Shown here: one piece after another, positions 1 through 64,000 of the stretch
How positions within the stretch are numbered: position 1 is the first letter of the stretch
Layout of the letters: every line of letters starts with the position of its first letter
Assembly (NCBI GenBank): GCA_023248495.1
Contig: JAHFEK010000006.1
Coordinates: 1-64,000 of the forward strand
DNA length: 64,000 nucleotides
Direction of reading: 5' to 3'
Source: Nitrospinales bacterium
GTDB lineage: Bacteria > Nitrospinota_A > UBA7883 > JACRGQ01
Program-made: the position numbers and the translations under genes
The notes under the pieces: model-generated
What the model was told of the DNA's origin: nothing
Seen by the model: the letters and a program-made list of their open reading frames with translations, nothing else
Database searches by the model: none

Positions 1-1027
1 ACTCGCCGTCCGTTTTCACCTCGGTGGCGGCGTCCTTCAACACCGATTCGGTGGCAAGTATCTGCCCCCCCACGGTGAGCGATTCCACCCGGCCCGCAAG
101 GTTCACCACCGGGCCCACCACGGCGTATTTTACCCGGATGTCCGAGCCGATGTTGCCGGCCACCACCATGCCGGTGTTCAGCCCGATCCCCATCACCAGC
201 TCCATCAGGCCCAATTCCCCGTTCCGCCGGTTCACGTTTTTCATGGCCAGCTGCATCTCAATCGCGCAGGCGATGGCGCGGGCGGCATCGTCGGGGCGTG
301 AAACAGGCGCGCCGAAAAGCACCAGCAGCGCGTCGCCGATAATCTCGTTTATCACGCCCGAATGTTTCGAAATTATCGTGGTCATCTCCCGCAGATAGGC
401 GTTCAGCATATCCACGATGACTTCCGGCCCATACGATTCAGACACGGCGGAGAAGCCGCGCAGATCGGTCATCATGACCGTCGCCTTGACGCTCTCCCCG
501 CCCAGCTTCAGCCCATCGGGGTGCTCCAGCAGTTTTTCCACCACCTCGTCGGACATGTAGCGCCCGAAGGTCTTTTTGATGAACTGGTTCCGCGTCTCAA
601 GTTGGCGGTAGAGCCGCTTGTTCTCGTCGGTTATTTTGCGGAGCTCGAACACCTTGCGCGCGTGAAGCAGTATTTCCTCGCGGATGTTCCCGTCTTTTAC
701 GATGTAATCGTCCGCACCGGCGTGAACGGCCTTTATGGCGGAGTCCTCGTCATTCCGGCTGCTCAACACCACGATGGGCACCTCGGCTTTGGCATCGCGG
801 AGTTTTTTTATGAGGCCCAAACCGTTCAGCACCGGCATATCCATGTCGGTAATGACCATGCTGGTGCCGGAATTATGAAAATATTTTTCGGCCCCCTCCT
901 CGCCGTTCTCGGCGGTAATCACGGAGTAACCGGCGCGGGTGAGCGTTCCCGAAAGCAACAAGCGGATATCGTCTGAATCGTCAACGATCAGTATTTTGCC
1001 CAGGCCGCCAATACCGTTTTCCACCAT
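1..1027 (-). CDS. Response regulator receiver + adenylate/guanylate cyclase catalytic domain protein (C-terminus runs off the window)
   Basis: Own reverse-strand translation: MVENGIGGLGKILIVDDSDDIRLLL...MVITDMDMPVLNG...VLSSRNEDSAIKAVHAGADDYIVKD (receiver), then KATVMMTDLRGFSAVSE...INEIIGDALLVLFGAP...GIGLNTGMVVAGNIGSDIRVKYAVVGPVVNLAGRVESL (class III cyclase). Plus-strand ORFs here are antisense. Confidence 0.9.
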   Translation of the reverse strand, partial: MVENGIGGLGKILIVDDSDDIRLLLSGTLTRAGYSVITAENGEEGAEKYFHNSGTSMVITDMDMPVLNGLGLIKKLRDAKAEVPIVVLSSRNDEDSAIKAVHAGADDYIVKDGNIREEILLHARKVFELRKITDENKRLYRQLETRNQFIKKTFGRYMSDEVVEKLLEHPDGLKLGGESVKATVMMTDLRGFSAVSESYGPEVIVDMLNAYLREMTTIISKHSGVINEIIGDALLVLFGAPVSRPDDAARAIACAIEMQLAMKNVNRRNGELGLMELVMGIGLNTGMVVAGNIGSDIRVKYAVVGPVVNLAGRVESLTVGGQILATESVLKDAATEVKTDGE

Positions 1028-1176
1028 GCCCCCCGCTTGCATCCACCCTTCTTTCCGCGTGGATTAGATTGTTCCTACAGAGCCATTCTAATTGAAATCC
1101 CCGATAGGCGGTATCCGGCTTTTCGGACAAAAAAAATGGCCGGGAGCCGCATGGACCCCCGGCCAACGTGAAACGG

Positions 1177-1656
1177 TTACTTGCGTTTTTCGCGGTCTGA
1201 AAGTTTTTCGTAAAGCTCTTTCAGCTCGTTAAACACCTCTTTGACCTCACCCTTGCCTTTCGGCGGCACGGTAAGCTTTATGGTGCCGAGTTCGGCCAGC
1301 CTGGCGCGGGCGCGCTCAATAGTGGAGTAAAGCTCGATAGATTCTATAACAGCGGCAAGATCGTCCCTGTTGATCGGCATCTCGTTCCTGATAAGGCCCA
1401 TGATGTGATCCATGTATGGGGTTTCCACTTCCACGTCGGTTTCGGCCCGCACCGATGCGGTTGGCTTGCGGTCGTTGAAGAGAGCCAAAATGCCGAGCAC
1501 CCGCGGGGTGCCGCCCGGCTTCACCTCGATCTCGTTAATCTTTTTGCCTTTCGAATGCACCGATACGCGGCCTTCCTTCAGCCGGTAGAGGTGAAACATC
1601 CGCGTGTCGCCCTCGGTAATGAGCCACTGTCCCTTGTTTAACGTCTTGCTTCCCAT
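1177..1656 (-). CDS. Cyclic nucleotide-binding (CNBD/CRP-like) domain protein
   Basis: LNKGQWLITEGDTRMFHLYRLKEGRVSVHSKGKKINEIEVKPGGTPRVLGILALFNDRKPTASVRAETDVEV resembles the cNMP-binding fold; no obvious HTH. Confidence 0.75.
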   Translation of the reverse strand: MGSKTLNKGQWLITEGDTRMFHLYRLKEGRVSVHSKGKKINEIEVKPGGTPRVLGILALFNDRKPTASVRAETDVEVETPYMDHIMGLIRNEMPINRDDLAAVIESIELYSTIERARARLAELGTIKLTVPPKGKGEVKEVFNELKELYEKLSDREKRK

Positions 1657-2073
1657 CGTAAAAATCCTCTTTAAAGTGACATTTCCAGATGACTTCTGTT
1701 TAGCGCCTTACTCATGCGGAAATGATATGAGTCCCGATACGAATAGTCAAATCATTCCTCCCGGATAATCGTGGACGCGGAACAACTGACCGATTGCCGG
1801 TTCACCCGCATCAAAAACAACGTACGTTTTCCATGAACGTCTAAGCGCATTTTGCGTCAACTTTTTACTTGGCCGACATGTATGATAAATAATACATTTA
1901 ACAGATATTTGGTGGAGTTTTTGGTGCCGTTGGAGCTTTTAGAGGATTAGGAGGAATTGAAAGAACTTATTTCTGATGGTTTCGGAAGGGAAGTTGAGGG
2001 AGAAAGTTTGGATAAATTTTCTGGATCCCCGCCTGCGCGAGGATGACACAAAAACGAAAAGTTAAGGAAAGAA

Positions 2074-2997
2074 CTAGTTCATCGACCAGAGGTAGTAAAC
2101 GCCCGGTTTGTGGACGGCGACTTCATTCAGCAGCCAGTCGAATTTGCCGGTCATCTTTTCGCTCATTATTTCTTTCAGCCAGAGCATTTTTTCTACATGG
2201 CGCACCAGTGCCGGTTCGCCGCTGATGCCGGCGAGTTGCGCGGTTAGTTTCACCGCTTCTTCCATTCCACCCAGCGCGTCGACCATGCCGTTATTCTTTG
2301 CCTGGTTGCCGGTGTAGACGCGGCCATCGGCCAGTACGCGTACCTTCTCTTCCGTCATGTTGCGCCCTTTGGCCACGGCGGTGACGAACTGCCCGTACAC
2401 GTCATCGATCATATCCTGCACCACCTTTTTCTCGCGCTCGGTCATCGGGCGGAAGGCGGAACCGGTGTCTTTGAACTCGCCGCTTTTTACCACCATCGGC
2501 TGTACGCCGATTTTACCCATCAGTTCCTGCACGTTCATCAGGTTCATGATGACGCCGATGGAGCCGGTGAGCGTGCCGGGGTTGCAGATGATCTTGTCGG
2601 CCGCCACGGCGATGTAGTAGCCGCCGGACGCGCCGAGGGTGGCCATGCTGGCAACCACTTTTTTCTTTTGCCGCGCCGCGAGGATGGCGTCGTGAATCTC
2701 CTGCGAAGGGGCGACCGCGCCGCCGGGGGAATCGATGCGGATGATGATCGCCTTGATGGATTTGTCGTTGGCATATTCCTTGATCTGTTTCACGGTCTCT
2801 TCGGAGGTCATGATGGCCCCGAAGACTTCAACCACGCCGATTTTATCTTTGCCGAGAGAAGCGATTTTTTCACTGCTGGAGCCGCCGCCGAAAGGCAGGA
2901 TGGAAACGAGGACTATGAAGCCCGCGGAAAGGGCTATTAAAAGAATAAACCCGGCCAGCAACCCTTTTTTATGGGAGTTAGTGGCCGGGTTTTCCAT
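2074..2997 (-). CDS. sppA: Signal peptide peptidase SppA (S49 family)
   Basis: GVVEVFGAIMTSEETVKQIKEYANDKSIKAIIIRIDSPGGAVAPSQEIHDAI...GASGGYYIAVAADKIICNPGTLTGSIGVI. Confidence 0.93.
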   Translation of the reverse strand: MENPATNSHKKGLLAGFILLIALSAGFIVLVSILPFGGGSSSEKIASLGKDKIGVVEVFGAIMTSEETVKQIKEYANDKSIKAIIIRIDSPGGAVAPSQEIHDAILAARQKKKVVASMATLGASGGYYIAVAADKIICNPGTLTGSIGVIMNLMNVQELMGKIGVQPMVVKSGEFKDTGSAFRPMTEREKKVVQDMIDDVYGQFVTAVAKGRNMTEEKVRVLADGRVYTGNQAKNNGMVDALGGMEEAVKLTAQLAGISGEPALVRHVEKMLWLKEIMSEKMTGKFDWLLNEVAVHKPGVYYLWSMN

Positions 2998-3009
2998 GGG
3001 TCGGATGGG

Positions 3010-4683
<1,674 letters not shown>

Positions 4684-4728
4684 TACGTTAAAACCTCCTG
4701 ATTTACTAAATTTGCGGCGCCTGCCGCA

Positions 4729-5376
4729 TTAAGCGAGAAATTGTATGATTTTATCCAGAGTCTCGTCAAGGCTTAAATGGGAATTGTCTATTTCTACCGC
4801 ACCCGCGGGAACCACCAACGGAGAAATTAGGCGGCTGGAATCCTTAGAGTCGCGGTCAATTATTTGTTTTACAACGCCTTGCACGTTTTCCGCAGCCTGC
4901 CCCATTTGCAGTGCGCGTCGTTTTCCCCGCTCGGAGGAACTGGCCTTTAGGAAAAATTTATGTTCCGCGTTTGGAAAAACAACGCTTCCGGTGTCGCGCC
5001 CTTCGACAATCACTGTCTTGTGTTTTTGCGCGATGCCGCGTTGCAGGGCCACCATTTTTTTCCGCACGCCGGGGTGGGCCGAAACGGCCGAGACGCTGGC
5101 ATCGACTTCCGGCGCGCGAATGGCTGCGGTAACATCGCGTCCGTCGATGAAAACCATTTGGCCACCTTCCGCTTCCTTAAAATCGATGACAATCGCGGCG
5201 GCGATGGCATCCAGTTTTCCCGCGTCATCGGGATTCACCCCGCGTTCAAGCGCAAGCAACGTCACGGCGCGGTACATCGCGCCGGTATCGAGATACACGC
5301 CGCCCAGTTTCTTTGCCAGCGCGCGCGCGGTGCTGCTCTTGCCGCTCCCCGCCGGTCCGTCAAGCGTGATAATCAC
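4729..5376 (-). CDS. cmk: Cytidylate kinase
   Basis: IITLDGPAGSGKSSTARALAKKLGGVYLDTGAMYRAVTLLAL; upstream of rpsA. Confidence 0.95.
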   Translation of the reverse strand: MIITLDGPAGSGKSSTARALAKKLGGVYLDTGAMYRAVTLLALERGVNPDDAGKLDAIAAAIVIDFKEAEGGQMVFIDGRDVTAAIRAPEVDASVSAVSAHPGVRKKMVALQRGIAQKHKTVIVEGRDTGSVVFPNAEHKFFLKASSSERGKRRALQMGQAAENVQGVVKQIIDRDSKDSSRLISPLVVPAGAVEIDNSHLSLDETLDKIIQFLA

Positions 5377-6245
5377 CTTTTCAATTTTCCGCGGAACTCA
5401 TTTGCCCGCTTGAACATCCGCATTAGGGCTTCGCGGTCGCCCGATTGGATGGCGTTTTCGATGGCGGCGAGATTGCCCCGCACGGCGGCGGACATCTCCA
5501 GCATCGTCGCGCGGTTCGCCAGCGCGATATCGGCCCACATCTCGGGGGGCGACCCGGCAATCCGGGTAAAATCCTTAAATCCCCCGGCGGCAAAGTTGAG
5601 GAGGTTTTCGCTCCCGTCTATTTCGCTGACGGTGTTCACCAACGCAAAGACCACCAGATGCGGCAGATGGCTCACCGCTCCCATGACGGTGTCGTGCAGG
5701 GCGGGATCCATCAGCACGGTCTTCATGCCGGCTCCGCGCCAGAAAGCCGTCAGTTTTTTCAGCGGTTCGGCAGGCGTGTTGGGTGTAGGGGTAATGATGC
5801 ATTGGTGGTTTTCAAAAAGCGTTTCAAACGATGACGCGGCCCCCGACTTCTCAGTGCCCGCGATGGGGTGTGAGCCGATAAAGACAAACCGTCCGGCGGC
5901 GATTTTTTCTCCCCGCTCCACGATATCTTTTTTTGTGGAACCGCCATCAGTTACCAGCGCCCCCTTTTTTATGTGGGGCGCAATCGCCTTAAGGGTGGGA
6001 ATAATGGAAAGGACTGGCGGACACAGCACGATAAAATCGGCTTCCTTCACCGCATCGTCCGCCGGAAGCGAAGCATCGATGATGCCCAGCTCGAGGGCGG
6101 CCTTCAGGTTCGCCTCGCTCCGCCCGACGCCAATCACCCTATTGGCCATGCCGCGGTTTTTTAATACACGGGCTATAGAACCACCGATAAGCCCTACGCC
6201 GATGATGACGGCGGTATTAAATAAAGGTTTTTCAGTCATTTTCAA
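5373..6245 (-). CDS. tyrA: Prephenate dehydrogenase
   Basis: AVIIGVGLIGGSIARVLKNRGMANRVIGVGRSEANLKAALELGIID...HPIAGTEKSG; 4-nt overlap with cmk. Confidence 0.9.
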   Translation of the reverse strand: MKMTEKPLFNTAVIIGVGLIGGSIARVLKNRGMANRVIGVGRSEANLKAALELGIIDASLPADDAVKEADFIVLCPPVLSIIPTLKAIAPHIKKGALVTDGGSTKKDIVERGEKIAAGRFVFIGSHPIAGTEKSGAASSFETLFENHQCIITPTPNTPAEPLKKLTAFWRGAGMKTVLMDPALHDTVMGAVSHLPHLVVFALVNTVSEIDGSENLLNFAAGGFKDFTRIAGSPPEMWADIALANRATMLEMSAAVRGNLAAIENAIQSGDREALMRMFKRANEFRGKLKR

Positions 6246-6502
6246 GTTTTTCGCAATGGTTTAACTTTACCCGCTTATCACATTAAAAATCAACTGTTTT
6301 TAAGGAAAACTCCCAATAAGAGACTCGCGAGAGCGTCTTGGATAAAACAAATAAAAACAATGCGTTATTAAGAATAAGCGTGTTATGTAAAAAATTATAT
6401 ATTGTGGTGAATCCTTTTAATGTTGCCAATATATCATTGATAATATATGCATTGCGCATTATCAAAATTTGATATTACGTCGCCCGATCACTTCACATTT
6501 CA

Positions 6503-6531
6503 TTGACTTATTGTTAAGTTGGTGTTATCAT
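6503..6531 (+). promoter_or_regulatory. Sigma-70-type promoter upstream of carD: TTGACT-N17-TATCAT
   Basis: -35 TTGACT (6503-6508), 17-nt spacer, -10 TATCAT (6526-6531), each one mismatch from consensus, in an AT-rich intergenic region. Confidence 0.7.
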
Positions 6532-6584
6532 TTTGCCTACAATATCTTACGTGTCAAATCCCCATTCCAGAGAGGTGGCAGCAA

Positions 6585-7088
6585 GTGGAAGAGAAAGAAT
6601 TTTCGGAGTTGAAAAGAGGCGCGCGCGTTGTTTATCCTGCGCATGGCGTTGGCATTATCGAGAAAATTGAAAAAATAAAAACGAACGGCGCGGCGGTTCA
6701 GTTTTACACGATTCGTATCGACGAATCGGGCATGACGATCCGCGTCCCCTCTTCCCGCGCCCAGCAGGTCGGCATCCGCAATGTGATGTCCGAAGGGGAA
6801 GTGCGCAAGGTTCTCAAACTGTTGCGTGAAAAAGGGAAAGTGGTTAACGGCGTTAACTGGCACAAGCGGCAAAAAAGCTACATTGACCGCATAAAGTCCG
6901 GCTCGGTTTTGGAATTGGCGGAGATACTGCGTGAACTGACCCTCATTCAAGCCAAAAAGGAACTGTCGTTCGGCGAACAGCGGATGTACGACAACGTCCG
7001 GCAACTTATGGTGGTGGAAATCGCGGAGGCGAAGGGGATACTGAAGGACGCCGCCGCCAAATTGCTCGATAAGGCGTTCACAGCCTGA
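6585..7088 (+). CDS. CarD family transcriptional regulator
   Basis: KRGARVVYPAHGVGIIEKIEKIKTNGAAVQFYTIRI. GTG start at 6585 is preferred because it follows GAGAGG and lies downstream of the 6503-6531 promoter; the listed ORF start (6519) lies inside that promoter. Confidence 0.9.
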   Translation: MEEKEFSELKRGARVVYPAHGVGIIEKIEKIKTNGAAVQFYTIRIDESGMTIRVPSSRAQQVGIRNVMSEGEVRKVLKLLREKGKVVNGVNWHKRQKSYIDRIKSGSVLELAEILRELTLIQAKKELSFGEQRMYDNVRQLMVVEIAEAKGILKDAAAKLLDKAFTA

Positions 7089-7113
7089 CGCTGACCGCAG
7101 ACAAGGCATCTCA

Positions 7114-8160
7114 ATGTTGATGTTTCGCCTGCTGTTCATCCTGCTCGGCGCTGTTTTAGGCGGCTTTATAGGCCACCTGGGAGCCAGCGGCGTTTATTAC
7201 ACCCTTCGGATACTATCCATCGCCGAAGGGGCGGTTTTCGGCACGGTTATGGCCTCGTTGGCGGTGGCGGCGGAGATGAAACTCCGCACGCTGAAACTCC
7301 GGGCCATTGCCGGAGCGGCGTTCGGTATTTTCACGTCGCTCATCCTGGCGAACCTCCTGACCTACGCGTTGACCGGCCTTTCGCTTACTCCCTCCACCGG
7401 AAACCGCATCCTCATCCTTATGGTTAACCTCACCGCCGCGTTCATCGGCGCCTCCGTCGGTCTGCGCATTATCGAAGAGGTGGATCTCACCGTGATCAGC
7501 AAAATCATCAGGGGCAAATCGGATTTTGGCCTTTTGCCGAAAGTGCTGGACACCAGCGTACTTATTGACGGCCGTATCGCCGATGTGGCGGAGACCGGTT
7601 TTATGGATGGAACCATCGTCGTTCCCGCGTTCGTGCTGGCGGAGTTGCACCAGATCGCCGACTCGCAGGATGACCTGAAGAAAACCCGCGGCCGCCGCGG
7701 CATTGAAGTGGTGCACCGCCTGCAGCAAAACGCGCTCTTCGACGTGCGAATAGTGAACGAGGATTTCCCCCGCATCAAAGAGGTGGATCACAAACTGATC
7801 GAGCTGTGCAAAAAAATCGACGGTAAAATCGTGACCAACGATTTCAACCTGAACAAGCTGGCCGAGCTGCATGGCGTCGGCGCGGTGAACATCAATTTGC
7901 TCGCCACCTCCACGCGGCCGCTGCTGCTGCCGGGGGAAGAACTTTTCTCCATGCTGGTGGTGAAAGAAGGCAAAGAACCGGGCCAGGGGCTTGCCTATCT
8001 GGAAGACGGCACGATGGTTGTCGTGGATAACGCCCGGAAACGGATCGGCCATAAGGTGAACGTGCAGGTAACCTCCGTGCTGCAAACCCCCACCGGAAGG
8101 ATGATCTTCGCGAAATTTCTATCGGAACCCGGCGGATCGTCCGCCGCCGAAAGGGAGTGA
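7114..8160 (+). CDS. PIN/TRAM domain protein (membrane-anchored PilT N-terminal-like nuclease)
   Basis: N-terminal TM segments, then KVLDTSVLIDGRIADVAETGFMDGTIVVPAFVLAELHQIADSQDDLKKTRGRRGIEVV (PIN) and a C-terminal TRAM domain. Confidence 0.92.
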   Translation: MLMFRLLFILLGAVLGGFIGHLGASGVYYTLRILSIAEGAVFGTVMASLAVAAEMKLRTLKLRAIAGAAFGIFTSLILANLLTYALTGLSLTPSTGNRILILMVNLTAAFIGASVGLRIIEEVDLTVISKIIRGKSDFGLLPKVLDTSVLIDGRIADVAETGFMDGTIVVPAFVLAELHQIADSQDDLKKTRGRRGIEVVHRLQQNALFDVRIVNEDFPRIKEVDHKLIELCKKIDGKIVTNDFNLNKLAELHGVGAVNINLLATSTRPLLLPGEELFSMLVVKEGKEPGQGLAYLEDGTMVVVDNARKRIGHKVNVQVTSVLQTPTGRMIFAKFLSEPGGSSAAERE

Positions 8161-8167
8161 GCCGGTT

Positions 8168-8881
8168 GTGGGCCGCCCCACCATCACGGCGGTAATCCCC
8201 GCCGCCGGATCCGGCAGCCGTATGGGCGCCGCCGTTCCCAAGCAGTTCATGGAACTTAACGGGCACCCGCTGCTCGACTGGACCCTTGCCGCCATTTCCC
8301 AGGCCGATGAAATAACATCGATCATCCTGGTGACACCGCCGGATGATGTGGCGCGCCTGACCGGGAAATATGTGGAAAACGCCCGTTGGCCGAAAATAAC
8401 CCGCGCCATCGCCGGAGGAACAACACGCGCCACCTCGGTCTATAACGGGGTACGGGCCGCCGAGACCGAATGGATTTTGGCGCATGACGCGGCACGCCCG
8501 TTCGTCAGCCCCGCGCTGGTGCGCCGTACCGTCGAGGCCGCGCTGCGGCACGGCGCGGCCACCGCCGCAATCGCCGCGCACGATACGCTGAAAACGCGCG
8601 ACGGGGATTTTTTAGGCGAATCGATCAACCGCGCCACCGCGCTTATCATCCAGACGCCGCAAGTCTTCCGCTCGGCGGATCTCATCGCCGCGCACGAACG
8701 GCTACGGCACGAGGGAAAGGAATGGACCGACGAAACGTCGCTTCTGCAACATGCCGGAATAAAGGTCGCGTGGGTGCCGGGTGAAGCGGCGAATATGAAG
8801 ATCACCACGCCGGATGATTTCCGGATGGCGCAGGTAATGGCGGAGCGGAGCCCTTTTGTGAAGGGCCCCGCCCGCATATAG
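8168..8881 (+). CDS. ispD: 2-C-methyl-D-erythritol 4-phosphate cytidylyltransferase
   Basis: ITAVIPAAGSGSRMGAAVPKQFMELNGHPLLDWTL...LAHDAARPFVSP; GTG start. Confidence 0.94.
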   Translation: MGRPTITAVIPAAGSGSRMGAAVPKQFMELNGHPLLDWTLAAISQADEITSIILVTPPDDVARLTGKYVENARWPKITRAIAGGTTRATSVYNGVRAAETEWILAHDAARPFVSPALVRRTVEAALRHGAATAAIAAHDTLKTRDGDFLGESINRATALIIQTPQVFRSADLIAAHERLRHEGKEWTDETSLLQHAGIKVAWVPGEAANMKITTPDDFRMAQVMAERSPFVKGPARI

Positions 8882-8950
8882 AAAGCCTCCTTGTTTAAGG
8901 CGCGCCGTTACGCGCCCCGTGTTCGCGGGGCGCGTTCTGCGTTTGTAAAA

Positions 8951-9802
8951 TCAGCCAAGCAGCTGGAGCACGGTCTGGGGCACCATGTTCGCCTGCGCCA
9001 AGATCGAGGTGGAAGCCTGCACCAGAATCTGGTTCCGGGTGAACTTCGAGATTTCCGTCGCATAGTCCGCGTCGCGTATCTGCGATTCGGCGGCGGTCAG
9101 GTTTTCAGCCGATACCGACAGGTTGGCCAGGGTATGCACGAGGCGGTTTTGCACGGCGCCGAGGCGGCCGCGGCCGTCCGTCACCTTGCTGATGGCGCTG
9201 TCGATATTTGCCAGCGAAGCCAAGGCGGATTGCGCGGTGAGCACGCTGGTGTTCTGCACCGCCAAGCCGGTGGTGGTGATGGCGGTCAGGTCGACGGCGG
9301 TGTTCAGGTTGATCCTATCGTTGGTGGTGGCGCGGATACCAACCTGGATAACCACCGAAGCGGTTGCGCCGGAGCTGAGTGAACCATCCACCAGTTTCTG
9401 CCCGTTGAATTCCGTCACCGCCGAGATGCGGTCGATTTCCGACTTGAGGGCCTGGAATTCGCGGTCGATCGTTTTGCGTTCGGTGCTGCCGACGGTGCCG
9501 GTAGCCGCCTGCGAAGCCAGTTCGCGCATACGGACAAGGATCGAGGATTGCTCGGAGAGCGCTCCTTCCGCCGTGTTGATGAGGCTGATGCCGTCATTGC
9601 CGTTGCGGGTGGCTTGGTTCAGCGAGCGGATCTGCGACCGCAGACCTTCCGAAATGGACAACCCGGCCGCGTCGTCCGCCGCCTTGTTTATCCGCATACC
9701 AGAGGAAAGTTTTTCCAGCGAAGAACCCAAGTTGCTGCTGTTCGTCGCCAAGTTTCTTTGTGCGTTGACAGAGAAAAGGTTGTTATAAACTCGTAAAGCC
9801 AT
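8951..9802 (-). CDS. fliC: Flagellin
   Basis: MALRVYNNLFSVNAQRNLATNSSNLGSSLEKLSSGMRINKAADDAAGLSISEGLRSQIRSLNQATRN...ILAQANMVPQTVLQLLG; start at MALRV. Confidence 0.95.
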   Translation of the reverse strand: MALRVYNNLFSVNAQRNLATNSSNLGSSLEKLSSGMRINKAADDAAGLSISEGLRSQIRSLNQATRNGNDGISLINTAEGALSEQSSILVRMRELASQAATGTVGSTERKTIDREFQALKSEIDRISAVTEFNGQKLVDGSLSSGATASVVIQVGIRATTNDRINLNTAVDLTAITTTGLAVQNTSVLTAQSALASLANIDSAISKVTDGRGRLGAVQNRLVHTLANLSVSAENLTAAESQIRDADYATEISKFTRNQILVQASTSILAQANMVPQTVLQLLG

Positions 9803-9980
9803 GATCGTATCCTCCTTGAAAATTTGGCTTCCTTGCCATACCACCGCGGAAAATCCGCGACCCGCCACAAAAGGACGGCCGGACGCGCGTGGCGGCGCGC
9901 CCGCATTCCCCGCCACCCCAGCCGGGAATGTGTCGAAACGGGTTCAAAGGCTGTTTCTGGTCGAAGTCCTCCTTCATATT

Positions 9981-10007
9981 GGATGAAACTTTTACAAAAT
10001 TTCATCC
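9981..10007. repeat. Perfect inverted repeat GGATGAAA-N11-TTTCATCC upstream of flagellin
   Basis: ggatgaaacttttacaaaatttcatcc read directly; ~180 nt upstream of the flagellin start. Confidence 0.6.
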
Positions 10008-10378
10008 GATTCCCACGTTTTAGAATTGCCCCGTTCGTTCGCGGTTCGCATGTGGAGTTTTTGAGAGGAACGGGCGGAGGGAGGTGTGTCCGTTGATGGT
10101 TGTTACCCACCGGCGGAACACCGAACCCCCGGCGTTCTTGCCTTTGAAACCCTACGTTGCGAAACGCCAACTGTTTACCCCGTGGCGCTTCTCACTCTTT
10201 TATCTAGATAACTTATCGACCCGGCAAAAATTTCCCATGAGGCCTATTTGTGGGTGCGGAAGAAAAGGATGCAGGAACTAAAGTTTTGCTTTTATTCGCC
10301 GGGGGAGGAGGCCTGCAAAGGGGGGACCCGCTCCCATCGGCCATGCCGTGAAGGGATAAAGAAAATTCTCGCGAGCGG

Positions 10379-12088
10379 TTAACTAGAGGGAGATGCTGAA
10401 GCGTAGGGTGCCGATTCGGGGAGAAATTCCATGAAGAATGTGGAGCCTGATGGGGATGTTTCAGCCCGCAGCAGACCGCCGTGGAGGCTCATGATGTCTT
10501 GGCAGTAAGGAAGTCCGAGGCCGGTTCCCCTTTCCCCGGCCGTTCCCCTGGTGCTGGTCATAACTTCATATTTAAAAATATCGGGCATTATGGCCTCGTG
10601 GACGCCGATGCCGGTATCCCTGACGGCAAGAATATGGGGAGCCGGCGCGAACAGGGTAATTGTTCCCCCCTGCTGGGTAAACTTGATGGCGTTTGTAAGC
10701 AGATTCACGATTACTTCACCCAGCAAATCGACATCGCCCGTCAACTCCCATTTTAGGGGAATTTCATTTTGTATCATGATCCCTTTTTGCGACGCCGCGA
10801 GGGAGATTTTTTCAATCCATTTTCGCGCGAACGCATGAAGATAGAAGCGGCTTTTGTTGAGACTGATATTGCCGGCCTGCAAACGGCTCACATCGAGAAT
10901 CTTCCCGGCACTTTCCATTAAATCATCGGCGATCTTTTCCGAGGTGGCCAGCCAGCTGGCGATATCCGTTTTATTCGCGTCATTGTTATCTTTCGCCGCG
11001 CGGGAAAACTGGATATACCCCTTGATCGTCGCCAGCGGCTCCCGGATGTTATGCGAAACCAGCGCCACGAAACGATCCTTTAGCCGCGTGGCGTCCTCGG
11101 CCCGTTCCTTCGCCACCCGCAATTCCTCGGTGCGCTCGTCCACGCGCCGCTGGTAGCGGCCGACGGTGAAACGGGTGGCCGCGAGAACTATCAGGGTGAT
11201 AACAAGGCAAACCGCCAGATTGCCGTACAGTGTTTTTCGCAAACCGGCAAGCGAAGGATTCACGTCCTGCTCCACCAGCAGATACCATTGCAGCTCTTTT
11301 ATAAAACGGGCGTTGACCAGCGCCGTTCTCCCTTGCTGGCGGTATTCAAACGACCCATGCTCCGATGAAAGGAGGGCGGGGGCGATTTCCCTGATGCCCG
11401 CCTCCTCCTTGATGTTGCGGTACGAATCGGCACTGCCGCTTCCCTTCAAGACAACGCTCCCCGCGCGGTCGACAAAAAAAATGTTGCGGCCATACCGGCT
11501 TTGATAATTCTCGATGACCTTGCGCGCCGAATCGACGGCCAGTCCGACGCCGGCGGCGCCGATAAAATGTCCGTTGTAATCGAATACGCGGTGATTGATG
11601 AAAATAGTCATGGTATCGCGGTTGGCCATATCCAGATCAACGTTGATTTCATAATCCGGCGTCATGCTCCGTACGCGGTAATACCAGACATCGCGCGGTT
11701 CGCCCTCCCGCACTTTTTTCAGAATACCGTTGGCGTGGTAGTACACGCCCGTCTTTTCCGAAACGAAGAACGAGGTGAACGCGCCATGCTTATCCAGAAT
11801 CCCCTTTAGGTACCTCGTAATTTCGGAGGTGTCGCGCTCGCCGCGCAATGTCCAATCGCGTAAAAAAGTGTCGTCGGCCATGAACGCGGAAATTAATATT
11901 GGGCGGAGAAGGTCGCGCTGGATTTCGGAGTAGATGTTATCGCTGGTGATGGGCAATTCGCGGGCGATGATCGCCTCGCGCACCGCCGCCTTGGACACGA
12001 AGTAGCTGGCGAGACTGGTGGCGAAGAACCCCGCCACCAGCAAAATGCTGATGAGGATGATAAGACGCCTGCTCTCGCCTATTTCCAT
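10379..12088 (-). CDS. Sensor histidine kinase with extracytoplasmic (Cache-like) sensor domain
   Basis: N-terminal TM, long periplasmic region, second TM, LVSHNIREPLATIKGYIQF (H-box), NLLTNAIKFTQQGG, DTGIGV, GTGLGLPYCQDI. Confidence 0.9.
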   Translation of the reverse strand: MEIGESRRLIILISILLVAGFFATSLASYFVSKAAVREAIIARELPITSDNIYSEIQRDLLRPILISAFMADDTFLRDWTLRGERDTSEITRYLKGILDKHGAFTSFFVSEKTGVYYHANGILKKVREGEPRDVWYYRVRSMTPDYEINVDLDMANRDTMTIFINHRVFDYNGHFIGAAGVGLAVDSARKVIENYQSRYGRNIFFVDRAGSVVLKGSGSADSYRNIKEEAGIREIAPALLSSEHGSFEYRQQGRTALVNARFIKELQWYLLVEQDVNPSLAGLRKTLYGNLAVCLVITLIVLAATRFTVGRYQRRVDERTEELRVAKERAEDATRLKDRFVALVSHNIREPLATIKGYIQFSRAAKDNNDANKTDIASWLATSEKIADDLMESAGKILDVSRLQAGNISLNKSRFYLHAFARKWIEKISLAASQKGIMIQNEIPLKWELTGDVDLLGEVIVNLLTNAIKFTQQGGTITLFAPAPHILAVRDTGIGVHEAIMPDIFKYEVMTSTRGTAGERGTGLGLPYCQDIMSLHGGLLRAETSPSGSTFFMEFLPESAPYASASPSS

Positions 12089-12294
12089 CGCCTCTCCATT
12101 TCCAAGTTCATTGAAGAGCCATTCGGTTGGCTAGCTTTGGATTGACTGTTCCGCATATACTACCACGCAATTTTTATCATGCCATTCACGCCGCCGGTAT
12201 GCGGAGGCGCATCTCAGGCGGGGGGGTGTCATCTGAGCCATTGGCGGTGGAATAGCCTTTAGGCCACATCCTGCGGTAGACCCTCCCCCCGGTA

Positions 12295-12378
12295 CCACAA
12301 ATTTTAATCTGTGGTTGTTTCCACGGGAAACAAGAACTCTTGGCCCTAACAGGCCAACAACAGAATGAATTCTGTTGT
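12295..12378. ncRNA. Cluster of contiguous perfect/near-perfect hairpins; structured element of unknown identity and strand
   Basis: CCACA..TGTGG (12295-12314), GTTTCC-ACG-GGAAAC (12317-12331), CAAGA-AC-TCTTG (12331-12342), TTGGCC-CTAACA-GGCCAA (12340-12357), ACAACAGAAT-GA-ATTCTGTTGT (12357-12378). Confidence 0.45.
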
Positions 12379-12482
12379 ACCGACATCTCACACCTCTGTT
12401 GGCGTGGTTATAGCCCCTCTTCGTCCCATACCTCGTTACGTCACGCCGATTGGTGATTAGCAAAAATAACCCTTCTTTGGTA

Positions 12483-12509
12483 TTGACTTTGCAGGGGGGG
12501 GTATAAAAT
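12483..12509 (+). promoter_or_regulatory. Possible promoter with a G8 tract in the spacer (TTGACT ... GGGGGGGG TATAAAAT)
   Basis: TTGACT 12483-12488, G8 12494-12501, TATAAAAT 12502-12509; spacer 13-15 nt depending on the -10 choice, shorter than optimal. Confidence 0.35.
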
Positions 12510-12541
12510 GTGCTCATACTTTTTTACAGGAGAGGGCGCAT

Positions 12542-13075
12542 ATGAAACAAGAAATCTTTGGATCAAGAAAAAACATTTTCTTCTTACTTTTCATTTCCAT
12601 GTTTGTATTTCAGGCCAATTTTGCCAGGGCTGATGAATGGGAAGATGCTGGATATAGCACTTACTCAGCACCAATGCTAAAGAAGAATTTTTCTTTTTCA
12701 ACTCCAGATGAGGTCAGGCAATTCACGACGAAGTATTGCAAAGCAGGGCTTGCATTATTAGAGGGCAAGGGACATGCATACCCAGGAAGCTTTGTTTCTC
12801 CCCCGTCAAATCCCAACGATGATGATGGCACACATTGTTATATGTTTAATGGCCAAATATTTCAAGTGCTGGGAGAAAATGAGGGTCTTTACGAAGATTA
12901 CGAACATAGGAACAAAATATTTTATGTCTCATTCGGCAAAGAGGGCCGGGCAACTTCTTTTTTTACTGCCATTGTAACCGTCAAGGGGAGCTACAAATAC
13001 CAGTCAAACGCTGGCATACAGATAGTTCCGAGGTTAAAAATTCTTAGAACAGCAAAGAGAGGGGAGAATGAATAG
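12542..13075 (+). CDS. Hypothetical secreted protein
   Basis: RBS aggagagg; N-terminal signal-like NIFFLLFISMFVFQANFARADE; no recognised domain. Confidence 0.6.
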   Translation: MKQEIFGSRKNIFFLLFISMFVFQANFARADEWEDAGYSTYSAPMLKKNFSFSTPDEVRQFTTKYCKAGLALLEGKGHAYPGSFVSPPSNPNDDDGTHCYMFNGQIFQVLGENEGLYEDYEHRNKIFYVSFGKEGRATSFFTAIVTVKGSYKYQSNAGIQIVPRLKILRTAKRGENE

Positions 13076-13144
13076 CTAGCGGCTGGCGATAGATGTAAAT
13101 GACGAAAATGCTTCGTATTTCTAAACCCGAAATTGGAGGTCGAT

Positions 13145-13435
13145 ATGGAATATCCAAACATTAGTGGTGCTTGGCTGTCAAAAACGGGAAAGCTTGTTTA
13201 CATAATCACCCAGCTTGAAGATAAGTTTGTCTGGAGAGTTGTTCATGAGAAAGGGGTTACTGAGACCGGAATCGGGTGGTTCAAGGATCCCCACAACGTT
13301 GAAGCCCAATGGAACTTCCACGGAGGAAAACTTGGGAAAGGCATTAAAACTTGTACAGGCGAAATAGCGAAAGATATGAAACAAATCCTTTGGAAGGACG
13401 GAGATCATTTTATGAAGCGAATCCCCAACCGATGA
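13145..13435 (+). CDS. Hypothetical small protein
   Basis: GGAGG 5 nt upstream of ATG 13145; MEYPNISGAWLSKTGKLVYIITQLEDKFVWRVVHEKG... Confidence 0.5.
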   Translation: MEYPNISGAWLSKTGKLVYIITQLEDKFVWRVVHEKGVTETGIGWFKDPHNVEAQWNFHGGKLGKGIKTCTGEIAKDMKQILWKDGDHFMKRIPNR

Positions 13436-13449
13436 GTTTCGAGTAACGG

Positions 13450-13593
13450 TTAAATCCCGAAGCGGCGGGCGATGATGGCCTCGCGCACCCCCGCTTTGGA
13501 AACAAAGTAGCTGGCGAGGCTGGTGGCGAAAAAACCCGCCACCAGCAAAACGCTGATGAGGATGATAAGACGCCTGCTCTCGCCTATTTTCAT
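13450..13593 (-). pseudogene. Truncated 5' fragment of a second copy of the 10379-12088 histidine kinase gene
   Basis: Own translation MKIGESRRLIILISVLLVAGFFATSLASYFVSKAGVREAIIARRFGI* vs kinase MEIGESRRLIILISILLVAGFFATSLASYFVSKAAVREAIIARELPITS; upstream atatactaccacgcaa also shared (12156-12171 vs 13660-13675). Confidence 0.85.
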
Positions 13594-13709
13594 CGTCTCC
13601 TCGGTGGGCATATCCATCGGCCAGTCATGCGGTGCGTGAGCATCGAAATGACCGTTGGGGATATACTACCACGCAATACACCATGCCAGCCCCCTGCCGG
13701 AAGGCGGGA

Positions 13710-14987
13710 TTAAAGCCGGCTGAATGCGGCTTCGGCTGCGGCAATGGTATTGGCAATATCGGCATCGCTGTGCGCCAACGACATAAATCCCGCTTCAAAT
13801 TGCGACGGGGCCAGATAGATGCCGTTCTCCAACATCAGCCCAAAATATTTTGCGAACTTTTTCGTATCGGACGTTTTGGATGAAGGGTAGTCGAACACTT
13901 TCTTGTCGGTAAAGAAAATCGAGAACATCGCCCCCGCCCGGTTGCTGGTGGTCTTGTGCCCGGCCTTTTGCGCGGCGGCGGCAAGGCCATCGGCCAATTT
14001 TTTGCTCTTCTGTTCAAGCTGGCCGTATGTGCCGGGCTCTTTCAAAATGTTGAGGGTGGCAATGCCGGCCGCCATTGCCAGCGGATTGCCGCTAAGGGTT
14101 CCGGCCTGATAGACAGGTCCTTCGGGGGCCATCATTTTCATGATATCCCCGCGCCCGCCGAAGCAACCGACCGGCAGACCGCCGCCAATGATTTTGCCCA
14201 GCGTGGTGAGGTCGGGCTTCACCCCGTAGTACTGCTGCGCGCCGCCATATGCCAAACGGAAACCGGTGATAACCTCATCGAATATGAGCAATGCGCCATG
14301 CTTGTCGCACTGCGAGCGAAGACCCTGCAAAAATCCCGGCTCCGGTATCCACACCCCCATGTTGCCGACAACCGCTTCCAAAATCACGCAGGCGATTTTG
14401 CCGGGGTGCGCGGCGAACAGCTCTTCAACGTTCGACAGATCGTTGTATTTCGCGGTGACCGTGTTTTGGGCCACGCCCGAAGGCACGCCGGGACTGTCCG
14501 GCAGGCCGAGGGTTTCCACGCCGCTGCCGGCTTTCACCAGCATGCTATCGCCGTGGCCGTGATAACATCCTTCAAATTTGAGTATCACGTCACGCCCGGT
14601 AAATCCGCGCGCTAGGCGGATGGCGCTCATCACCGCTTCGGTGCCGCTGCTTACCATGCGGCACATCTCGATGGAAGGAACGGCGTCGATAACCATTTGC
14701 GCCAGCTCTATCTCGCGCTCGTGCGGCGCGCCGAAGCTGGTGCCTTCCTTCGCGGCTTCGGCGATGGCGGCCAATACGCGGTCATCGGCGTGGCCGACGA
14801 TCATCGGCCCCCATGAGCCGACGTAATCGATATACGTGCGCCCCTCGACATCGGTGATGGCGCTGCCTTTGGCGCGCTTGATGAAAAGCGGATCGCGCCC
14901 CACGCTTTTGAACGCGCGCACGGGGCTGTTTACCCCGCCGGGCATCAGTGTTTTAGCTTTTTCGAACAGTTCTGTGGATCGGCTCAT
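13710..14987 (-). CDS. hemL: Glutamate-1-semialdehyde 2,1-aminomutase
   Basis: [29 protein letters not shown]...[36 protein letters not shown]. Confidence 0.96.
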
Positions 14988-14999
14988 GCGTTTTCCTTA

Positions 15000-15869
15000 C
15001 TATTTCCTGGGATTCAAATATTTGCCGATGATTGGCTTCAGCGCCAGTTTTGTCTTCGGCGGGATTTTCTTCAGGTCGGTCATTATGGTGTGGGCCAGCA
15101 TGTGATTGCACCCGGCGGGGCAATCGGCGGCATCATTGATTTCCGCCACCGCTTCCTTGATGATTTTTTGGGATATCTCCACGTTCTTGTGGATGATCTC
15201 CAGGATGGCGGCGGTGCTCACCTCTTCATGCCCTTCGTACCAGCAGTCGTAATCGGTGGAAAGCGCGATGGTGACGTAACAGAGTTCCGCCTCGCGGGCG
15301 AGTTTCGCCTCGTTGAGGTTGGTCATGCCAATGACGGACGCCCCCCACGAGCGGTACATGCGTGATTCGGCGCGGGTGGAAAATTGCGGCCCCTCCATAT
15401 TTACATAGGTGCCGCCGACATGGGTAACGGCCCCCGCGCGCTTGGCCGCCGCGGATGTCACGCCGATGAGGTGCTTGCAAATGGGATCGGCGAACGAAAC
15501 GTGGGCCACCACGCCGTTACCGAAAAAGGTGCTGGTACGCGCAAAGGTGCGGTCGATGAACTGATCCGGGAATACGATATGTCCCGGCTCAATTTCCTCC
15601 TTCAGGGAGCCGACGGCGGAAACGGAGAGGATTTTTTTCACCCCCAACGTCTTGAATCCGTAAATGTTGGCGCGGAAATTAAGCTCGCTTGGAAGTATCC
15701 GGTGCCCCCTGCCGTGGCGGGGAAGGAAGATAAGCTCTTTGCCGTTCAGCTCGCCGAAGACGTATTCGTCCGAGGGGTTGCCAAAAGGGGTTTTGAGCTT
15801 TTTGGTTTTCTTTATTTTCAGCTCTTTCATGCCGTAAAGGCCGCTGCCGCCTATAACACCTATCGCCAT
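15000..15869 (-). CDS. mtnP: S-methyl-5'-thioadenosine phosphorylase
   Basis: IGVIGGSGLYGMKELK...LPRHGRGHRILPSELNFRANIYGFKTLGVKKILSVSAVGSL...MEGPQFSTRAES. Confidence 0.94.
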   Translation of the reverse strand: MAIGVIGGSGLYGMKELKIKKTKKLKTPFGNPSDEYVFGELNGKELIFLPRHGRGHRILPSELNFRANIYGFKTLGVKKILSVSAVGSLKEEIEPGHIVFPDQFIDRTFARTSTFFGNGVVAHVSFADPICKHLIGVTSAAAKRAGAVTHVGGTYVNMEGPQFSTRAESRMYRSWGASVIGMTNLNEAKLAREAELCYVTIALSTDYDCWYEGHEEVSTAAILEIIHKNVEISQKIIKEAVAEINDAADCPAGCNHMLAHTIMTDLKKIPPKTKLALKPIIGKYLNPRK

Positions 15870-15905
15870 GTATCGCGCTCCGTGGATGGGGGGTTGTGGG
15901 TGAAA

Positions 15906-15927
15906 GGAGCGGGACTATTCCCGCTCC
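15906..15927 (-). terminator. Hairpin GGAGCGGGA-CTAT-TCCCGCTCC overlapping the stop codon of the coiled-coil gene
   Basis: 9-bp perfect stem, 4-nt loop containing the TAG stop; followed on the minus strand by TTTCA, so a weak U-tract. Confidence 0.4.
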
Positions 15928-18185
15928 GCCTTTTGGTCGCTGATTTTCTTTTCGATCTCGCCCAGCAAAAAGCGAAGTTCGGTGATCTGCCCGGCCGCCC
16001 TGTCAATGGTCTTTTCCTCGGAGGAAAGCACCTTGAGCTTGGTCTTGATGTCTTCGGCGAGGATGTTGAGATCATTGAGCCGCTGTTCGGTGCGATTGAT
16101 AAGCACCATGCGGGAGTTGAGCACGTCGATCTTGGTTTCGGCCTCGTCCATGATGGTGGAGAGAGACCTGATCTTGTCCGAGATTTCGCCGAACGATTCC
16201 TGATGCTTGGCGATCTTCCGCTCCTGCGAACGGAGATCTTCTATCTGCGAGGTGAGAACGAGGATGTCTTCCTGGACTTTCTTGATGAGCGCCTCTTCCT
16301 TGCCGATCTGGTCGGCTTGGCGGGAGGTCTTTTCCATCATTCCGCCGAGCATGTTAAGCCGCTTTTCGGTCTCGATGAGAAGTTCCTCTTCGTCGCGGAC
16401 GTTCCCCAGCCGTTTTTCCAGATCGACCAGCCGCGTTTGCATGGCGGTCAACCGCTCTTCGCCGCCGGCAAGCTGCTGGCTCCTCGCCACGAGGCCGCTT
16501 ATCTGGCCATCCACCTTGTCGACCACCGGTATGAGTTCTTCCTTCGCCTTGATGATCCCCTGTAGAAGGTTGTTTCCTTCCCGCACTTCCTCGAGCTTGC
16601 CCGATACGCTTTCCTCGATAACGACCAGCTTGCTGCCGAGCATCTGGAGACGCCGCTCCTGGGCGTCGATGACGCTTTTTTCGCGGGTGATATCCAATAT
16701 CTTTTCTTCCACCTGGCGGGTGATCTCGCGCAGGTCTTCCACCTTCTTATCAAGGTTTTCAAGGAATTCGACCTTCTTGTTGATGCGATCCACCTTCAGC
16801 GTGGCGTCTTCGATGTAGTAATCCAGGCCGTCCAGTTTCTTCTCCAGCTTTTCGACAAGCGCCTTGCGCTGGAGCTGGTTTTCCATTTTCACGTCCAAGT
16901 TAATGACGGTGGAAGAGAGGGCGTTAACCTTTTTCTCCACCTGATCGACGATATTCCGGCGCGCCGACAGATCGTTTATCTGGGCGTTGAGCACTTCGTG
17001 CATTCCGCCCATCTTCTTGAGTTTGACTTCGATTTCTTCGCTGATCTTAATGTCTTCGCGGAAGCGCTGAAGCTTGAGTTCAAGGTCGTCCGCCTCTTGC
17101 TGGAACCGGGCCATTTTTTCGCGGGCGGCTTCCACGGATCCCATGTCGTCCTTGAGGATTTTCATCTTGTTGCCAATGGAATCGATAAGGAACACATTGA
17201 GCTTGTTGATCTTTTCCTCGGTGGCGGCCACCACTTCCTTGTCTTCCCGCACGCGGGTGATATTTACTTCCAGCTCGCTGTTCATTTCTTCCAGCTGCTT
17301 GAGCTTTCCGCCAATGCGCTTGATCATGTCTTCTTTCATCATGATGTTGCCGGTTTCCACGCGCAACGCATTCATGTCCTTGATCAGTTGCGCCACATCG
17401 CGGTTCATCTGCGTCACCAACGCATTTTGGCGCAACAGGTCTTCGCTGCTTGTTTGTAAACGGCTTATGGTCTGGCCGATTTTTTCGATGTCGTGACCGT
17501 ACCCGTCGATCTCTTCTTTCTGCCGGGCGATGCGGCCGATTTTGTCTTCCAACTCGCGGCTGACGCCCTGCAAGCGGCCTATCTGGTCGTCCGAGGTCTT
17601 GAGCAACCCCTTAAAAGTTTCGATAGCCTGCATCCGGTCGGCGATTTTATCCAGCATCTCCTCAAGGCGGATGACGTTCTTTTCGGTTTGTTTAACCAGC
17701 TTGTTCTCTTCGCCAAGTTTCTTGACTTTGGCTTCCATGTCCCAGATCAGAATATTGAGCTTGCCGGCCTCTTCGTTGGCTTTTTCGACCACCAACCGCT
17801 GCTGGTTCAGCGCTTTCACTTTGCTTTTCACATGTTCCGCGATCAGGGAAACTTCGTCTACCGCCATCCGGTGTTCGTGCAGGCGTCCGGCGCTTTCTTC
17901 CACGCCGGAAGCAATGTCTTTCACACGGATTTCAAGGTTCCGCAGCTCCTCGAATTTCCCCCCCATCTTGTCGGCGAATTCGCTGAAAAAAGGGATTTTG
18001 CTTTCCAGGTTCTTCATCGTGGTGACGTTCAGGTTCACCTTGTCGATGTTGTTTTGGATGTATTCAACAAGGAGGTTGAGACTCTTTCGCTGTGCGTCGG
18101 CTTCTTTCACCAAATCGGCAAAACGGCTGATATCTTCCCGCGTGAGCTGCGAGCTGCCCAACGTGGTTATTTTTTCCTGTTCCAT
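15915..18185 (-). CDS. Large (~756 aa) predominantly coiled-coil protein
   Basis: Start at MEQEKITTLGSSQLTREDISRF; continuous heptad-rich sequence, no NTPase motif seen. Confidence 0.8.
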   Translation of the reverse strand: MEQEKITTLGSSQLTREDISRFADLVKEADAQRKSLNLLVEYIQNNIDKVNLNVTTMKNLESKIPFFSEFADKMGGKFEELRNLEIRVKDIASGVEESAGRLHEHRMAVDEVSLIAEHVKSKVKALNQQRLVVEKANEEAGKLNILIWDMEAKVKKLGEENKLVKQTEKNVIRLEEMLDKIADRMQAIETFKGLLKTSDDQIGRLQGVSRELEDKIGRIARQKEEIDGYGHDIEKIGQTISRLQTSSEDLLRQNALVTQMNRDVAQLIKDMNALRVETGNIMMKEDMIKRIGGKLKQLEEMNSELEVNITRVREDKEVVAATEEKINKLNVFLIDSIGNKMKILKDDMGSVEAAREKMARFQQEADDLELKLQRFREDIKISEEIEVKLKKMGGMHEVLNAQINDLSARRNIVDQVEKKVNALSSTVINLDVKMENQLQRKALVEKLEKKLDGLDYYIEDATLKVDRINKKVEFLENLDKKVEDLREITRQVEEKILDITREKSVIDAQERRLQMLGSKLVVIEESVSGKLEEVREGNNLLQGIIKAKEELIPVVDKVDGQISGLVARSQQLAGGEERLTAMQTRLVDLEKRLGNVRDEEELLIETEKRLNMLGGMMEKTSRQADQIGKEEALIKKVQEDILVLTSQIEDLRSQERKIAKHQESFGEISDKIRSLSTIMDEAETKIDVLNSRMVLINRTEQRLNDLNILAEDIKTKLKVLSSEEKTIDRAAGQITELRFLLGEIEKKISDQKAERE

Positions 18186-18299
18186 GCAACAACCTCCCTT
18201 AACGCGCAACAAATACCGCCGCAATCGAGGGCATTATGCCCTCACCCGGCGATATTTTGGGAAAAAAGCCTCCATTTGGGAAGCTATTCCCCCCTCCTC

Positions 18300-18593
18300 T
18301 TAAATGCCGTAATCTACTTTCACGGTAGCAAAGCAGATTTTCTTAATCAAATCAAGTACTTTTACGTGCTCCGGATGAACTTGGTACTCTTTCAACCGTT
18401 CGACATTTTCAAATACCGAGTTGAGAACGATGTCGTACGAATTGTGGGCATGAACAACGTCAAAGGCTACTTCCGCTTCTTTCATCAATCCGCCGGTATT
18501 GTGCAACAGGGATGAAAGCTGGTGGGCCAACTGCTTTCCCTCCGCGCCGGAGATCCCCTCTTTCAGCTTGAACAGCACGATGTGACGTATCAC
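18300..18593 (-). CDS. Dabb (stress-responsive A/B barrel) domain protein
   Basis: MIRHIVLFKLKEGISGAEGKQLAHQLSSLLHNTGGLMKEAEVAFDVVHAHNSYDIVLNSVFENVERLKEYQVHPEHVKV. Confidence 0.88.
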   Translation of the reverse strand: MIRHIVLFKLKEGISGAEGKQLAHQLSSLLHNTGGLMKEAEVAFDVVHAHNSYDIVLNSVFENVERLKEYQVHPEHVKVLDLIKKICFATVKVDYGI

Positions 18594-19342
18594 TAAATTC
18601 CCCCAACGGCCCGTTTATTCTGGGCGGCGGACTCAATCAGCCTTTTCATGCTGGCCACGGCGGAAGAAAATCCCACATAGATGGACTGCGCCACGATGCT
18701 GTGACCGATGTTAAGTTCGTCCAACCCTTCGATGGCGGCTATAAAGGTGACATTCCGGTAATTTAGTCCGTGACCGGCGTGAACGACAAGCCCCAGATTG
18801 CGGGCCACATGAATCGTTCGTTGCACGTCGCGCAGGGTTTTGGTGACATCCTTATCGCTCACCGCTTCGCTGTAAGCGGCGGTATTGATTTCCACAGCCA
18901 GCGCCTGGGTGGCGGCGCAGGCATCAATTTGTCTCTGACCCGGATCCACGAAAAAAGAAAGGGCGATGCCGGCGGCGGAAAAAGTCTTGGTTAAATCGCG
19001 ATAAAACTCCGGGCGGGCCGCTACATCCAACCCCCCTTCGGTGGTCAACTCCTGCCGCCGTTCCGGCACAATAGTGACTTGATCCGGCCGAACCTTGAGG
19101 GCAATATCGATGATCTCGTCCGTTGCGGACATTTCGAGATTCAGGCGGCAGCCGGAAAGCTTGCGTATGGCGAATACATCGGCATCATGTATGTGGCGGC
19201 GGTCTTCGCGCAGGTGAACGGTGATGCAGGAAACCCCTTCCTCCAGCGCCATCTTCGCGGCGGCCACCGGATCGGGATAGGCCGCACGCCGCGCCTGCCG
19301 CAGCGTCGCCACATGGTCAACATTTACACCCAGTTTCGCCAT
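18593..19342 (-). CDS. pdxJ: Pyridoxine 5'-phosphate synthase
   Basis: MAKLGVNVDHVATLRQARRAAYPDPVAAAKMALEEGVSCITVHLREDRRHIHDADV. Confidence 0.96.
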   Translation of the reverse strand: MAKLGVNVDHVATLRQARRAAYPDPVAAAKMALEEGVSCITVHLREDRRHIHDADVFAIRKLSGCRLNLEMSATDEIIDIALKVRPDQVTIVPERRQELTTEGGLDVAARPEFYRDLTKTFSAAGIALSFFVDPGQRQIDACAATQALAVEINTAAYSEAVSDKDVTKTLRDVQRTIHVARNLGLVVHAGHGLNYRNVTFIAAIEGLDELNIGHSIVAQSIYVGFSSAVASMKRLIESAAQNKRAVGGI

Positions 19343-19553
19343 AGTTGGGATGATTGTACCGCACTTATTCGCCGTGGAATACTGGAGATATGCCATATAC
19401 GCGAAAACCGCAAAAAATGATTTCCCAATAACCCCCGATGGTTAGATATGGTATATTTTGGACAATAGGGTTTGAGGGTGAGCCATCCGTAATTCACGGA
19501 TGGAATGGGGGATTGCGCCGTGGGAGCGGCGAAAGTTAACGGACAGGAGAGGC

Positions 19554-21698
19554 ATGTCAGCCAAAGCGGTCTTTACAAGAGATGTATTTCTCCGTATGCA
19601 GAGACTTGTCTTCATTGTTTTCCTTTTTGCGCTGGGCCTCGCCATCGTCCTCCTTCTGGAGGAACGAAAAGAAATACGGCGGTCGGAACATTACCGCCTG
19701 ATGGACTCGATTGCGGGAGGCCTGAATAACGCCGCCAGCTTGCACGCGCTGGAACGTGGAATCGGCAACACCATTCTCGGCATGGATTTCCCCACTCCCG
19801 CGATGATCCAGCGGTTCAATGAAATTGGCGGCAAGGCGGATATGGAAACAAACGCCGTGCTGCTGCATCTTGAAGAATATATGGCTTTGGATTCCGATCA
19901 CGACGTGGAACGGCTGGCGAACGGATGGAAACGGCGCATGGCGGCGCTTGAAGCGGCCCGCAAAAGGATAACCGCCCACAACATTAAAACGGAAGAATGG
20001 GTGGCCGCCGCCTCTGAAAACATTGAAACCGAATTCACGCTGCGCGACACGATATTCGCCCCGCATGAAATCGGCGAAAAAATCATGTACTACAACATCG
20101 TGATACGGGCCAACATCGCCAAGTTGTGCGAATACGCCGGACGTGAGCGGGCGCTTCTGGGAGGGTTGATCGCCGCGGGCCGCCCCATCACGCCGGAAAC
20201 AATGGAAACATTGCTAGCTTACCGGGTCATTGTGAACGACGCCGCAATCAGGGTATTGGGCTTGCGCCAACTGGAGGAAACGCCCGCGCCGCTTTTAGCG
20301 GCCATCGACCATTTTGAAAAGGTTTTTTTAACCGATTACGAAAACGCGCGTAAATCAGTGTACGCCGCGTCGGCGGCGCGCGCCCCCTATCCGTTTTCGG
20401 GGGAAGCCTGGCTGGTCAAAGCCACCGAAGCGATTGAATCCGGGCTGGACATCTCGCGCGCGGTGGGCGAAATATCCAAGAGCGGCGTTGTTGACATCCG
20501 TGACCGGGCGGTTTTCCGGGCTGGACTTTACCTCCTGGTGTTTGTGGCCGCATTGGCCGTATTCGGCCTTATCCTTTGGCAAAGGGCCGCCCACGGCAAG
20601 CTTGAAGTTGAAAAAAGCGAAGCCGAAAAAGCGACGGAAACAAAAAACAAGCTCCTGGCTCTGGTCGCGCACGACCTGCGCGGCGGCTTCGCCACCATCC
20701 TTTCGCTGTTGAAACGGGCGGGATCCGACGCGGAATCCCAGCCCGCCGGGTTCCGGGCGACGGTCTCCCGCGTTATCCTGATAGTGGAGAATCTCATGCG
20801 CATGACCGAGGAAATCCTGAGCATCAACCGCATCAAAAGCGGCAAGCTGGGGGTAAAACGCGAGTTCATGGATGTGCGCCACGCGGTGGATCTGGTATTC
20901 GAGCGCGTGGCCCAGCAGGCCGAGGAAAAAGGCGCCACGCTGGTAAACGCCATCCCCGCCGGAATGCGCTTTTATGCCGACCCCAACCTGATGGAAGAGG
21001 TATTTCACAACCTGATCACCAACGCCATAAAGTTCTGCAAAAAGAACGAAGGGAGGGTCGAAGTCGGCGCCCCGCCCGGCAAGAACGGCGTGGTCACCGT
21101 TAAAGACAATGGCATCGGCATACCGGAAACGCTGTTGGGAAAAATTTTCAAGCATGAGGAAAAAACCAGCCGCGCGGGCACTTCCGGCGAACGGGGAACC
21201 GGGCTGGGCCTCCCGCTGGTCAGCGACATCATCGGCGCGCACGCCGGTAATATCTCCGTGGAATCATCGGCGGCAAGCGGCAGCACTTTCACGATTACCC
21301 TGCCGTACCGGCGCCCGTACGCCGCCATCATGGGCGATGACATTCAGTTCAAATACCGGCTGGAAAAATTCTTCGCCAACAACCTGGACGTGGAAATGGT
21401 GGAGGTCGATACGCCTTATTCGCTCATCAAAACAACCGCTAGCGGAGGAAGCCCGGAATTCATCATCATCACCACCCAAGGGGGCAGCGGCGATATCCTT
21501 AACTTCCTCTCCGCCTTGCGCCAATCGGATGAATACGCCCGCACACCGCTCATCATCGCCGGGAACGAAACCGATGCCACAAACAAAGCGCAGTACATCC
21601 GCGCGGGGGCCAACCATTTCCTGCAGAAACACGACGCCGAGAAGGAACTGCTTGTCCTGGCAAAACGCTACAGCGGCCCGCGCGACGCCGCCGCCTAG
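19554..21698 (+). CDS. Sensor histidine kinase with C-terminal degenerate receiver-like domain
   Basis: RBS aggagagg before ATG 19554; ALVAHDLRGGFATILSLLKRAG, NLITNAIKFCKKNEG, DNGIGIPE, GTGLGLPLVSDI; receiver-like tail without a clear acceptor Asp. Confidence 0.88.
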   Translation: MSAKAVFTRDVFLRMQRLVFIVFLFALGLAIVLLLEERKEIRRSEHYRLMDSIAGGLNNAASLHALERGIGNTILGMDFPTPAMIQRFNEIGGKADMETNAVLLHLEEYMALDSDHDVERLANGWKRRMAALEAARKRITAHNIKTEEWVAAASENIETEFTLRDTIFAPHEIGEKIMYYNIVIRANIAKLCEYAGRERALLGGLIAAGRPITPETMETLLAYRVIVNDAAIRVLGLRQLEETPAPLLAAIDHFEKVFLTDYENARKSVYAASAARAPYPFSGEAWLVKATEAIESGLDISRAVGEISKSGVVDIRDRAVFRAGLYLLVFVAALAVFGLILWQRAAHGKLEVEKSEAEKATETKNKLLALVAHDLRGGFATILSLLKRAGSDAESQPAGFRATVSRVILIVENLMRMTEEILSINRIKSGKLGVKREFMDVRHAVDLVFERVAQQAEEKGATLVNAIPAGMRFYADPNLMEEVFHNLITNAIKFCKKNEGRVEVGAPPGKNGVVTVKDNGIGIPETLLGKIFKHEEKTSRAGTSGERGTGLGLPLVSDIIGAHAGNISVESSAASGSTFTITLPYRRPYAAIMGDDIQFKYRLEKFFANNLDVEMVEVDTPYSLIKTTASGGSPEFIIITTQGGSGDILNFLSALRQSDEYARTPLIIAGNETDATNKAQYIRAGANHFLQKHDAEKELLVLAKRYSGPRDAAA

Positions 21699-21743
21699 TT
21701 CCCTTTTTGCCCTTGGGGGCAATGTCACGCGGAAACGTGCAAC

Positions 21744-23183
21744 CTAGCCGGGAAAATTGATAACGAGGGATTTCGGTTCGGTCATTTCCCCAATGGCATA
21801 TCGCAGCCCCTCGCGGCCGAGGCCGGAACTTTTCACACCGCCGTACGGCATGTGATCGATGCGGAACGTCGGCACGTCCCCTATCATCACGCCCCCCACA
21901 TCGAGCGTTTCCCACGCGGTGAACGAGGCGCGGAGATCGTTGGAAAAAATACCGGCTTGCAGTCCAAACTCGCTGTCATTGAGAAGCGCCAGCGCTTCAT
22001 CCATAGTGGCATACGGAATCAGTGTCACCACCGGCCCGAAAACTTCCATACAGTTAACTTTCATTTGGGGGCTGGTCTGTTCCAACACGGTCGGTTGGAG
22101 AATGCTCTCCTCTCCTATGCCGCCGCACAGGATTTTCGCCCCACCCTTCACAGCCTCGTCTATCCAACCGAGGATGCGCTGTACCTCGCGTGGGGAGATG
22201 AGCGGCCCAACATTGACCGTTTCGTCCAGCGGGTCGCCGGTTTTCAACGCCGCCACCTTCGGGATGAAGAGCGCCTTGAATTTTTCGTAAACCGCCCGCT
22301 GCACGAAGACGCGCTGCACGGCGATGCAGGTTTGCCCCGCATAACTGAAGCCGCCGGTGACAATCCGGCTGGCGGCATACTCAAGGTCGGCATCGCCATG
22401 CACGATCACCCCGGCGTTGCCGCCCAGCTCCAGCGCCACCTTCTTTTTTCCCGCGATATTCTTTAGCATCCACCCCACGCCGGGACTGCCGGTGAACGAG
22501 AGCATTTTGTACCGTTCATCGCGCGCCATTGTCTCCGCCAATTCGTTGGATGTGGGCACCACCGAGAACGCCCCTTTGGGCCAGGCCGAGGCATCCACAA
22601 TCTCCGCCAGCAGCAGCGCGGTCAGCGGCGTTTGCGGCGCGGGCTTTATCACAATGGGATTCCCCGCCGCCAGCGCGGGAGCAACCTTGTGCGCCACAAG
22701 ATTCAGCGGAAAATTAAACGGCGTAATGCCTAGAATGGGACCGAGCGGAAAACGCTTTATGAAACACTGCCGCCCCTTCGCCAGCGGGTGGATTTCAAGC
22801 GGCAGCACTTCGCCGGAAATGCGTTTCGCCTCCTCCGCGGCCGTAAGGAACGTAAAAAGGCTCCGCTGCACCTCTTGCCGCGCGTTGAGTAACGGTTTCC
22901 CCGCCTCGCGCGCGATAACTCGGGCCAGCTCTTCGGCGCGCGCGGCGATGCCATCATGAATGGACATTAAAACGGCGGCGCGATCCGCCGGCGTAAGTTT
23001 TTTAGTCTCTTTGAATGCGGCGCGCGCGGCTACGGCGGCGGCCTCCACCTCCCCCGAACCGGCGAGAAAAACCTCCCCGATCGACTCGCCGGTGAACGGC
23101 GCGATGACGGAAGCTTTTTTCGCGGTGGCTGTAAAGCGGCCGCCAACATAGATGAGATGTTCCTGCATTGGCTTATTATCCAC
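21744..23183 (-). CDS. NAD(P)-dependent aldehyde dehydrogenase
   Basis: PLGPILGITPFNFPLNLVAHKVAPALAAGNPIVIKPAPQTPLTAL...LELGGNAGVIVH...GQTCIAVQRVFV. Confidence 0.94.
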   Translation of the reverse strand: MDNKPMQEHLIYVGGRFTATAKKASVIAPFTGESIGEVFLAGSGEVEAAAVAARAAFKETKKLTPADRAAVLMSIHDGIAARAEELARVIAREAGKPLLNARQEVQRSLFTFLTAAEEAKRISGEVLPLEIHPLAKGRQCFIKRFPLGPILGITPFNFPLNLVAHKVAPALAAGNPIVIKPAPQTPLTALLLAEIVDASAWPKGAFSVVPTSNELAETMARDERYKMLSFTGSPGVGWMLKNIAGKKKVALELGGNAGVIVHGDADLEYAASRIVTGGFSYAGQTCIAVQRVFVQRAVYEKFKALFIPKVAALKTGDPLDETVNVGPLISPREVQRILGWIDEAVKGGAKILCGGIGEESILQPTVLEQTSPQMKVNCMEVFGPVVTLIPYATMDEALALLNDSEFGLQAGIFSNDLRASFTAWETLDVGGVMIGDVPTFRIDHMPYGGVKSSGLGREGLRYAIGEMTEPKSLVINFPG

Positions 23184-23209
23184 CTTTCGCTTTTCCCGCG
23201 CAAAGATTT

Positions 23210-23283
23210 GTCATCCTGAACTGCGGTGAAGAAACTCTTTCCGGAAAGAGGGCCTTCGAACGTGAACGCTCTCACAGAATGAC
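23210..23283. repeat. Dispersed palindromic repeat copy (core CTCTTTCCGGAAAGAG; ends GTCATCCTGA...AGAATGAC)
   Basis: gtcatcctgaactgcggtgaagaaactctttccggaaagagggccttcgaacgtgaacgctctcacagaatgac. Confidence 0.55.
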
Positions 23284-23309
23284 CACTGGAACGGAGTATA
23301 ATTCACCGC

Positions 23310-24737
23310 ATGAGACGAAACTTTTTTCTGCCGGCAATTCTGTGCGCAATGCTGATTGCTGGCGCGGCGGGGTGCGGTGGCGGACTCGGAGTGCCAAAGC
23401 CGGCCTTCGAAACATCCGAAACGGTAGCGGATATTCCCTTGGAAGAGAGCGGGATTGAAATCCCGGTTATGGTTCAGATGAACCCTATTTTGCGAAAGGT
23501 CGAGGAAAAAGTTCCGCTGGAGTTCAACAGCAAGGGGTGGGAAACCGTGGGAACAAGTCCCGTGGGGGACGTGGGGGTAAAATACCGCGTGTGGCGCGGC
23601 CCTTTGCAAGCGTCCCTCGCCGGGAACAAAGTGACCATCACCGTGCGCCTCTATTATTCGCTGGCGGTGGCGCACAAGCTTAAAGCCGGTATTTTTGGCG
23701 GCGGCGAAACCCCCTGGATGCAGTTCGGCCAGTGCGGCGATGGCCGTGAGACCCCGCGCGAGGCCATCTTCAGGATGGAAACATCGCTCGACTGGGCCCC
23801 GGATTGGAAAGTGCGCTCCAAAACCAAACTGCTGCCGAACCTCTATCCCAACAGTTGCGATTTAACGGCCCTGAAATTCGATATTACCGGCGCGGTCGAC
23901 GGTAGAATCCATCCCCGTCTGGAAGAAGCGGCGAAGCTGATTGATGAACGGATACCGGCGGCGGCCGATTTCAAAAGCACCGCCGAAGAGGCCTGGAAAA
24001 AAATGCAGACGCCGCTGCAAGTGGAAAAAGACGTCTGGCTGCTGCCAAATCCGCGCGAAATACACGTAACCGCGATAGAAAGCTCCGGCGATCAACTTGT
24101 CACCGGTATCGGCATTACGGGAATCCCCGCGCTGGTGGCCGGAAAAATGCCGGCATCCACCATCCTCCCGCTGCCGGAACTGAAAGCGGGCCCAAAGGGA
24201 ACCGGCACATTCAACATAGCGCTCAATGCATCATTGAATTTCGATGCGGCGGCGGAACAGCTTTTCCGGCGGCTTTCAGATAAACCGTTGGCCTTAGGCG
24301 CGCGCCGCGTCAGCATCACCGGCGTATCGATATTTCCATCGAAAGAACGCTGCGTGATACAACTGGGGCTGAAAGGGGACGTGAACGGCACAATCTATTT
24401 CACGGGAACGCCGGCTTACGACGAGGAGAAAGGGTTTTTGTCCCTGGCCAAACTCGACTACACGCTGGAAACCGAGAGCGTTCTGCACACCGCCGCCGAA
24501 TGGCTTCTCCACGATGACTTCCGCAATGAGCTGCGCAAGCAGGCCCAGTGGCGGATGGACGCCGGGCTTAAAGACGCCAAAGGAAAAATAGAACAGGCGC
24601 TCAATGTTACTCTAAACGAACACACCACCCTGCGGGCGGAAGTCAGGGAGCTTTATTTACGCCGCTTTTTTATGAACCAAAATGGTTTCCGAGCCGATAT
24701 CGTCGCCCAAGGCGTCGCCGCCGTCGAGTGGAAGTAG
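23310..24737 (+). CDS. DUF4403 family lipoprotein-like protein
   Basis: Lipobox-like LIAGAAGC; NPILRKVEEKVPLEFNSKGWETV...; overall resemblance to DUF4403. Confidence 0.7.
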   Translation: MRRNFFLPAILCAMLIAGAAGCGGGLGVPKPAFETSETVADIPLEESGIEIPVMVQMNPILRKVEEKVPLEFNSKGWETVGTSPVGDVGVKYRVWRGPLQASLAGNKVTITVRLYYSLAVAHKLKAGIFGGGETPWMQFGQCGDGRETPREAIFRMETSLDWAPDWKVRSKTKLLPNLYPNSCDLTALKFDITGAVDGRIHPRLEEAAKLIDERIPAAADFKSTAEEAWKKMQTPLQVEKDVWLLPNPREIHVTAIESSGDQLVTGIGITGIPALVAGKMPASTILPLPELKAGPKGTGTFNIALNASLNFDAAAEQLFRRLSDKPLALGARRVSITGVSIFPSKERCVIQLGLKGDVNGTIYFTGTPAYDEEKGFLSLAKLDYTLETESVLHTAAEWLLHDDFRNELRKQAQWRMDAGLKDAKGKIEQALNVTLNEHTTLRAEVRELYLRRFFMNQNGFRADIVAQGVAAVEWK

Positions 24738-24892
24738 ACCGTTCTAAAAGGCCATAACCGGCGGGTGGCATGTCGCAAATATTTGCGGGGGCGTCAAAAA
24801 AGTGGGGGAAAATCCTTCCAAATTGACGGGGACTTAGGCTGTGCGACCTTTGCATGGCATTGTAATTACGTCACTTGTCATATTGCATTAAA

Positions 24893-24910
24893 CGGCACAC
24901 AGCTTGCATT
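24893..24910 (+). promoter_or_regulatory. Sigma-54 (-24/-12) promoter upstream of flgB: CGGCACACAGCTTGCATT
   Basis: GG (24894-24895) and GC (24906-24907) separated by exactly 10 nt; GGCAC and TTGCA match consensus; flgB ATG 24933. Confidence 0.75.
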
Positions 24911-24932
24911 TTTATGGGTAAGAGGAAAATTT

Positions 24933-25352
24933 ATGGGACTTATTGGCTCGATACTGTTTAGCGACCGCACCCCGGCGATGCTGAAGAGGTCGCTGGATCT
25001 CAACGCCCAGAAAGCGTCGGTTCATGCCGCCAACATTGCCAACGCCGAGACCCCCGGATACAAGGCATCGCGGTTTGAATTTGAAGGTATTTTACGCGGG
25101 GTGGTGGACGGCTCGGCCATGCCGATGAAAGCTACCCACGCCGGTCACTTTGGCGCGCCGATCCAGGATATACGGAGCATCCAGGGAGTAACCGACATCG
25201 ACTTGACGCCTGGCCGGATCGACGGCAATAACGTGGACATGGAAAAAGAGGTTTCGGCGTTTTCCGAAACCCAGATCGCGTACGACGCGGCGATAACCGC
25301 GATGAACAAGCGGTCCGGCATTATTAAATCGGCCATCACCGACGTGAAGTAA
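24933..25352 (+). CDS. flgB: Flagellar basal-body rod protein FlgB
   Basis: MGLIGSILFSDRTPAMLKRSLDLNAQKASVHAANIANAETPGYKASRFEFEGIL; RBS agagga. Confidence 0.93.
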   Translation: MGLIGSILFSDRTPAMLKRSLDLNAQKASVHAANIANAETPGYKASRFEFEGILRGVVDGSAMPMKATHAGHFGAPIQDIRSIQGVTDIDLTPGRIDGNNVDMEKEVSAFSETQIAYDAAITAMNKRSGIIKSAITDVK

Positions 25353-25362
25353 GGAATAGACG

Positions 25363-25668
25363 ATGAAAATATCCGGGCTTAACACGAACTTTAAGCCGCT
25401 GGGGGCCGACCTCGGCGTCAAGGCGGCGCATACCGGCGTGTCAGCCGGCCAAAGCTTTGGGGACGCGCTGAAGGAATCGATGAACGAAGTGAATAATATG
25501 CAGCTTGACGCCGACAAATCCATCGAAGCCTTGGTCAGCGGCGAAAACAAGGACATCCACGGAACGATGATCGCCCTTTCGAAAGCGGATCTCGCTTTCC
25601 GCATGACGGTGCAAGTGCGCAACAAGGTGCTCGACGCATATCAGGAAGTAATGAGAATGCAGGTATAA
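25363..25668 (+). CDS. fliE: Flagellar hook-basal body complex protein FliE
   Basis: SFGDALKESMNEVNNMQLDADKSIEALVSGENKDIHGTMIALSKADLAFRMTVQVRNKVLDAYQEVMRMQV. Confidence 0.93.
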   Translation: MKISGLNTNFKPLGADLGVKAAHTGVSAGQSFGDALKESMNEVNNMQLDADKSIEALVSGENKDIHGTMIALSKADLAFRMTVQVRNKVLDAYQEVMRMQV

Positions 25669-25711
25669 GCGGCTTTAGCCGGGTTTAATCAGCCCCGGCA
25701 AGCCCGATGAC

Positions 25712-25768
25712 GGGCGGTGACGGCTTGGAGAGAGTAACGTTTTTCCCCGCCACCGCCCTACTTTTTTA
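25712..25768 (+). terminator. Probable terminator after fliE (GGGCGGTG...CACCGCCC then T-run)
   Basis: 8-bp stem 25712-25719 / 25751-25758 followed by tacttttttatt; nested inverted repeats in the loop region. Confidence 0.5.
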
Positions 25769-25816
25769 TTCCCGTTAATAACCCCGGCGGGAACAGCGCC
25801 GGATTCCTGAATTCGG

Positions 25817-26977
25817 CTATTTTAGCGCGGCGGCGAGAACGGCGCGGTAGACGGCGTCAAACGGCTTTCCCGTTTTTTTCGCCAGTGTTTTGCAGTCATC
25901 GTACTCCGGTTTCAACCGCCGCTGGCCGCCGGGGGTGAGCGCTTCCTTTACCCGCACTTCGCCGAATTTCGTTTTCACCTTGATGACTTTGCGTTCCAGC
26001 TCGAACCGCTCGACCTCGTACTGCCGCACGCCAAGCGTGGGAGTTTCCTCCAACATCAGGTTGCGGAGGCCGGCGGCCCTCAGCGGATCGCACAGCACGG
26101 AGAGGATAAATGCCTGCCGCCCCTTTTTCATCATTACGCCAGCCACCCAAACGTCTAGCGCTCCCGCGCCAAGGATTTTCAGCATCGCGTAACCCAGGCT
26201 TTCGGGGGTGGCGTCGTCGATATTCGTCTCCAATACCATCAGCCGCCTGCCGCGCCCCGCAGGCTCGCCCAGCACGATGCGAAAGAGGTTCGGCGTTCGG
26301 TCTTGCCGGATCTTCGTCCCGGCCCCATAGCCCGCGGCCAACGGCTTCATCGCGGGCATCGCCCCAAAAGTTTCGGCAAGCGCGGATGCGATGGCCGCGC
26401 CGGTGGGGGTGGTCAGCTCCATTGGCGTTGCGTCCGGCGTGAGAGGTATCCCTTTGAGCAGCAGAAGCGTGGCGGGAGCCGGCACCGGCATCATGCCGTG
26501 CATGGTATCCACCATGCCACTGCCGGTTGGGATGGGGGAACAGACAAAGCGGGTGATGCCGAGCCGGTGAAAACCGAGCGCCGCCGCCGTGATATCGACA
26601 ATGCTGTCCACCGCGCCCACCTCGTGAAAATGCACTTTCTCGATGCTCTGGCCGTGCACCTTCGCCTCGGCTTCGGCGATTTTTTTAAAAATGGCGAGCG
26701 CGGTTTCTTTCACCGCCGCATCCAGCTTGCTTGTTTCGATAAGCTGGCGGATCGCGGCGTAATCGCGGCTTTTTTGTTTTTTGGTTATCTGGACGCCGAA
26801 GTGAGTGGCGGTGATGCCGCATCGTTTCACCGGCTCAGCGGTGAGGCGGTAACCGTGCACATCGAGCTTTTTCAGCTCGCGTTTTAGATAGGCCAGCGGC
26901 ACGCCAAGGTCGATCAGCGCCCCCACAACCATGTCGCCGCTGATGCCGGAAAACGCGTCAAAGTAAGCGATTGTCAT
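25817..26977 (-). CDS. larC: Nickel pincer cofactor biosynthesis protein LarC
   Basis: MTIAYFDAFSGISGDMVVGALIDLGVPLAYLKREL...VHFHEVGAVDSIVDITAAAL. Confidence 0.93.
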   Translation of the reverse strand: MTIAYFDAFSGISGDMVVGALIDLGVPLAYLKRELKKLDVHGYRLTAEPVKRCGITATHFGVQITKKQKSRDYAAIRQLIETSKLDAAVKETALAIFKKIAEAEAKVHGQSIEKVHFHEVGAVDSIVDITAAALGFHRLGITRFVCSPIPTGSGMVDTMHGMMPVPAPATLLLLKGIPLTPDATPMELTTPTGAAIASALAETFGAMPAMKPLAAGYGAGTKIRQDRTPNLFRIVLGEPAGRGRRLMVLETNIDDATPESLGYAMLKILGAGALDVWVAGVMMKKGRQAFILSVLCDPLRAAGLRNLMLEETPTLGVRQYEVERFELERKVIKVKTKFGEVRVKEALTPGGQRRLKPEYDDCKTLAKKTGKPFDAVYRAVLAAALK

Positions 26978-27732
26978 TTCTGTCCGTACTTTCCCTTGAT
27001 AATCCGGTGGGCCATCGCGGCCGCGCCGAAACCGTTATCAATATTCACCACGGCGATGCCGCTGGCGCAGCTGTTAAGCATCGCCAGCAATGGCGCGAGG
27101 CCGCCGAACGCCGCGCCATAACCGACCGAGGTGGGCACCGCCACCACCGGCGACGCGACCATGCCGCCCACCACGCTGGCGAGCGCGCCATCCATCCCGG
27201 CTGCCACGATGATGCAGTCGGCCCCTTGCAGCGCATCGCGCTGATCCAGCAGCCGGTGGATGCCAGCGACGCCCACATCGTAAATCGTCGTCACGTTCAA
27301 ACCCATGATGGATGCCGTTACCGCCGCCTCTTCCGCCACCGGAATGTCGGAGGTGCCCGCGGTGAGCACCAGCAAGCGTCCGATTTTCCCAACTGGTTTT
27401 TTCTCGACGGTTATCGCGCCGCTCAGCGCGTGGTAGACGGCATTCTGCGCCACCTTCTTCACGGCGGCATACATTTTCTTGTCGGCGCGGGTTGCCAGCA
27501 GCCGGTCACTCCGCGCCAGCAGTTTTTTGGCGATGGCGGCAATCTGCGCGGGAGTTTTTCCGGGGCAGAAAATCACCTCGCAAAATCCCTGCCGGTGCGC
27601 GCGGTGGTGATCCACCTTGGCGAATACAATATCTTCATACGGTTCGTTCACGATTTTCGCCGCCGCACTTTTGGGCGAGAGCTTCCCCTCTTTAACCGCC
27701 GCCAGCATTTTTTCCAGATGCGGCCGATCCAT
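26974..27732 (-). CDS. larB: Nickel pincer cofactor biosynthesis protein LarB (AIR carboxylase-like)
   Basis: Start at MDRPHLEKML; AKVDHHRAHRQGFCEVIFCPGKTPAQIAAIAKKL...VLTAGTSDIPVAEEAAVTASIMG. Confidence 0.92.
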   Translation of the reverse strand: MDRPHLEKMLAAVKEGKLSPKSAAAKIVNEPYEDIVFAKVDHHRAHRQGFCEVIFCPGKTPAQIAAIAKKLLARSDRLLATRADKKMYAAVKKVAQNAVYHALSGAITVEKKPVGKIGRLLVLTAGTSDIPVAEEAAVTASIMGLNVTTIYDVGVAGIHRLLDQRDALQGADCIIVAAGMDGALASVVGGMVASPVVAVPTSVGYGAAFGGLAPLLAMLNSCASGIAVVNIDNGFGAAAMAHRIIKGKYGQK

Positions 27733-28739
27733 CAATAAAACTCCCCCTTCAGGGTGCGCCCCATCAACTCCGCCACCGCCTCTTTGGGGTTTTTCCCCTC
27801 GTGGCAAACGCGGAACACCTCGGCGCAGACCGGCATATCAACCCCTTTGTTCTTGGCCAGCTCGTGCAGGGAGCGGCTGGTTAGCACCCCTTCGGCGACG
27901 GCTTTCATGCCGCCGAGGATTTGCCCGATGCTTTCCCCCGCGCCGAGCCTCATGCCGACGGAGCGGTTGCGGCTCAAATCGCCGGTGGCGGTGAGGATCA
28001 GGTCGCCGACACCCGACAGGCCGGCGAAGGTCGCCTCGGAACCGCCCATCGCTTTGCCCAGCCGCACCATCTCGGCCAAGCCGCGGGTAATGAGCGCGGC
28101 GCGGGCGTTATGCCCCAGCTTGAGGCCGTCGGCGATACCGGCCGCGATGGCGATAACGTTCTTCACCGCGCCGCCCAACTCCACGCCGATCACATCGTCG
28201 TGAGTGTATACGCGCATCCGCTGGTCGCTCAGCAACTCTTGCACTTTTTGGGCGGCTGCCGGATCGCGCGAAGCGGCGGTAATGGCGGTCGGCAACCCCA
28301 TCGCCACCTCTTTGGCGAAGGTGGGGCCGGAAAGGCAGACCAGCCGGCGCGCGGCGGCGGACGGCAGCAGCTCGTCGAAAATCTCGCTCGGCATGCGCAA
28401 CCGGTTATTCTCGATCCCCTTGGTGGCGGAAACAATCACCACCCCGGGCGTGAAATGCGGAATCATCTTTTTGATAACCCCCTCCATCACATGGGAGGGA
28501 ACAACGAAAAACACCACATCCGCACCAGCGGCTTTTGCAAGATCCGCAGTGGCGGTGATGTTGCCGCTTAACGTGAAGCCGGGAAGAAAGGCGTCATTGG
28601 TATGCCGGCTGTTTATCTCGTCAACCACTTCGGACTCGTATGCCCACAGCGTCACCGGCCCCCCTTTGCCGCCGAGGTGACGCGCTATCGCGGTGCCCCA
28701 GGCCCCCGCCCCGATAACCGATGCTTTTTGTGATTCCAT
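27732..28739 (-). CDS. gpsA: NAD(P)-dependent glycerol-3-phosphate dehydrogenase
   Basis: ASVIGAGAWGTAIARHLGGKGGPVTLWAYE...SATKGIEN...LSGPTFAKEVAMGLPTAITAAS. Confidence 0.96.
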   Translation of the reverse strand: MESQKASVIGAGAWGTAIARHLGGKGGPVTLWAYESEVVDEINSRHTNDAFLPGFTLSGNITATADLAKAAGADVVFFVVPSHVMEGVIKKMIPHFTPGVVIVSATKGIENNRLRMPSEIFDELLPSAAARRLVCLSGPTFAKEVAMGLPTAITAASRDPAAAQKVQELLSDQRMRVYTHDDVIGVELGGAVKNVIAIAAGIADGLKLGHNARAALITRGLAEMVRLGKAMGGSEATFAGLSGVGDLILTATGDLSRNRSVGMRLGAGESIGQILGGMKAVAEGVLTSRSLHELAKNKGVDMPVCAEVFRVCHEGKNPKEAVAELMGRTLKGEFY

Positions 28740-28811
28740 GAACGCTATTAGACACAGTAAGCCAAAGCGCCGTCAAATATGATTTATCACCCGTGTCTTA
28801 CTGGGGACCAA

Positions 28812-28863
28812 CGCTGCGAAGAATCCCCCGCCGAAAGGGGGTACTTCATTACGTTCAGGATGA
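28812..28863. repeat. Degenerate copy of the dispersed palindromic repeat (gaagaATCCCCC gccgaaa GGGGGTacttc)
   Basis: Shares gcgaagaatccc with the 58824-58855 copy and ends in ttcaggatgaa. Confidence 0.4.
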
Positions 28864-28918
28864 AAACGGGGAAAAGGGATTTTTCGACGCGTACTCCCTA
28901 AAATGATACGGGGGGCGG

Positions 28919-29296
28919 TTATTTGACCGAAAACGACTTTACCGTGAGAATCTTGTTGTCGTCCTCATCCTCATCCACCACACCGGTTACCACCACCTGC
29001 TTGCCGACCAATCCAAGAAGCTCGTTCCCTTTGGCATCGTCGTTCACCAGATAAAATTCGGTTCCCTCCGCCTTCTCCTCCTGGATCTCCACGGCGATAA
29101 TTTTATCATTTTCATCCACTGCCGCTTTCTCTACGACACCGGTGATAGTGACGTCCTTATCCGGCGCACGGACAACCTCGTTTTGCCGCGCGTGGGCAAG
29201 GGGAACGATGGCCGATCCCAAAAGGAATACACAGATGAAAAAAAGACGCGCGGCGGCCCGGAGAGGAACCGGAAAGCGGAATACCGGAAACACCAT
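28919..29296 (-). CDS. Small secreted OB-fold-like hypothetical protein
   Basis: N-terminal signal; VTITGVVEKAAVDENDKIIAVEIQEEKAEGTEFYLVNDDAKGNELLGLVGKQVVVTGVVDEDEDDNKILTVKSFSV. Confidence 0.6.
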   Translation of the reverse strand: MVFPVFRFPVPLRAAARLFFICVFLLGSAIVPLAHARQNEVVRAPDKDVTITGVVEKAAVDENDKIIAVEIQEEKAEGTEFYLVNDDAKGNELLGLVGKQVVVTGVVDEDEDDNKILTVKSFSVK

Positions 29297-29379
29297 GGGC
29301 TGTATTATATCCTATTAGCGCCATTTGCAATGCGATCTCATTCCTTGCATTGCGGCGGATGGCGCGGCAGAATCTGGGT

Positions 29380-30240
29380 ATGACAATCATCCGATGCGCG
29401 GTTACGCGCGTCTTTACCAACCGGGGCAAAAACGGTAATCCGCTGGGAGTGGTAACCGATACCGCAGGGCTTTCCGCCGGGCAGATGCAGAGTATCGCCC
29501 ATACCCTTGGCTACTCTGAAACATCCTTCGTTTTTTTCGACGCGAAGGGGGGGGACTACCGGGTTCGCTTCTTCACCCCGGATAAGGAAATTCCTTTCGC
29601 CGGACATCCGGCGCTGGGAACGCTCTTCGTGCTGCGCTCCCTGCGGCTGGTGCCAAAGAAAACGGCTTACATTCAGATAATCGGGCGGCGGAAGGTACTG
29701 CTGGAAATTATGCCGGACGGACTGATACGGATGGAACAGGGAAAACCCGCGTTCATGCCGGGAACGACCCGCGCGCTGGCCGCCGAGTTGGTGGGAGCGG
29801 CGGAAAACGAAGTCATCGGTGATCCGTTGACGGTTAGCACCGGGCTGCCGCACCTTATCATCCCGCTGAAAGGGGCGGCGCGGATTCGGGAGGCGCGCAT
29901 TCTCAATGCCGTGTACCAACACGTGAGGAAGAAAACCGGAGCATCCTGCGTGATGCCGTTCACCATCGACAAGGGCAAAATTCACTGCCGGATGTTCGCC
30001 CCGGCGCTCGGCATTGCCGAAGATCCGGCGACCGGAAGCGGATGCGGACCGTTGGCCGCCTACCTCGTGCGCCAGAAGCTTGTGGCGGCATCGGGCGAAA
30101 CCGCGACGCTTGAAATCCTGCAAGGGGGAGCAAAAAAATCGCTTCTCGCGGTGTGGGTGCGGCGGACGAGGGACGGCATCGCCTCGGTCGCGGTAGGAGG
30201 CTATTGCGTCATGTGCAAGCCACGCACGGTAAGGCTGTAA
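29380..30240 (+). CDS. PhzF family phenazine biosynthesis-like epimerase/isomerase
   Basis: VFTNRGKNGNPLGVVTDTAGLSAGQMQSIAHTLGYSETSFVF...RFFTPDKEIPFAGHPALGT...EDPATGSGCGPLAAYL. Confidence 0.93.
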   Translation: MTIIRCAVTRVFTNRGKNGNPLGVVTDTAGLSAGQMQSIAHTLGYSETSFVFFDAKGGDYRVRFFTPDKEIPFAGHPALGTLFVLRSLRLVPKKTAYIQIIGRRKVLLEIMPDGLIRMEQGKPAFMPGTTRALAAELVGAAENEVIGDPLTVSTGLPHLIIPLKGAARIREARILNAVYQHVRKKTGASCVMPFTIDKGKIHCRMFAPALGIAEDPATGSGCGPLAAYLVRQKLVAASGETATLEILQGGAKKSLLAVWVRRTRDGIASVAVGGYCVMCKPRTVRL

Positions 30241-30252
30241 CCGCTAGACCGA

Positions 30253-32415
30253 TTATGGGCTGGGGGATTCCGGCAGAGGAACCTTGGGAGCGATGAGCGG
30301 CGTGCTTTTTCCGCCGATGTCGCCGATCCCCTTCAGGTTAATGCTGAAAAATACCCTGTTCTCCATCTCGGAACGGGCCGCGCTACCGGAAAGGGGCTCG
30401 GTGCGCCGGCGCGAACCCGCGTTAAATGACACTCCCCAGCAGCACGATTCCCAATTCACCGTGGCGAGCGAACCGGTGGGTTCGTGGCGGTCTTCATCGT
30501 AGATAGCCGAAATTTCGGAGGAAAATGCCTTGCTAAACCGGTAGCCCAACAGTCCGGAAGAAAAGGTTGAGCGCGGGGTGTTCACGAAACGGCGGTCATA
30601 TGAAATATGAAAATCGTTCCATGTAAATCCCGCTTCCTGGCTCATGGCCGATGGCTCATGGTCATAGTGGTTGTACGCCAAGTCGGCGTTAAGGAGAAAC
30701 CATTCGGCGGGGTGGATTTTGAATTCCACCTTCAGGTCGGCCCATGGGCGCGTTTCCGTAATATCGTTCCGCTGCGCCTCGCGAAAGTCATACCCTTGGC
30801 TTACATTAAACCGCGCGATTTCATCGGTTCGCAGCCGGGAATAGACGCGGTTCAACAGCGAAAAAGTGGTGAGGGTCTGGGGAGCATGCTGATCCGCCAT
30901 ATCCAGTGGAACCGCATATTGGCGGACGTCACCGCCGATCTCGTATCCGGGAATATATATAAAATCCAGCCGGGGGGTGATGACATGCTTCCACCCCTCT
31001 TCGCCACTGTTAAATATCCGGTATATGCGCGGTCCCTCCACCCCCGCGCCGGCGGCATAATAATTCACCGCCAAGGCGCTGTTATCCGTGGTGGAACGGC
31101 TGTACCAGGTGGAACGCCCCTCCACCCACGGGGTAACATTGGCGAACGGGGATGCGGCAAACGGCAGTGACAAACGGGGACGCAGGTCGAAACGGCTGAT
31201 ATCGCCGCCGAGGCGGTTGGTGAAAAACGAAGCGGCCGACGCGCTCCCGTCCGCCACCAGCGGCGATCCGCCGATGTACTGGGGCATCGCCGCGAAGAGC
31301 AGTTCGGGCTGTTTGCTGAATATCTCGCCATCAATGGCTTCCATCTCGCGCTGATCGCGTCCCGTCATCGACAAGGCGTACGGCCCGCCGGTGGAATGGA
31401 CGTTGACGAACGAATCGGTGTAACGGCGGGTGCGCATCAAAATGCTGTCGTCAAATTCCTTGCCGTAACTGGTGCGGCTTTCGATATCCGCGCGGGCCAT
31501 GCTATCGATGTAATCGTTGATTTTCATGCGGTGGTCATATTTAGCGCTGTAGAGCGGCTGCTCAAGAATGCGGTCGTAAAGGTAGTCGAGATTCAGCTGG
31601 CCATAGGTGCGCTCGGCGTACGCGTAACGATATTCGACCCCTTCGTGGGCGCCGCGCCAATCCATCCAGTCCAGCGAGAGAGTGACGTCGTCCTGATCCG
31701 AAAGGGCGGCAAAATAATTGTTTTTCACCGTGGCCCCCGCCGTGGAGGAGTAGCCGATACCGGGAAGCAGAAAACCGCTCGTGCGCTTGGTGACCGCGGG
31801 CGCGAACCAATAGGGGGCATAAAAAACCGGCACATCGTAAAACAGGAGCGAGACCCCTTCGAATACGGCAATCCCCTCCATCCGCAGATCGAGATGGCGC
31901 GCCTTGAAAACCCATTCCTGATTGTCGGCCGGACAACTGGTGACAATCCCCTCATCCATTACGTAATGATCGGCGGACTGACGCTCGATTCTCTCGGCGG
32001 AAAAGGAGAGGCTTTTCCCAAAAACCCCTTTAGCGCCCCACAGGGTGCTGTAGCCGGTATCAAGGGAAAACTCCATGTTGCGGGCGGTGATGTCGGTGTT
32101 ATCAACCTGCAGCCGCACATCTCCCTGAATATGCCCCGTTTGGCTTTCACTTTGGATTGTGCATTCCTGGCCGGTGATGGTGAAATCGCCGTACCGTATC
32201 TCGATGCCGCCCTTGGCGTCCCACGTCTTTTCCGCGTCGGAATAGGCGATGCTGTCGGCGGTAATCTTAAATGTATCGCCGCCTTTCCCGCCCGCGGACT
32301 CCTGATGCGCCGGCGCGGAAACGGGCGGCGTCTCTTCAGCCGCGGCGGAAACCACAAAAAGAAAAAGCGCGCACACTGGCGCGCTTAATAAAGAAATCAG
32401 CCGGGGATTATGCAT
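30253..32415 (-). CDS. lptD: LPS-assembly protein LptD
   Basis: Signal peptide; OstA-like N-domain (FKITADSIAYSDAEKTWDAKGGIEIRYGDFTITGQECTI) and large beta-barrel with PVFYAPYW. Confidence 0.92.
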   Translation of the reverse strand: MHNPRLISLLSAPVCALFLFVVSAAAEETPPVSAPAHQESAGGKGGDTFKITADSIAYSDAEKTWDAKGGIEIRYGDFTITGQECTIQSESQTGHIQGDVRLQVDNTDITARNMEFSLDTGYSTLWGAKGVFGKSLSFSAERIERQSADHYVMDEGIVTSCPADNQEWVFKARHLDLRMEGIAVFEGVSLLFYDVPVFYAPYWFAPAVTKRTSGFLLPGIGYSSTAGATVKNNYFAALSDQDDVTLSLDWMDWRGAHEGVEYRYAYAERTYGQLNLDYLYDRILEQPLYSAKYDHRMKINDYIDSMARADIESRTSYGKEFDDSILMRTRRYTDSFVNVHSTGGPYALSMTGRDQREMEAIDGEIFSKQPELLFAAMPQYIGGSPLVADGSASAASFFTNRLGGDISRFDLRPRLSLPFAASPFANVTPWVEGRSTWYSRSTTDNSALAVNYYAAGAGVEGPRIYRIFNSGEEGWKHVITPRLDFIYIPGYEIGGDVRQYAVPLDMADQHAPQTLTTFSLLNRVYSRLRTDEIARFNVSQGYDFREAQRNDITETRPWADLKVEFKIHPAEWFLLNADLAYNHYDHEPSAMSQEAGFTWNDFHISYDRRFVNTPRSTFSSGLLGYRFSKAFSSEISAIYDEDRHEPTGSLATVNWESCCWGVSFNAGSRRRTEPLSGSAARSEMENRVFFSINLKGIGDIGGKSTPLIAPKVPLPESPSP

Positions 32416-32430
32416 GCTCCCCGGCCTTGG

Positions 32431-33003
32431 TTACAGAACAAATACGGCGAGCGCGACCACGGTATGCCACACGCGGCCTTTCACTATGGCGGTTTGGGTT
32501 ATATTGCGGGTGTTAACGATCTTGTTGCTGATCTTGAATACCTGGCGGCGCTCGTCCCAGCTCTGGCTTTCATCGAACTCTATGCCCAGCGTGGAAGCCA
32601 ACATCGCCGCGGCGAGATCCTCGGCATAGTCGCCGGCGCTTTTCTCCGTTTCGCCGTAGGAGTGGTGTTCGCTCAAATAGCCGTAGGCGTTCTTATCGGT
32701 GGGAATGGCGCACCCGATGCTGGTGGCGACCAGCCGGTGCGGCTCGTTGCTGGCTATGCGGGCCTGCACCACAAACGTGATGGAACCCGACTCAAGGAGC
32801 TTTTCCCCTTCTTTGCGGCTGACAATCTTGCAGCGCGGAGGAAGAATGGAGGACACGGTCACGAGATTGCAGCGTTCGACGCCCGCGTCGCGCAACGCCA
32901 GTTCGTACGAGCGGAGTTCTTCTTTATGAACCCCGACTCCCCTGGTGAAAAATAGTTTCCGCGGTACAAGGTTACTCACTGTCTTCTTTTGCCTCCACCC
33001 CAT
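32431..33003 (-). CDS. Pyruvoyl-dependent arginine decarboxylase
   Basis: PRKLFFTRGVGVHKEELRSYELALRDAGVERCNLVTVSSILPPRCKIVSRKEGEKLL...EPHRLVATSIGCAIP...GYLSEHHSYGETEKSAGDYAEDLAAAMLASTLGI; SS self-cleavage site in VSSILPP. Confidence 0.92.
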   Translation of the reverse strand: MGWRQKKTVSNLVPRKLFFTRGVGVHKEELRSYELALRDAGVERCNLVTVSSILPPRCKIVSRKEGEKLLESGSITFVVQARIASNEPHRLVATSIGCAIPTDKNAYGYLSEHHSYGETEKSAGDYAEDLAAAMLASTLGIEFDESQSWDERRQVFKISNKIVNTRNITQTAIVKGRVWHTVVALAVFVL

Positions 33004-34618
33004 CTATAAACCGGTTTGTGATTGGAACCCTTCGATCCCTCCCGAACGCTTTCGGCGTCAGCTTCACGCCCGGCGCCGTCTGGCGCCGTTTATACTCGCT
33101 TTTATCGACCAACGAGACCGTCTTCTTTACATCGCGTTCATCATAGCCAAGCGCAATTATCTCCACAACACTTTTTTCTTCTTCCACGTACAGCCGGAGC
33201 ACCGCGTCGAGCACGGCGTACTCCGGCAGGGAGTCGCTATCCAGCTGGCCGGGGCGCAATTCCGCCGATGGCGGCTTGGTGAGAGTGCCCTCCGGAATCC
33301 GGGAAAGTCCCGGCTGGCCGTTGATCCAGCGGCACACATCGTACACCCGTGTTTTGGGCAGATCCTTGATAACGGCGAAGCCCCCCGCCATGTCGCCGTA
33401 GAGGGTGCAATAACCGACGCCTAATTCGCTTTTATTGCCGGTGGCAAGCACCAGGGCGCCAAACTTGTTGCTCAGCCCCATGATGAGGCTCCCCCGGATG
33501 CGCGCCTGAATATTTTCCTCCGCCAGCCCCGGCGCGATACCGGCGAAAAGCGGCCCGAGGGCGCGGTCAAAACCATCCATCAGATCGGTTATGGGAATGA
33601 TGTCGAAGCGGATGCCGAGGTTGTGCGCCAACGCGCGGGCATCGGATACGCTTCCTTCGCTGCTGTATTTGGACGGCATCGCCACTCCCCACACCCGTTC
33701 CCGTCCCAACGCCGCCGCCGCCACGACCGCGGTGAGCGCGCTGTCGATCCCGCCGGAAAGGGCAACCAGCACGTTGCTGAAACCATTTTTTCCGACGTAG
33801 TCGCGGACGCCGAGTTTGAGCGCCTCCCATACGTTTTCCGGATACGGCAGCGGTGGCACGATCCGGTTTTTTGGCGAGCCGTCCCCCGCGTTCAGCGGCA
33901 CATCGGCGATCAGCAGATCCGGGGCGAATTCGCGCGCCGAGGCTATTATCACGCCATCCGCGCCGCAAATAAACGATCCGCCGTCAAACACCAATTCGTC
34001 CTGCCCGCCGATGAGGTTGCAATACACCAGCGGCTTGCCGCACTTTTTCGCAAAGGCCGTGGCCACGCCGCGGCGTTCCCCGGTCTTGCCCAAATGGTAG
34101 GGCGAGGAGGAAAGATTCAACAACAGATCCACATCGGGCCGGGCGCAACGCGCCACCACCGGCGACGCCTCCACCCAAATATCCTCGCAGATCGTAATCC
34201 CCACCCGCACCCCGTTCACCGCGACCGCGCAGCCATCGCCGGAAACGAAGTACCGCTTTTCATCGAACACGCCGTAGTTCGGCAACTCGGTCTTGTGCGC
34301 CACGGCGGCGGCGCGGCCATCCATCAGCACGGCGGCGGCGTTATAAAGTTTTCCTTCGTGGCGGCGGGGATAGCCCATCACCGCGGCGATGCCATGCGCC
34401 GATTGGGCGATTTCATCCACCGTCCGCCGGGCCGCGCGGATAAATCCTTCTTTGTACAGAAGGTCTTCGGGGGGATAACCGGTCACCGCCAGTTCGGGAA
34501 AAACAACGAGCGCCGCCCCCTCCTTTTTCGCCGCTTCGATGGCGGCGGTGATTTGTGAGGCGTTATGGGCAAAATCCCCCATCACCGTATTAATCTGCGC
34601 AAGCGCCACGCGAATCAT
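32972..34618 (-). CDS. nadE: Glutamine-dependent NAD+ synthetase
   Basis: N-terminal nitrilase domain (VVFPELAVTGYPPEDLLYKEGF), C-terminal NALSGGIDSALTAVVAAAALG; LVLATGNKSELGVGYCTLYGDMAGGFAVIKDLPKTRVY. Confidence 0.96.
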   Translation of the reverse strand: MIRVALAQINTVMGDFAHNASQITAAIEAAKKEGAALVVFPELAVTGYPPEDLLYKEGFIRAARRTVDEIAQSAHGIAAVMGYPRRHEGKLYNAAAVLMDGRAAAVAHKTELPNYGVFDEKRYFVSGDGCAVAVNGVRVGITICEDIWVEASPVVARCARPDVDLLLNLSSSPYHLGKTGERRGVATAFAKKCGKPLVYCNLIGGQDELVFDGGSFICGADGVIIASAREFAPDLLIADVPLNAGDGSPKNRIVPPLPYPENVWEALKLGVRDYVGKNGFSNVLVALSGGIDSALTAVVAAAALGRERVWGVAMPSKYSSEGSVSDARALAHNLGIRFDIIPITDLMDGFDRALGPLFAGIAPGLAEENIQARIRGSLIMGLSNKFGALVLATGNKSELGVGYCTLYGDMAGGFAVIKDLPKTRVYDVCRWINGQPGLSRIPEGTLTKPPSAELRPGQLDSDSLPEYAVLDAVLRLYVEEEKSVVEIIALGYDERDVKKTVSLVDKSEYKRRQTAPGVKLTPKAFGRDRRVPITNRFIDGVEAKEDSE

Positions 34619-35460
34619 TGCTTCTCCACCAATACCCCGGACGTGGTTTTATTCCGTATGACGCGAACCGTCGTTCCTTCCGCCTTCACCAAGCTCAAAA
34701 TAATATCGCCGAAGGCCATGTTTATTCTAAGCCGCACGGGAACTTGGTACTCGTCATCGGTGAGCCAGACATATAACAGGTTGCTATCGGTGAACGCTCC
34801 CTCGAATTTCAACCGGGAGATAAGCATAATGGTATCCACCTGCCCGTCAAGCGCGGTTATCCGCTCACGCTTTGCCACGGTAATCTCGGCGAAATAATTC
34901 TTGTTGTTCTCGAAAATCGGCACTTGCAGCTTCTGCCCCGGTGCCAGGCGTGTGGCGCGAATAAAGTATGCCGCGCCAAAAACGTCCTGCGCCCCGGGAT
35001 TGAGCGGAAACCTTTCGCGCGGCTTGTCGTCCTGCGTGACGCTGGCCGTGGCATGGGAATGATCGAATTCCAACAGTTTGTCCTTCGTGGTGGTGCTTTC
35101 GCGTATCACCGCCTTCATGCTCACGGGCAACCGTGTTTCCGGATCCCACAGCGAATCAAAATGGTCGTCCATCGTAAAGATTTTGGATATGACATTCATG
35201 GTCCACGTGTGCAAAATGAAGCGCAGTCCCGGGCGGCCGTCGGGTTGCACGCCATCGGCCACGTTCGCTTCAAACATACCGGCATCGAAAAAAAGCCACC
35301 GTCCGGAAAAAAGCAGCGACTCGCCCGGCTTGAACGGAAGATCCTGCGCGCGCGCGGAGGTGGCGGAAAGCAACAACAGCAGCACGAACAGCCAGACGGC
35401 TATTTCGTGTTGGTGGCGAATACGATCGACCACGGATCGAACTTTTTTAATCTGAAGCAT
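34615..35460 (-). CDS. DUF3108 domain protein
   Basis: Signal peptide; LPFKPGESLLFSGRWLFFDAGMFEANVADG...KQLQVPIFENNKNYFAEITV. Confidence 0.75.
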   Translation of the reverse strand: MLQIKKVRSVVDRIRHQHEIAVWLFVLLLLLSATSARAQDLPFKPGESLLFSGRWLFFDAGMFEANVADGVQPDGRPGLRFILHTWTMNVISKIFTMDDHFDSLWDPETRLPVSMKAVIRESTTTKDKLLEFDHSHATASVTQDDKPRERFPLNPGAQDVFGAAYFIRATRLAPGQKLQVPIFENNKNYFAEITVAKRERITALDGQVDTIMLISRLKFEGAFTDSNLLYVWLTDDEYQVPVRLRINMAFGDIILSLVKAEGTTVRVIRNKTTSGVLVEKQ

Positions 35461-36017
35461 GAATCGACCTGCAGGCCCGAGGCCTCGGCCAGATCCGCAA
35501 GCGCCAGGGTGGCGCGCCATCCCAACTTGCGGCAGACGGGATCCAACAGTTCCTCCGCCCGCGCAAGCAATTTTTTCTCGCTCAGAAAGTGGTTCACCAG
35601 CACAATCGGCTGGCCCGGCTTGCACACCCGTTTCATCTCGGCCACCGCCTTCACCGGATCCGGCACCACGCTGATGACGAACGTGGCGAGCACATGGTCG
35701 AAGTGACTATCGGGAAACTGCAAATTGCACGCATCCATCTCCATCAGGGTCACATGCTCCATGCAGTGCTTGCGCTTCTTCCGCTCCGCTTTTCGCAGCA
35801 TCGACCGGGAAAGATCGACGCCGGTTATGTGGCAATCACGCGGATAAAGGGGCAAGGTAAGGCCGGTGCCAACCCCCACGTCAAGTACCCGGTCATGGGG
35901 CCGAATTTTCATGCGCTGAATGGCATGCCGTTGACGCGGATAGAACATCAGCTTGAAAATGAAATCATAGACGTTGGAATAATTGTGATAAATCTTCTTG
36001 ATGTCTTCGTGATCCAT
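35400..36017 (-). CDS. Class I SAM-dependent methyltransferase (phospholipid N-methyltransferase-like)
   Basis: HNYSNVYDFIFKLMFYPRQRHAIQRMKIRPHDRVLDVGVGTGLTLPLYPRDCHITGVDLS. Confidence 0.88.
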   Translation of the reverse strand: MDHEDIKKIYHNYSNVYDFIFKLMFYPRQRHAIQRMKIRPHDRVLDVGVGTGLTLPLYPRDCHITGVDLSRSMLRKAERKKRKHCMEHVTLMEMDACNLQFPDSHFDHVLATFVISVVPDPVKAVAEMKRVCKPGQPIVLVNHFLSEKKLLARAEELLDPVCRKLGWRATLALADLAEASGLQVDSCFRLKKFDPWSIVFATNTK

Positions 36018-36103
36018 CGATACCCCTTATCCCCATTTCCCAACGTCGGCGGCCAGAATATCAGATTACCCTTTGATTTCCCAATGTCCGCGGCCCGCGT
36101 GGC

Positions 36104-37531
36104 TTAACGTGGCGCGGCGGAAAGGCTTTCGAAAAGCCCCGGCTGCTGGATATCCATGCCGGGGAGCGGCACCGGATACGCTCCGCTGAAACAGGCGGTG
36201 CAAAAGTCCGCGCCATGATCGCCGAATACTTTGAGCATCCGCTCGTTAGTGAGGTAGGTAAGTGATTCGCATCCCAGGTACCGCTGGATTTCCGGCACCG
36301 ATTTGTTGGCGGCGATCAGCTCCTCTTGACGGGGCGTGTCGATGCCGTAATAGCAGGGATTCGTGGTGGGGGGCGAGCTGATCCGCAGATGCACTTCGCG
36401 CGCGCCCGCCTGCCGGATGAGATTGATGATCTTGCGCGAGGTGGTGCCCCGCACAATCGAGTCGTCCACCACCACCACCCGCTTCCCCTCAATCAGCTTC
36501 TTGATCGGGTTGAGCTTTATCTTCACGCCGAAATGGCGTATCTGCTGAGATGGCTCGATGAAGGTGCGCCCCACATAGTGGTTGCGAATCAGCCCCATTT
36601 CGAACGGAATGCCGGATTCCTCGGCGTAGCCCATGGCGGCCGGCACGCCGGAATCGGGGACGGGGATGACGATATCCGCCTTGACCGGATTTTCCCTGGC
36701 CAGCTCGCGCCCAAAGGCCTTGCGGATGCCGTAGACCGACTCCCCAAAAACCATCGAATCGGGCCGGGCGAAATAGATGAACTCGAAAATGCAGTGCGCC
36801 GGGCGGCGCTTCGGAAACGGGTAGAACGAGCGCACCCCTTCGGGCGAGACAACGACCATTTCGCCGGGGTTCACATCACGCACATATTCCGCGCCGATGA
36901 GGTCGAACGCGCAGGTCTCCGAAGCGAATACCGTCGCGCCGTCCAGCTTGCCCATCGCCAGCGGGCGGAAGCCATTGGGGTCGCGCACCGCCACCATCTC
37001 GTCTTCGGTCATCAACAGCAGCGAATAGGCCCCCTGCACCTGCATGAGGGCGTCCACCGTGCGGGAGATGAAATTTCCGGCGGTCGATTTGGCGATAAGG
37101 TGCACGATCACCTCGGTATCGATGCTGCTGCGGAAGATGGAGCCGAGGTCTTCAAGGCGGCTGCGGGCTTCGGCGGCATTCACCAGGTTGCCGTTGTGCG
37201 CCACCGCCAGCGCCCCCAGCGAATAGTTGATGGCGACCGGCTGCGCGTTTTTCAGCAGCGATTCGCCGGTGGTGGAATAACGGTTATGGCCGATGGCCAC
37301 GTCGCCGCGCAGAAGCTCTATTTTATCTTTACTGAAAATATCCGCCACCAGCCCCATGCCGATCTCGGCGTGATGCGAGGCGCGGTCGGAGGTGACAATG
37401 CCGGTGCTCTCCTGCCCGCGGTGCTGCATGGCGTATAGCCCCAAATAGGCAAGGTTGGCCGCCTCGGGGTGGCCGTAAACGCCGAACACCGCGCACTGAT
37501 CGTGAAACTTTCCCTCTTCATTCTGCATCAT
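36104..37531 (-). CDS. purF: Amidophosphoribosyltransferase
   Basis: [35 protein letters not shown]...[21 protein letters not shown]. Confidence 0.96.
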
Positions 37532-37684
37532 TTTTTGATTATACCTTACCCCTCCCGTTTAGCGGTAGGGGGATGAAACATGACCAGGAAAATTTGCATC
37601 TTTCAACACTCAAACAGGGGCTTCCATTTCTGAAATGTGGTATCCTTTTGATTAAGGTTAAGGGTTATTGCTAATGGGGTTCTG

Positions 37685-38671
37685 ATGAATATTAAATACA
37701 TAGATTTATTCGCGGGAATAGGCGGTTTCAGAGTTGCCGCCAATCAATCATTTGTGGAAAACAACCTTACAGGGCAATGCGTATTTTCCAGCGAAATCGA
37801 TAGAAACGCGAGGGAAGAATATTGCGCCAATTTTGGTGAATATCCTTCGGGCGACATAACTAAAATCGACGCCAGATTAATCCCGGATCATGATTTATTG
37901 TTTGCTGGGTTTCCTTGCCAGCCTTTTAGCATCATTGGCAATGGAAAGGGTTTTGTGGATACCAGGGGAACGCTTTTCTTTGATATCGCTCGGATTTTAG
38001 ACGCAAAACGTCCAATGGCTTTTGTTTTGGAAAATGTTAAGCGCCTAGTTAGCCATAACAATGGGAAAACATTGCAAAAAATCCTCAAGACTCTTCGCGA
38101 TCTCGGCTATTTTGTGGACTTTAAGGTATTAAATGCCTTAGATTATGGCCTTCCCCAAAAAAGAGAGCGTGTCTTCATTGTCGGTTTTCACAAACCAATG
38201 GTCTATTTTTGGCCTTCCAAGCATAATTTTATGAAACCCCTATCGGAAATTCTTGAAAAAAAGGTGCCGAATAAGCATTTCGCCTCTGAACAAATTGTTT
38301 TTAAAAGAAAAACTCGGCATTCGCCTAAGTATCATCCGTCCATCTGGCACGAAAATAAATCTGGAAATGTAAGCTCCTATCCATTTTCATGCGCCCTGCG
38401 AGCTGGCGCTTCGTACAATTATCTTCTTGTTAATGGAGAGAGAAGACTTACCCCTAGGGAGATGTTACGGCTTCAGGGATTTCCGGAAAATTTCAAAATA
38501 GTCGTCCCCGATTCTCAAATAAGAAAACAGGCGGGCAATTCCGTCCCCGTTAACGCCGTAAAGGCCGTAATTGATTCTTTAGTACCCCACTTAAAGGCCG
38601 AATTGCAATTGAGCATGGTCTCGGAAAGGGTAAAACCATACCGGAGAAAAAATGGCAGACGAGTCGCCTAA
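37685..38671 (+). CDS. DNA (cytosine-5-)-methyltransferase
   Basis: KYIDLFAGIGGFRVAANQ, LFAGFPCQPFSIIGNGKGF, FVLENVKRLVSHN, QAGNSVPVNAV. Confidence 0.95.
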   Translation: MNIKYIDLFAGIGGFRVAANQSFVENNLTGQCVFSSEIDRNAREEYCANFGEYPSGDITKIDARLIPDHDLLFAGFPCQPFSIIGNGKGFVDTRGTLFFDIARILDAKRPMAFVLENVKRLVSHNNGKTLQKILKTLRDLGYFVDFKVLNALDYGLPQKRERVFIVGFHKPMVYFWPSKHNFMKPLSEILEKKVPNKHFASEQIVFKRKTRHSPKYHPSIWHENKSGNVSSYPFSCALRAGASYNYLLVNGERRLTPREMLRLQGFPENFKIVVPDSQIRKQAGNSVPVNAVKAVIDSLVPHLKAELQLSMVSERVKPYRRKNGRRVA

Positions 38672-39395
38672 ATTAAGAACGGTAAATAAGGTTAGGCCTC
38701 CGTTTGCCCTGAATGATTTTCCAAAGAATTTCGGCTACATAATAGGCGAAGAGCTTGTTTACCTTCTTGCCACAAAGGGAAGAGCCGATCTTGAAGGTGG
38801 CGAATGGGAAGCGATTTTCGCAAAAAGCATTGGTGCAGAGTGGAAACCTTCAAATGTTGGGCTGGATGATGTTGTGCTAGAATCATGTGCTTGGGGTGCT
38901 AAGACAGTTAAGGCCAAAACGCCAAGTAAGCAAAAAATCGTACGATTAATTTCAGGAAGAAATTCCCTCGGCTACTCCTTTAATGTTGACGATGTTACAA
39001 AGCCAGCGCTAAATGACGTGGGAAATAAAGTTCTCCATATATGGAATGAACGGGTTGCCGATATCCGCAAACGACATAAACACTTAAGAACCATCGTTAT
39101 GGTTAAATCCGATGACCTTTCGGAAGTACTTATTTTTGAGTTTGAAACCATAAGATACGATGCAGAACTTTATACATGGACTTGGAATAAAAGAAAAAAC
39201 CTTGAAGGGGTCGAAAAAAGTTCGGGTGAACATAAGTTCACATGGCAGCCTCACGGTTCCCAATTCACCATTATTGAAACAGTCCCCCAGAATGGATTGA
39301 TAATCAGAATTAAAAAGCCGAAAAAACTTGATAGAGGCAAGGTGCTAAAAGAATTGGGCTTCGACAAAAGCTGGGTTACGGTTATTAGAAAGTAG
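38652..39395 (+). CDS. Putative type II restriction endonuclease (unclassified)
   Basis: 20-nt overlap with the methyltransferase and directly followed by vsr; possible nuclease core GLDDVVLESCAWGAKTVK. Confidence 0.65.
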   Translation: MADESPKLRTVNKVRPPFALNDFPKNFGYIIGEELVYLLATKGRADLEGGEWEAIFAKSIGAEWKPSNVGLDDVVLESCAWGAKTVKAKTPSKQKIVRLISGRNSLGYSFNVDDVTKPALNDVGNKVLHIWNERVADIRKRHKHLRTIVMVKSDDLSEVLIFEFETIRYDAELYTWTWNKRKNLEGVEKSSGEHKFTWQPHGSQFTIIETVPQNGLIIRIKKPKKLDRGKVLKELGFDKSWVTVIRK

Positions 39396-39850
39396 TGGAG
39401 AAAATATCTTCGCAAAAACGCTCCCAAATTATGAGAGCGGTAAAATCAAGAAATAACAAATCAACCGAACTACTGTTAATCCGTCTTTTTAAAAACCACC
39501 ACATTATCGGTTGGCGGAGATTTCCCAAAATCACAGGCAACCCCGATTTTTATTTTCCGAAGTTTAAAGCCGTAATCTTCGTGGATGGTTGCTTTTGGCA
39601 CGGTCATTCCTGCCGGAAAAAGTATCCCGCCACAAATAGCCAATATTGGAAAACTAAAATCAGCAACAACAGACGCCGCGATAAAAAAATTTCCAAAGAA
39701 TTAAAATTGCGTGGTTACAGGGTCATTAGGATATGGGAATGTGACCTTAAGAAAGCAATGCTTAAGAGAAATTTACTTCCTCGGCCTTTCAAACAGCTTA
39801 TTGATGTAATCCGCCAAACGATAGTGCCGCCTACGCGAAGTCGCCGGTGA
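39395..39850 (+). CDS. vsr: Very short patch repair (Vsr-like) endonuclease
   Basis: SQIMRAVKSRNNKSTELLLIRLFKNHHIIGWRRFPKITGNPDFYFPKFKAVIFVDGCFWHGHSC...RGYRVIRIWECDL. Confidence 0.92.
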   Translation: MEKISSQKRSQIMRAVKSRNNKSTELLLIRLFKNHHIIGWRRFPKITGNPDFYFPKFKAVIFVDGCFWHGHSCRKKYPATNSQYWKTKISNNRRRDKKISKELKLRGYRVIRIWECDLKKAMLKRNLLPRPFKQLIDVIRQTIVPPTRSRR

Positions 39851-41921
39851 CGGCGGCGATGGAGTGGTAAAGGATATCGGCCATCTTTTTCAGCTCGCCT
39901 TGGGTGCTGCTCAAAATCGGGAAAAGTACCGTGATGTCGCCCAGCGGGCGGACGATCAGGCCGCGCCGCCGCGCCTCCATCGCCACCGCGTGGCCGGTTC
40001 GCAGATGCGGGGCGAATGGCTCGCGCGTGTCGCGGTTTTTCACCAGCTCGATGCCGACGATCATCCCCTTGTGGCGCACATCCCCCACATGCGGCAGGTT
40101 CTCGAATTTCACCAGTTCGTCCAGCAACTGAAGGCTGCGCGCCTCCACCTGCGCCAGCATCTTCTTTTGCCGGAACATCTTTAGGCTTTCCAGCGCCACG
40201 GCGCAGGCCGGCGGATGGCCGGTGAAGGTGTGCCCGTGGAAAAAGGTTTTCTTCTCCTCATAGTCGCCCAAAAACGCCTCGTACACCTTTTCGCTGGCCA
40301 TCGTGGCGGCTAGCGGCAACACCCCCGCCGCGAGGCTTTTCGAGAGCGCCATCAGATCCGGCTGCACCTCTTCGTGTTCGCAGGCGAACATCTTGCCGGT
40401 GCGGCCAAAGCCGACCGCCACCTCGTCCGCTATCATCAGTATGCCAAAGCGGTCGCATACCTCGCGCGCTTTCTTCAGATAGCCATGCGGCGCGGTGACG
40501 ATGCCGCCGGGGCATTGCACTATCGGCTCGATGATGAGCGCGGCGATCTTTTCGTGGTGCATCTCGGCCATCCGCTCCAGTTCCCCCGCGCAGGCGAGCG
40601 CGCAGTCGGGATACGTTTTGCCCAGCGGACAGCGGTAACAGTGCGGCGCGGGGGCGAAAAAAACGTCCGCCAAAAGCGGCCCAAACACGCGGCGGTAGAG
40701 ATCGACCCCGCCCACCGCGACGGCCCCCAGCGTATCGCCGTGGTACGCGCCGCCGATTGCCAAAAATTTGGTCTTCTTCGATTTTTTCCCCAGCGTGTTG
40801 CGGAAATACTGCACCGACATTTTCAACGCCACTTCCACCGCGGTGGATCCGTTGTCGCTATAAAAAACGCGCGTGAGACTATGCGGCGTTATCTCCGCCA
40901 GCCGATGCGCCAGCTCTATGGCGGGGCGGTTGGAAAGCCCCAAAAAGGTGGCGTGATCCAGCCGGGCCGCCTGCTTGGCCAATGCGCGGGTAAGGCGCGG
41001 GTGCCCGTGGCCGTGCACGTTCACCCAATAGCTGGAATGCCCGTCGTAATACCCCTCGCCTTCCAGCCCGGTGAGCCGGACGCCGTTGCCACGGCTGACA
41101 ATGAGCATCGGCTCCTTTTCCCACTCGCGCATCTGGGTAAATGGATGCCACACATGCTGGCGATCCATCCGTTCCAGCCGCTGCTGAAGTTGGGGGGCGT
41201 TTTCACGGTCGATGTATTCCACCAGTTTCGCGCTATCGAAACTATTTGCCGCGGCACGGCGCAATTCGGCGTAATCGGGAGTTTTACGCGCGAGGCCCTT
41301 GCAATAGGGGAGCACGCCCCACACCGGAACATTGCAGTTTTTCTCAAGGAATTTCAGGTCAACCGGCGGGTTGTCCTTTGGATCGTTCTCCACCACCACA
41401 ATACCGGCTATTTCCACGCCATAGGTCTCGGCGGCCAACACGGTGGCGAGCGTCTGGTGAATCATCCCCAGCTTTGAACTGGTGACGATCACGGCGGGGA
41501 TGTTGAGCATCTTGATGACATCGGCCCAAAACAGTTCGTCGGTAAGCGGCGTCATGAGGCCCCCGGCCCCTTCCACGATCACCATGTTGCGCTGTTCGGA
41601 AAGGGATCGGAATGCGTTGACGATCCGCGCCGGTTCGATGCGGCGGTTTTCGGCCAGCGCCGCGTGATAGGGGGCAAGCGGCAGCGAAAAGGCATAGGGC
41701 ATGGCGAGGTCATCCTTATCGCCCGTCCCGGCCATCATGCGCATAAATTCAAGGTCGGACGAAACGGCTTTTCCCCCCTGTACCGGCGCGCCGGTCTGGA
41801 TCGGCTTCATCACCGCCACGTCGTACCACTCTTCCGCCAGCAGATGCGCCAATGCGCCAGCCACCACGGTTTTGCCGACGCCGGTGCCGGTGCCGGTGAC
41901 AAACAACCCCTTGTGCTTCAT
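39831..41921 (-). CDS. bioDA: Fused dethiobiotin synthetase / adenosylmethionine-8-amino-7-oxononanoate aminotransferase (BioD-BioA)
   Basis: N-terminal LFVTGTGTGVGKTVVAGALAHLL...VEGAGGLMTPL (BioD); C-terminal RMDRQHVWHPFTQM...YYDGHSSYWVNVHGHGHPRL...IGGAYHGDTLGAVAVGG (BioA) in one 696-aa ORF. Confidence 0.93.
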   Translation of the reverse strand: MKHKGLFVTGTGTGVGKTVVAGALAHLLAEEWYDVAVMKPIQTGAPVQGGKAVSSDLEFMRMMAGTGDKDDLAMPYAFSLPLAPYHAALAENRRIEPARIVNAFRSLSEQRNMVIVEGAGGLMTPLTDELFWADVIKMLNIPAVIVTSSKLGMIHQTLATVLAAETYGVEIAGIVVVENDPKDNPPVDLKFLEKNCNVPVWGVLPYCKGLARKTPDYAELRRAAANSFDSAKLVEYIDRENAPQLQQRLERMDRQHVWHPFTQMREWEKEPMLIVSRGNGVRLTGLEGEGYYDGHSSYWVNVHGHGHPRLTRALAKQAARLDHATFLGLSNRPAIELAHRLAEITPHSLTRVFYSDNGSTAVEVALKMSVQYFRNTLGKKSKKTKFLAIGGAYHGDTLGAVAVGGVDLYRRVFGPLLADVFFAPAPHCYRCPLGKTYPDCALACAGELERMAEMHHEKIAALIIEPIVQCPGGIVTAPHGYLKKAREVCDRFGILMIADEVAVGFGRTGKMFACEHEEVQPDLMALSKSLAAGVLPLAATMASEKVYEAFLGDYEEKKTFFHGHTFTGHPPACAVALESLKMFRQKKMLAQVEARSLQLLDELVKFENLPHVGDVRHKGMIVGIELVKNRDTREPFAPHLRTGHAVAMEARRRGLIVRPLGDITVLFPILSSTQGELKKMADILYHSIAAVTGDFA

Positions 41922-42691
41922 TCGCGCTCCCCTTCAAAATAGGCTATTTCCCAGGTTGCCGTGATGCCGCCGCCCGCCGCCGGGTAGTAGCGGCGCGTTT
42001 TGGCAAGGATATCGCGGCGCGGCGCGTTTTCCGGCCTGCCGGCCGCGGCGGCGCCGGTACCCTTGAGCGCGGCGAAAAGCTCATCCACACCGGCATAACG
42101 CCGGACGGCGGTTTCACGTTCCCAGCGGACGCGGCGGAATCCCTCCCGCTTCATAAGAGCCTCCAGCCGCGCGGGAGCGGCGAGCGGTAAAAAATTCGCC
42201 GTGCGGCCGGTACATTCCAGACAGGCGGCGGCATAAGCTTCACGCAACTCCGCCAGCGTCCCCTCCGCCAGCGTGGCGAAAAAAAGCCGGCCGCCGGGAC
42301 GCAGCACGCGGGCGGTGCCGGCAAAAAAACCCGGCTCGGCGGCGGCCCACTGGAAGGCAAGCGATGAAACCGCCGCGTCGAACGCCCCATCGCGGAACGG
42401 CAGGCGCGCCGCGTCGGCCACCGCCACCGCCCGTATCCCCGCGTTGCGCGATTCGCGCGCCATCGGCAACGCGATGTCGATGGCGCACACGCGGGCGGCG
42501 GGCCAGCGGTGCGCGGCGTCAATCGACGTGAACCCTGTGCCGCAGCCTATATCAAGCAGGCGGCCCGGCGGCTCCGGCAATTGGGCGAATTCGGCCACCA
42601 AGCGGCGCGATACCTCTTTTTGCAGCGCGGCGTGACGCGTATAGGTGCGCGCGCCGCGGGCAAACGAATTTTTTATCCGGGCCGGAATCAT
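41918..42691 (-). CDS. bioC: Malonyl-ACP O-methyltransferase BioC
   Basis: IKNSFARGARTYTRHAALQKEVSRRLVAEFAQLPEPPGRLLDIGCGTGFTS; between bioH-like and bioDA. Confidence 0.88.
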   Translation of the reverse strand: MIPARIKNSFARGARTYTRHAALQKEVSRRLVAEFAQLPEPPGRLLDIGCGTGFTSIDAAHRWPAARVCAIDIALPMARESRNAGIRAVAVADAARLPFRDGAFDAAVSSLAFQWAAAEPGFFAGTARVLRPGGRLFFATLAEGTLAELREAYAAACLECTGRTANFLPLAAPARLEALMKREGFRRVRWERETAVRRYAGVDELFAALKGTGAAAAGRPENAPRRDILAKTRRYYPAAGGGITATWEIAYFEGERE

Positions 42692-43467
42692 TCCAAAAAT
42701 GTCTCCAACACGCGGTTAAAAAACTCCGGCCGGGTAAGAAACGGCGCGTGGCCGCAACCCGGAGCAAGAACGATGTTCGCGCGTGACGTTAGTAACCCCG
42801 ACCATACCCCCGTTACCTCCACCGGGATAATTCTATCACCCCGCCCGTGGACTATCAAAGATTGAACGGCGAGCCGCCGCAGTTCTTCACGGATATCGGC
42901 CGCGTGAAGGTCGGCGAGCAGATCAAGAACCGACGCGCGATCCGGCGGGTGTGCGAATACAAGTTCCCCGATCGCCGCCCGGTCATCCGGTGAAAGGACT
43001 TCGCCGTGAACAAAGAATGCAAGGATGGATTCGCGCAGGGTGTTTTCGAAGTCGGTGGCCATCTGCCGCGCAAACCATTTGGTCTTGCCGGCGGGGGTGC
43101 CCCAGCGGTCGTCTTTCGATGGCGCGGTAAAACAGGGAGTGCCGGAAACAAGCGCCAGCTTCGCCACCCGCGCGGGGTTCAACAACGCCGCATGGCAAAC
43201 TGCCTGCGTGCCAAGCGACCAGCCGATGAGCGCCGCCCCTTTCAATTGTTCTTCGTCGAGAAAGCGGGCCACCTCCTCCCCGCAACGGCGGATGGTGAGC
43301 GGCTCTTCCAGCGGCGCGCTTAATCCGTGGCCGGGAAGATCCACGGCGAAAACGCGGTGGGAAGGGGCGAAGTAATCGAGCTGCTTTTTCCAGACCGCGC
43401 CGCTCATCGCCCAGCCGTGGACGAAAACGAGCGGTGTGCCCCGTTCGCCGCCGCGCCGGACGTTCAT
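42688..43467 (-). CDS. bioH: Alpha/beta hydrolase, probable pimeloyl-ACP methyl ester carboxylesterase
   Basis: PLVFVHGWAMSGAVWKKQLDYFAPSHRVFAVDLPGHGLS...ALIGWSLGTQAV...GCGHAPFLTRP; bio context. Confidence 0.82.
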   Translation of the reverse strand: MNVRRGGERGTPLVFVHGWAMSGAVWKKQLDYFAPSHRVFAVDLPGHGLSAPLEEPLTIRRCGEEVARFLDEEQLKGAALIGWSLGTQAVCHAALLNPARVAKLALVSGTPCFTAPSKDDRWGTPAGKTKWFARQMATDFENTLRESILAFFVHGEVLSPDDRAAIGELVFAHPPDRASVLDLLADLHAADIREELRRLAVQSLIVHGRGDRIIPVEVTGVWSGLLTSRANIVLAPGCGHAPFLTRPEFFNRVLETFLE

Positions 43468-43934
43468 TTATTTATCTTGTACTGGCGCTCCGTTTCCCGG
43501 TCGAGCGCCCTATTCTTCAGCGTTTCGCGTTTATCGTGCATCTTTTTTCCACGGCCAAGGCCAAGTTCCACCTTGGCGTAGTGCCGCTTGAAATAGATTT
43601 TTAACGGCAGGAGCGTAAGCCCCTTCTCCTGCGTTTTCTCGATGAGCTTCATCATCTGGTTTTTGTGCAGCAGCAACTTGCGGGGGCGGGTCGGCTCGTG
43701 GTTCTGCACATTGCCGTGGGAGTACTCGCTGATATGCAACTTTTCCAGATACAGCTCGCCGCGCCGTTCGTTGGCGTAGGCATCCCCCATCTGCACGCTC
43801 CCCTCGCGCAGGGCCTTCACCTCGGTACCCTGCAAGACAAGGCCGGCCTCGACGGTTTCCATAATTTCATAGTTGTGGTACGCCTTGCGGTTCGTCGCCA
43901 CGATTTTTATGCCATCGGTATCTTTTTGCTTCAT
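43464..43934 (-). CDS. smpB: SsrA-binding protein
   Basis: IVATNRKAYHNYEIMETVEAGLVLQGTEVKALREGSVQMGDAYANERRGELYLEKLHISEYSHGN. Confidence 0.96.
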   Translation of the reverse strand: MKQKDTDGIKIVATNRKAYHNYEIMETVEAGLVLQGTEVKALREGSVQMGDAYANERRGELYLEKLHISEYSHGNVQNHEPTRPRKLLLHKNQMMKLIEKTQEKGLTLLPLKIYFKRHYAKVELGLGRGKKMHDKRETLKNRALDRETERQYKINK

Positions 43935-43991
43935 ACGGCAATTCTATCCGGTTTGTGCGCGATAAGGGGAATGGCGGGGAAAAAAAGCGGG

Positions 43992-45062
43992 TTACGGCTT
44001 TTCGTAAGGAAGAACTTTGGCCGCGATGCGCTCTTTCTGGCCGAATTCCGCGGCGGCCGCGTCCGCTTCTTCCCGCGTGGTGTAAGCGCCCATCATCACC
44101 CGGTACCAGGTGTTTTTGGTCGACTCCTTTTTCAGGTAGTAGGCTTGGTGCCCCTTTTTCATGATGGCGGCAACACGGTTTTTCGCGTCGGCCTCGCTTG
44201 CCACCGTTTCAACCAAAAGGGCGAATTTCGGCTCGGCCACGGCCGGTTCGGCTGCTTTTGGCTCCGCCGCCTTCGGCGCGGCGGGGATTGGCGCGGCCGG
44301 GGCTTCAATCGTTACCGGCGCGGGCGGCACGGTATCAGGCATTATCTCGGTGCTGAAAGATGACGCTCCCGGCTTGTTCTCCAGCTTGCCGGTTACGGCG
44401 CCGCTGACCGGCGCTTCACCGGTTACTTTGGCCGCTTTGCGCGGTTCCGCTTTCGGGGCGGCATTTATCTTCTTAACATCCACCTGCTTCTGAAGCGGTT
44501 CCAGCGTTTTGCGCTGACGGGGATACACCCTCTTCTTTTTCACCTTTTCGTGTTTGGCCTTATTTGCTTTTTTCGGCTCGGCGTTTTTTTCTTCTATTTT
44601 GACGGTCGGCTTGGAGGCGGTTTTTTCAATGATGGCGCCGGTGGAAGGGGCCGGTGCGGCGGGGGCCGCCGCGCCCTTCTGCTGAGCGGCAGCCGCCGGT
44701 GGAGCGGGAACCGGCGCCGCCGCGCTTTTCTGCGGAACGGCTTCAGCTTTTTTTTCGGCCTTCTGCCTAAGCTCTTCATCAGGGGTTTGCGGCACCTGCT
44801 TGGGCAGGGTTCCTTCCAGTTTGCTTAATTCCTCTTTTTTGGCCCCATCGGGAAGCGGCATTTCTGTCGCCTGTTCGGCGGGCGGAGCTTCCACCTTTGT
44901 TTGCTCCTCCAGCTTGGCTTCGTTCTTTTTTGTTAAAAAACCAAGCGCCAAGGCCAGCACCACAATGGCGGCAATACTGCCGACAATAACGGTAAGCTGT
45001 GTTTTGGAGAAATTCAACTTGTCGGGGCTATCCCCCTGATCGTCGCTGTTTTTTGGTGGCAT
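43992..45062 (-). CDS. SPOR domain protein with N-terminal TM and Ala/Pro/Lys-rich linker
   Basis: TVIVGSIAAIVVLALALGFL TM; C-terminal FALLVETVASEADAKNRVAAIMKKGHQAYYLKKESTKNTWYRVMMGAYTTREEADAAAAEF. Confidence 0.87.
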   Translation of the reverse strand: MPPKNSDDQGDSPDKLNFSKTQLTVIVGSIAAIVVLALALGFLTKKNEAKLEEQTKVEAPPAEQATEMPLPDGAKKEELSKLEGTLPKQVPQTPDEELRQKAEKKAEAVPQKSAAAPVPAPPAAAAQQKGAAAPAAPAPSTGAIIEKTASKPTVKIEEKNAEPKKANKAKHEKVKKKRVYPRQRKTLEPLQKQVDVKKINAAPKAEPRKAAKVTGEAPVSGAVTGKLENKPGASSFSTEIMPDTVPPAPVTIEAPAAPIPAAPKAAEPKAAEPAVAEPKFALLVETVASEADAKNRVAAIMKKGHQAYYLKKESTKNTWYRVMMGAYTTREEADAAAAEFGQKERIAAKVLPYEKP

Positions 45063-45095
45063 ACTGGCGGTATTCTAGCCTAATTCCATCGGAAG

Positions 45096-46751
45096 TTACA
45101 TCTTTTCGGGAGCCGAAACCCCTAACAGTTCAAGGCCGTTTTTCAACACCGTGCGGATACGCGCCGCCAGCGCCAACCGCGCGGCGGTCAACGCGGCGTC
45201 ATCGCTCAATACCCGGTTGCCTGTGTAATACTTGTGCCAGGCGCTCGCCAACTCCGTTAAATAATGGGTGGTGGCATGCGGGGCCAGCCCCTTGGCGGCG
45301 TCTTCCACCATCGCCGGAAAAAAGAGCGCTTTCTTAATGACCCGCAGATCGTCCTCTTGATTGAGCAACGCCCAGTTGGGCGCGGCGGTAATCGGATCAA
45401 CGCCGCGCTCCGCCGCCGTTTTGAATATGTTGCTTATCCGCGCGTGGGCGTATTGCACGTAGTAGACGGGATTTTCGTTGCTTTGGCTCTTGGCCAGATC
45501 CACGTCGAACTCCAGCTGCGCATCGTAACCGCGGGTGAGGAACGTAAAGCGGCAGGCATCCACCCCCACCTCGTCCACCACTTCCTTCAATTCCGTGAAC
45601 TTGCCGGATCGGGTGGACATGGCGACAACCTGGCCCCCTTTTTTAAGCGAAACAATCTGGATGAGCAACGGCTGGAGCGAATCGGGATCTTTCCCCAGCG
45701 CCTTCGCGGCGGCCTTCATCCGCGCCACATACCCGTGGTGGTCGGCCCCCCAAATATCGATCAGCCGGGTGAAACCGCGTGCGTACTTATCGTCGTGATA
45801 GGCGATGTCCGCCGCGAGGTAGGTGGTGATGCCGTTGGCCCGCTTCACCACGCGGTCCTTTTCGTCCCCCGCCAGCTCGATGGTCTTCAGCCAGAGCGCT
45901 CCGTCCTTTTCATAGATGGCGCCATGCTGTTTCAGGTGTTCGATTGTTTTTTCCACCGCGCCGGATTCGTGAAAGCTTTTTTCGCTGGCCCAGTTATCAA
46001 AGTTGACCCGGAAATTAATCAGGTCTTTCTTAATGTCATCAAGGATTTTATCGGCGGTATACGTGGTGAAAAAGGGGAGCGCGGCGGCGGCGCTTTGCTT
46101 CAAAAACGCATCGCCGTGCGCGTCCTTTATCTCCTGCGCGATATCGCGGATATAAAGGCCCTGGTAACTGTTTTCCAGCAGGGCATCGTCTTGGCCGAAA
46201 AGCTGCTTGTAGCGGATCAGCGTGCTGCGCCCAAGGTTCTCCATCTGGAGGCCGGTGTCGTTGGTGTAGTACTCGGCGGTGACATCGTAACCCGCCTTTT
46301 TTAGCAGGCGGGCCAACGCGTCGCCCACCGCCGCGCCCCGCCCGTGGCCGATGTGCAGCGGGCCGGTCGGATTGGCGCTGACAAATTCCACCAGCACCTT
46401 TTCGCCAGGCACCGGCGGCAGGGTGCCGAAATCGGCATTGTCGGCGGGAACTTTTGTAAATTCTTCCAGCCACTTCTCCGGCGTAACCGTCATGTTGATG
46501 AAGCCGGGACCGGCAATACCGACGGCGGTAAACAGCGGGTGTCCCTTCAGCGTGGCGGCCAGCTCTTCCGCTATTTTACGCGGGTTGCTTTTCAGCGGCT
46601 TCGTCATAACCATCGCGGCATTGGTGGAAAAATCGCCGAACTTTTCTTCGGGCACCTCGATGGCAATATACGGCAATTCACCGTTAAACCCGGCCTTTTT
46701 GGCCACCGGGGCAAGCGCTTCCATCACCGCATCGCGTACAGCTTTTCTCAT
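45096..46751 (-). CDS. argS: Arginyl-tRNA synthetase
   Basis: VEFVSANPTGPLHIGHGRGAAVGDALARLLKKAGYDVTAEYYTNDTGLQMENLG; start chosen at MRKAVRDAVMEAL. Confidence 0.95.
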   Translation of the reverse strand: MRKAVRDAVMEALAPVAKKAGFNGELPYIAIEVPEEKFGDFSTNAAMVMTKPLKSNPRKIAEELAATLKGHPLFTAVGIAGPGFINMTVTPEKWLEEFTKVPADNADFGTLPPVPGEKVLVEFVSANPTGPLHIGHGRGAAVGDALARLLKKAGYDVTAEYYTNDTGLQMENLGRSTLIRYKQLFGQDDALLENSYQGLYIRDIAQEIKDAHGDAFLKQSAAAALPFFTTYTADKILDDIKKDLINFRVNFDNWASEKSFHESGAVEKTIEHLKQHGAIYEKDGALWLKTIELAGDEKDRVVKRANGITTYLAADIAYHDDKYARGFTRLIDIWGADHHGYVARMKAAAKALGKDPDSLQPLLIQIVSLKKGGQVVAMSTRSGKFTELKEVVDEVGVDACRFTFLTRGYDAQLEFDVDLAKSQSNENPVYYVQYAHARISNIFKTAAERGVDPITAAPNWALLNQEDDLRVIKKALFFPAMVEDAAKGLAPHATTHYLTELASAWHKYYTGNRVLSDDAALTAARLALAARIRTVLKNGLELLGVSAPEKM

Positions 46752-46867
46752 AGGGTGCTCATTATCGCCAATTTGGACGGTGAAGGCAAAAGAAGTTGCC
46801 CCCTTCGGGGGCAAGCACAGACTGAAGTCTATGCTACCCGGAAAAAAGGTACAATACGCGGACGATA

Positions 46868-47515
46868 ATGAAAAAATTTATTCCGCTCACGGTATTCGCC
46901 ATCGCCTTCGGGCTGGTGGAGGCGGCGGTGGTTGTGTACACCCGCTGGCTCTATTACCCAAACGGCTTCGCCTTTCCGGTGAGCATGCCCCCGCTGGCGT
47001 TCCTAAAAGTGGAGCTTTGGCGCGAGTTGGCGACGCTGGCCATGCTGGGCGCGGCGGGCGCGATGGCCGGGCGCGGCGGCTGGCAAAAATTTGGTTTCTT
47101 CATGTGGGCGTTCGGCGTATGGGACCTTTTCTATTACCTCTGGCTAAACCTCTTCATCGGCTGGCCCGCATCGCTGTTCGACCCGGACATCCTGTTCCTC
47201 GTGCCGGTCACGTGGTGGGGGCCGGTGCTCTCGCCCTGCATCGTCGCGGTTTCCATGTGCGCGGCGGCGCTGATAATCGTGCGGCGCGGCGAGGCGGAAC
47301 AAATGCCCGTACTAAAACCGCTCGACGTAATCGGCGTTGCCATCGGCGCGTGCATCATCCTTTACACCTACATGGCGGATGCCGCCATCATCACGGCGGG
47401 CGGAATGCCGCCGCCATACCGTTGGGGCATTTTCTGGATTGGCGAGCTTGCGGGCGCCGCCGCCTTTATTAAACTGCTCTCGAGGAAGCCGGATGGACGA
47501 AGCGCTGCTGGTTGA
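46868..47515 (+). CDS. Hypothetical integral membrane protein
   Basis: Several hydrophobic TM segments. Confidence 0.7.
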   Translation: MKKFIPLTVFAIAFGLVEAAVVVYTRWLYYPNGFAFPVSMPPLAFLKVELWRELATLAMLGAAGAMAGRGGWQKFGFFMWAFGVWDLFYYLWLNLFIGWPASLFDPDILFLVPVTWWGPVLSPCIVAVSMCAAALIIVRRGEAEQMPVLKPLDVIGVAIGACIILYTYMADAAIITAGGMPPPYRWGIFWIGELAGAAAFIKLLSRKPDGRSAAG

Positions 47516-48251
47516 ACGCCTCCACGCCGCGCGGTGGCAGGAGATCATTATTCTCGACGAGGTGGCAAGCACCAACGGCTACGCCCTGCAAATGTTGGCG
47601 GAGGGAACGCTGCGCGATGGAGCGGTTATAATCGCCGATCGCCAAACGGCGGGACGCGGCCGATTCAAACGCGCGTGGTTTTCTGGCGGCGGGCTGGCGT
47701 TTACCGTGGTGATAGTCAGCCCGGAGTTGCCGCACCGCATCGGCCCCATCACGCTGAACACCGGTGTGGCGGTGGCAAAGGGATTGAAAGCCGCCACCGG
47801 GCGCGATTTTTATTTGAAGTATCCCAACGACGTGATGAGTGAAAAAGAGAACGGTAAAAAGATAGCCGGGATTTTGGTGGAAATGAAACCCGCTCAAGGA
47901 GGGACGGCGCTCATCATCGGCATTGGCGTGAATGTGGGGCAGAATCAGTTTCCTGATGAGTTGCAATCGACCGCCGCCAGCCTGCGCCAGTTGGGGTTTA
48001 ATGCGGGACGGGAAGCGGTGGCGGCGGAAATCCTCAATGTGCTGCAAGCCGATCTCGAACGGCCGTTTTGCGATTTGCGGCAAGAGTGGCTTAATATGGA
48101 TTGCACCATTGGTAAGCAGGTGCGGATAAAAAATCTCAAAGTGGACATCAAAGGAACCGCCGCCGGACTGGATGACAACGGCGCGTTGCTGGTGAGCACC
48201 GCGCGCGGCATGGAACGGGTCACCGCCGGCGACGTACTTTTCGGGGAGTAA
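47493..48251 (+). CDS. birA: Biotin--[acetyl-CoA-carboxylase] ligase
   Basis: EVASTNGYALQMLAEGTLRDGAVIIADRQTAGRGRFKRAWFSGGGLAFTVVI...LKYPNDVM; start at MDEALLVERL. Confidence 0.93.
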   Translation: MDEALLVERLHAARWQEIIILDEVASTNGYALQMLAEGTLRDGAVIIADRQTAGRGRFKRAWFSGGGLAFTVVIVSPELPHRIGPITLNTGVAVAKGLKAATGRDFYLKYPNDVMSEKENGKKIAGILVEMKPAQGGTALIIGIGVNVGQNQFPDELQSTAASLRQLGFNAGREAVAAEILNVLQADLERPFCDLRQEWLNMDCTIGKQVRIKNLKVDIKGTAAGLDDNGALLVSTARGMERVTAGDVLFGE

Positions 48252-48256
48252 ACAAA

Positions 48257-49021
48257 ATGCTGATTGCCTTCGATATTGGAAACACCAACACCGTGGCGGG
48301 AGTTTTTAACAAGAATGCCCTTCGCTATAAATTCCGTTATCACACCAGTAACATCGAGACGGCGGACGAACTGGCCTTGAAAATCAGTATGTTGCTCAAA
48401 GATAAAGAGATCGACAAAGGGGACATTACCGCCGTCATCGTCTGTTCGGTGGTGCCCACTCTTACCGGGGCGTACATCGATATCGCCAAGCCGCTCTTTG
48501 GAGCCAATCCCATAGTAGTGGGTCCAAGGGTGAAAACCGGGATAGCCCTCCTGTACGATAACCCGCATGAAGTGGGGGCCGATCGAATTGCCAACACCGT
48601 CGGCGGCTTCGTCAAATATGGCGGACCGCTCATTGTGGTGGACCTCGGCACCGCAATAACCTTCGACGCGGTATCGGCGAAAGGCGAATATTTGGGGGGC
48701 GTCATCGCACCCGGGATTGACACTTCTATGGCCTCACTCTCCAAACGCGCGGCACAACTGCCGCAGGTGGGGCTGGATAAACCTACCAAAGTCATCGGAA
48801 AAAACACTGTGGCGGCCATGCAAAGCGGCGCGGTCTTCGGTTTTTGCGGATTGATCGATACGATCGCGCGAAAAATGCAAAAAGAAATGGGGGGAAACCC
48901 CAAAGTGGTTGCGACCGGCGGCCAAAGCTATTGGTTGAAAGAGGTAAGCGAAACCATCGAGGCTGTCGATCCCGACCTTACACTCTTTGGACTTTTGGAA
49001 ATATGGAAGCGGAATCGGTAA
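48257..49021 (+). CDS. coaX: Type III pantothenate kinase
   Basis: MLIAFDIGNTNTVAGVFNKNALRYKFRYHTS...GADRIANTVGGFVKYGGPLIVVDLGTAITFDAVSAKGEYLGGVIAPGI. Confidence 0.96.
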   Translation: MLIAFDIGNTNTVAGVFNKNALRYKFRYHTSNIETADELALKISMLLKDKEIDKGDITAVIVCSVVPTLTGAYIDIAKPLFGANPIVVGPRVKTGIALLYDNPHEVGADRIANTVGGFVKYGGPLIVVDLGTAITFDAVSAKGEYLGGVIAPGIDTSMASLSKRAAQLPQVGLDKPTKVIGKNTVAAMQSGAVFGFCGLIDTIARKMQKEMGGNPKVVATGGQSYWLKEVSETIEAVDPDLTLFGLLEIWKRNR

Positions 49022-49022
49022 G

Positions 49023-49607
49023 GTGATAAAAAATATCTGCGTGTTTTGCGGATCCGGCGCGGGAACCCGTCCCGCTTACTCCATCAACGCCCGCCGCCTC
49101 GGCGCGCTCATTGTCCAACGGGGCATGGGGCTTGTATACGGAGGGGCCGACATCGGCCTGATGCGCGATGTGGCGGAAGGAGCTTTGTGGGAAAGCGGGA
49201 ACGTTACCGGCATCATTCCCGCCGGCCTTGTCGAGAAGGAGATACAACACCGGGCCCTAACCCAGCTGCTGGTGGTAAACAACATGCACCAGCGCAAAGC
49301 GAAGATGGCCGATTTGTCAGAAGCCTTCATCGCGCTCCCCGGAGGCCTTGGCACGCTGGAGGAGTTTTTCGAGGTGCTTTCGTGGGCGCAACTCGGCTTG
49401 CACAAAAAGCCGTGCGCCCTGCTAAATGTGGAAGGATACTACGACGGCCTCATTGCTTTTTTGGATCACGCGGTGGAACATAAGTTCATCTCTCCCCCGC
49501 ACCGGCAACTCGTGTTGATGGAAAAAACCCCCGAAGCGGTCTTGGACGCCATCGCCGCCTACCAGCCTCCCGCCATCGACCTCTGGATCAAACGGGGCGA
49601 AACATAA
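49023..49607 (+). CDS. LOG family protein (putative cytokinin riboside 5'-monophosphate phosphoribohydrolase)
   Basis: VIKNICVFCGSGAGTRPAY...YGGADIGLMRDVAEGA...FIALPGGLGTLEEFFEVLSWAQLGLHKKP; GTG start. Confidence 0.93.
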   Translation: MIKNICVFCGSGAGTRPAYSINARRLGALIVQRGMGLVYGGADIGLMRDVAEGALWESGNVTGIIPAGLVEKEIQHRALTQLLVVNNMHQRKAKMADLSEAFIALPGGLGTLEEFFEVLSWAQLGLHKKPCALLNVEGYYDGLIAFLDHAVEHKFISPPHRQLVLMEKTPEAVLDAIAAYQPPAIDLWIKRGET

Positions 49608-49637
49608 AAAAAGCCCGCGGGGATTAATCCCGCGGGC
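49605..49637 (-). terminator. Rho-independent terminator of the carbonic anhydrase gene
   Basis: Minus strand GCCCGCGGGATTAATCCCCGCGGGCTTTTTTT just after the stop at 49660. Confidence 0.85.
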
Positions 49638-49659
49638 GGTCTGATCGGCGCAAAGCGGC

Positions 49660-50415
49660 TTAGTGCTTGTGTTCGGCATGCCCCTCGTGGCCATCGCCCA
49701 GAAGCTTGGCCTGATCGGGGTGCTCACCCATCCATTCCACGTGGCCATCCACCAGGTCGTACACCGCGCCGACAACCTTAACTTTACCCGAAGCGACAAG
49801 GTGGCGGATCTCTTCACTGCGGGTAAGCATGTCGGATATCGATTGCAGCACGTTTTCGCTGATGGCGCGGTTAATCAGATCATCGCCTTCAAGACGCTTG
49901 TCCTTTGCGCGCTTGGCGGCGGGAACGATATTATCAACCAATTGCGGAATGCTGCCGCCGACTTTATCCCCCTTAACCACGGCGGTGACGGCGCCGCACT
50001 TTTTGTGTCCCAACACCACAATAAGGGGGGTGCCGAGGTGCCCCGCGCCATATTCCACGGTGCCAATCTCATCGGTATCAGACACGTTGCCGGCCACGCG
50101 AATGACAAACAGATCGCCAATGCCGCGGTCGAATACCAGCTCGATAGGCGCGCGCGAATCGGAGCAGCCGAGAATGCTGGCGAAGGGATGCTGGCCGCCT
50201 TTGGTTTCATCACGGCGAGCCTGGGAAACGTTCGGGCTGGTCAACTTGCCCGACATGTAGCGGGCGTTGCCTTCCTTCAACATGGCAAGGGCCTGATCGG
50301 GTGTGGGACCGGCGGGCGTCGCCGCCGGTGCGGCTTCCTTACCGGCGGCAAAAACCGCCAGTGGCGAAAGGATAAACATAATGGCAAACGCGGCGGCAAC
50401 CATGGACTTTTTCAT
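49660..50415 (-). CDS. Beta-class carbonic anhydrase with N-terminal signal peptide
   Basis: Signal MKKSMVAAAFAIMFILSPLAVFAAG; HPFASILGCSDSRAPIELVFDRGIGDLFVIRVAGN...LIVVLGHKKCGAVTA; C-terminal GDGHEGHAEHKH. Confidence 0.93.
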   Translation of the reverse strand: MKKSMVAAAFAIMFILSPLAVFAAGKEAAPAATPAGPTPDQALAMLKEGNARYMSGKLTSPNVSQARRDETKGGQHPFASILGCSDSRAPIELVFDRGIGDLFVIRVAGNVSDTDEIGTVEYGAGHLGTPLIVVLGHKKCGAVTAVVKGDKVGGSIPQLVDNIVPAAKRAKDKRLEGDDLINRAISENVLQSISDMLTRSEEIRHLVASGKVKVVGAVYDLVDGHVEWMGEHPDQAKLLGDGHEGHAEHKH

Positions 50416-50527
50416 TTATAACCATCCTCCCAATAATAATTAACAGCATTTTTTAACAGGCCCTGAATTTATACATCAACGACGGAATGAATAACAATTT
50501 ATTAATAAAAGGCGGCGGAAAATGATG

Positions 50528-51619
50528 TTATTTCATTTCGGTGGTGGTGGAATAAAGCGGGATTTTCATTTCCGTTTTCGTTATCACCACCGGCTGGTAG
50601 GTCAGATAAGCCTCCGCGACAATCTTGACGATGTCCCTGGGCCGAACGCCGAAGCGGAATGTCTCTACCCGCGATTCCCCTGGCAGCAGCCTGTTGTCGC
50701 TTGAAATCTTTTTGCCATAGAGGAACGCATCGCCGTCCGTCAGCATCTCTTCGCCTTTGTCGTTCATGATCCGCTTGCGGTACAGTTTCTTTTTCACTTC
50801 CACGACATTACCGGCGGCATCCAGCGCATGCACTTCCAGCACCAATGTCCGCGCCGGAGTGCCGGTGGGAATGGCGTGTCCGGCCCCCTCGTTCGTCAAC
50901 AAGACGTCGGCCAACACGGCATCGTTCATCCGAACCGGCTCTTTCGTTTCCACCCGCACCGCCCCCAGCATTTTTTCCATGCTGTGGGCCAACGAGTGGT
51001 CATGGATGGAATCGCGCCCGTTTTCCTTTGCGCTCCGGCCGGGCATCTCGGCCATGTGGCAGTTTTGACAGTGCACACCGGACATCATGTATTGCGATTT
51101 GTTCCATTCATCATATGTATTCCCCACCTTTGTTCCGAGGCGGTTCGTGAAATCGTGGCAACCGGAACAGAGCCGCGCGGTGGCGAAGGCCTCGCTATAG
51201 GCGGTGCCGTGCTCTTTTGGGGCGCTTTCCTTCAGCGCGGAATGTTTCACATCGCCCGTCTTCAACACGAAGACACCATTTTTCACATCCGCCACGCTAT
51301 GGCAAAAATCGCAGGTAATCCCCTCGCGGGTGATTTCTTCCTTCGCGGCATAGTCGCCGGTTATCCGCGTGGTGGGTGCGTGACAGGGAAGACAGATGCG
51401 CGCCGCCCCGCCTTCGGTCTCGGCATATGCTTTTTGGTACGCGGCCTGGAATATCGGATTGTTATAGGAAAGGGCGTGAAGCGATTTTTTCCAATTGTCG
51501 TAGTGATCCTGGTGGCATGAACCGCAAACTTTGGCTGCATTAAAAGGGACGGGTGTTTTGGCGAAAGCGGTCAACGGAACCGCCAGAATGAAAAGCAAAA
51601 ATATGATCCGCCGGTTCAT
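50528..51619 (-). CDS. Pentaheme c-type cytochrome (cytochrome c554-like)
   Basis: Signal peptide; five CXXCH: CGSCH, CLPCH, CDFCH, CSGCH, CQNCH. Confidence 0.87.
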   Translation of the reverse strand: MNRRIIFLLFILAVPLTAFAKTPVPFNAAKVCGSCHQDHYDNWKKSLHALSYNNPIFQAAYQKAYAETEGGAARICLPCHAPTTRITGDYAAKEEITREGITCDFCHSVADVKNGVFVLKTGDVKHSALKESAPKEHGTAYSEAFATARLCSGCHDFTNRLGTKVGNTYDEWNKSQYMMSGVHCQNCHMAEMPGRSAKENGRDSIHDHSLAHSMEKMLGAVRVETKEPVRMNDAVLADVLLTNEGAGHAIPTGTPARTLVLEVHALDAAGNVVEVKKKLYRKRIMNDKGEEMLTDGDAFLYGKKISSDNRLLPGESRVETFRFGVRPRDIVKIVAEAYLTYQPVVITKTEMKIPLYSTTTEMK

Positions 51620-51850
51620 CGCAGCCTCCCGCCAAGAAAAATGAACACCCTTGTGCTTATGAACTCATCATACCACGATTTTTTAATGGGCCTCCGCCAG
51701 CCAAGAGCAGGTCAGTTGCGGAAGGGTTTTTCCCTTGAATGACCATACGATTGCTTATCGCCACCCTCTGCCAAACCGATCGCAAGGCCGTACCGCGGTA
51801 CTGTTATAAATATAATAATTTAGGCCCCAAATATCTTTCTGAGTGATAAA

Positions 51851-53104
51851 ATGGCACTTGTAGGGAGGGAGAAGATGTTACCGAATCTTCGATCCACTAA
51901 TAACCTCATTGGTCTTGGCGCTATTTTTCTAGTCTGCCTCTTTTCTAGCGGTGCGGGAGCCGCGTCCTTTTCCCTCAAATCTTCCTCGCAATTCCTTTGG
52001 GGTGAAAACTGGCTGGGAGAAAACGATCCGGTCGTGGCCGAATACCTCAAATTTAAATATGATGGCGAATCTAAAATGCGGTTTACCGGCTATGGCAGGG
52101 CATCGAAATCCTTCGGCGCTGGAACTCTGCGCGATACCGCCACCCAGGGCCGCCTTTATTACGGCTATCTCGACTATTGGGGGATCGATTCTTTTTCACT
52201 GCGGGCGGGCCGGCAGTATGCCAGCTATTCCGCCGGCGGCATGGTTCTTGACGGGCTGACCGCCGACTTTCGCAACCTTTCATCCTATGCCGGGATGGCG
52301 TTGTCGGCCGGCAGCGATGTGCAAATGCCGGTTAACTCCGATTATTCCACCGATCAAAAAACGGCGCTGGCCGCCAGCGTCTACCTGAAGAACACCGGCC
52401 TCACCGAAGCCGACCTCAGTTATGTGCGCAAATACGACGGGAAAAGCGCCGCGCGTGAAACGGTGGGCATGAATGTGGCCTCCTCGTTTCGACTGGTAAA
52501 ACCGTATGCACGAGCCGCCTACAACAATCTCACGGAATCGTTCGACACCATCATAGCCGGCCTTGATATCTTTCCCACCGCGCGCCTGGCGGTGCGGGGG
52601 GAATACTACCAAGCGTATCCCACATTCGACGCAAGTTCCATCTACAGCGTTTTCGCGGTGGACCGCTATAGCGAATATCTTTTGAAAGCGGCGTATGACG
52701 TGACAACGCGTTTCACCGGCTTCGCCGCGTACAAGCGGCAGGCGTACGAGGAGAACGACACCGCCGACGTCATTTCGTTGGGAGGAACGTACCTGCCCTC
52801 GGATAACGCGTGGATGAATGTGACGGTGGATAACCGGCAGGGCCGGGGGGGCCGCCTGTGGGGAGGCCAAATCTACGGTGATTATGGCATTTCCGGCGAC
52901 CTCAAGCTTTCGTCCGGCATCCAGCGCGACATGTATCAGCGCGTGGAAACGGTGGACACCTGGGCCAATGCCTCCCGCTACTGGCTGGGAATCAAGTACC
53001 GGATCAAGGAAGAGAGCCAAGTGACGGTGCGGGTGGAGGAAAACGTAAACGAAAATTTCAACCACCGGCTTGTGGGGAGGGCAACCTTTGATATCAGCTT
53101 CTGA
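51851..53104 (+). CDS. Outer-membrane beta-barrel protein, candidate porin of a porin-cytochrome complex
   Basis: Signal LVCLFSSGAGAASF, alternating amphipathic strands, terminal ...NHRLVGRATFDISF ending in Phe; overlaps the cytochrome gene. Confidence 0.75.
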   Translation: MALVGREKMLPNLRSTNNLIGLGAIFLVCLFSSGAGAASFSLKSSSQFLWGENWLGENDPVVAEYLKFKYDGESKMRFTGYGRASKSFGAGTLRDTATQGRLYYGYLDYWGIDSFSLRAGRQYASYSAGGMVLDGLTADFRNLSSYAGMALSAGSDVQMPVNSDYSTDQKTALAASVYLKNTGLTEADLSYVRKYDGKSAARETVGMNVASSFRLVKPYARAAYNNLTESFDTIIAGLDIFPTARLAVRGEYYQAYPTFDASSIYSVFAVDRYSEYLLKAAYDVTTRFTGFAAYKRQAYEENDTADVISLGGTYLPSDNAWMNVTVDNRQGRGGRLWGGQIYGDYGISGDLKLSSGIQRDMYQRVETVDTWANASRYWLGIKYRIKEESQVTVRVEENVNENFNHRLVGRATFDISF

Positions 53105-53876
53105 ACGCGTTGCGCGCATCACGGCGCTGTCCCTGTTGATAACGGGAATCTTTTGCCTGTACGCGGGCGGCGCCGGGGCTTTTGCCCACAAGAAATATGC
53201 CACGGAGCCGCGCGATGTCTGCAACGAATGCCACAAAGACATGAATGTGGCCCAAAATCACGGGCCGCTCTGGACCACCGAACACCGGACCTATACGTTG
53301 AAAACCGACACCAACTGCAAGACCTGCCATGAACAGGCTTTCTGCACCGATTGCCACTATGGCGGCGGAATCGGCGCCGACCTGCACGCAAGCACCAGCG
53401 GCCCGGATTACTTGCCCAAATCGCATCGATCCGATTTCCGCGAACTCCACCCGCTCAAAGCAAAGGACGATCCCCCTTCCTGCCAACGGTGTCACGACAA
53501 CGAGCGGTTCTGCGCCGATTGCCATGCCCGGTTCAACAAAGATGAATTGATGGGCGCTTCGCACCGGAAGGGTTTTTCAGAGCTTGAGGTTCAAGCGGGA
53601 GGGGTCAAGCACAGTTCGTTCACCAGCGGACAATGTATACAGTGCCACCCCAATAGCCTGTTGCCGAAGCACGAGTGGTCCGCGCAACACGCGCGCGAAG
53701 CGCGGCAAGACCTCGCTTCGTGTCAATCGTGTCATACCGATGGCGACGTCTGCCTGAAATGCCACGCCGCCACCAATGGCTTAAAACGCAACCCGCATCC
53801 GAAAGATTGGGCGAAGATCGCGGACAAGATGCGCACCGCCAGCGGGGGCAAAACATGTGACCGGTGTCATCCTTAA
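53088..53876 (+). CDS. Nine-heme c-type cytochrome (periplasmic candidate)
   Basis: CXXCH x9: CNECH, CKTCH, CTDCH, CQRCH, CADCH, CIQCH, CQSCH, CLKCH, CDRCH. TTG start with upstream ggaggg preferred; ATG alternative at 53070. Confidence 0.87.
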   Translation: MISASERVARITALSLLITGIFCLYAGGAGAFAHKKYATEPRDVCNECHKDMNVAQNHGPLWTTEHRTYTLKTDTNCKTCHEQAFCTDCHYGGGIGADLHASTSGPDYLPKSHRSDFRELHPLKAKDDPPSCQRCHDNERFCADCHARFNKDELMGASHRKGFSELEVQAGGVKHSSFTSGQCIQCHPNSLLPKHEWSAQHAREARQDLASCQSCHTDGDVCLKCHAATNGLKRNPHPKDWAKIADKMRTASGGKTCDRCHP

Positions 53877-53894
53877 AGCATGGAAGGGGTTGTT

Positions 53895-56249
53895 ATGAAC
53901 AGGCATATGAAACGGGTGGCGGTTATGCTCATGGCGGCCGCGGTGCTGCTTTTGTTCGCGGCATGCGGCGATGGCAAAAAGGGAAGTTCGGGAATGGGCA
54001 GCGGCATGGGAGTTACCGCGATCGGCACTACAACCTGTTTCAAGTGCCATGCGGATAATAACAATCCCGCCGGGCTTAAAAAGCCTTTCGGTGACACTCA
54101 AGCGGTTGCGGCCAATGGCTTGGGATGGCTGAATTCGCGCCACGCGAACAAAATCGGCGGGCCAAAATATGCCGATGCTGATTGGGTCTCCTCCTGCGCC
54201 TCTTGCCATGATCCAAACCATGAAGGTTCGGAAATTGCCAGTTTCTATTTTGACACCGGACTGAATACATTCGGCACCACCAACCGGCCGATTACCGGGT
54301 GCGAGTCGTGCCACGGCAATGGCGGCAATCATTATGGCGTGGGTCCGCTGGAATATAACAATCCCGGTGCCGCCCGCTGTGCCCTTTGCCACGGCGCTTC
54401 TTTTCCACATTCCGCTCTCGCCCGTTATAAGGAGAAGCTCGATATTTATGCCGACTACCTGGGTTCCGCTCACGCGGGATCGCGAAACGCCAACGTGCTG
54501 GTTACCGGCACGCCCGCCAATGTCACCGCCATCTGCTCACGCTGCCATACCGATGAAGGCGCGAGACGTTACATTAATACTTACGATGGCTCCTCCGGCG
54601 GCCAATCCAGCTATGCCGGTGCGGTCAACGCCCTCGAAGCCGCGGCCAGCATCAACGGCGCGTCGGCCATTGAATGCAAAACCTGCCATGACGCGCACAA
54701 TCCAAACCGGTTCCTGGCTGAGAACGGCCCGGCGGGCGCGGCATTAACGAATATCACCACCGGCGCGTGGTCGGCGGAATTCGCCACCTGCAACACCTGC
54801 CATCAATTGCTTAATGCCGACGGCACAAAAAACACCGCGGGCTACCATAATCCAGCGGTGAACACCGCGGCCGCCGCCGATAGCAGCCAGATCATCACCG
54901 ATACGCACTTTGCCACGAAAGGGAGCTGGACCGGCGCCGGCGGCGTCAATATAAACGCTATTGCCGGCTACTACATCGATTTCGCGGATAAGCGCGCCTG
55001 CACCAACTGCCACAATCCCCACCAAGCCAACGTGACCATCAACCGGCAATGGCACGCCTCGAAACACGGCGGCGATTTCACCGCCGCCGGGGCGTGGGCG
55101 CACTACGACTGGAAGGCAAGCAACCGGCAGGCCTGCCAACGGTGCCATACCACCAGCGGCGCGGTCACGTACCTTGATACCCTGATCGCGGGTGGAACCT
55201 ACGGCACCGGAAACATCGCGGCCACGGCCAATAGCACCGCGCCGGAAATGTTGCAATGCCAAGGCTGTCACACCGACAACAAAGGGACGCTGCGCAATCC
55301 CGGCGCTCTCACGGTGACGTATTACGGCGATGCCCAAGCGCTGGCCGATTTCGTTACCACCGCCGCGGTGCCGGTTACCTATCCCGACCTGGCCGGATCG
55401 AACATCTGCCTATCGTGTCACGTTGGCCGTGAAAGCGGTTCCAGCATAAAAGCCTCCACGAAGGCCTTCACCAACGGCACCAGTTTCATAAATTCCCACT
55501 ATTTGAGCGCCGGTGGCACGGTCTTCGCCCAAACGGGGTATACCTACTACACCGCCACCGCCACTTCCGATCCGTACGCCAACCCCAGCTTCTATAAGCA
55601 CGACACGATAGGGTTGGCGGCCAGCAAGAACATCGGCGGCAGCAACGGCCCCTGCGTTGGCTGCCACATGACTTCCACGGCGGATGCCGCCACCAACTAT
55701 GGCTCGCACCGTTTCCTCCCGGTGCAAAAAGATTCCGCCGGCGCCATCACCGCGATGACAACCACCGTCTGTGCCAACTGCCATGCCGGCAAGTACAGCA
55801 TGACCCCCGCCGAGTTGGAGCACCAGATGACCCTTTTCAACGCGGGCATTGGCGTGCTTAAAGATATGCTTGCCAATAGCGGGTTTTACTTCGTCAACAC
55901 TTCGCCGTATTTTTACACCACCGCCGCGGGAACAGCCGCGCAAACCGTGTGGGGAAGCAGCAAGGCCGTCGGCCAGCAGAATATGGGGGCCGCGTTCAAC
56001 TACAACCTGCTGGAGCATGACCCGGGGGCGTACGCCCACAACCGTTATTACGCCAAACGGCTGATCTACGATTCCATCGACTGGCTGGATGACAAAACGA
56101 TGAACCACAGCGTGCCGGGCACGTTGGATGGAATCGCCGCTTCATCCAGTTACAGCAGGGCGGATGCCATTGCGTACCTTATCGACAGCGCATCGGCAAC
56201 CGACCCGTTGACCGGCGTCGGCGCGGCGCAGACCGGCGGCAGGCCGTAA
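53895..56249 (+). CDS. Thirteen-heme c-type cytochrome, putative outer-membrane lipoprotein
   Basis: N-terminal MKRVAVMLMAAAVLLLFAAC; CXXCH x13 (CFKCH, CASCH, CESCH, CALCH, CSRCH, CKTCH, CNTCH, CTNCH, CQRCH, CQGCH, CLSCH, CVGCH, CANCH). Confidence 0.87.
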   Translation: MNRHMKRVAVMLMAAAVLLLFAACGDGKKGSSGMGSGMGVTAIGTTTCFKCHADNNNPAGLKKPFGDTQAVAANGLGWLNSRHANKIGGPKYADADWVSSCASCHDPNHEGSEIASFYFDTGLNTFGTTNRPITGCESCHGNGGNHYGVGPLEYNNPGAARCALCHGASFPHSALARYKEKLDIYADYLGSAHAGSRNANVLVTGTPANVTAICSRCHTDEGARRYINTYDGSSGGQSSYAGAVNALEAAASINGASAIECKTCHDAHNPNRFLAENGPAGAALTNITTGAWSAEFATCNTCHQLLNADGTKNTAGYHNPAVNTAAAADSSQIITDTHFATKGSWTGAGGVNINAIAGYYIDFADKRACTNCHNPHQANVTINRQWHASKHGGDFTAAGAWAHYDWKASNRQACQRCHTTSGAVTYLDTLIAGGTYGTGNIAATANSTAPEMLQCQGCHTDNKGTLRNPGALTVTYYGDAQALADFVTTAAVPVTYPDLAGSNICLSCHVGRESGSSIKASTKAFTNGTSFINSHYLSAGGTVFAQTGYTYYTATATSDPYANPSFYKHDTIGLAASKNIGGSNGPCVGCHMTSTADAATNYGSHRFLPVQKDSAGAITAMTTTVCANCHAGKYSMTPAELEHQMTLFNAGIGVLKDMLANSGFYFVNTSPYFYTTAAGTAAQTVWGSSKAVGQQNMGAAFNYNLLEHDPGAYAHNRYYAKRLIYDSIDWLDDKTMNHSVPGTLDGIAASSSYSRADAIAYLIDSASATDPLTGVGAAQTGGRP

Positions 56250-56300
56250 ACGAACGATGAAGCGCCAGCGGAAGGGCTTTTACTTTAAGGGAGGTGGAAG

Positions 56301-56687
56301 ATGAGCGAAATCATGGGACGAAAAGGGATAAGCCGGCTTTTGCCGCTGGCTCTGCTGACCGCCGTTCTCTTCACCGTCAGCCCCGTCATCGCCGAGGAGG
56401 ATGAAGATGAAAAACCGCCGGCCGACTTTGTGATGAAAGACACCGGCGAGAGCGACTGGGTCATGTTGAGCCATGCGAAACACGAGAAAAAAGTTCCTAA
56501 ATGCACCTCCTGCCACCCGAAAGTTTTCTCGTCCAAAATGGGGCGGACCAAGGAAACGAAGGGTGAACTGAAAATGACCGCGATGGAAAAAGGTGAATTC
56601 TGCGGCGCGTGCCACAACGGCAAAGATAATTTCGACGTTAAGGTGAAAGATGATTGCATAAAGTGCCACAGCGTTAAAAAGGAATAG
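56301..56687 (+). CDS. Triheme (c7-like) cytochrome
   Basis: Signal; CTSCH, CGACH, CIKCH with MEKGEFCGACHNGKD typical of c3/c7-family repeats. Confidence 0.85.
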   Translation: MSEIMGRKGISRLLPLALLTAVLFTVSPVIAEEDEDEKPPADFVMKDTGESDWVMLSHAKHEKKVPKCTSCHPKVFSSKMGRTKETKGELKMTAMEKGEFCGACHNGKDNFDVKVKDDCIKCHSVKKE

Positions 56688-56689
56688 CT

Positions 56690-58675
56690 TTATTGCGCCG
56701 CGGAAACGCCCGGCGGCGGGGCGATGCCGTCAAGTTTCTTTTTCAACTCCTTGGCGGCGCGTTTGATCGGCTTTGGATTATGCATGCCGTGGCTGCCGTC
56801 GTTTACGATCCCCAGGACAAATGTCCGGGCGTTGTCCACGGCGGCTTTCTGCTCCGCCGATAGATTCATTTTCACGGCGCGGGTGATGCCGGCGTTCAAA
56901 TCATCGATGAGGGCGTCGGTGTCTTTCACGCCTTTTCTCATTTTTTCCGCGTAGACGGGATCCTTGTGACAGGCGGCGCAATCCTCCGGCGTCACCTCTT
57001 TGCCGTTCATCTGGTGGCACTTGGTGCACGGGAAATCAAGGCTCTTCATGCTCGGCTCATCCACCGCGTTCCAGCGCCCCTGAATGATGTCGTTTTGCGG
57101 CGTATGGCACTCTTCGCACTTCTTCGTAATTTTTTGCTTGTGGTGGCACGGGGCGCATCCCGCTTTGTCGATGGTCAGCTCGGCATGTTTCACGGCGATG
57201 CTGTGGCACCGTTGACATTCAAATTTACCGCCGGTATGGGTCTTGTGATTGAACGGGAGACCGGCATAGAGCGGCGCCACTTTGTCCAGATAGAAGTGGC
57301 AGGTGAGGCAATCGGCGTTAGGTTTTCGTTCCTTCATGCCGGCGCGCGGCAGGATTAGGGAAATCTTGCCTTGTTTGCCGATGTTCGCGAGGGTGGCCCG
57401 CGCCGCTTCCAGAATCTCGTTCGCATAACGGACGTTATGCACGATGTTGCCGCGCGCGACGATGGCCAGATTCCCGCGCACGGCGGCCACTTCCGCTTTT
57501 GCCCCTTTACCGGCGAGATGCCCCTCCAGCGCCGCCGCCGCATTGTTGAGCGCGACGACCCGCTCTTCAGCGTCGTGTTGCCATGTTTTTATAAGCTTGT
57601 TAAACCCCCGCCCGTGGCAGGTATCGCAGCTTTTACCGCTGGCATAGTAAGTGCCGGGGCCTTTTTCCCCCGCCGCTGTCAGACCATGGGAAATGTGGCA
57701 GCCCCGGCAGTTCAGCCCAATCTCGTACATCCGGTTCGGCAGGGGGGGTACGCCGCTGGCCCCCTCGCCGGTGAATAGGGTGATCGTGGCGTTATGGTGC
57801 CGCGGGTGGCAGGTTTGGCAATCCGCCACCGTTGTGGCGTCGCCGGGGCGGAGCTTGTGTTCAATGGCGAGATGGCACCGCTGGCATTCGATTTTGTTTT
57901 CGGAAATATGCTTTGCGTGCATAAGGCTGGTGTTTTTGAATTGGCCGAGCCGTTCGTTATCCCAGTGGCACGCGAAACAGTTTTGCTTGGCAACGGGGCC
58001 GGTTCCCTGCACGGTGTGGCTGTGGCAGGTCTGGCAGGCCAGTTTCTCGCGCAGCACGATGCTATGGTCATAGCGAAGCTCGCCGGCCTTTGAGCGGCGC
58101 AGCATCACGTCGCGGTCGTGACAAACGGTGCATTCGGCCTGTTTCGGCGTGACGCCCCCCTCTCCCGCTTTAAAGTGGCAAAGGTAACAGGCGGTCGCCG
58201 TGACGGTTATATGCAGCCCCTGCACAATCTGCGAGTGGCAACTGGTGCAGCGGAGCTTTTTGCCCCCCTTCAAATCTCCCAAGTGCGGCGTGTGGTCGAA
58301 TACTACCCCTTCTTTAAAGTTCACCCTCCCCCGAAGGAGGCGTGTTTCGTGACAGCCGGTCCGGAGGCAGCTTTCATCCGGGATCTCGGCCCACGGACGT
58401 GATTTTTTATATGTACGCGAAGTGTATTTCACCAATTGCACCAAGCCGTTCAGTTTGCCGGCGATGGCCCCTTTGAGACCCGGGGCGAAGTGGCATTCGA
58501 TGCATTCGACCTTATTGTGCGATGAATTCCGCCAACTGTCGTAAAACGGCTGCATGTAGTGGCATGTAACGCAAAAACCGGAACGGGACGTGAACATGGC
58601 CGTGCCAGCCGTGAGAATCGCAAGTCCGACGAGCGAAAGGACGGCTATGGTGAGCGCCCTTTTGAGCTTACCCAT
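56690..58675 (-). CDS. NapC/NirT-like N-terminally anchored multiheme cytochrome (17 CXXCH plus one CX4CH)
   Basis: N-terminal TM VLSLVGLAILTAGTAMFTS then GFCVTCHYMQPFYDSWRNSSHNKVECIECHFAPG; 17 CXXCH counted plus CLRTGCH. Confidence 0.88.
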   Translation of the reverse strand: MGKLKRALTIAVLSLVGLAILTAGTAMFTSRSGFCVTCHYMQPFYDSWRNSSHNKVECIECHFAPGLKGAIAGKLNGLVQLVKYTSRTYKKSRPWAEIPDESCLRTGCHETRLLRGRVNFKEGVVFDHTPHLGDLKGGKKLRCTSCHSQIVQGLHITVTATACYLCHFKAGEGGVTPKQAECTVCHDRDVMLRRSKAGELRYDHSIVLREKLACQTCHSHTVQGTGPVAKQNCFACHWDNERLGQFKNTSLMHAKHISENKIECQRCHLAIEHKLRPGDATTVADCQTCHPRHHNATITLFTGEGASGVPPLPNRMYEIGLNCRGCHISHGLTAAGEKGPGTYYASGKSCDTCHGRGFNKLIKTWQHDAEERVVALNNAAAALEGHLAGKGAKAEVAAVRGNLAIVARGNIVHNVRYANEILEAARATLANIGKQGKISLILPRAGMKERKPNADCLTCHFYLDKVAPLYAGLPFNHKTHTGGKFECQRCHSIAVKHAELTIDKAGCAPCHHKQKITKKCEECHTPQNDIIQGRWNAVDEPSMKSLDFPCTKCHQMNGKEVTPEDCAACHKDPVYAEKMRKGVKDTDALIDDLNAGITRAVKMNLSAEQKAAVDNARTFVLGIVNDGSHGMHNPKPIKRAAKELKKKLDGIAPPPGVSAAQ

Positions 58676-58823
58676 ATGATTTATTAAACCTTCCCCGTGA
58701 TGCTTTTATTATACCATCCCGCGCGAAACGCCTAATGCATTATTGAAACCGGGGGTAAACCAAAATGTGCGTATGGAAGATCATCACTGGCAAATGGAAG
58801 TAGGACGCGAAGTGTAAACTCCG

Positions 58824-58855
58824 CGAAGAATCCCTTTCCGGAAAGGGATTCTTCG
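58824..58855. repeat. 32-bp perfect palindrome, core of a dispersed palindromic repeat (flank ctcagaatgacat)
   Basis: CGAAGAATCCCTTTCC|GGAAAGGGATTCTTCG. Confidence 0.7.
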
Positions 58856-58913
58856 TCGCCCTGCTCCTCAGAATGACATGCATGTGCAGTTTTTCAACAT
58901 CCTGCTAAATGCA

Positions 58914-60332
58914 CTATTCGACCAAGTATCCTTGCAGCCAAAGAACGCCGGTGATGCATTTTCCCAATTCCAACATGCAGTCAGCGTCCAATGCCGAATC
59001 CGCGATATAAAGAAAAACATTGAAATCATAATCGTCAGGGCGCATCAGTGTCGCTTTTAACCGGCTTAGGTCAATTCCCCGAACATGTATCCTCTTAATC
59101 TCATCCACCTTGACCATAAAGTCATAATCATCACTTCCAAGGTCTTCCCGCTGGAAAAGGATTGCCGCCCCATCAAGAGATATTTTTATTGGTTCCAAGC
59201 TATCAGAAACATCTGGACGGCCCGCCTGACGCATAGCCTTTAACTTTTCAGGATCATCAATCACAACCTCATTGTGTTTGGGGTTGCCAGCCATGTAAAC
59301 CAAGCCCGACAACATGAACTTTGCTTTCATTCCTGGATGATACTTATCCCGGTTCTTATAGTAATGCGTATCAAAGAAGGAGATGGGAGCGCAACCGGCA
59401 ATGGTGCCTAAAATAGTCCCTATGCTCACCACATGTTGAACGAAGTTTAGCTGTTTGTTGCTGGTGGTTGCCCAAAAGTCGTCCCGCTCGTAAGTCATTT
59501 TGTCCTGCTGTTTCTCGCCGTTCTCCCCCACGATAGTGACGCTGCTCTTTTTGCCGAAGGGTGGATTCGTCAGCACCATATCCACCTCTTCAGCTACTTT
59601 GCCGCGCAGGGCGTCTTTGCTTTCGACCGGGCTTTCGTCGCCACCGATGCCGTGCAGGTAGAGATTCATGGCGCAAAGGCGAACCACGCTATCCACTATG
59701 TCCGCGCCGCGCAGGGCTTTCTCTTTAAGGTGGCGCGCGGCCCCGTGATCCAGCTTTTGGTGCTTCTCGATGTAATCGTAAGCGGCAAGGAGGAACCCGC
59801 CGGTACCGCAGGCCGGGTCAGCGATTACCATTCCGGTCTTGGGGCGCATTACCTCCACCATCGCGCGGATGAGCGGGCGCGGCGTGAAGTACTGTCCCGC
59901 CCCGCCTTTTACGTCGGATGCGTTTTTTTCCAGCAATCCTTCGTAGATGTCACCTTTAACGTCGGTGCTCATGGAGGACCAGTCTTCCTTGCCGATCATG
60001 TTTATCAGGTGGGCGAGCTTGGCGGGGTCGGATATCTTGTTCTGCGCTTTTTTGAAGATGACGCCGAGCAAGCCGGGATACTTGCCCAACGCTTCAAGAA
60101 TGTGGCGGTACTGGATTTCCAATGCGTCGCCGTCCAGCTTGGCAAGGGCCTTCCATTGGTATTCTTTCTGGATTCTTACATCCTTCCCCTGCTCCATCCG
60201 CTCCTGCGCCATTTTGAGGAAGATGAGGAAGGTTATCTGCTCAACGTAATCGCCATAGGAAAGGCCGTCGTCGCGCATGACGTGAGCGTAGTTCCAAACT
60301 TTCTGGACAATGGCGGCGCTGTTTTCGGTCAT
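58914..60332 (-). CDS. hsdM: Type I R-M methyltransferase subunit HsdM, C-terminal third replaced by unrelated sequence (chimeric)
   Basis: GGAGQYFTPRPLIRAMVEVM, ADPACGTGGFLLAAYDYI, MVLTNPPFGKKS up to QLNFVQHV; from ~59429 leftward the sequence (VSIGTILGTIAGCAPISFFDTHYYKNRDK...) is not HsdM-like. Confidence 0.82.
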   Translation of the reverse strand: MTENSAAIVQKVWNYAHVMRDDGLSYGDYVEQITFLIFLKMAQERMEQGKDVRIQKEYQWKALAKLDGDALEIQYRHILEALGKYPGLLGVIFKKAQNKISDPAKLAHLINMIGKEDWSSMSTDVKGDIYEGLLEKNASDVKGGAGQYFTPRPLIRAMVEVMRPKTGMVIADPACGTGGFLLAAYDYIEKHQKLDHGAARHLKEKALRGADIVDSVVRLCAMNLYLHGIGGDESPVESKDALRGKVAEEVDMVLTNPPFGKKSSVTIVGENGEKQQDKMTYERDDFWATTSNKQLNFVQHVVSIGTILGTIAGCAPISFFDTHYYKNRDKYHPGMKAKFMLSGLVYMAGNPKHNEVVIDDPEKLKAMRQAGRPDVSDSLEPIKISLDGAAILFQREDLGSDDYDFMVKVDEIKRIHVRGIDLSRLKATLMRPDDYDFNVFLYIADSALDADCMLELGKCITGVLWLQGYLVE

Positions 60333-60376
60333 TTTTGTTCTCTGATTATAATGGCTACGGCTCGTTGATGACCGTG

Positions 60377-60721
60377 TCAGGAAGGAAACTCGGCTTTAAG
60401 GATACGTTCGACCTTATCTTGCAGGGCTGGCGCTTCCACCGTAGCGGCACTCCAGACGAGAACCCAGTCCACTGAAAAATAGGCGTGTACAACATAGTTG
60501 CGGAAATCCGTGATTTTTCGCCACGGGATATCAGGATATTTTTCTTTGACCCCTTGCGGCAATTTGGAGGCCGCTTCCCCTATAACTATCAGTTTCATCA
60601 ATACGGCGCTTTTTACAACGTCGCTATCCATGAACTTTTCAAAAGTAACACCTTCAATAAAAGAGCGTATCGCCTTTGCGGCTTCCACTATATCCGCAAG
60701 ATAAAGCTTTTCACGCCGCAT
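60377..60721 (-). CDS. HepT-like (DUF86) HEPN RNase toxin
   Basis: DIVEAAKAIRSFIEGV...DFRNYVVHAYFSVDWVLVW with HEPN RX4-6H motif. Confidence 0.87.
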   Translation of the reverse strand: MRREKLYLADIVEAAKAIRSFIEGVTFEKFMDSDVVKSAVLMKLIVIGEAASKLPQGVKEKYPDIPWRKITDFRNYVVHAYFSVDWVLVWSAATVEAPALQDKVERILKAEFPS

Positions 60722-61013
60722 AAAAAACTTTCGAGCTGTTTAATACCTCATCCCGGATGATGGGATTAAGCCCCCTTTTGGAAACGAGGTCCACTTTTCG
60801 GCCGAGAATATCAGCAAGCTCGTGCTGCATTCCGATGAATTCCAAAAGCCCTATTTTTGCATCCGGCATGAACTCCACAAGAAAGTCGATGTCGCTTTGA
60901 TCGGTAAAATCGTCCCGCACGGCGGAACCGAAAACGGAAAGCTCCCGCACCTGATACCGTTTGCATATCCCGGCGATGGCCTCTTTCGGCAATTCAATTT
61001 TTATTGCGTTCAT
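60711..61013 (-). CDS. MntA-like nucleotidyltransferase antitoxin
   Basis: RELSVFGSAVRDDFTDQSDIDFLVEFMPDAKIGLLEFIGMQHELADILGRKVDLVSKRGL. Confidence 0.9.
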   Translation of the reverse strand: MNAIKIELPKEAIAGICKRYQVRELSVFGSAVRDDFTDQSDIDFLVEFMPDAKIGLLEFIGMQHELADILGRKVDLVSKRGLNPIIRDEVLNSSKVFYAA

Positions 61014-61027
61014 TTTTATACTTTCCT

Positions 61028-62587
61028 TTACCTTACGCCCATTTTAGCCTGTTTTCGTGGTTTGGCGGAATGGGACTCACGGTTCCTCTTTAAATCCCGT
61101 CCTTTCTCTCTTTCGGCTTGGATACGCTTGAGGAGTTCGCTGGCCGGTTCGTCGTCCGGGTTTTGCGGCACCAGCTTCCCCTCGAACGCCTTTTTCAGGA
61201 TGGACTGGCGGAGGCTCTTAATAATTGGCTCAACCTTAAAAACACTTTGCTCAATGTGCTTTATTCTGCTCAGAAGTTCCTCGTATTCTTCTATCAGGAC
61301 ATGTTGTTCATGCAGTGGGGGCAACGCGACTGGTATTTTCCTTATGATACCTAGATTTAAAATTTCCATCGTCCCTCCGTGCGAGGCAATCTTGAACAAA
61401 TGTTTTACTTGTGGTGCCTGCAAATATATTTGCACATACTTGGATAAAACGAGCTTGTTGTCTAAAGACACTTTCACAAGGCGTGGATTTATTATGCCCG
61501 GCTCACAATCTTTAGGGAGGATTAATACCCTTCCAATAGTTCCAACCAAACTAATCAACATATCGCCCGGTTTGATCGCGCAGCTTTCAAGTTCTTCATA
61601 CAACTTTCTATCAACGTAATAATCACCATATCTATGGTCGTTCCTAATAACTTGCTCTTGACCATATATTTTGTAACCAGCCTTGGAATACATCGACTTC
61701 TTAAGAGAAGAACCAAATGGTCCGGCTTTTAGGGAATTGTCTTCATCGGTCGCTAGTATCTCAAGGTTTATCCATACCCACCCCTCGGGCAATTCGGGGA
61801 GGGATGAAGTATCAGGGGAAGCGGGTTCCTGGTATTTTTCTTTCCATTTGTCGTCTTTGGGGGTGATGCCTTTGCGTTTGAAGTCGGCCAGCTGGGCTTC
61901 TTCCCACTTTTTGCGGCGTTCTTTCAGGATGCGGTCGAGAAGTTTTGAGGCGGGTTCCAGCTTGGCTTTGTTCTTTTCGCGCCACTTTTTGGTGAGTTCA
62001 CCGGTGACGGCGGCCTTTAGCACAGATTGGCGGTACTGCTTTAAAAGCGCCTTCGCTTTTTCCAGCGCCTTCACCCCCGCATCCAGATTGCTGAAAAGCT
62101 CCTCAATCTTCGCCACAATCCTCTTTTGCCCATTGAGCGGCGGAAGAGGCAAGGTGATCGTTCTTAGTTTTGATGCATTAACATTCTGCAAAGCTATGCC
62201 ACTGCTGAGTTCAGAAATATTTTTCCAATATCGCGAACTTTGTAAAAAATAAGCTAAGTAGCTTGGATTAATCAGAGGACGAAATCGAATTAAGTAAGAT
62301 GCAAATACAGATTTGGCGGGATTCTTGATTAATGAACTTACACCAATTGACCCAGCTCTGGAAATTACAATATCTCCATCGTTCAAAAGATACTTATTGA
62401 GATTATAAGGCTCCTCGTGGCAGAAAGGAACATCGTTCCAATTTATTGGCCCCGAAGTAATATCTGTGGTTCTTAGAAAGTAGATTTTGCCCGTTTTGGA
62501 TGCTTTGGTTGTCCATCCATACTGTGGATATGCACATACCTCATCAAGAGTGCTCTCAACCCACCCCTTCGGCAGTTCCTCGCTCAC
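61028..62587 (-). CDS. hsdS: Type I R-M specificity subunit HsdS
   Basis: Two target-recognition domains: ELPKGWVESTLDEVC...IVAKIEELFSNLDAGVKALEKAK and PELPEGWVWINLEIL...PLHEQHVLIEEYEELLSRI; GTG start. Confidence 0.93.
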   Translation of the reverse strand: MSEELPKGWVESTLDEVCAYPQYGWTTKASKTGKIYFLRTTDITSGPINWNDVPFCHEEPYNLNKYLLNDGDIVISRAGSIGVSSLIKNPAKSVFASYLIRFRPLINPSYLAYFLQSSRYWKNISELSSGIALQNVNASKLRTITLPLPPLNGQKRIVAKIEELFSNLDAGVKALEKAKALLKQYRQSVLKAAVTGELTKKWREKNKAKLEPASKLLDRILKERRKKWEEAQLADFKRKGITPKDDKWKEKYQEPASPDTSSLPELPEGWVWINLEILATDEDNSLKAGPFGSSLKKSMYSKAGYKIYGQEQVIRNDHRYGDYYVDRKLYEELESCAIKPGDMLISLVGTIGRVLILPKDCEPGIINPRLVKVSLDNKLVLSKYVQIYLQAPQVKHLFKIASHGGTMEILNLGIIRKIPVALPPLHEQHVLIEEYEELLSRIKHIEQSVFKVEPIIKSLRQSILKKAFEGKLVPQNPDDEPASELLKRIQAEREKGRDLKRNRESHSAKPRKQAKMGVR

Positions 62588-62690
62588 GCTACCAAGGCTC
62601 CGTTAAGGTCTTCGATAATGTGGACGGGTGTGGGGCAGGTGAGTCCCATCATGGCGTCGGCCCAAGCGAGGCCCTTAAGGTTATCCGCAG
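62584..62690 (-). pseudogene. 3' tail of a second, diverged hsdR-like gene fused out of frame to a truncated HEPN gene
   Basis: Own translation DNLKGLAWADAMMGLTCPTPVHIIEDLNGALVA* matching the tail ...IIDDLNGALVA* of hsdR at 63196; stop overlaps the hsdS GTG. Right boundary approximate. Confidence 0.7.
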
Positions 62691-62765
62691 CTCGCGCTGG
62701 GCCGTTGCGTAGTCCCCTCCTTCGGCCTTTTCGACCCACTCTTTAACGAGAGGCTTCAGCTTCAT
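62649..62765 (-). pseudogene. Truncated HEPN domain gene (N-terminal ~30 aa retained)
   Basis: MKLKPLVKEWVEKAEGGDYATAQRELR|ITLRASLGPTP*; HEPN-like start truncated far short of a full domain. Confidence 0.7.
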
Positions 62766-63075
62766 GGAGCGTTTTGCCCTTGTTGATGATGTCGGAAATA
62801 AAAAAATCATCCCATGCCAGCCGTTGCCGCACCTGATCGGGAGACCGTACAAGAATATCCACCGGAAGGGTGGTGCCGACCCGCGCCAGTATTTCACACG
62901 CCTTCCGGGCCGGTTTCCCTTTGAAAGGCATGACGACAAGCAAATCAACATCTGAAGCATCGGTTGGCGTGCCCGTGGCATATGAACCAAAGAGAATTAT
63001 TCTGTCGGGATTATATGCCTCGGCGATACGCCGGGAAAGATTGCGGATTTCCGCGATAGTTATCTTTTTTCCCAT
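62743..63075 (-). CDS. Nucleotidyltransferase domain protein (MNT-type)
   Basis: AYNPDRIILFGSYATGTPTDASDVDLLVVMPFKGKPARKACEILARVGTTLPVDILVRSPDQVRQRL. Confidence 0.88.
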   Translation of the reverse strand: MGKKITIAEIRNLSRRIAEAYNPDRIILFGSYATGTPTDASDVDLLVVMPFKGKPARKACEILARVGTTLPVDILVRSPDQVRQRLAWDDFFISDIINKGKTLHEAEASR

Positions 63076-63195
63076 ACCTAAAACCCCTTCGCCATCCGCC
63101 CGAAAACCCGTCAATCATCCTAATCTGTTACCGTCTTAACTAGCTTGAGTATAACATTTCCCGGATACGGTTTGATTCCCGGAAATCACCGCGAA

Positions 63196-64000
63196 TCACG
63201 CCACCAAAGCTCCGTTAAGGTCATCTATGATTTGGTCGGTTTCGGGACCGAACAGTTTTAGCGCCTTCCCCAGTCCGCCGTGTGCGGTGAAAGGGGCCAG
63301 ATCAAAATCGTCCCGCTCCACCGATCCGGAAAGGGAAATACGCTCTTTTATCATCCGCAGCCACTCCATCTGTTCCGCCGTAAAGCTCTTGCCGTTCCGC
63401 TGTTGCTGGGCCAGCCATTCATCAAAACGGCGTTCCACAATATCGGGAAACGGCTCCAGCACGTCCGCCGCCCCCGCAGCAAAACGGATGAGCGAAATTA
63501 TATTGGTCAACACCGTGGCGGGGCTGGCGTTGCGCACCCGGCTTTTTTCCAGATTGGCATAGGCGCTCCAGACCCGTTCCGGAGCCAGATTGTATGGAGG
63601 ATCTTGCAGTTCATCGGCAAGTTTCTTTATCGCATCGTGGGTAATGTGGCGTTTGGCGTAGGTCTGGCTGTAGATAATCTGCAACGCTGTAATCTCGTCC
63701 TTGTGCTTCTCTATAAATTGGCGGAAATTTTGAATTATCTGGCGTGCCTTTTCTTTATCATGCCCCACTTCTATGAGCGTATCTATAGTGCCGTGGTCTA
63801 TGGTCTGCTCGTTCTCGCGCCTCATCGATTCCAGCAGGTCGCGCACATCGGGGCGGTTGAATGGCTCCACGGCGGCATCGGCCAGTTTTATGCGGGCCTT
63901 CTCGCATTCCTCCGGTTTTGGTTGCTCTTTGGCGTTGGTGGCTTTAGCGGCATCCAGCGCCGCATCGGGATTGAGCGAGTGGATAATATCGCCGGTGATC
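63196..64000 (-). CDS. hsdR: Type I R-M restriction subunit HsdR, C-terminal part (runs off the window)
   Basis: Frame open to the window edge; ...HITHDAIKKLADELQDPPYNLAPERVWSAYANLEKSRVRNASPATVLTNIISLIRFA... resembles an EcoEI-type HsdR C-terminal domain. Confidence 0.85.
   Translation of the reverse strand, partial: ITGDIIHSLNPDAALDAAKATNAKEQPKPEECEKARIKLADAAVEPFNRPDVRDLLESMRRENEQTIDHGTIDTLIEVGHDKEKARQIIQNFRQFIEKHKDEITALQIIYSQTYAKRHITHDAIKKLADELQDPPYNLAPERVWSAYANLEKSRVRNASPATVLTNIISLIRFAAGAADVLEPFPDIVERRFDEWLAQQQRNGKSFTAEQMEWLRMIKERISLSGSVERDDFDLAPFTAHGGLGKALKLFGPETDQIIDDLNGALVA

Follow-up and report, generated by a model that had tools for sequence, protein, structure and literature searches.

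An open reading frame joining a truncated HsdM to the C-terminal half of an uncharacterised protein family in a type I restriction-modification locus

The restriction locus and its chimeric frame

The window analysed here, a 64,000-nucleotide stretch opening a contig of a Nitrospinales bacterium, closes with a type I restriction-modification operon whose features are collected in Table 1. A multihaem cytochrome c-type cluster (53880-58675; 789, 128 and 661 aa) adjoins this operon. On the minus strand, 58914..60332 reads, exactly as a sequence-only reading of the window had stated, as one uninterrupted open reading frame (ORF) of 472 aa, of which residues 1-303 are identifiable as HsdM and residues from about 304 to 472 are not. 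The operon context of this ORF is kept, with both hsdS and hsdR open. In L002, the corresponding locus of G005, a genome belonging to the same bacterial family, the order is hsdR, MNT, HEPN, hsdS, MNT, HEPN, hsdM, and the window operon is of the same kind.

Table 1. Features of the chimeric ORF and its surroundings, with members of the tail family
Feature	Position	Strand	Evidence or remark
Palindromic dispersed repeat GAAGAATCCCTTTCCGGAAAGGGATTCTTC	58824-58855	none	25 genome places
Tail: C-terminal half of uncharacterised family, natural stop included	58914..59423	-	tblastn, profile, alignments, GC3
Junction zone, residues 304-316 (IGTILGTIAGCAP)	59385..59423	-	DNA comparison with L002 and L003; protein alignments
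HsdM part, residues 1-303 (HsdM_N, DPACGTGG, NPPF)	59424..60332	-	Pfam; 90% identity to L002 HsdM
HepT-like (HEPN) gene	60377..60721	-	Pfam HepT-like, E 1.6e-25
MNT-type nucleotidyltransferase, HepT partner	60711..61013	-	Pfam NTP_transf_2, E 5.6e-14
hsdS, 519 aa, intact	61028..62587	-	Pfam Methylase_S, two stretches; PADLOC Specificity_I
HEPN remnant, 38 aa	62649..62765	-	128 aa in L002
Second MNT-type nucleotidyltransferase	62743..63114	-	Pfam NTP_transf_2, E 6e-11; 81% to L002
hsdR, 3' part in window	63196..64000	-	Pfam EcoEI_R_C; full 928 aa intact on contig
Tail-family members			WP_165107723.1 (Caballeronia plasmid), QCP17949.1 (Acinetobacter), G141, G234, G363, G402-G405, G407-G409

Unambiguous HsdM identity ends at residue 303/304 and unambiguous tail-family identity begins at ISFFDT (residue 317), while DNA identity with relatives persists through GTGGTGAGCAT and is then lost. 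The intervening residues 304-316 bear a faint likeness to HsdM (GT.A...P), which we considered and set aside as a continuation of the homology; it would place the joint no more than 13 residues away. Third-position GC content (GC3) falls at the joint from 73% in the HsdM part to 49% in the tail, values that may be compared with 72% in the neighbouring cytochrome genes and 48% in hsdS and hepT. The proposal that this ORF is a chimera of recombinational origin is supported by the abrupt end of HsdM sequence, the derivation of the tail from another protein family and the composition shift at the joint. For microhomology at the hsdM joint, the searches turned up no closely related, unbroken version of the tail-family gene to serve as a comparison.

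The open stretch of 169 codons past the joint was equalled in none of 5000 shuffles of the tail DNA, for which the median was 11 codons. Together with the family match that runs to the C-terminal end, this result marks the tail as coding sequence and not a random extension of the frame. A second instance of the HsdM-tail architecture, named beforehand as the observation that would speak against a chimera, was found in none of the contig collection, 385 genomes, viral contigs, phages or plasmids.

Two incomplete halves

The HsdM half carries a full HsdM_N domain (PF12161; E 4.3e-12, profile positions 2-135 of 135), the AdoMet motif DPACGTGGF and the catalytic motif NPPFGKK. Its N6_Mtase domain (PF02384; E 8e-39) is incomplete, covering profile positions 2-179 of 311 versus 2-298 of 311 in the intact L002 protein, such that about 40% of the profile is lost. 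The best HsdM-side matches end at about residues 303-317, including those to PDB entry 2okc (E 4.5e-78) and the PADLOC type I methyltransferase profile (E 2e-109), both of which stop at residue 304. The intact HsdM of L002 has 484 aa and is 90% identical to the ORF, with an alignment extending to residue 316-317, of which the part up to 303 is unambiguous; the HsdM of L003 (genome G008) is 86% identical. G005 and G008 are same-family genomes, both recorded as Nitrospinota MAGs. As the sequence-only reading had recognised, the usual HsdM continuation, GGTAAVVVPDNVLFEGGAGE...LPTGIFYAQGVKANVIFF, is missing from the ORF, yet it is found in L002.

Set against known type I HsdM proteins (the EcoKI M subunit, 2ar0/2y7c, and the protein of 2okc), the window ORF shares HsdM_N, DPACGTGG, NPPF and the hsdS/hsdR operon setting but lacks the last approximately 181 residues, or roughly the final 40% of the protein. 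These residues would complete the catalytic fold with its last strands and supply the C-terminal helices for HsdS binding. The lost C-terminus was not found elsewhere in the assembly, although this is a draft of 93 contigs and 88% completeness, and the absence is not final. The search itself performs as intended, since a full-length relative used as query recovers the hsdM genes of G005 and G008 as well as that of the window. In T. tengcongensis, removal of only the last 21, 30 or 40 residues of HsdM abolished co-purification with HsdS (PMC3047542), and loss of 181 residues should accordingly prevent M2S assembly. With the fold left incomplete and the HsdS-binding helices gone, the product should not form M2S, methylate DNA or support HsdR.

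The sequence-only reading did not recognise the tail, which has no match in Pfam, NCBIfam, PHROG or PADLOC; among PDB sequences the best hit has an E value of 1.2. Searches for it in viral contigs and phages, and with the tail alone in the genome contig collection, returned nothing, nor did a single-sequence search of 97 relatives. An AlphaFold2 single-sequence model of the tail had a mean pLDDT of 37 and was unusable for fold search. Homologues were reached by tblastn against plasmids, which gave one match, a hypothetical Caballeronia protein of 330 aa to which the tail corresponds in the C-terminal half (E 7e-8; 28% identity over 178 aligned columns). With the Caballeronia protein as query, a 313-aa homologue was found in Acinetobacter between a YaiI/YqxD gene and serC, and a profile search added members in G234, G363 and G141 and then in seven more genomes of the phylum of G141.

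Every family member that we read is encoded by a gene of its own, with a product of about 274-355 aa, and none of the Caballeronia, Acinetobacter, G141, G234 and G363 loci has restriction genes as neighbours. The tail matches the C-terminal half of WP_165107723.1 and QCP17949.1: its alignment begins at ISFFDTHYY and continues to the last residue, its stop is at most a few residues away from those of the family, and it contains the conserved C-terminal block (FFD, Y, LWLQGYL) and retains every invariant column of a six-sequence family alignment. In contrast to these proteins, the window copy lacks the N-terminal half of about 150 residues (FPF...NR.EA), with HsdM in its place, and the cut falls within a conserved block. 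The family is scattered in its occurrence (L007:1120-2070, L009:1486-2310, L004:7563-8555, L005:4959-5900), and on the Caballeronia plasmid its gene adjoins one for a 569-aa hypothetical protein (L004:8587-10296) that has no plasmid relatives and no Pfam match.

Decay around the fusion and the dispersed palindrome

The chimeric ORF is not the only altered gene in the operon. The HEPN remnant between hsdR and hsdS consists of its first approximately 26 codons joined to its last approximately 12 at a shared CGCGAG, the internal deletion thus lying between 6-bp CGCGAG repeats. The MNT gene at 62743-63114 no longer has an intact HEPN partner there. In L003, hsdM (L003:5001-6392, equivalent to G008:C53:1924-3315) is independently broken, and we take it to be a pseudogene: of its two TGA codons one replaces the Cys of DPACGTGG and the other a Trp, and 16 aa are missing between two DVKG repeats. 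Genomes of the same genus as the window have the flanking cytochrome gene, the conserved one of 661 aa (81-87% identity), and no hsd locus of the window type. This distribution points to acquisition by horizontal transfer and later loss. The locus is therefore probably a horizontally acquired one in decay.

A perfect 32-bp palindrome does lie close to the ORF, 58 bp beyond its stop, in line with the approximately 60 bp first reported, but its suggested role as a recombination scar does not hold. Allowing up to 3 mismatches, it is found 25 times in the genome, against 0 for a reversed control, and makes up the central part of a dispersed repeat whose flanks are of the CAGAATGACA type; we therefore rejected any connection with the joint. 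A 62-bp relative of this repeat is present in the sibling genome G002 (L063:12651-12712).

Origin of the fusion and its meaning

The analysis shows the two parental sequences, where they meet, what has been lost, the deletion in the adjacent HEPN gene and the open hsdS and hsdR, and we regard the ORF as most probably a gene fusion generated by deletion or rearrangement in a type I restriction-modification locus undergoing decay. In the simplest case, the ancestor would have held a complete hsdM of about 484 codons and, downstream in the same direction, a complete gene of the roughly 300-aa family. Illegitimate recombination may then have taken approximately 181 codons from the end of hsdM and approximately 150 from the start of the tail-family gene, joining two remnants in frame by chance. 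The AdoMet and NPPF motifs would have been retained, whereas the last part of the methyltransferase fold would have been removed together with the HsdS-docking helices. No genome that we found has an intact tail-family gene adjoining hsdM, and the former neighbourhood of the parents is accordingly inferred, as is their fusion by one single deletion. What speaks against this reading is the frame, uninterrupted in both halves as that of a long-dead gene would not be; the event would have to be recent, or the ORF under some selection.

The main rival to a deletion or rearrangement is an assembly or binning artefact in which two genomic places, hsdM and the end of a tail-family gene, were joined at about 59424. 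The fragmented and incomplete state of the draft, the coincidence of the composition change with the joint and the same-genus genomes that have the cytochrome flank without a close hsdM or tail-family gene would all fit such a join. We nevertheless consider it unlikely: neither the leftover HsdM C-terminus nor the N-terminal half of a tail-family gene turned up elsewhere in the assembly, the joint lies outside the dispersed repeat, with the palindrome about 570 bp away, the joined frame is exactly open, and a second internal deletion has arisen independently within this locus.

Functional domain capture, also raised by the sequence-only reading, would have the tail substitute for the HsdM C-terminus and direct the methyltransferase to another partner or target. 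An uninterrupted in-frame fusion, a tail that keeps its family's invariant columns and open hsdS and hsdR genes are what such a capture might leave. However, HsdM has lost part of its catalytic fold and not merely a docking tail, the cut runs through a conserved block of the tail family, the architecture occurs in no other genome searched, and known C-terminal deletions of HsdM lose HsdS binding (PMC3047542). With both halves incomplete and a neighbouring gene decaying, we find domain capture very improbable, and a working chimeric methyltransferase subunit, its partner or target changed by an uncharacterised domain in place of the HsdM C-terminus, is harder still to credit. That the tail is made as a separate short protein from GTG codons 301 and 302, which are indeed in frame at the joint as had been pointed out, is scarcely believable, as no Shine-Dalgarno-like sequence precedes them and the product would still be a truncated family member without the N-terminal half present in every other.

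The nearest formal parallel is the Type IMS construct, an HsdM-HsdS fusion derived from EcoKI, in which HsdM likewise runs in frame into another polypeptide (PMC3510504). There, HsdM is complete and its partner is HsdS, whereas in the window HsdM is truncated and its partner unrelated. The ORF is most likely a broken gene and not a new enzyme.

It is ordinary for restriction genes to decay through deletion, and the biological weight of this case is small. It does carry a warning, in that annotation would label an ORF of this kind HsdM and count it as an active system, and it reveals a scattered, uncharacterised protein family without a Pfam or NCBIfam profile.
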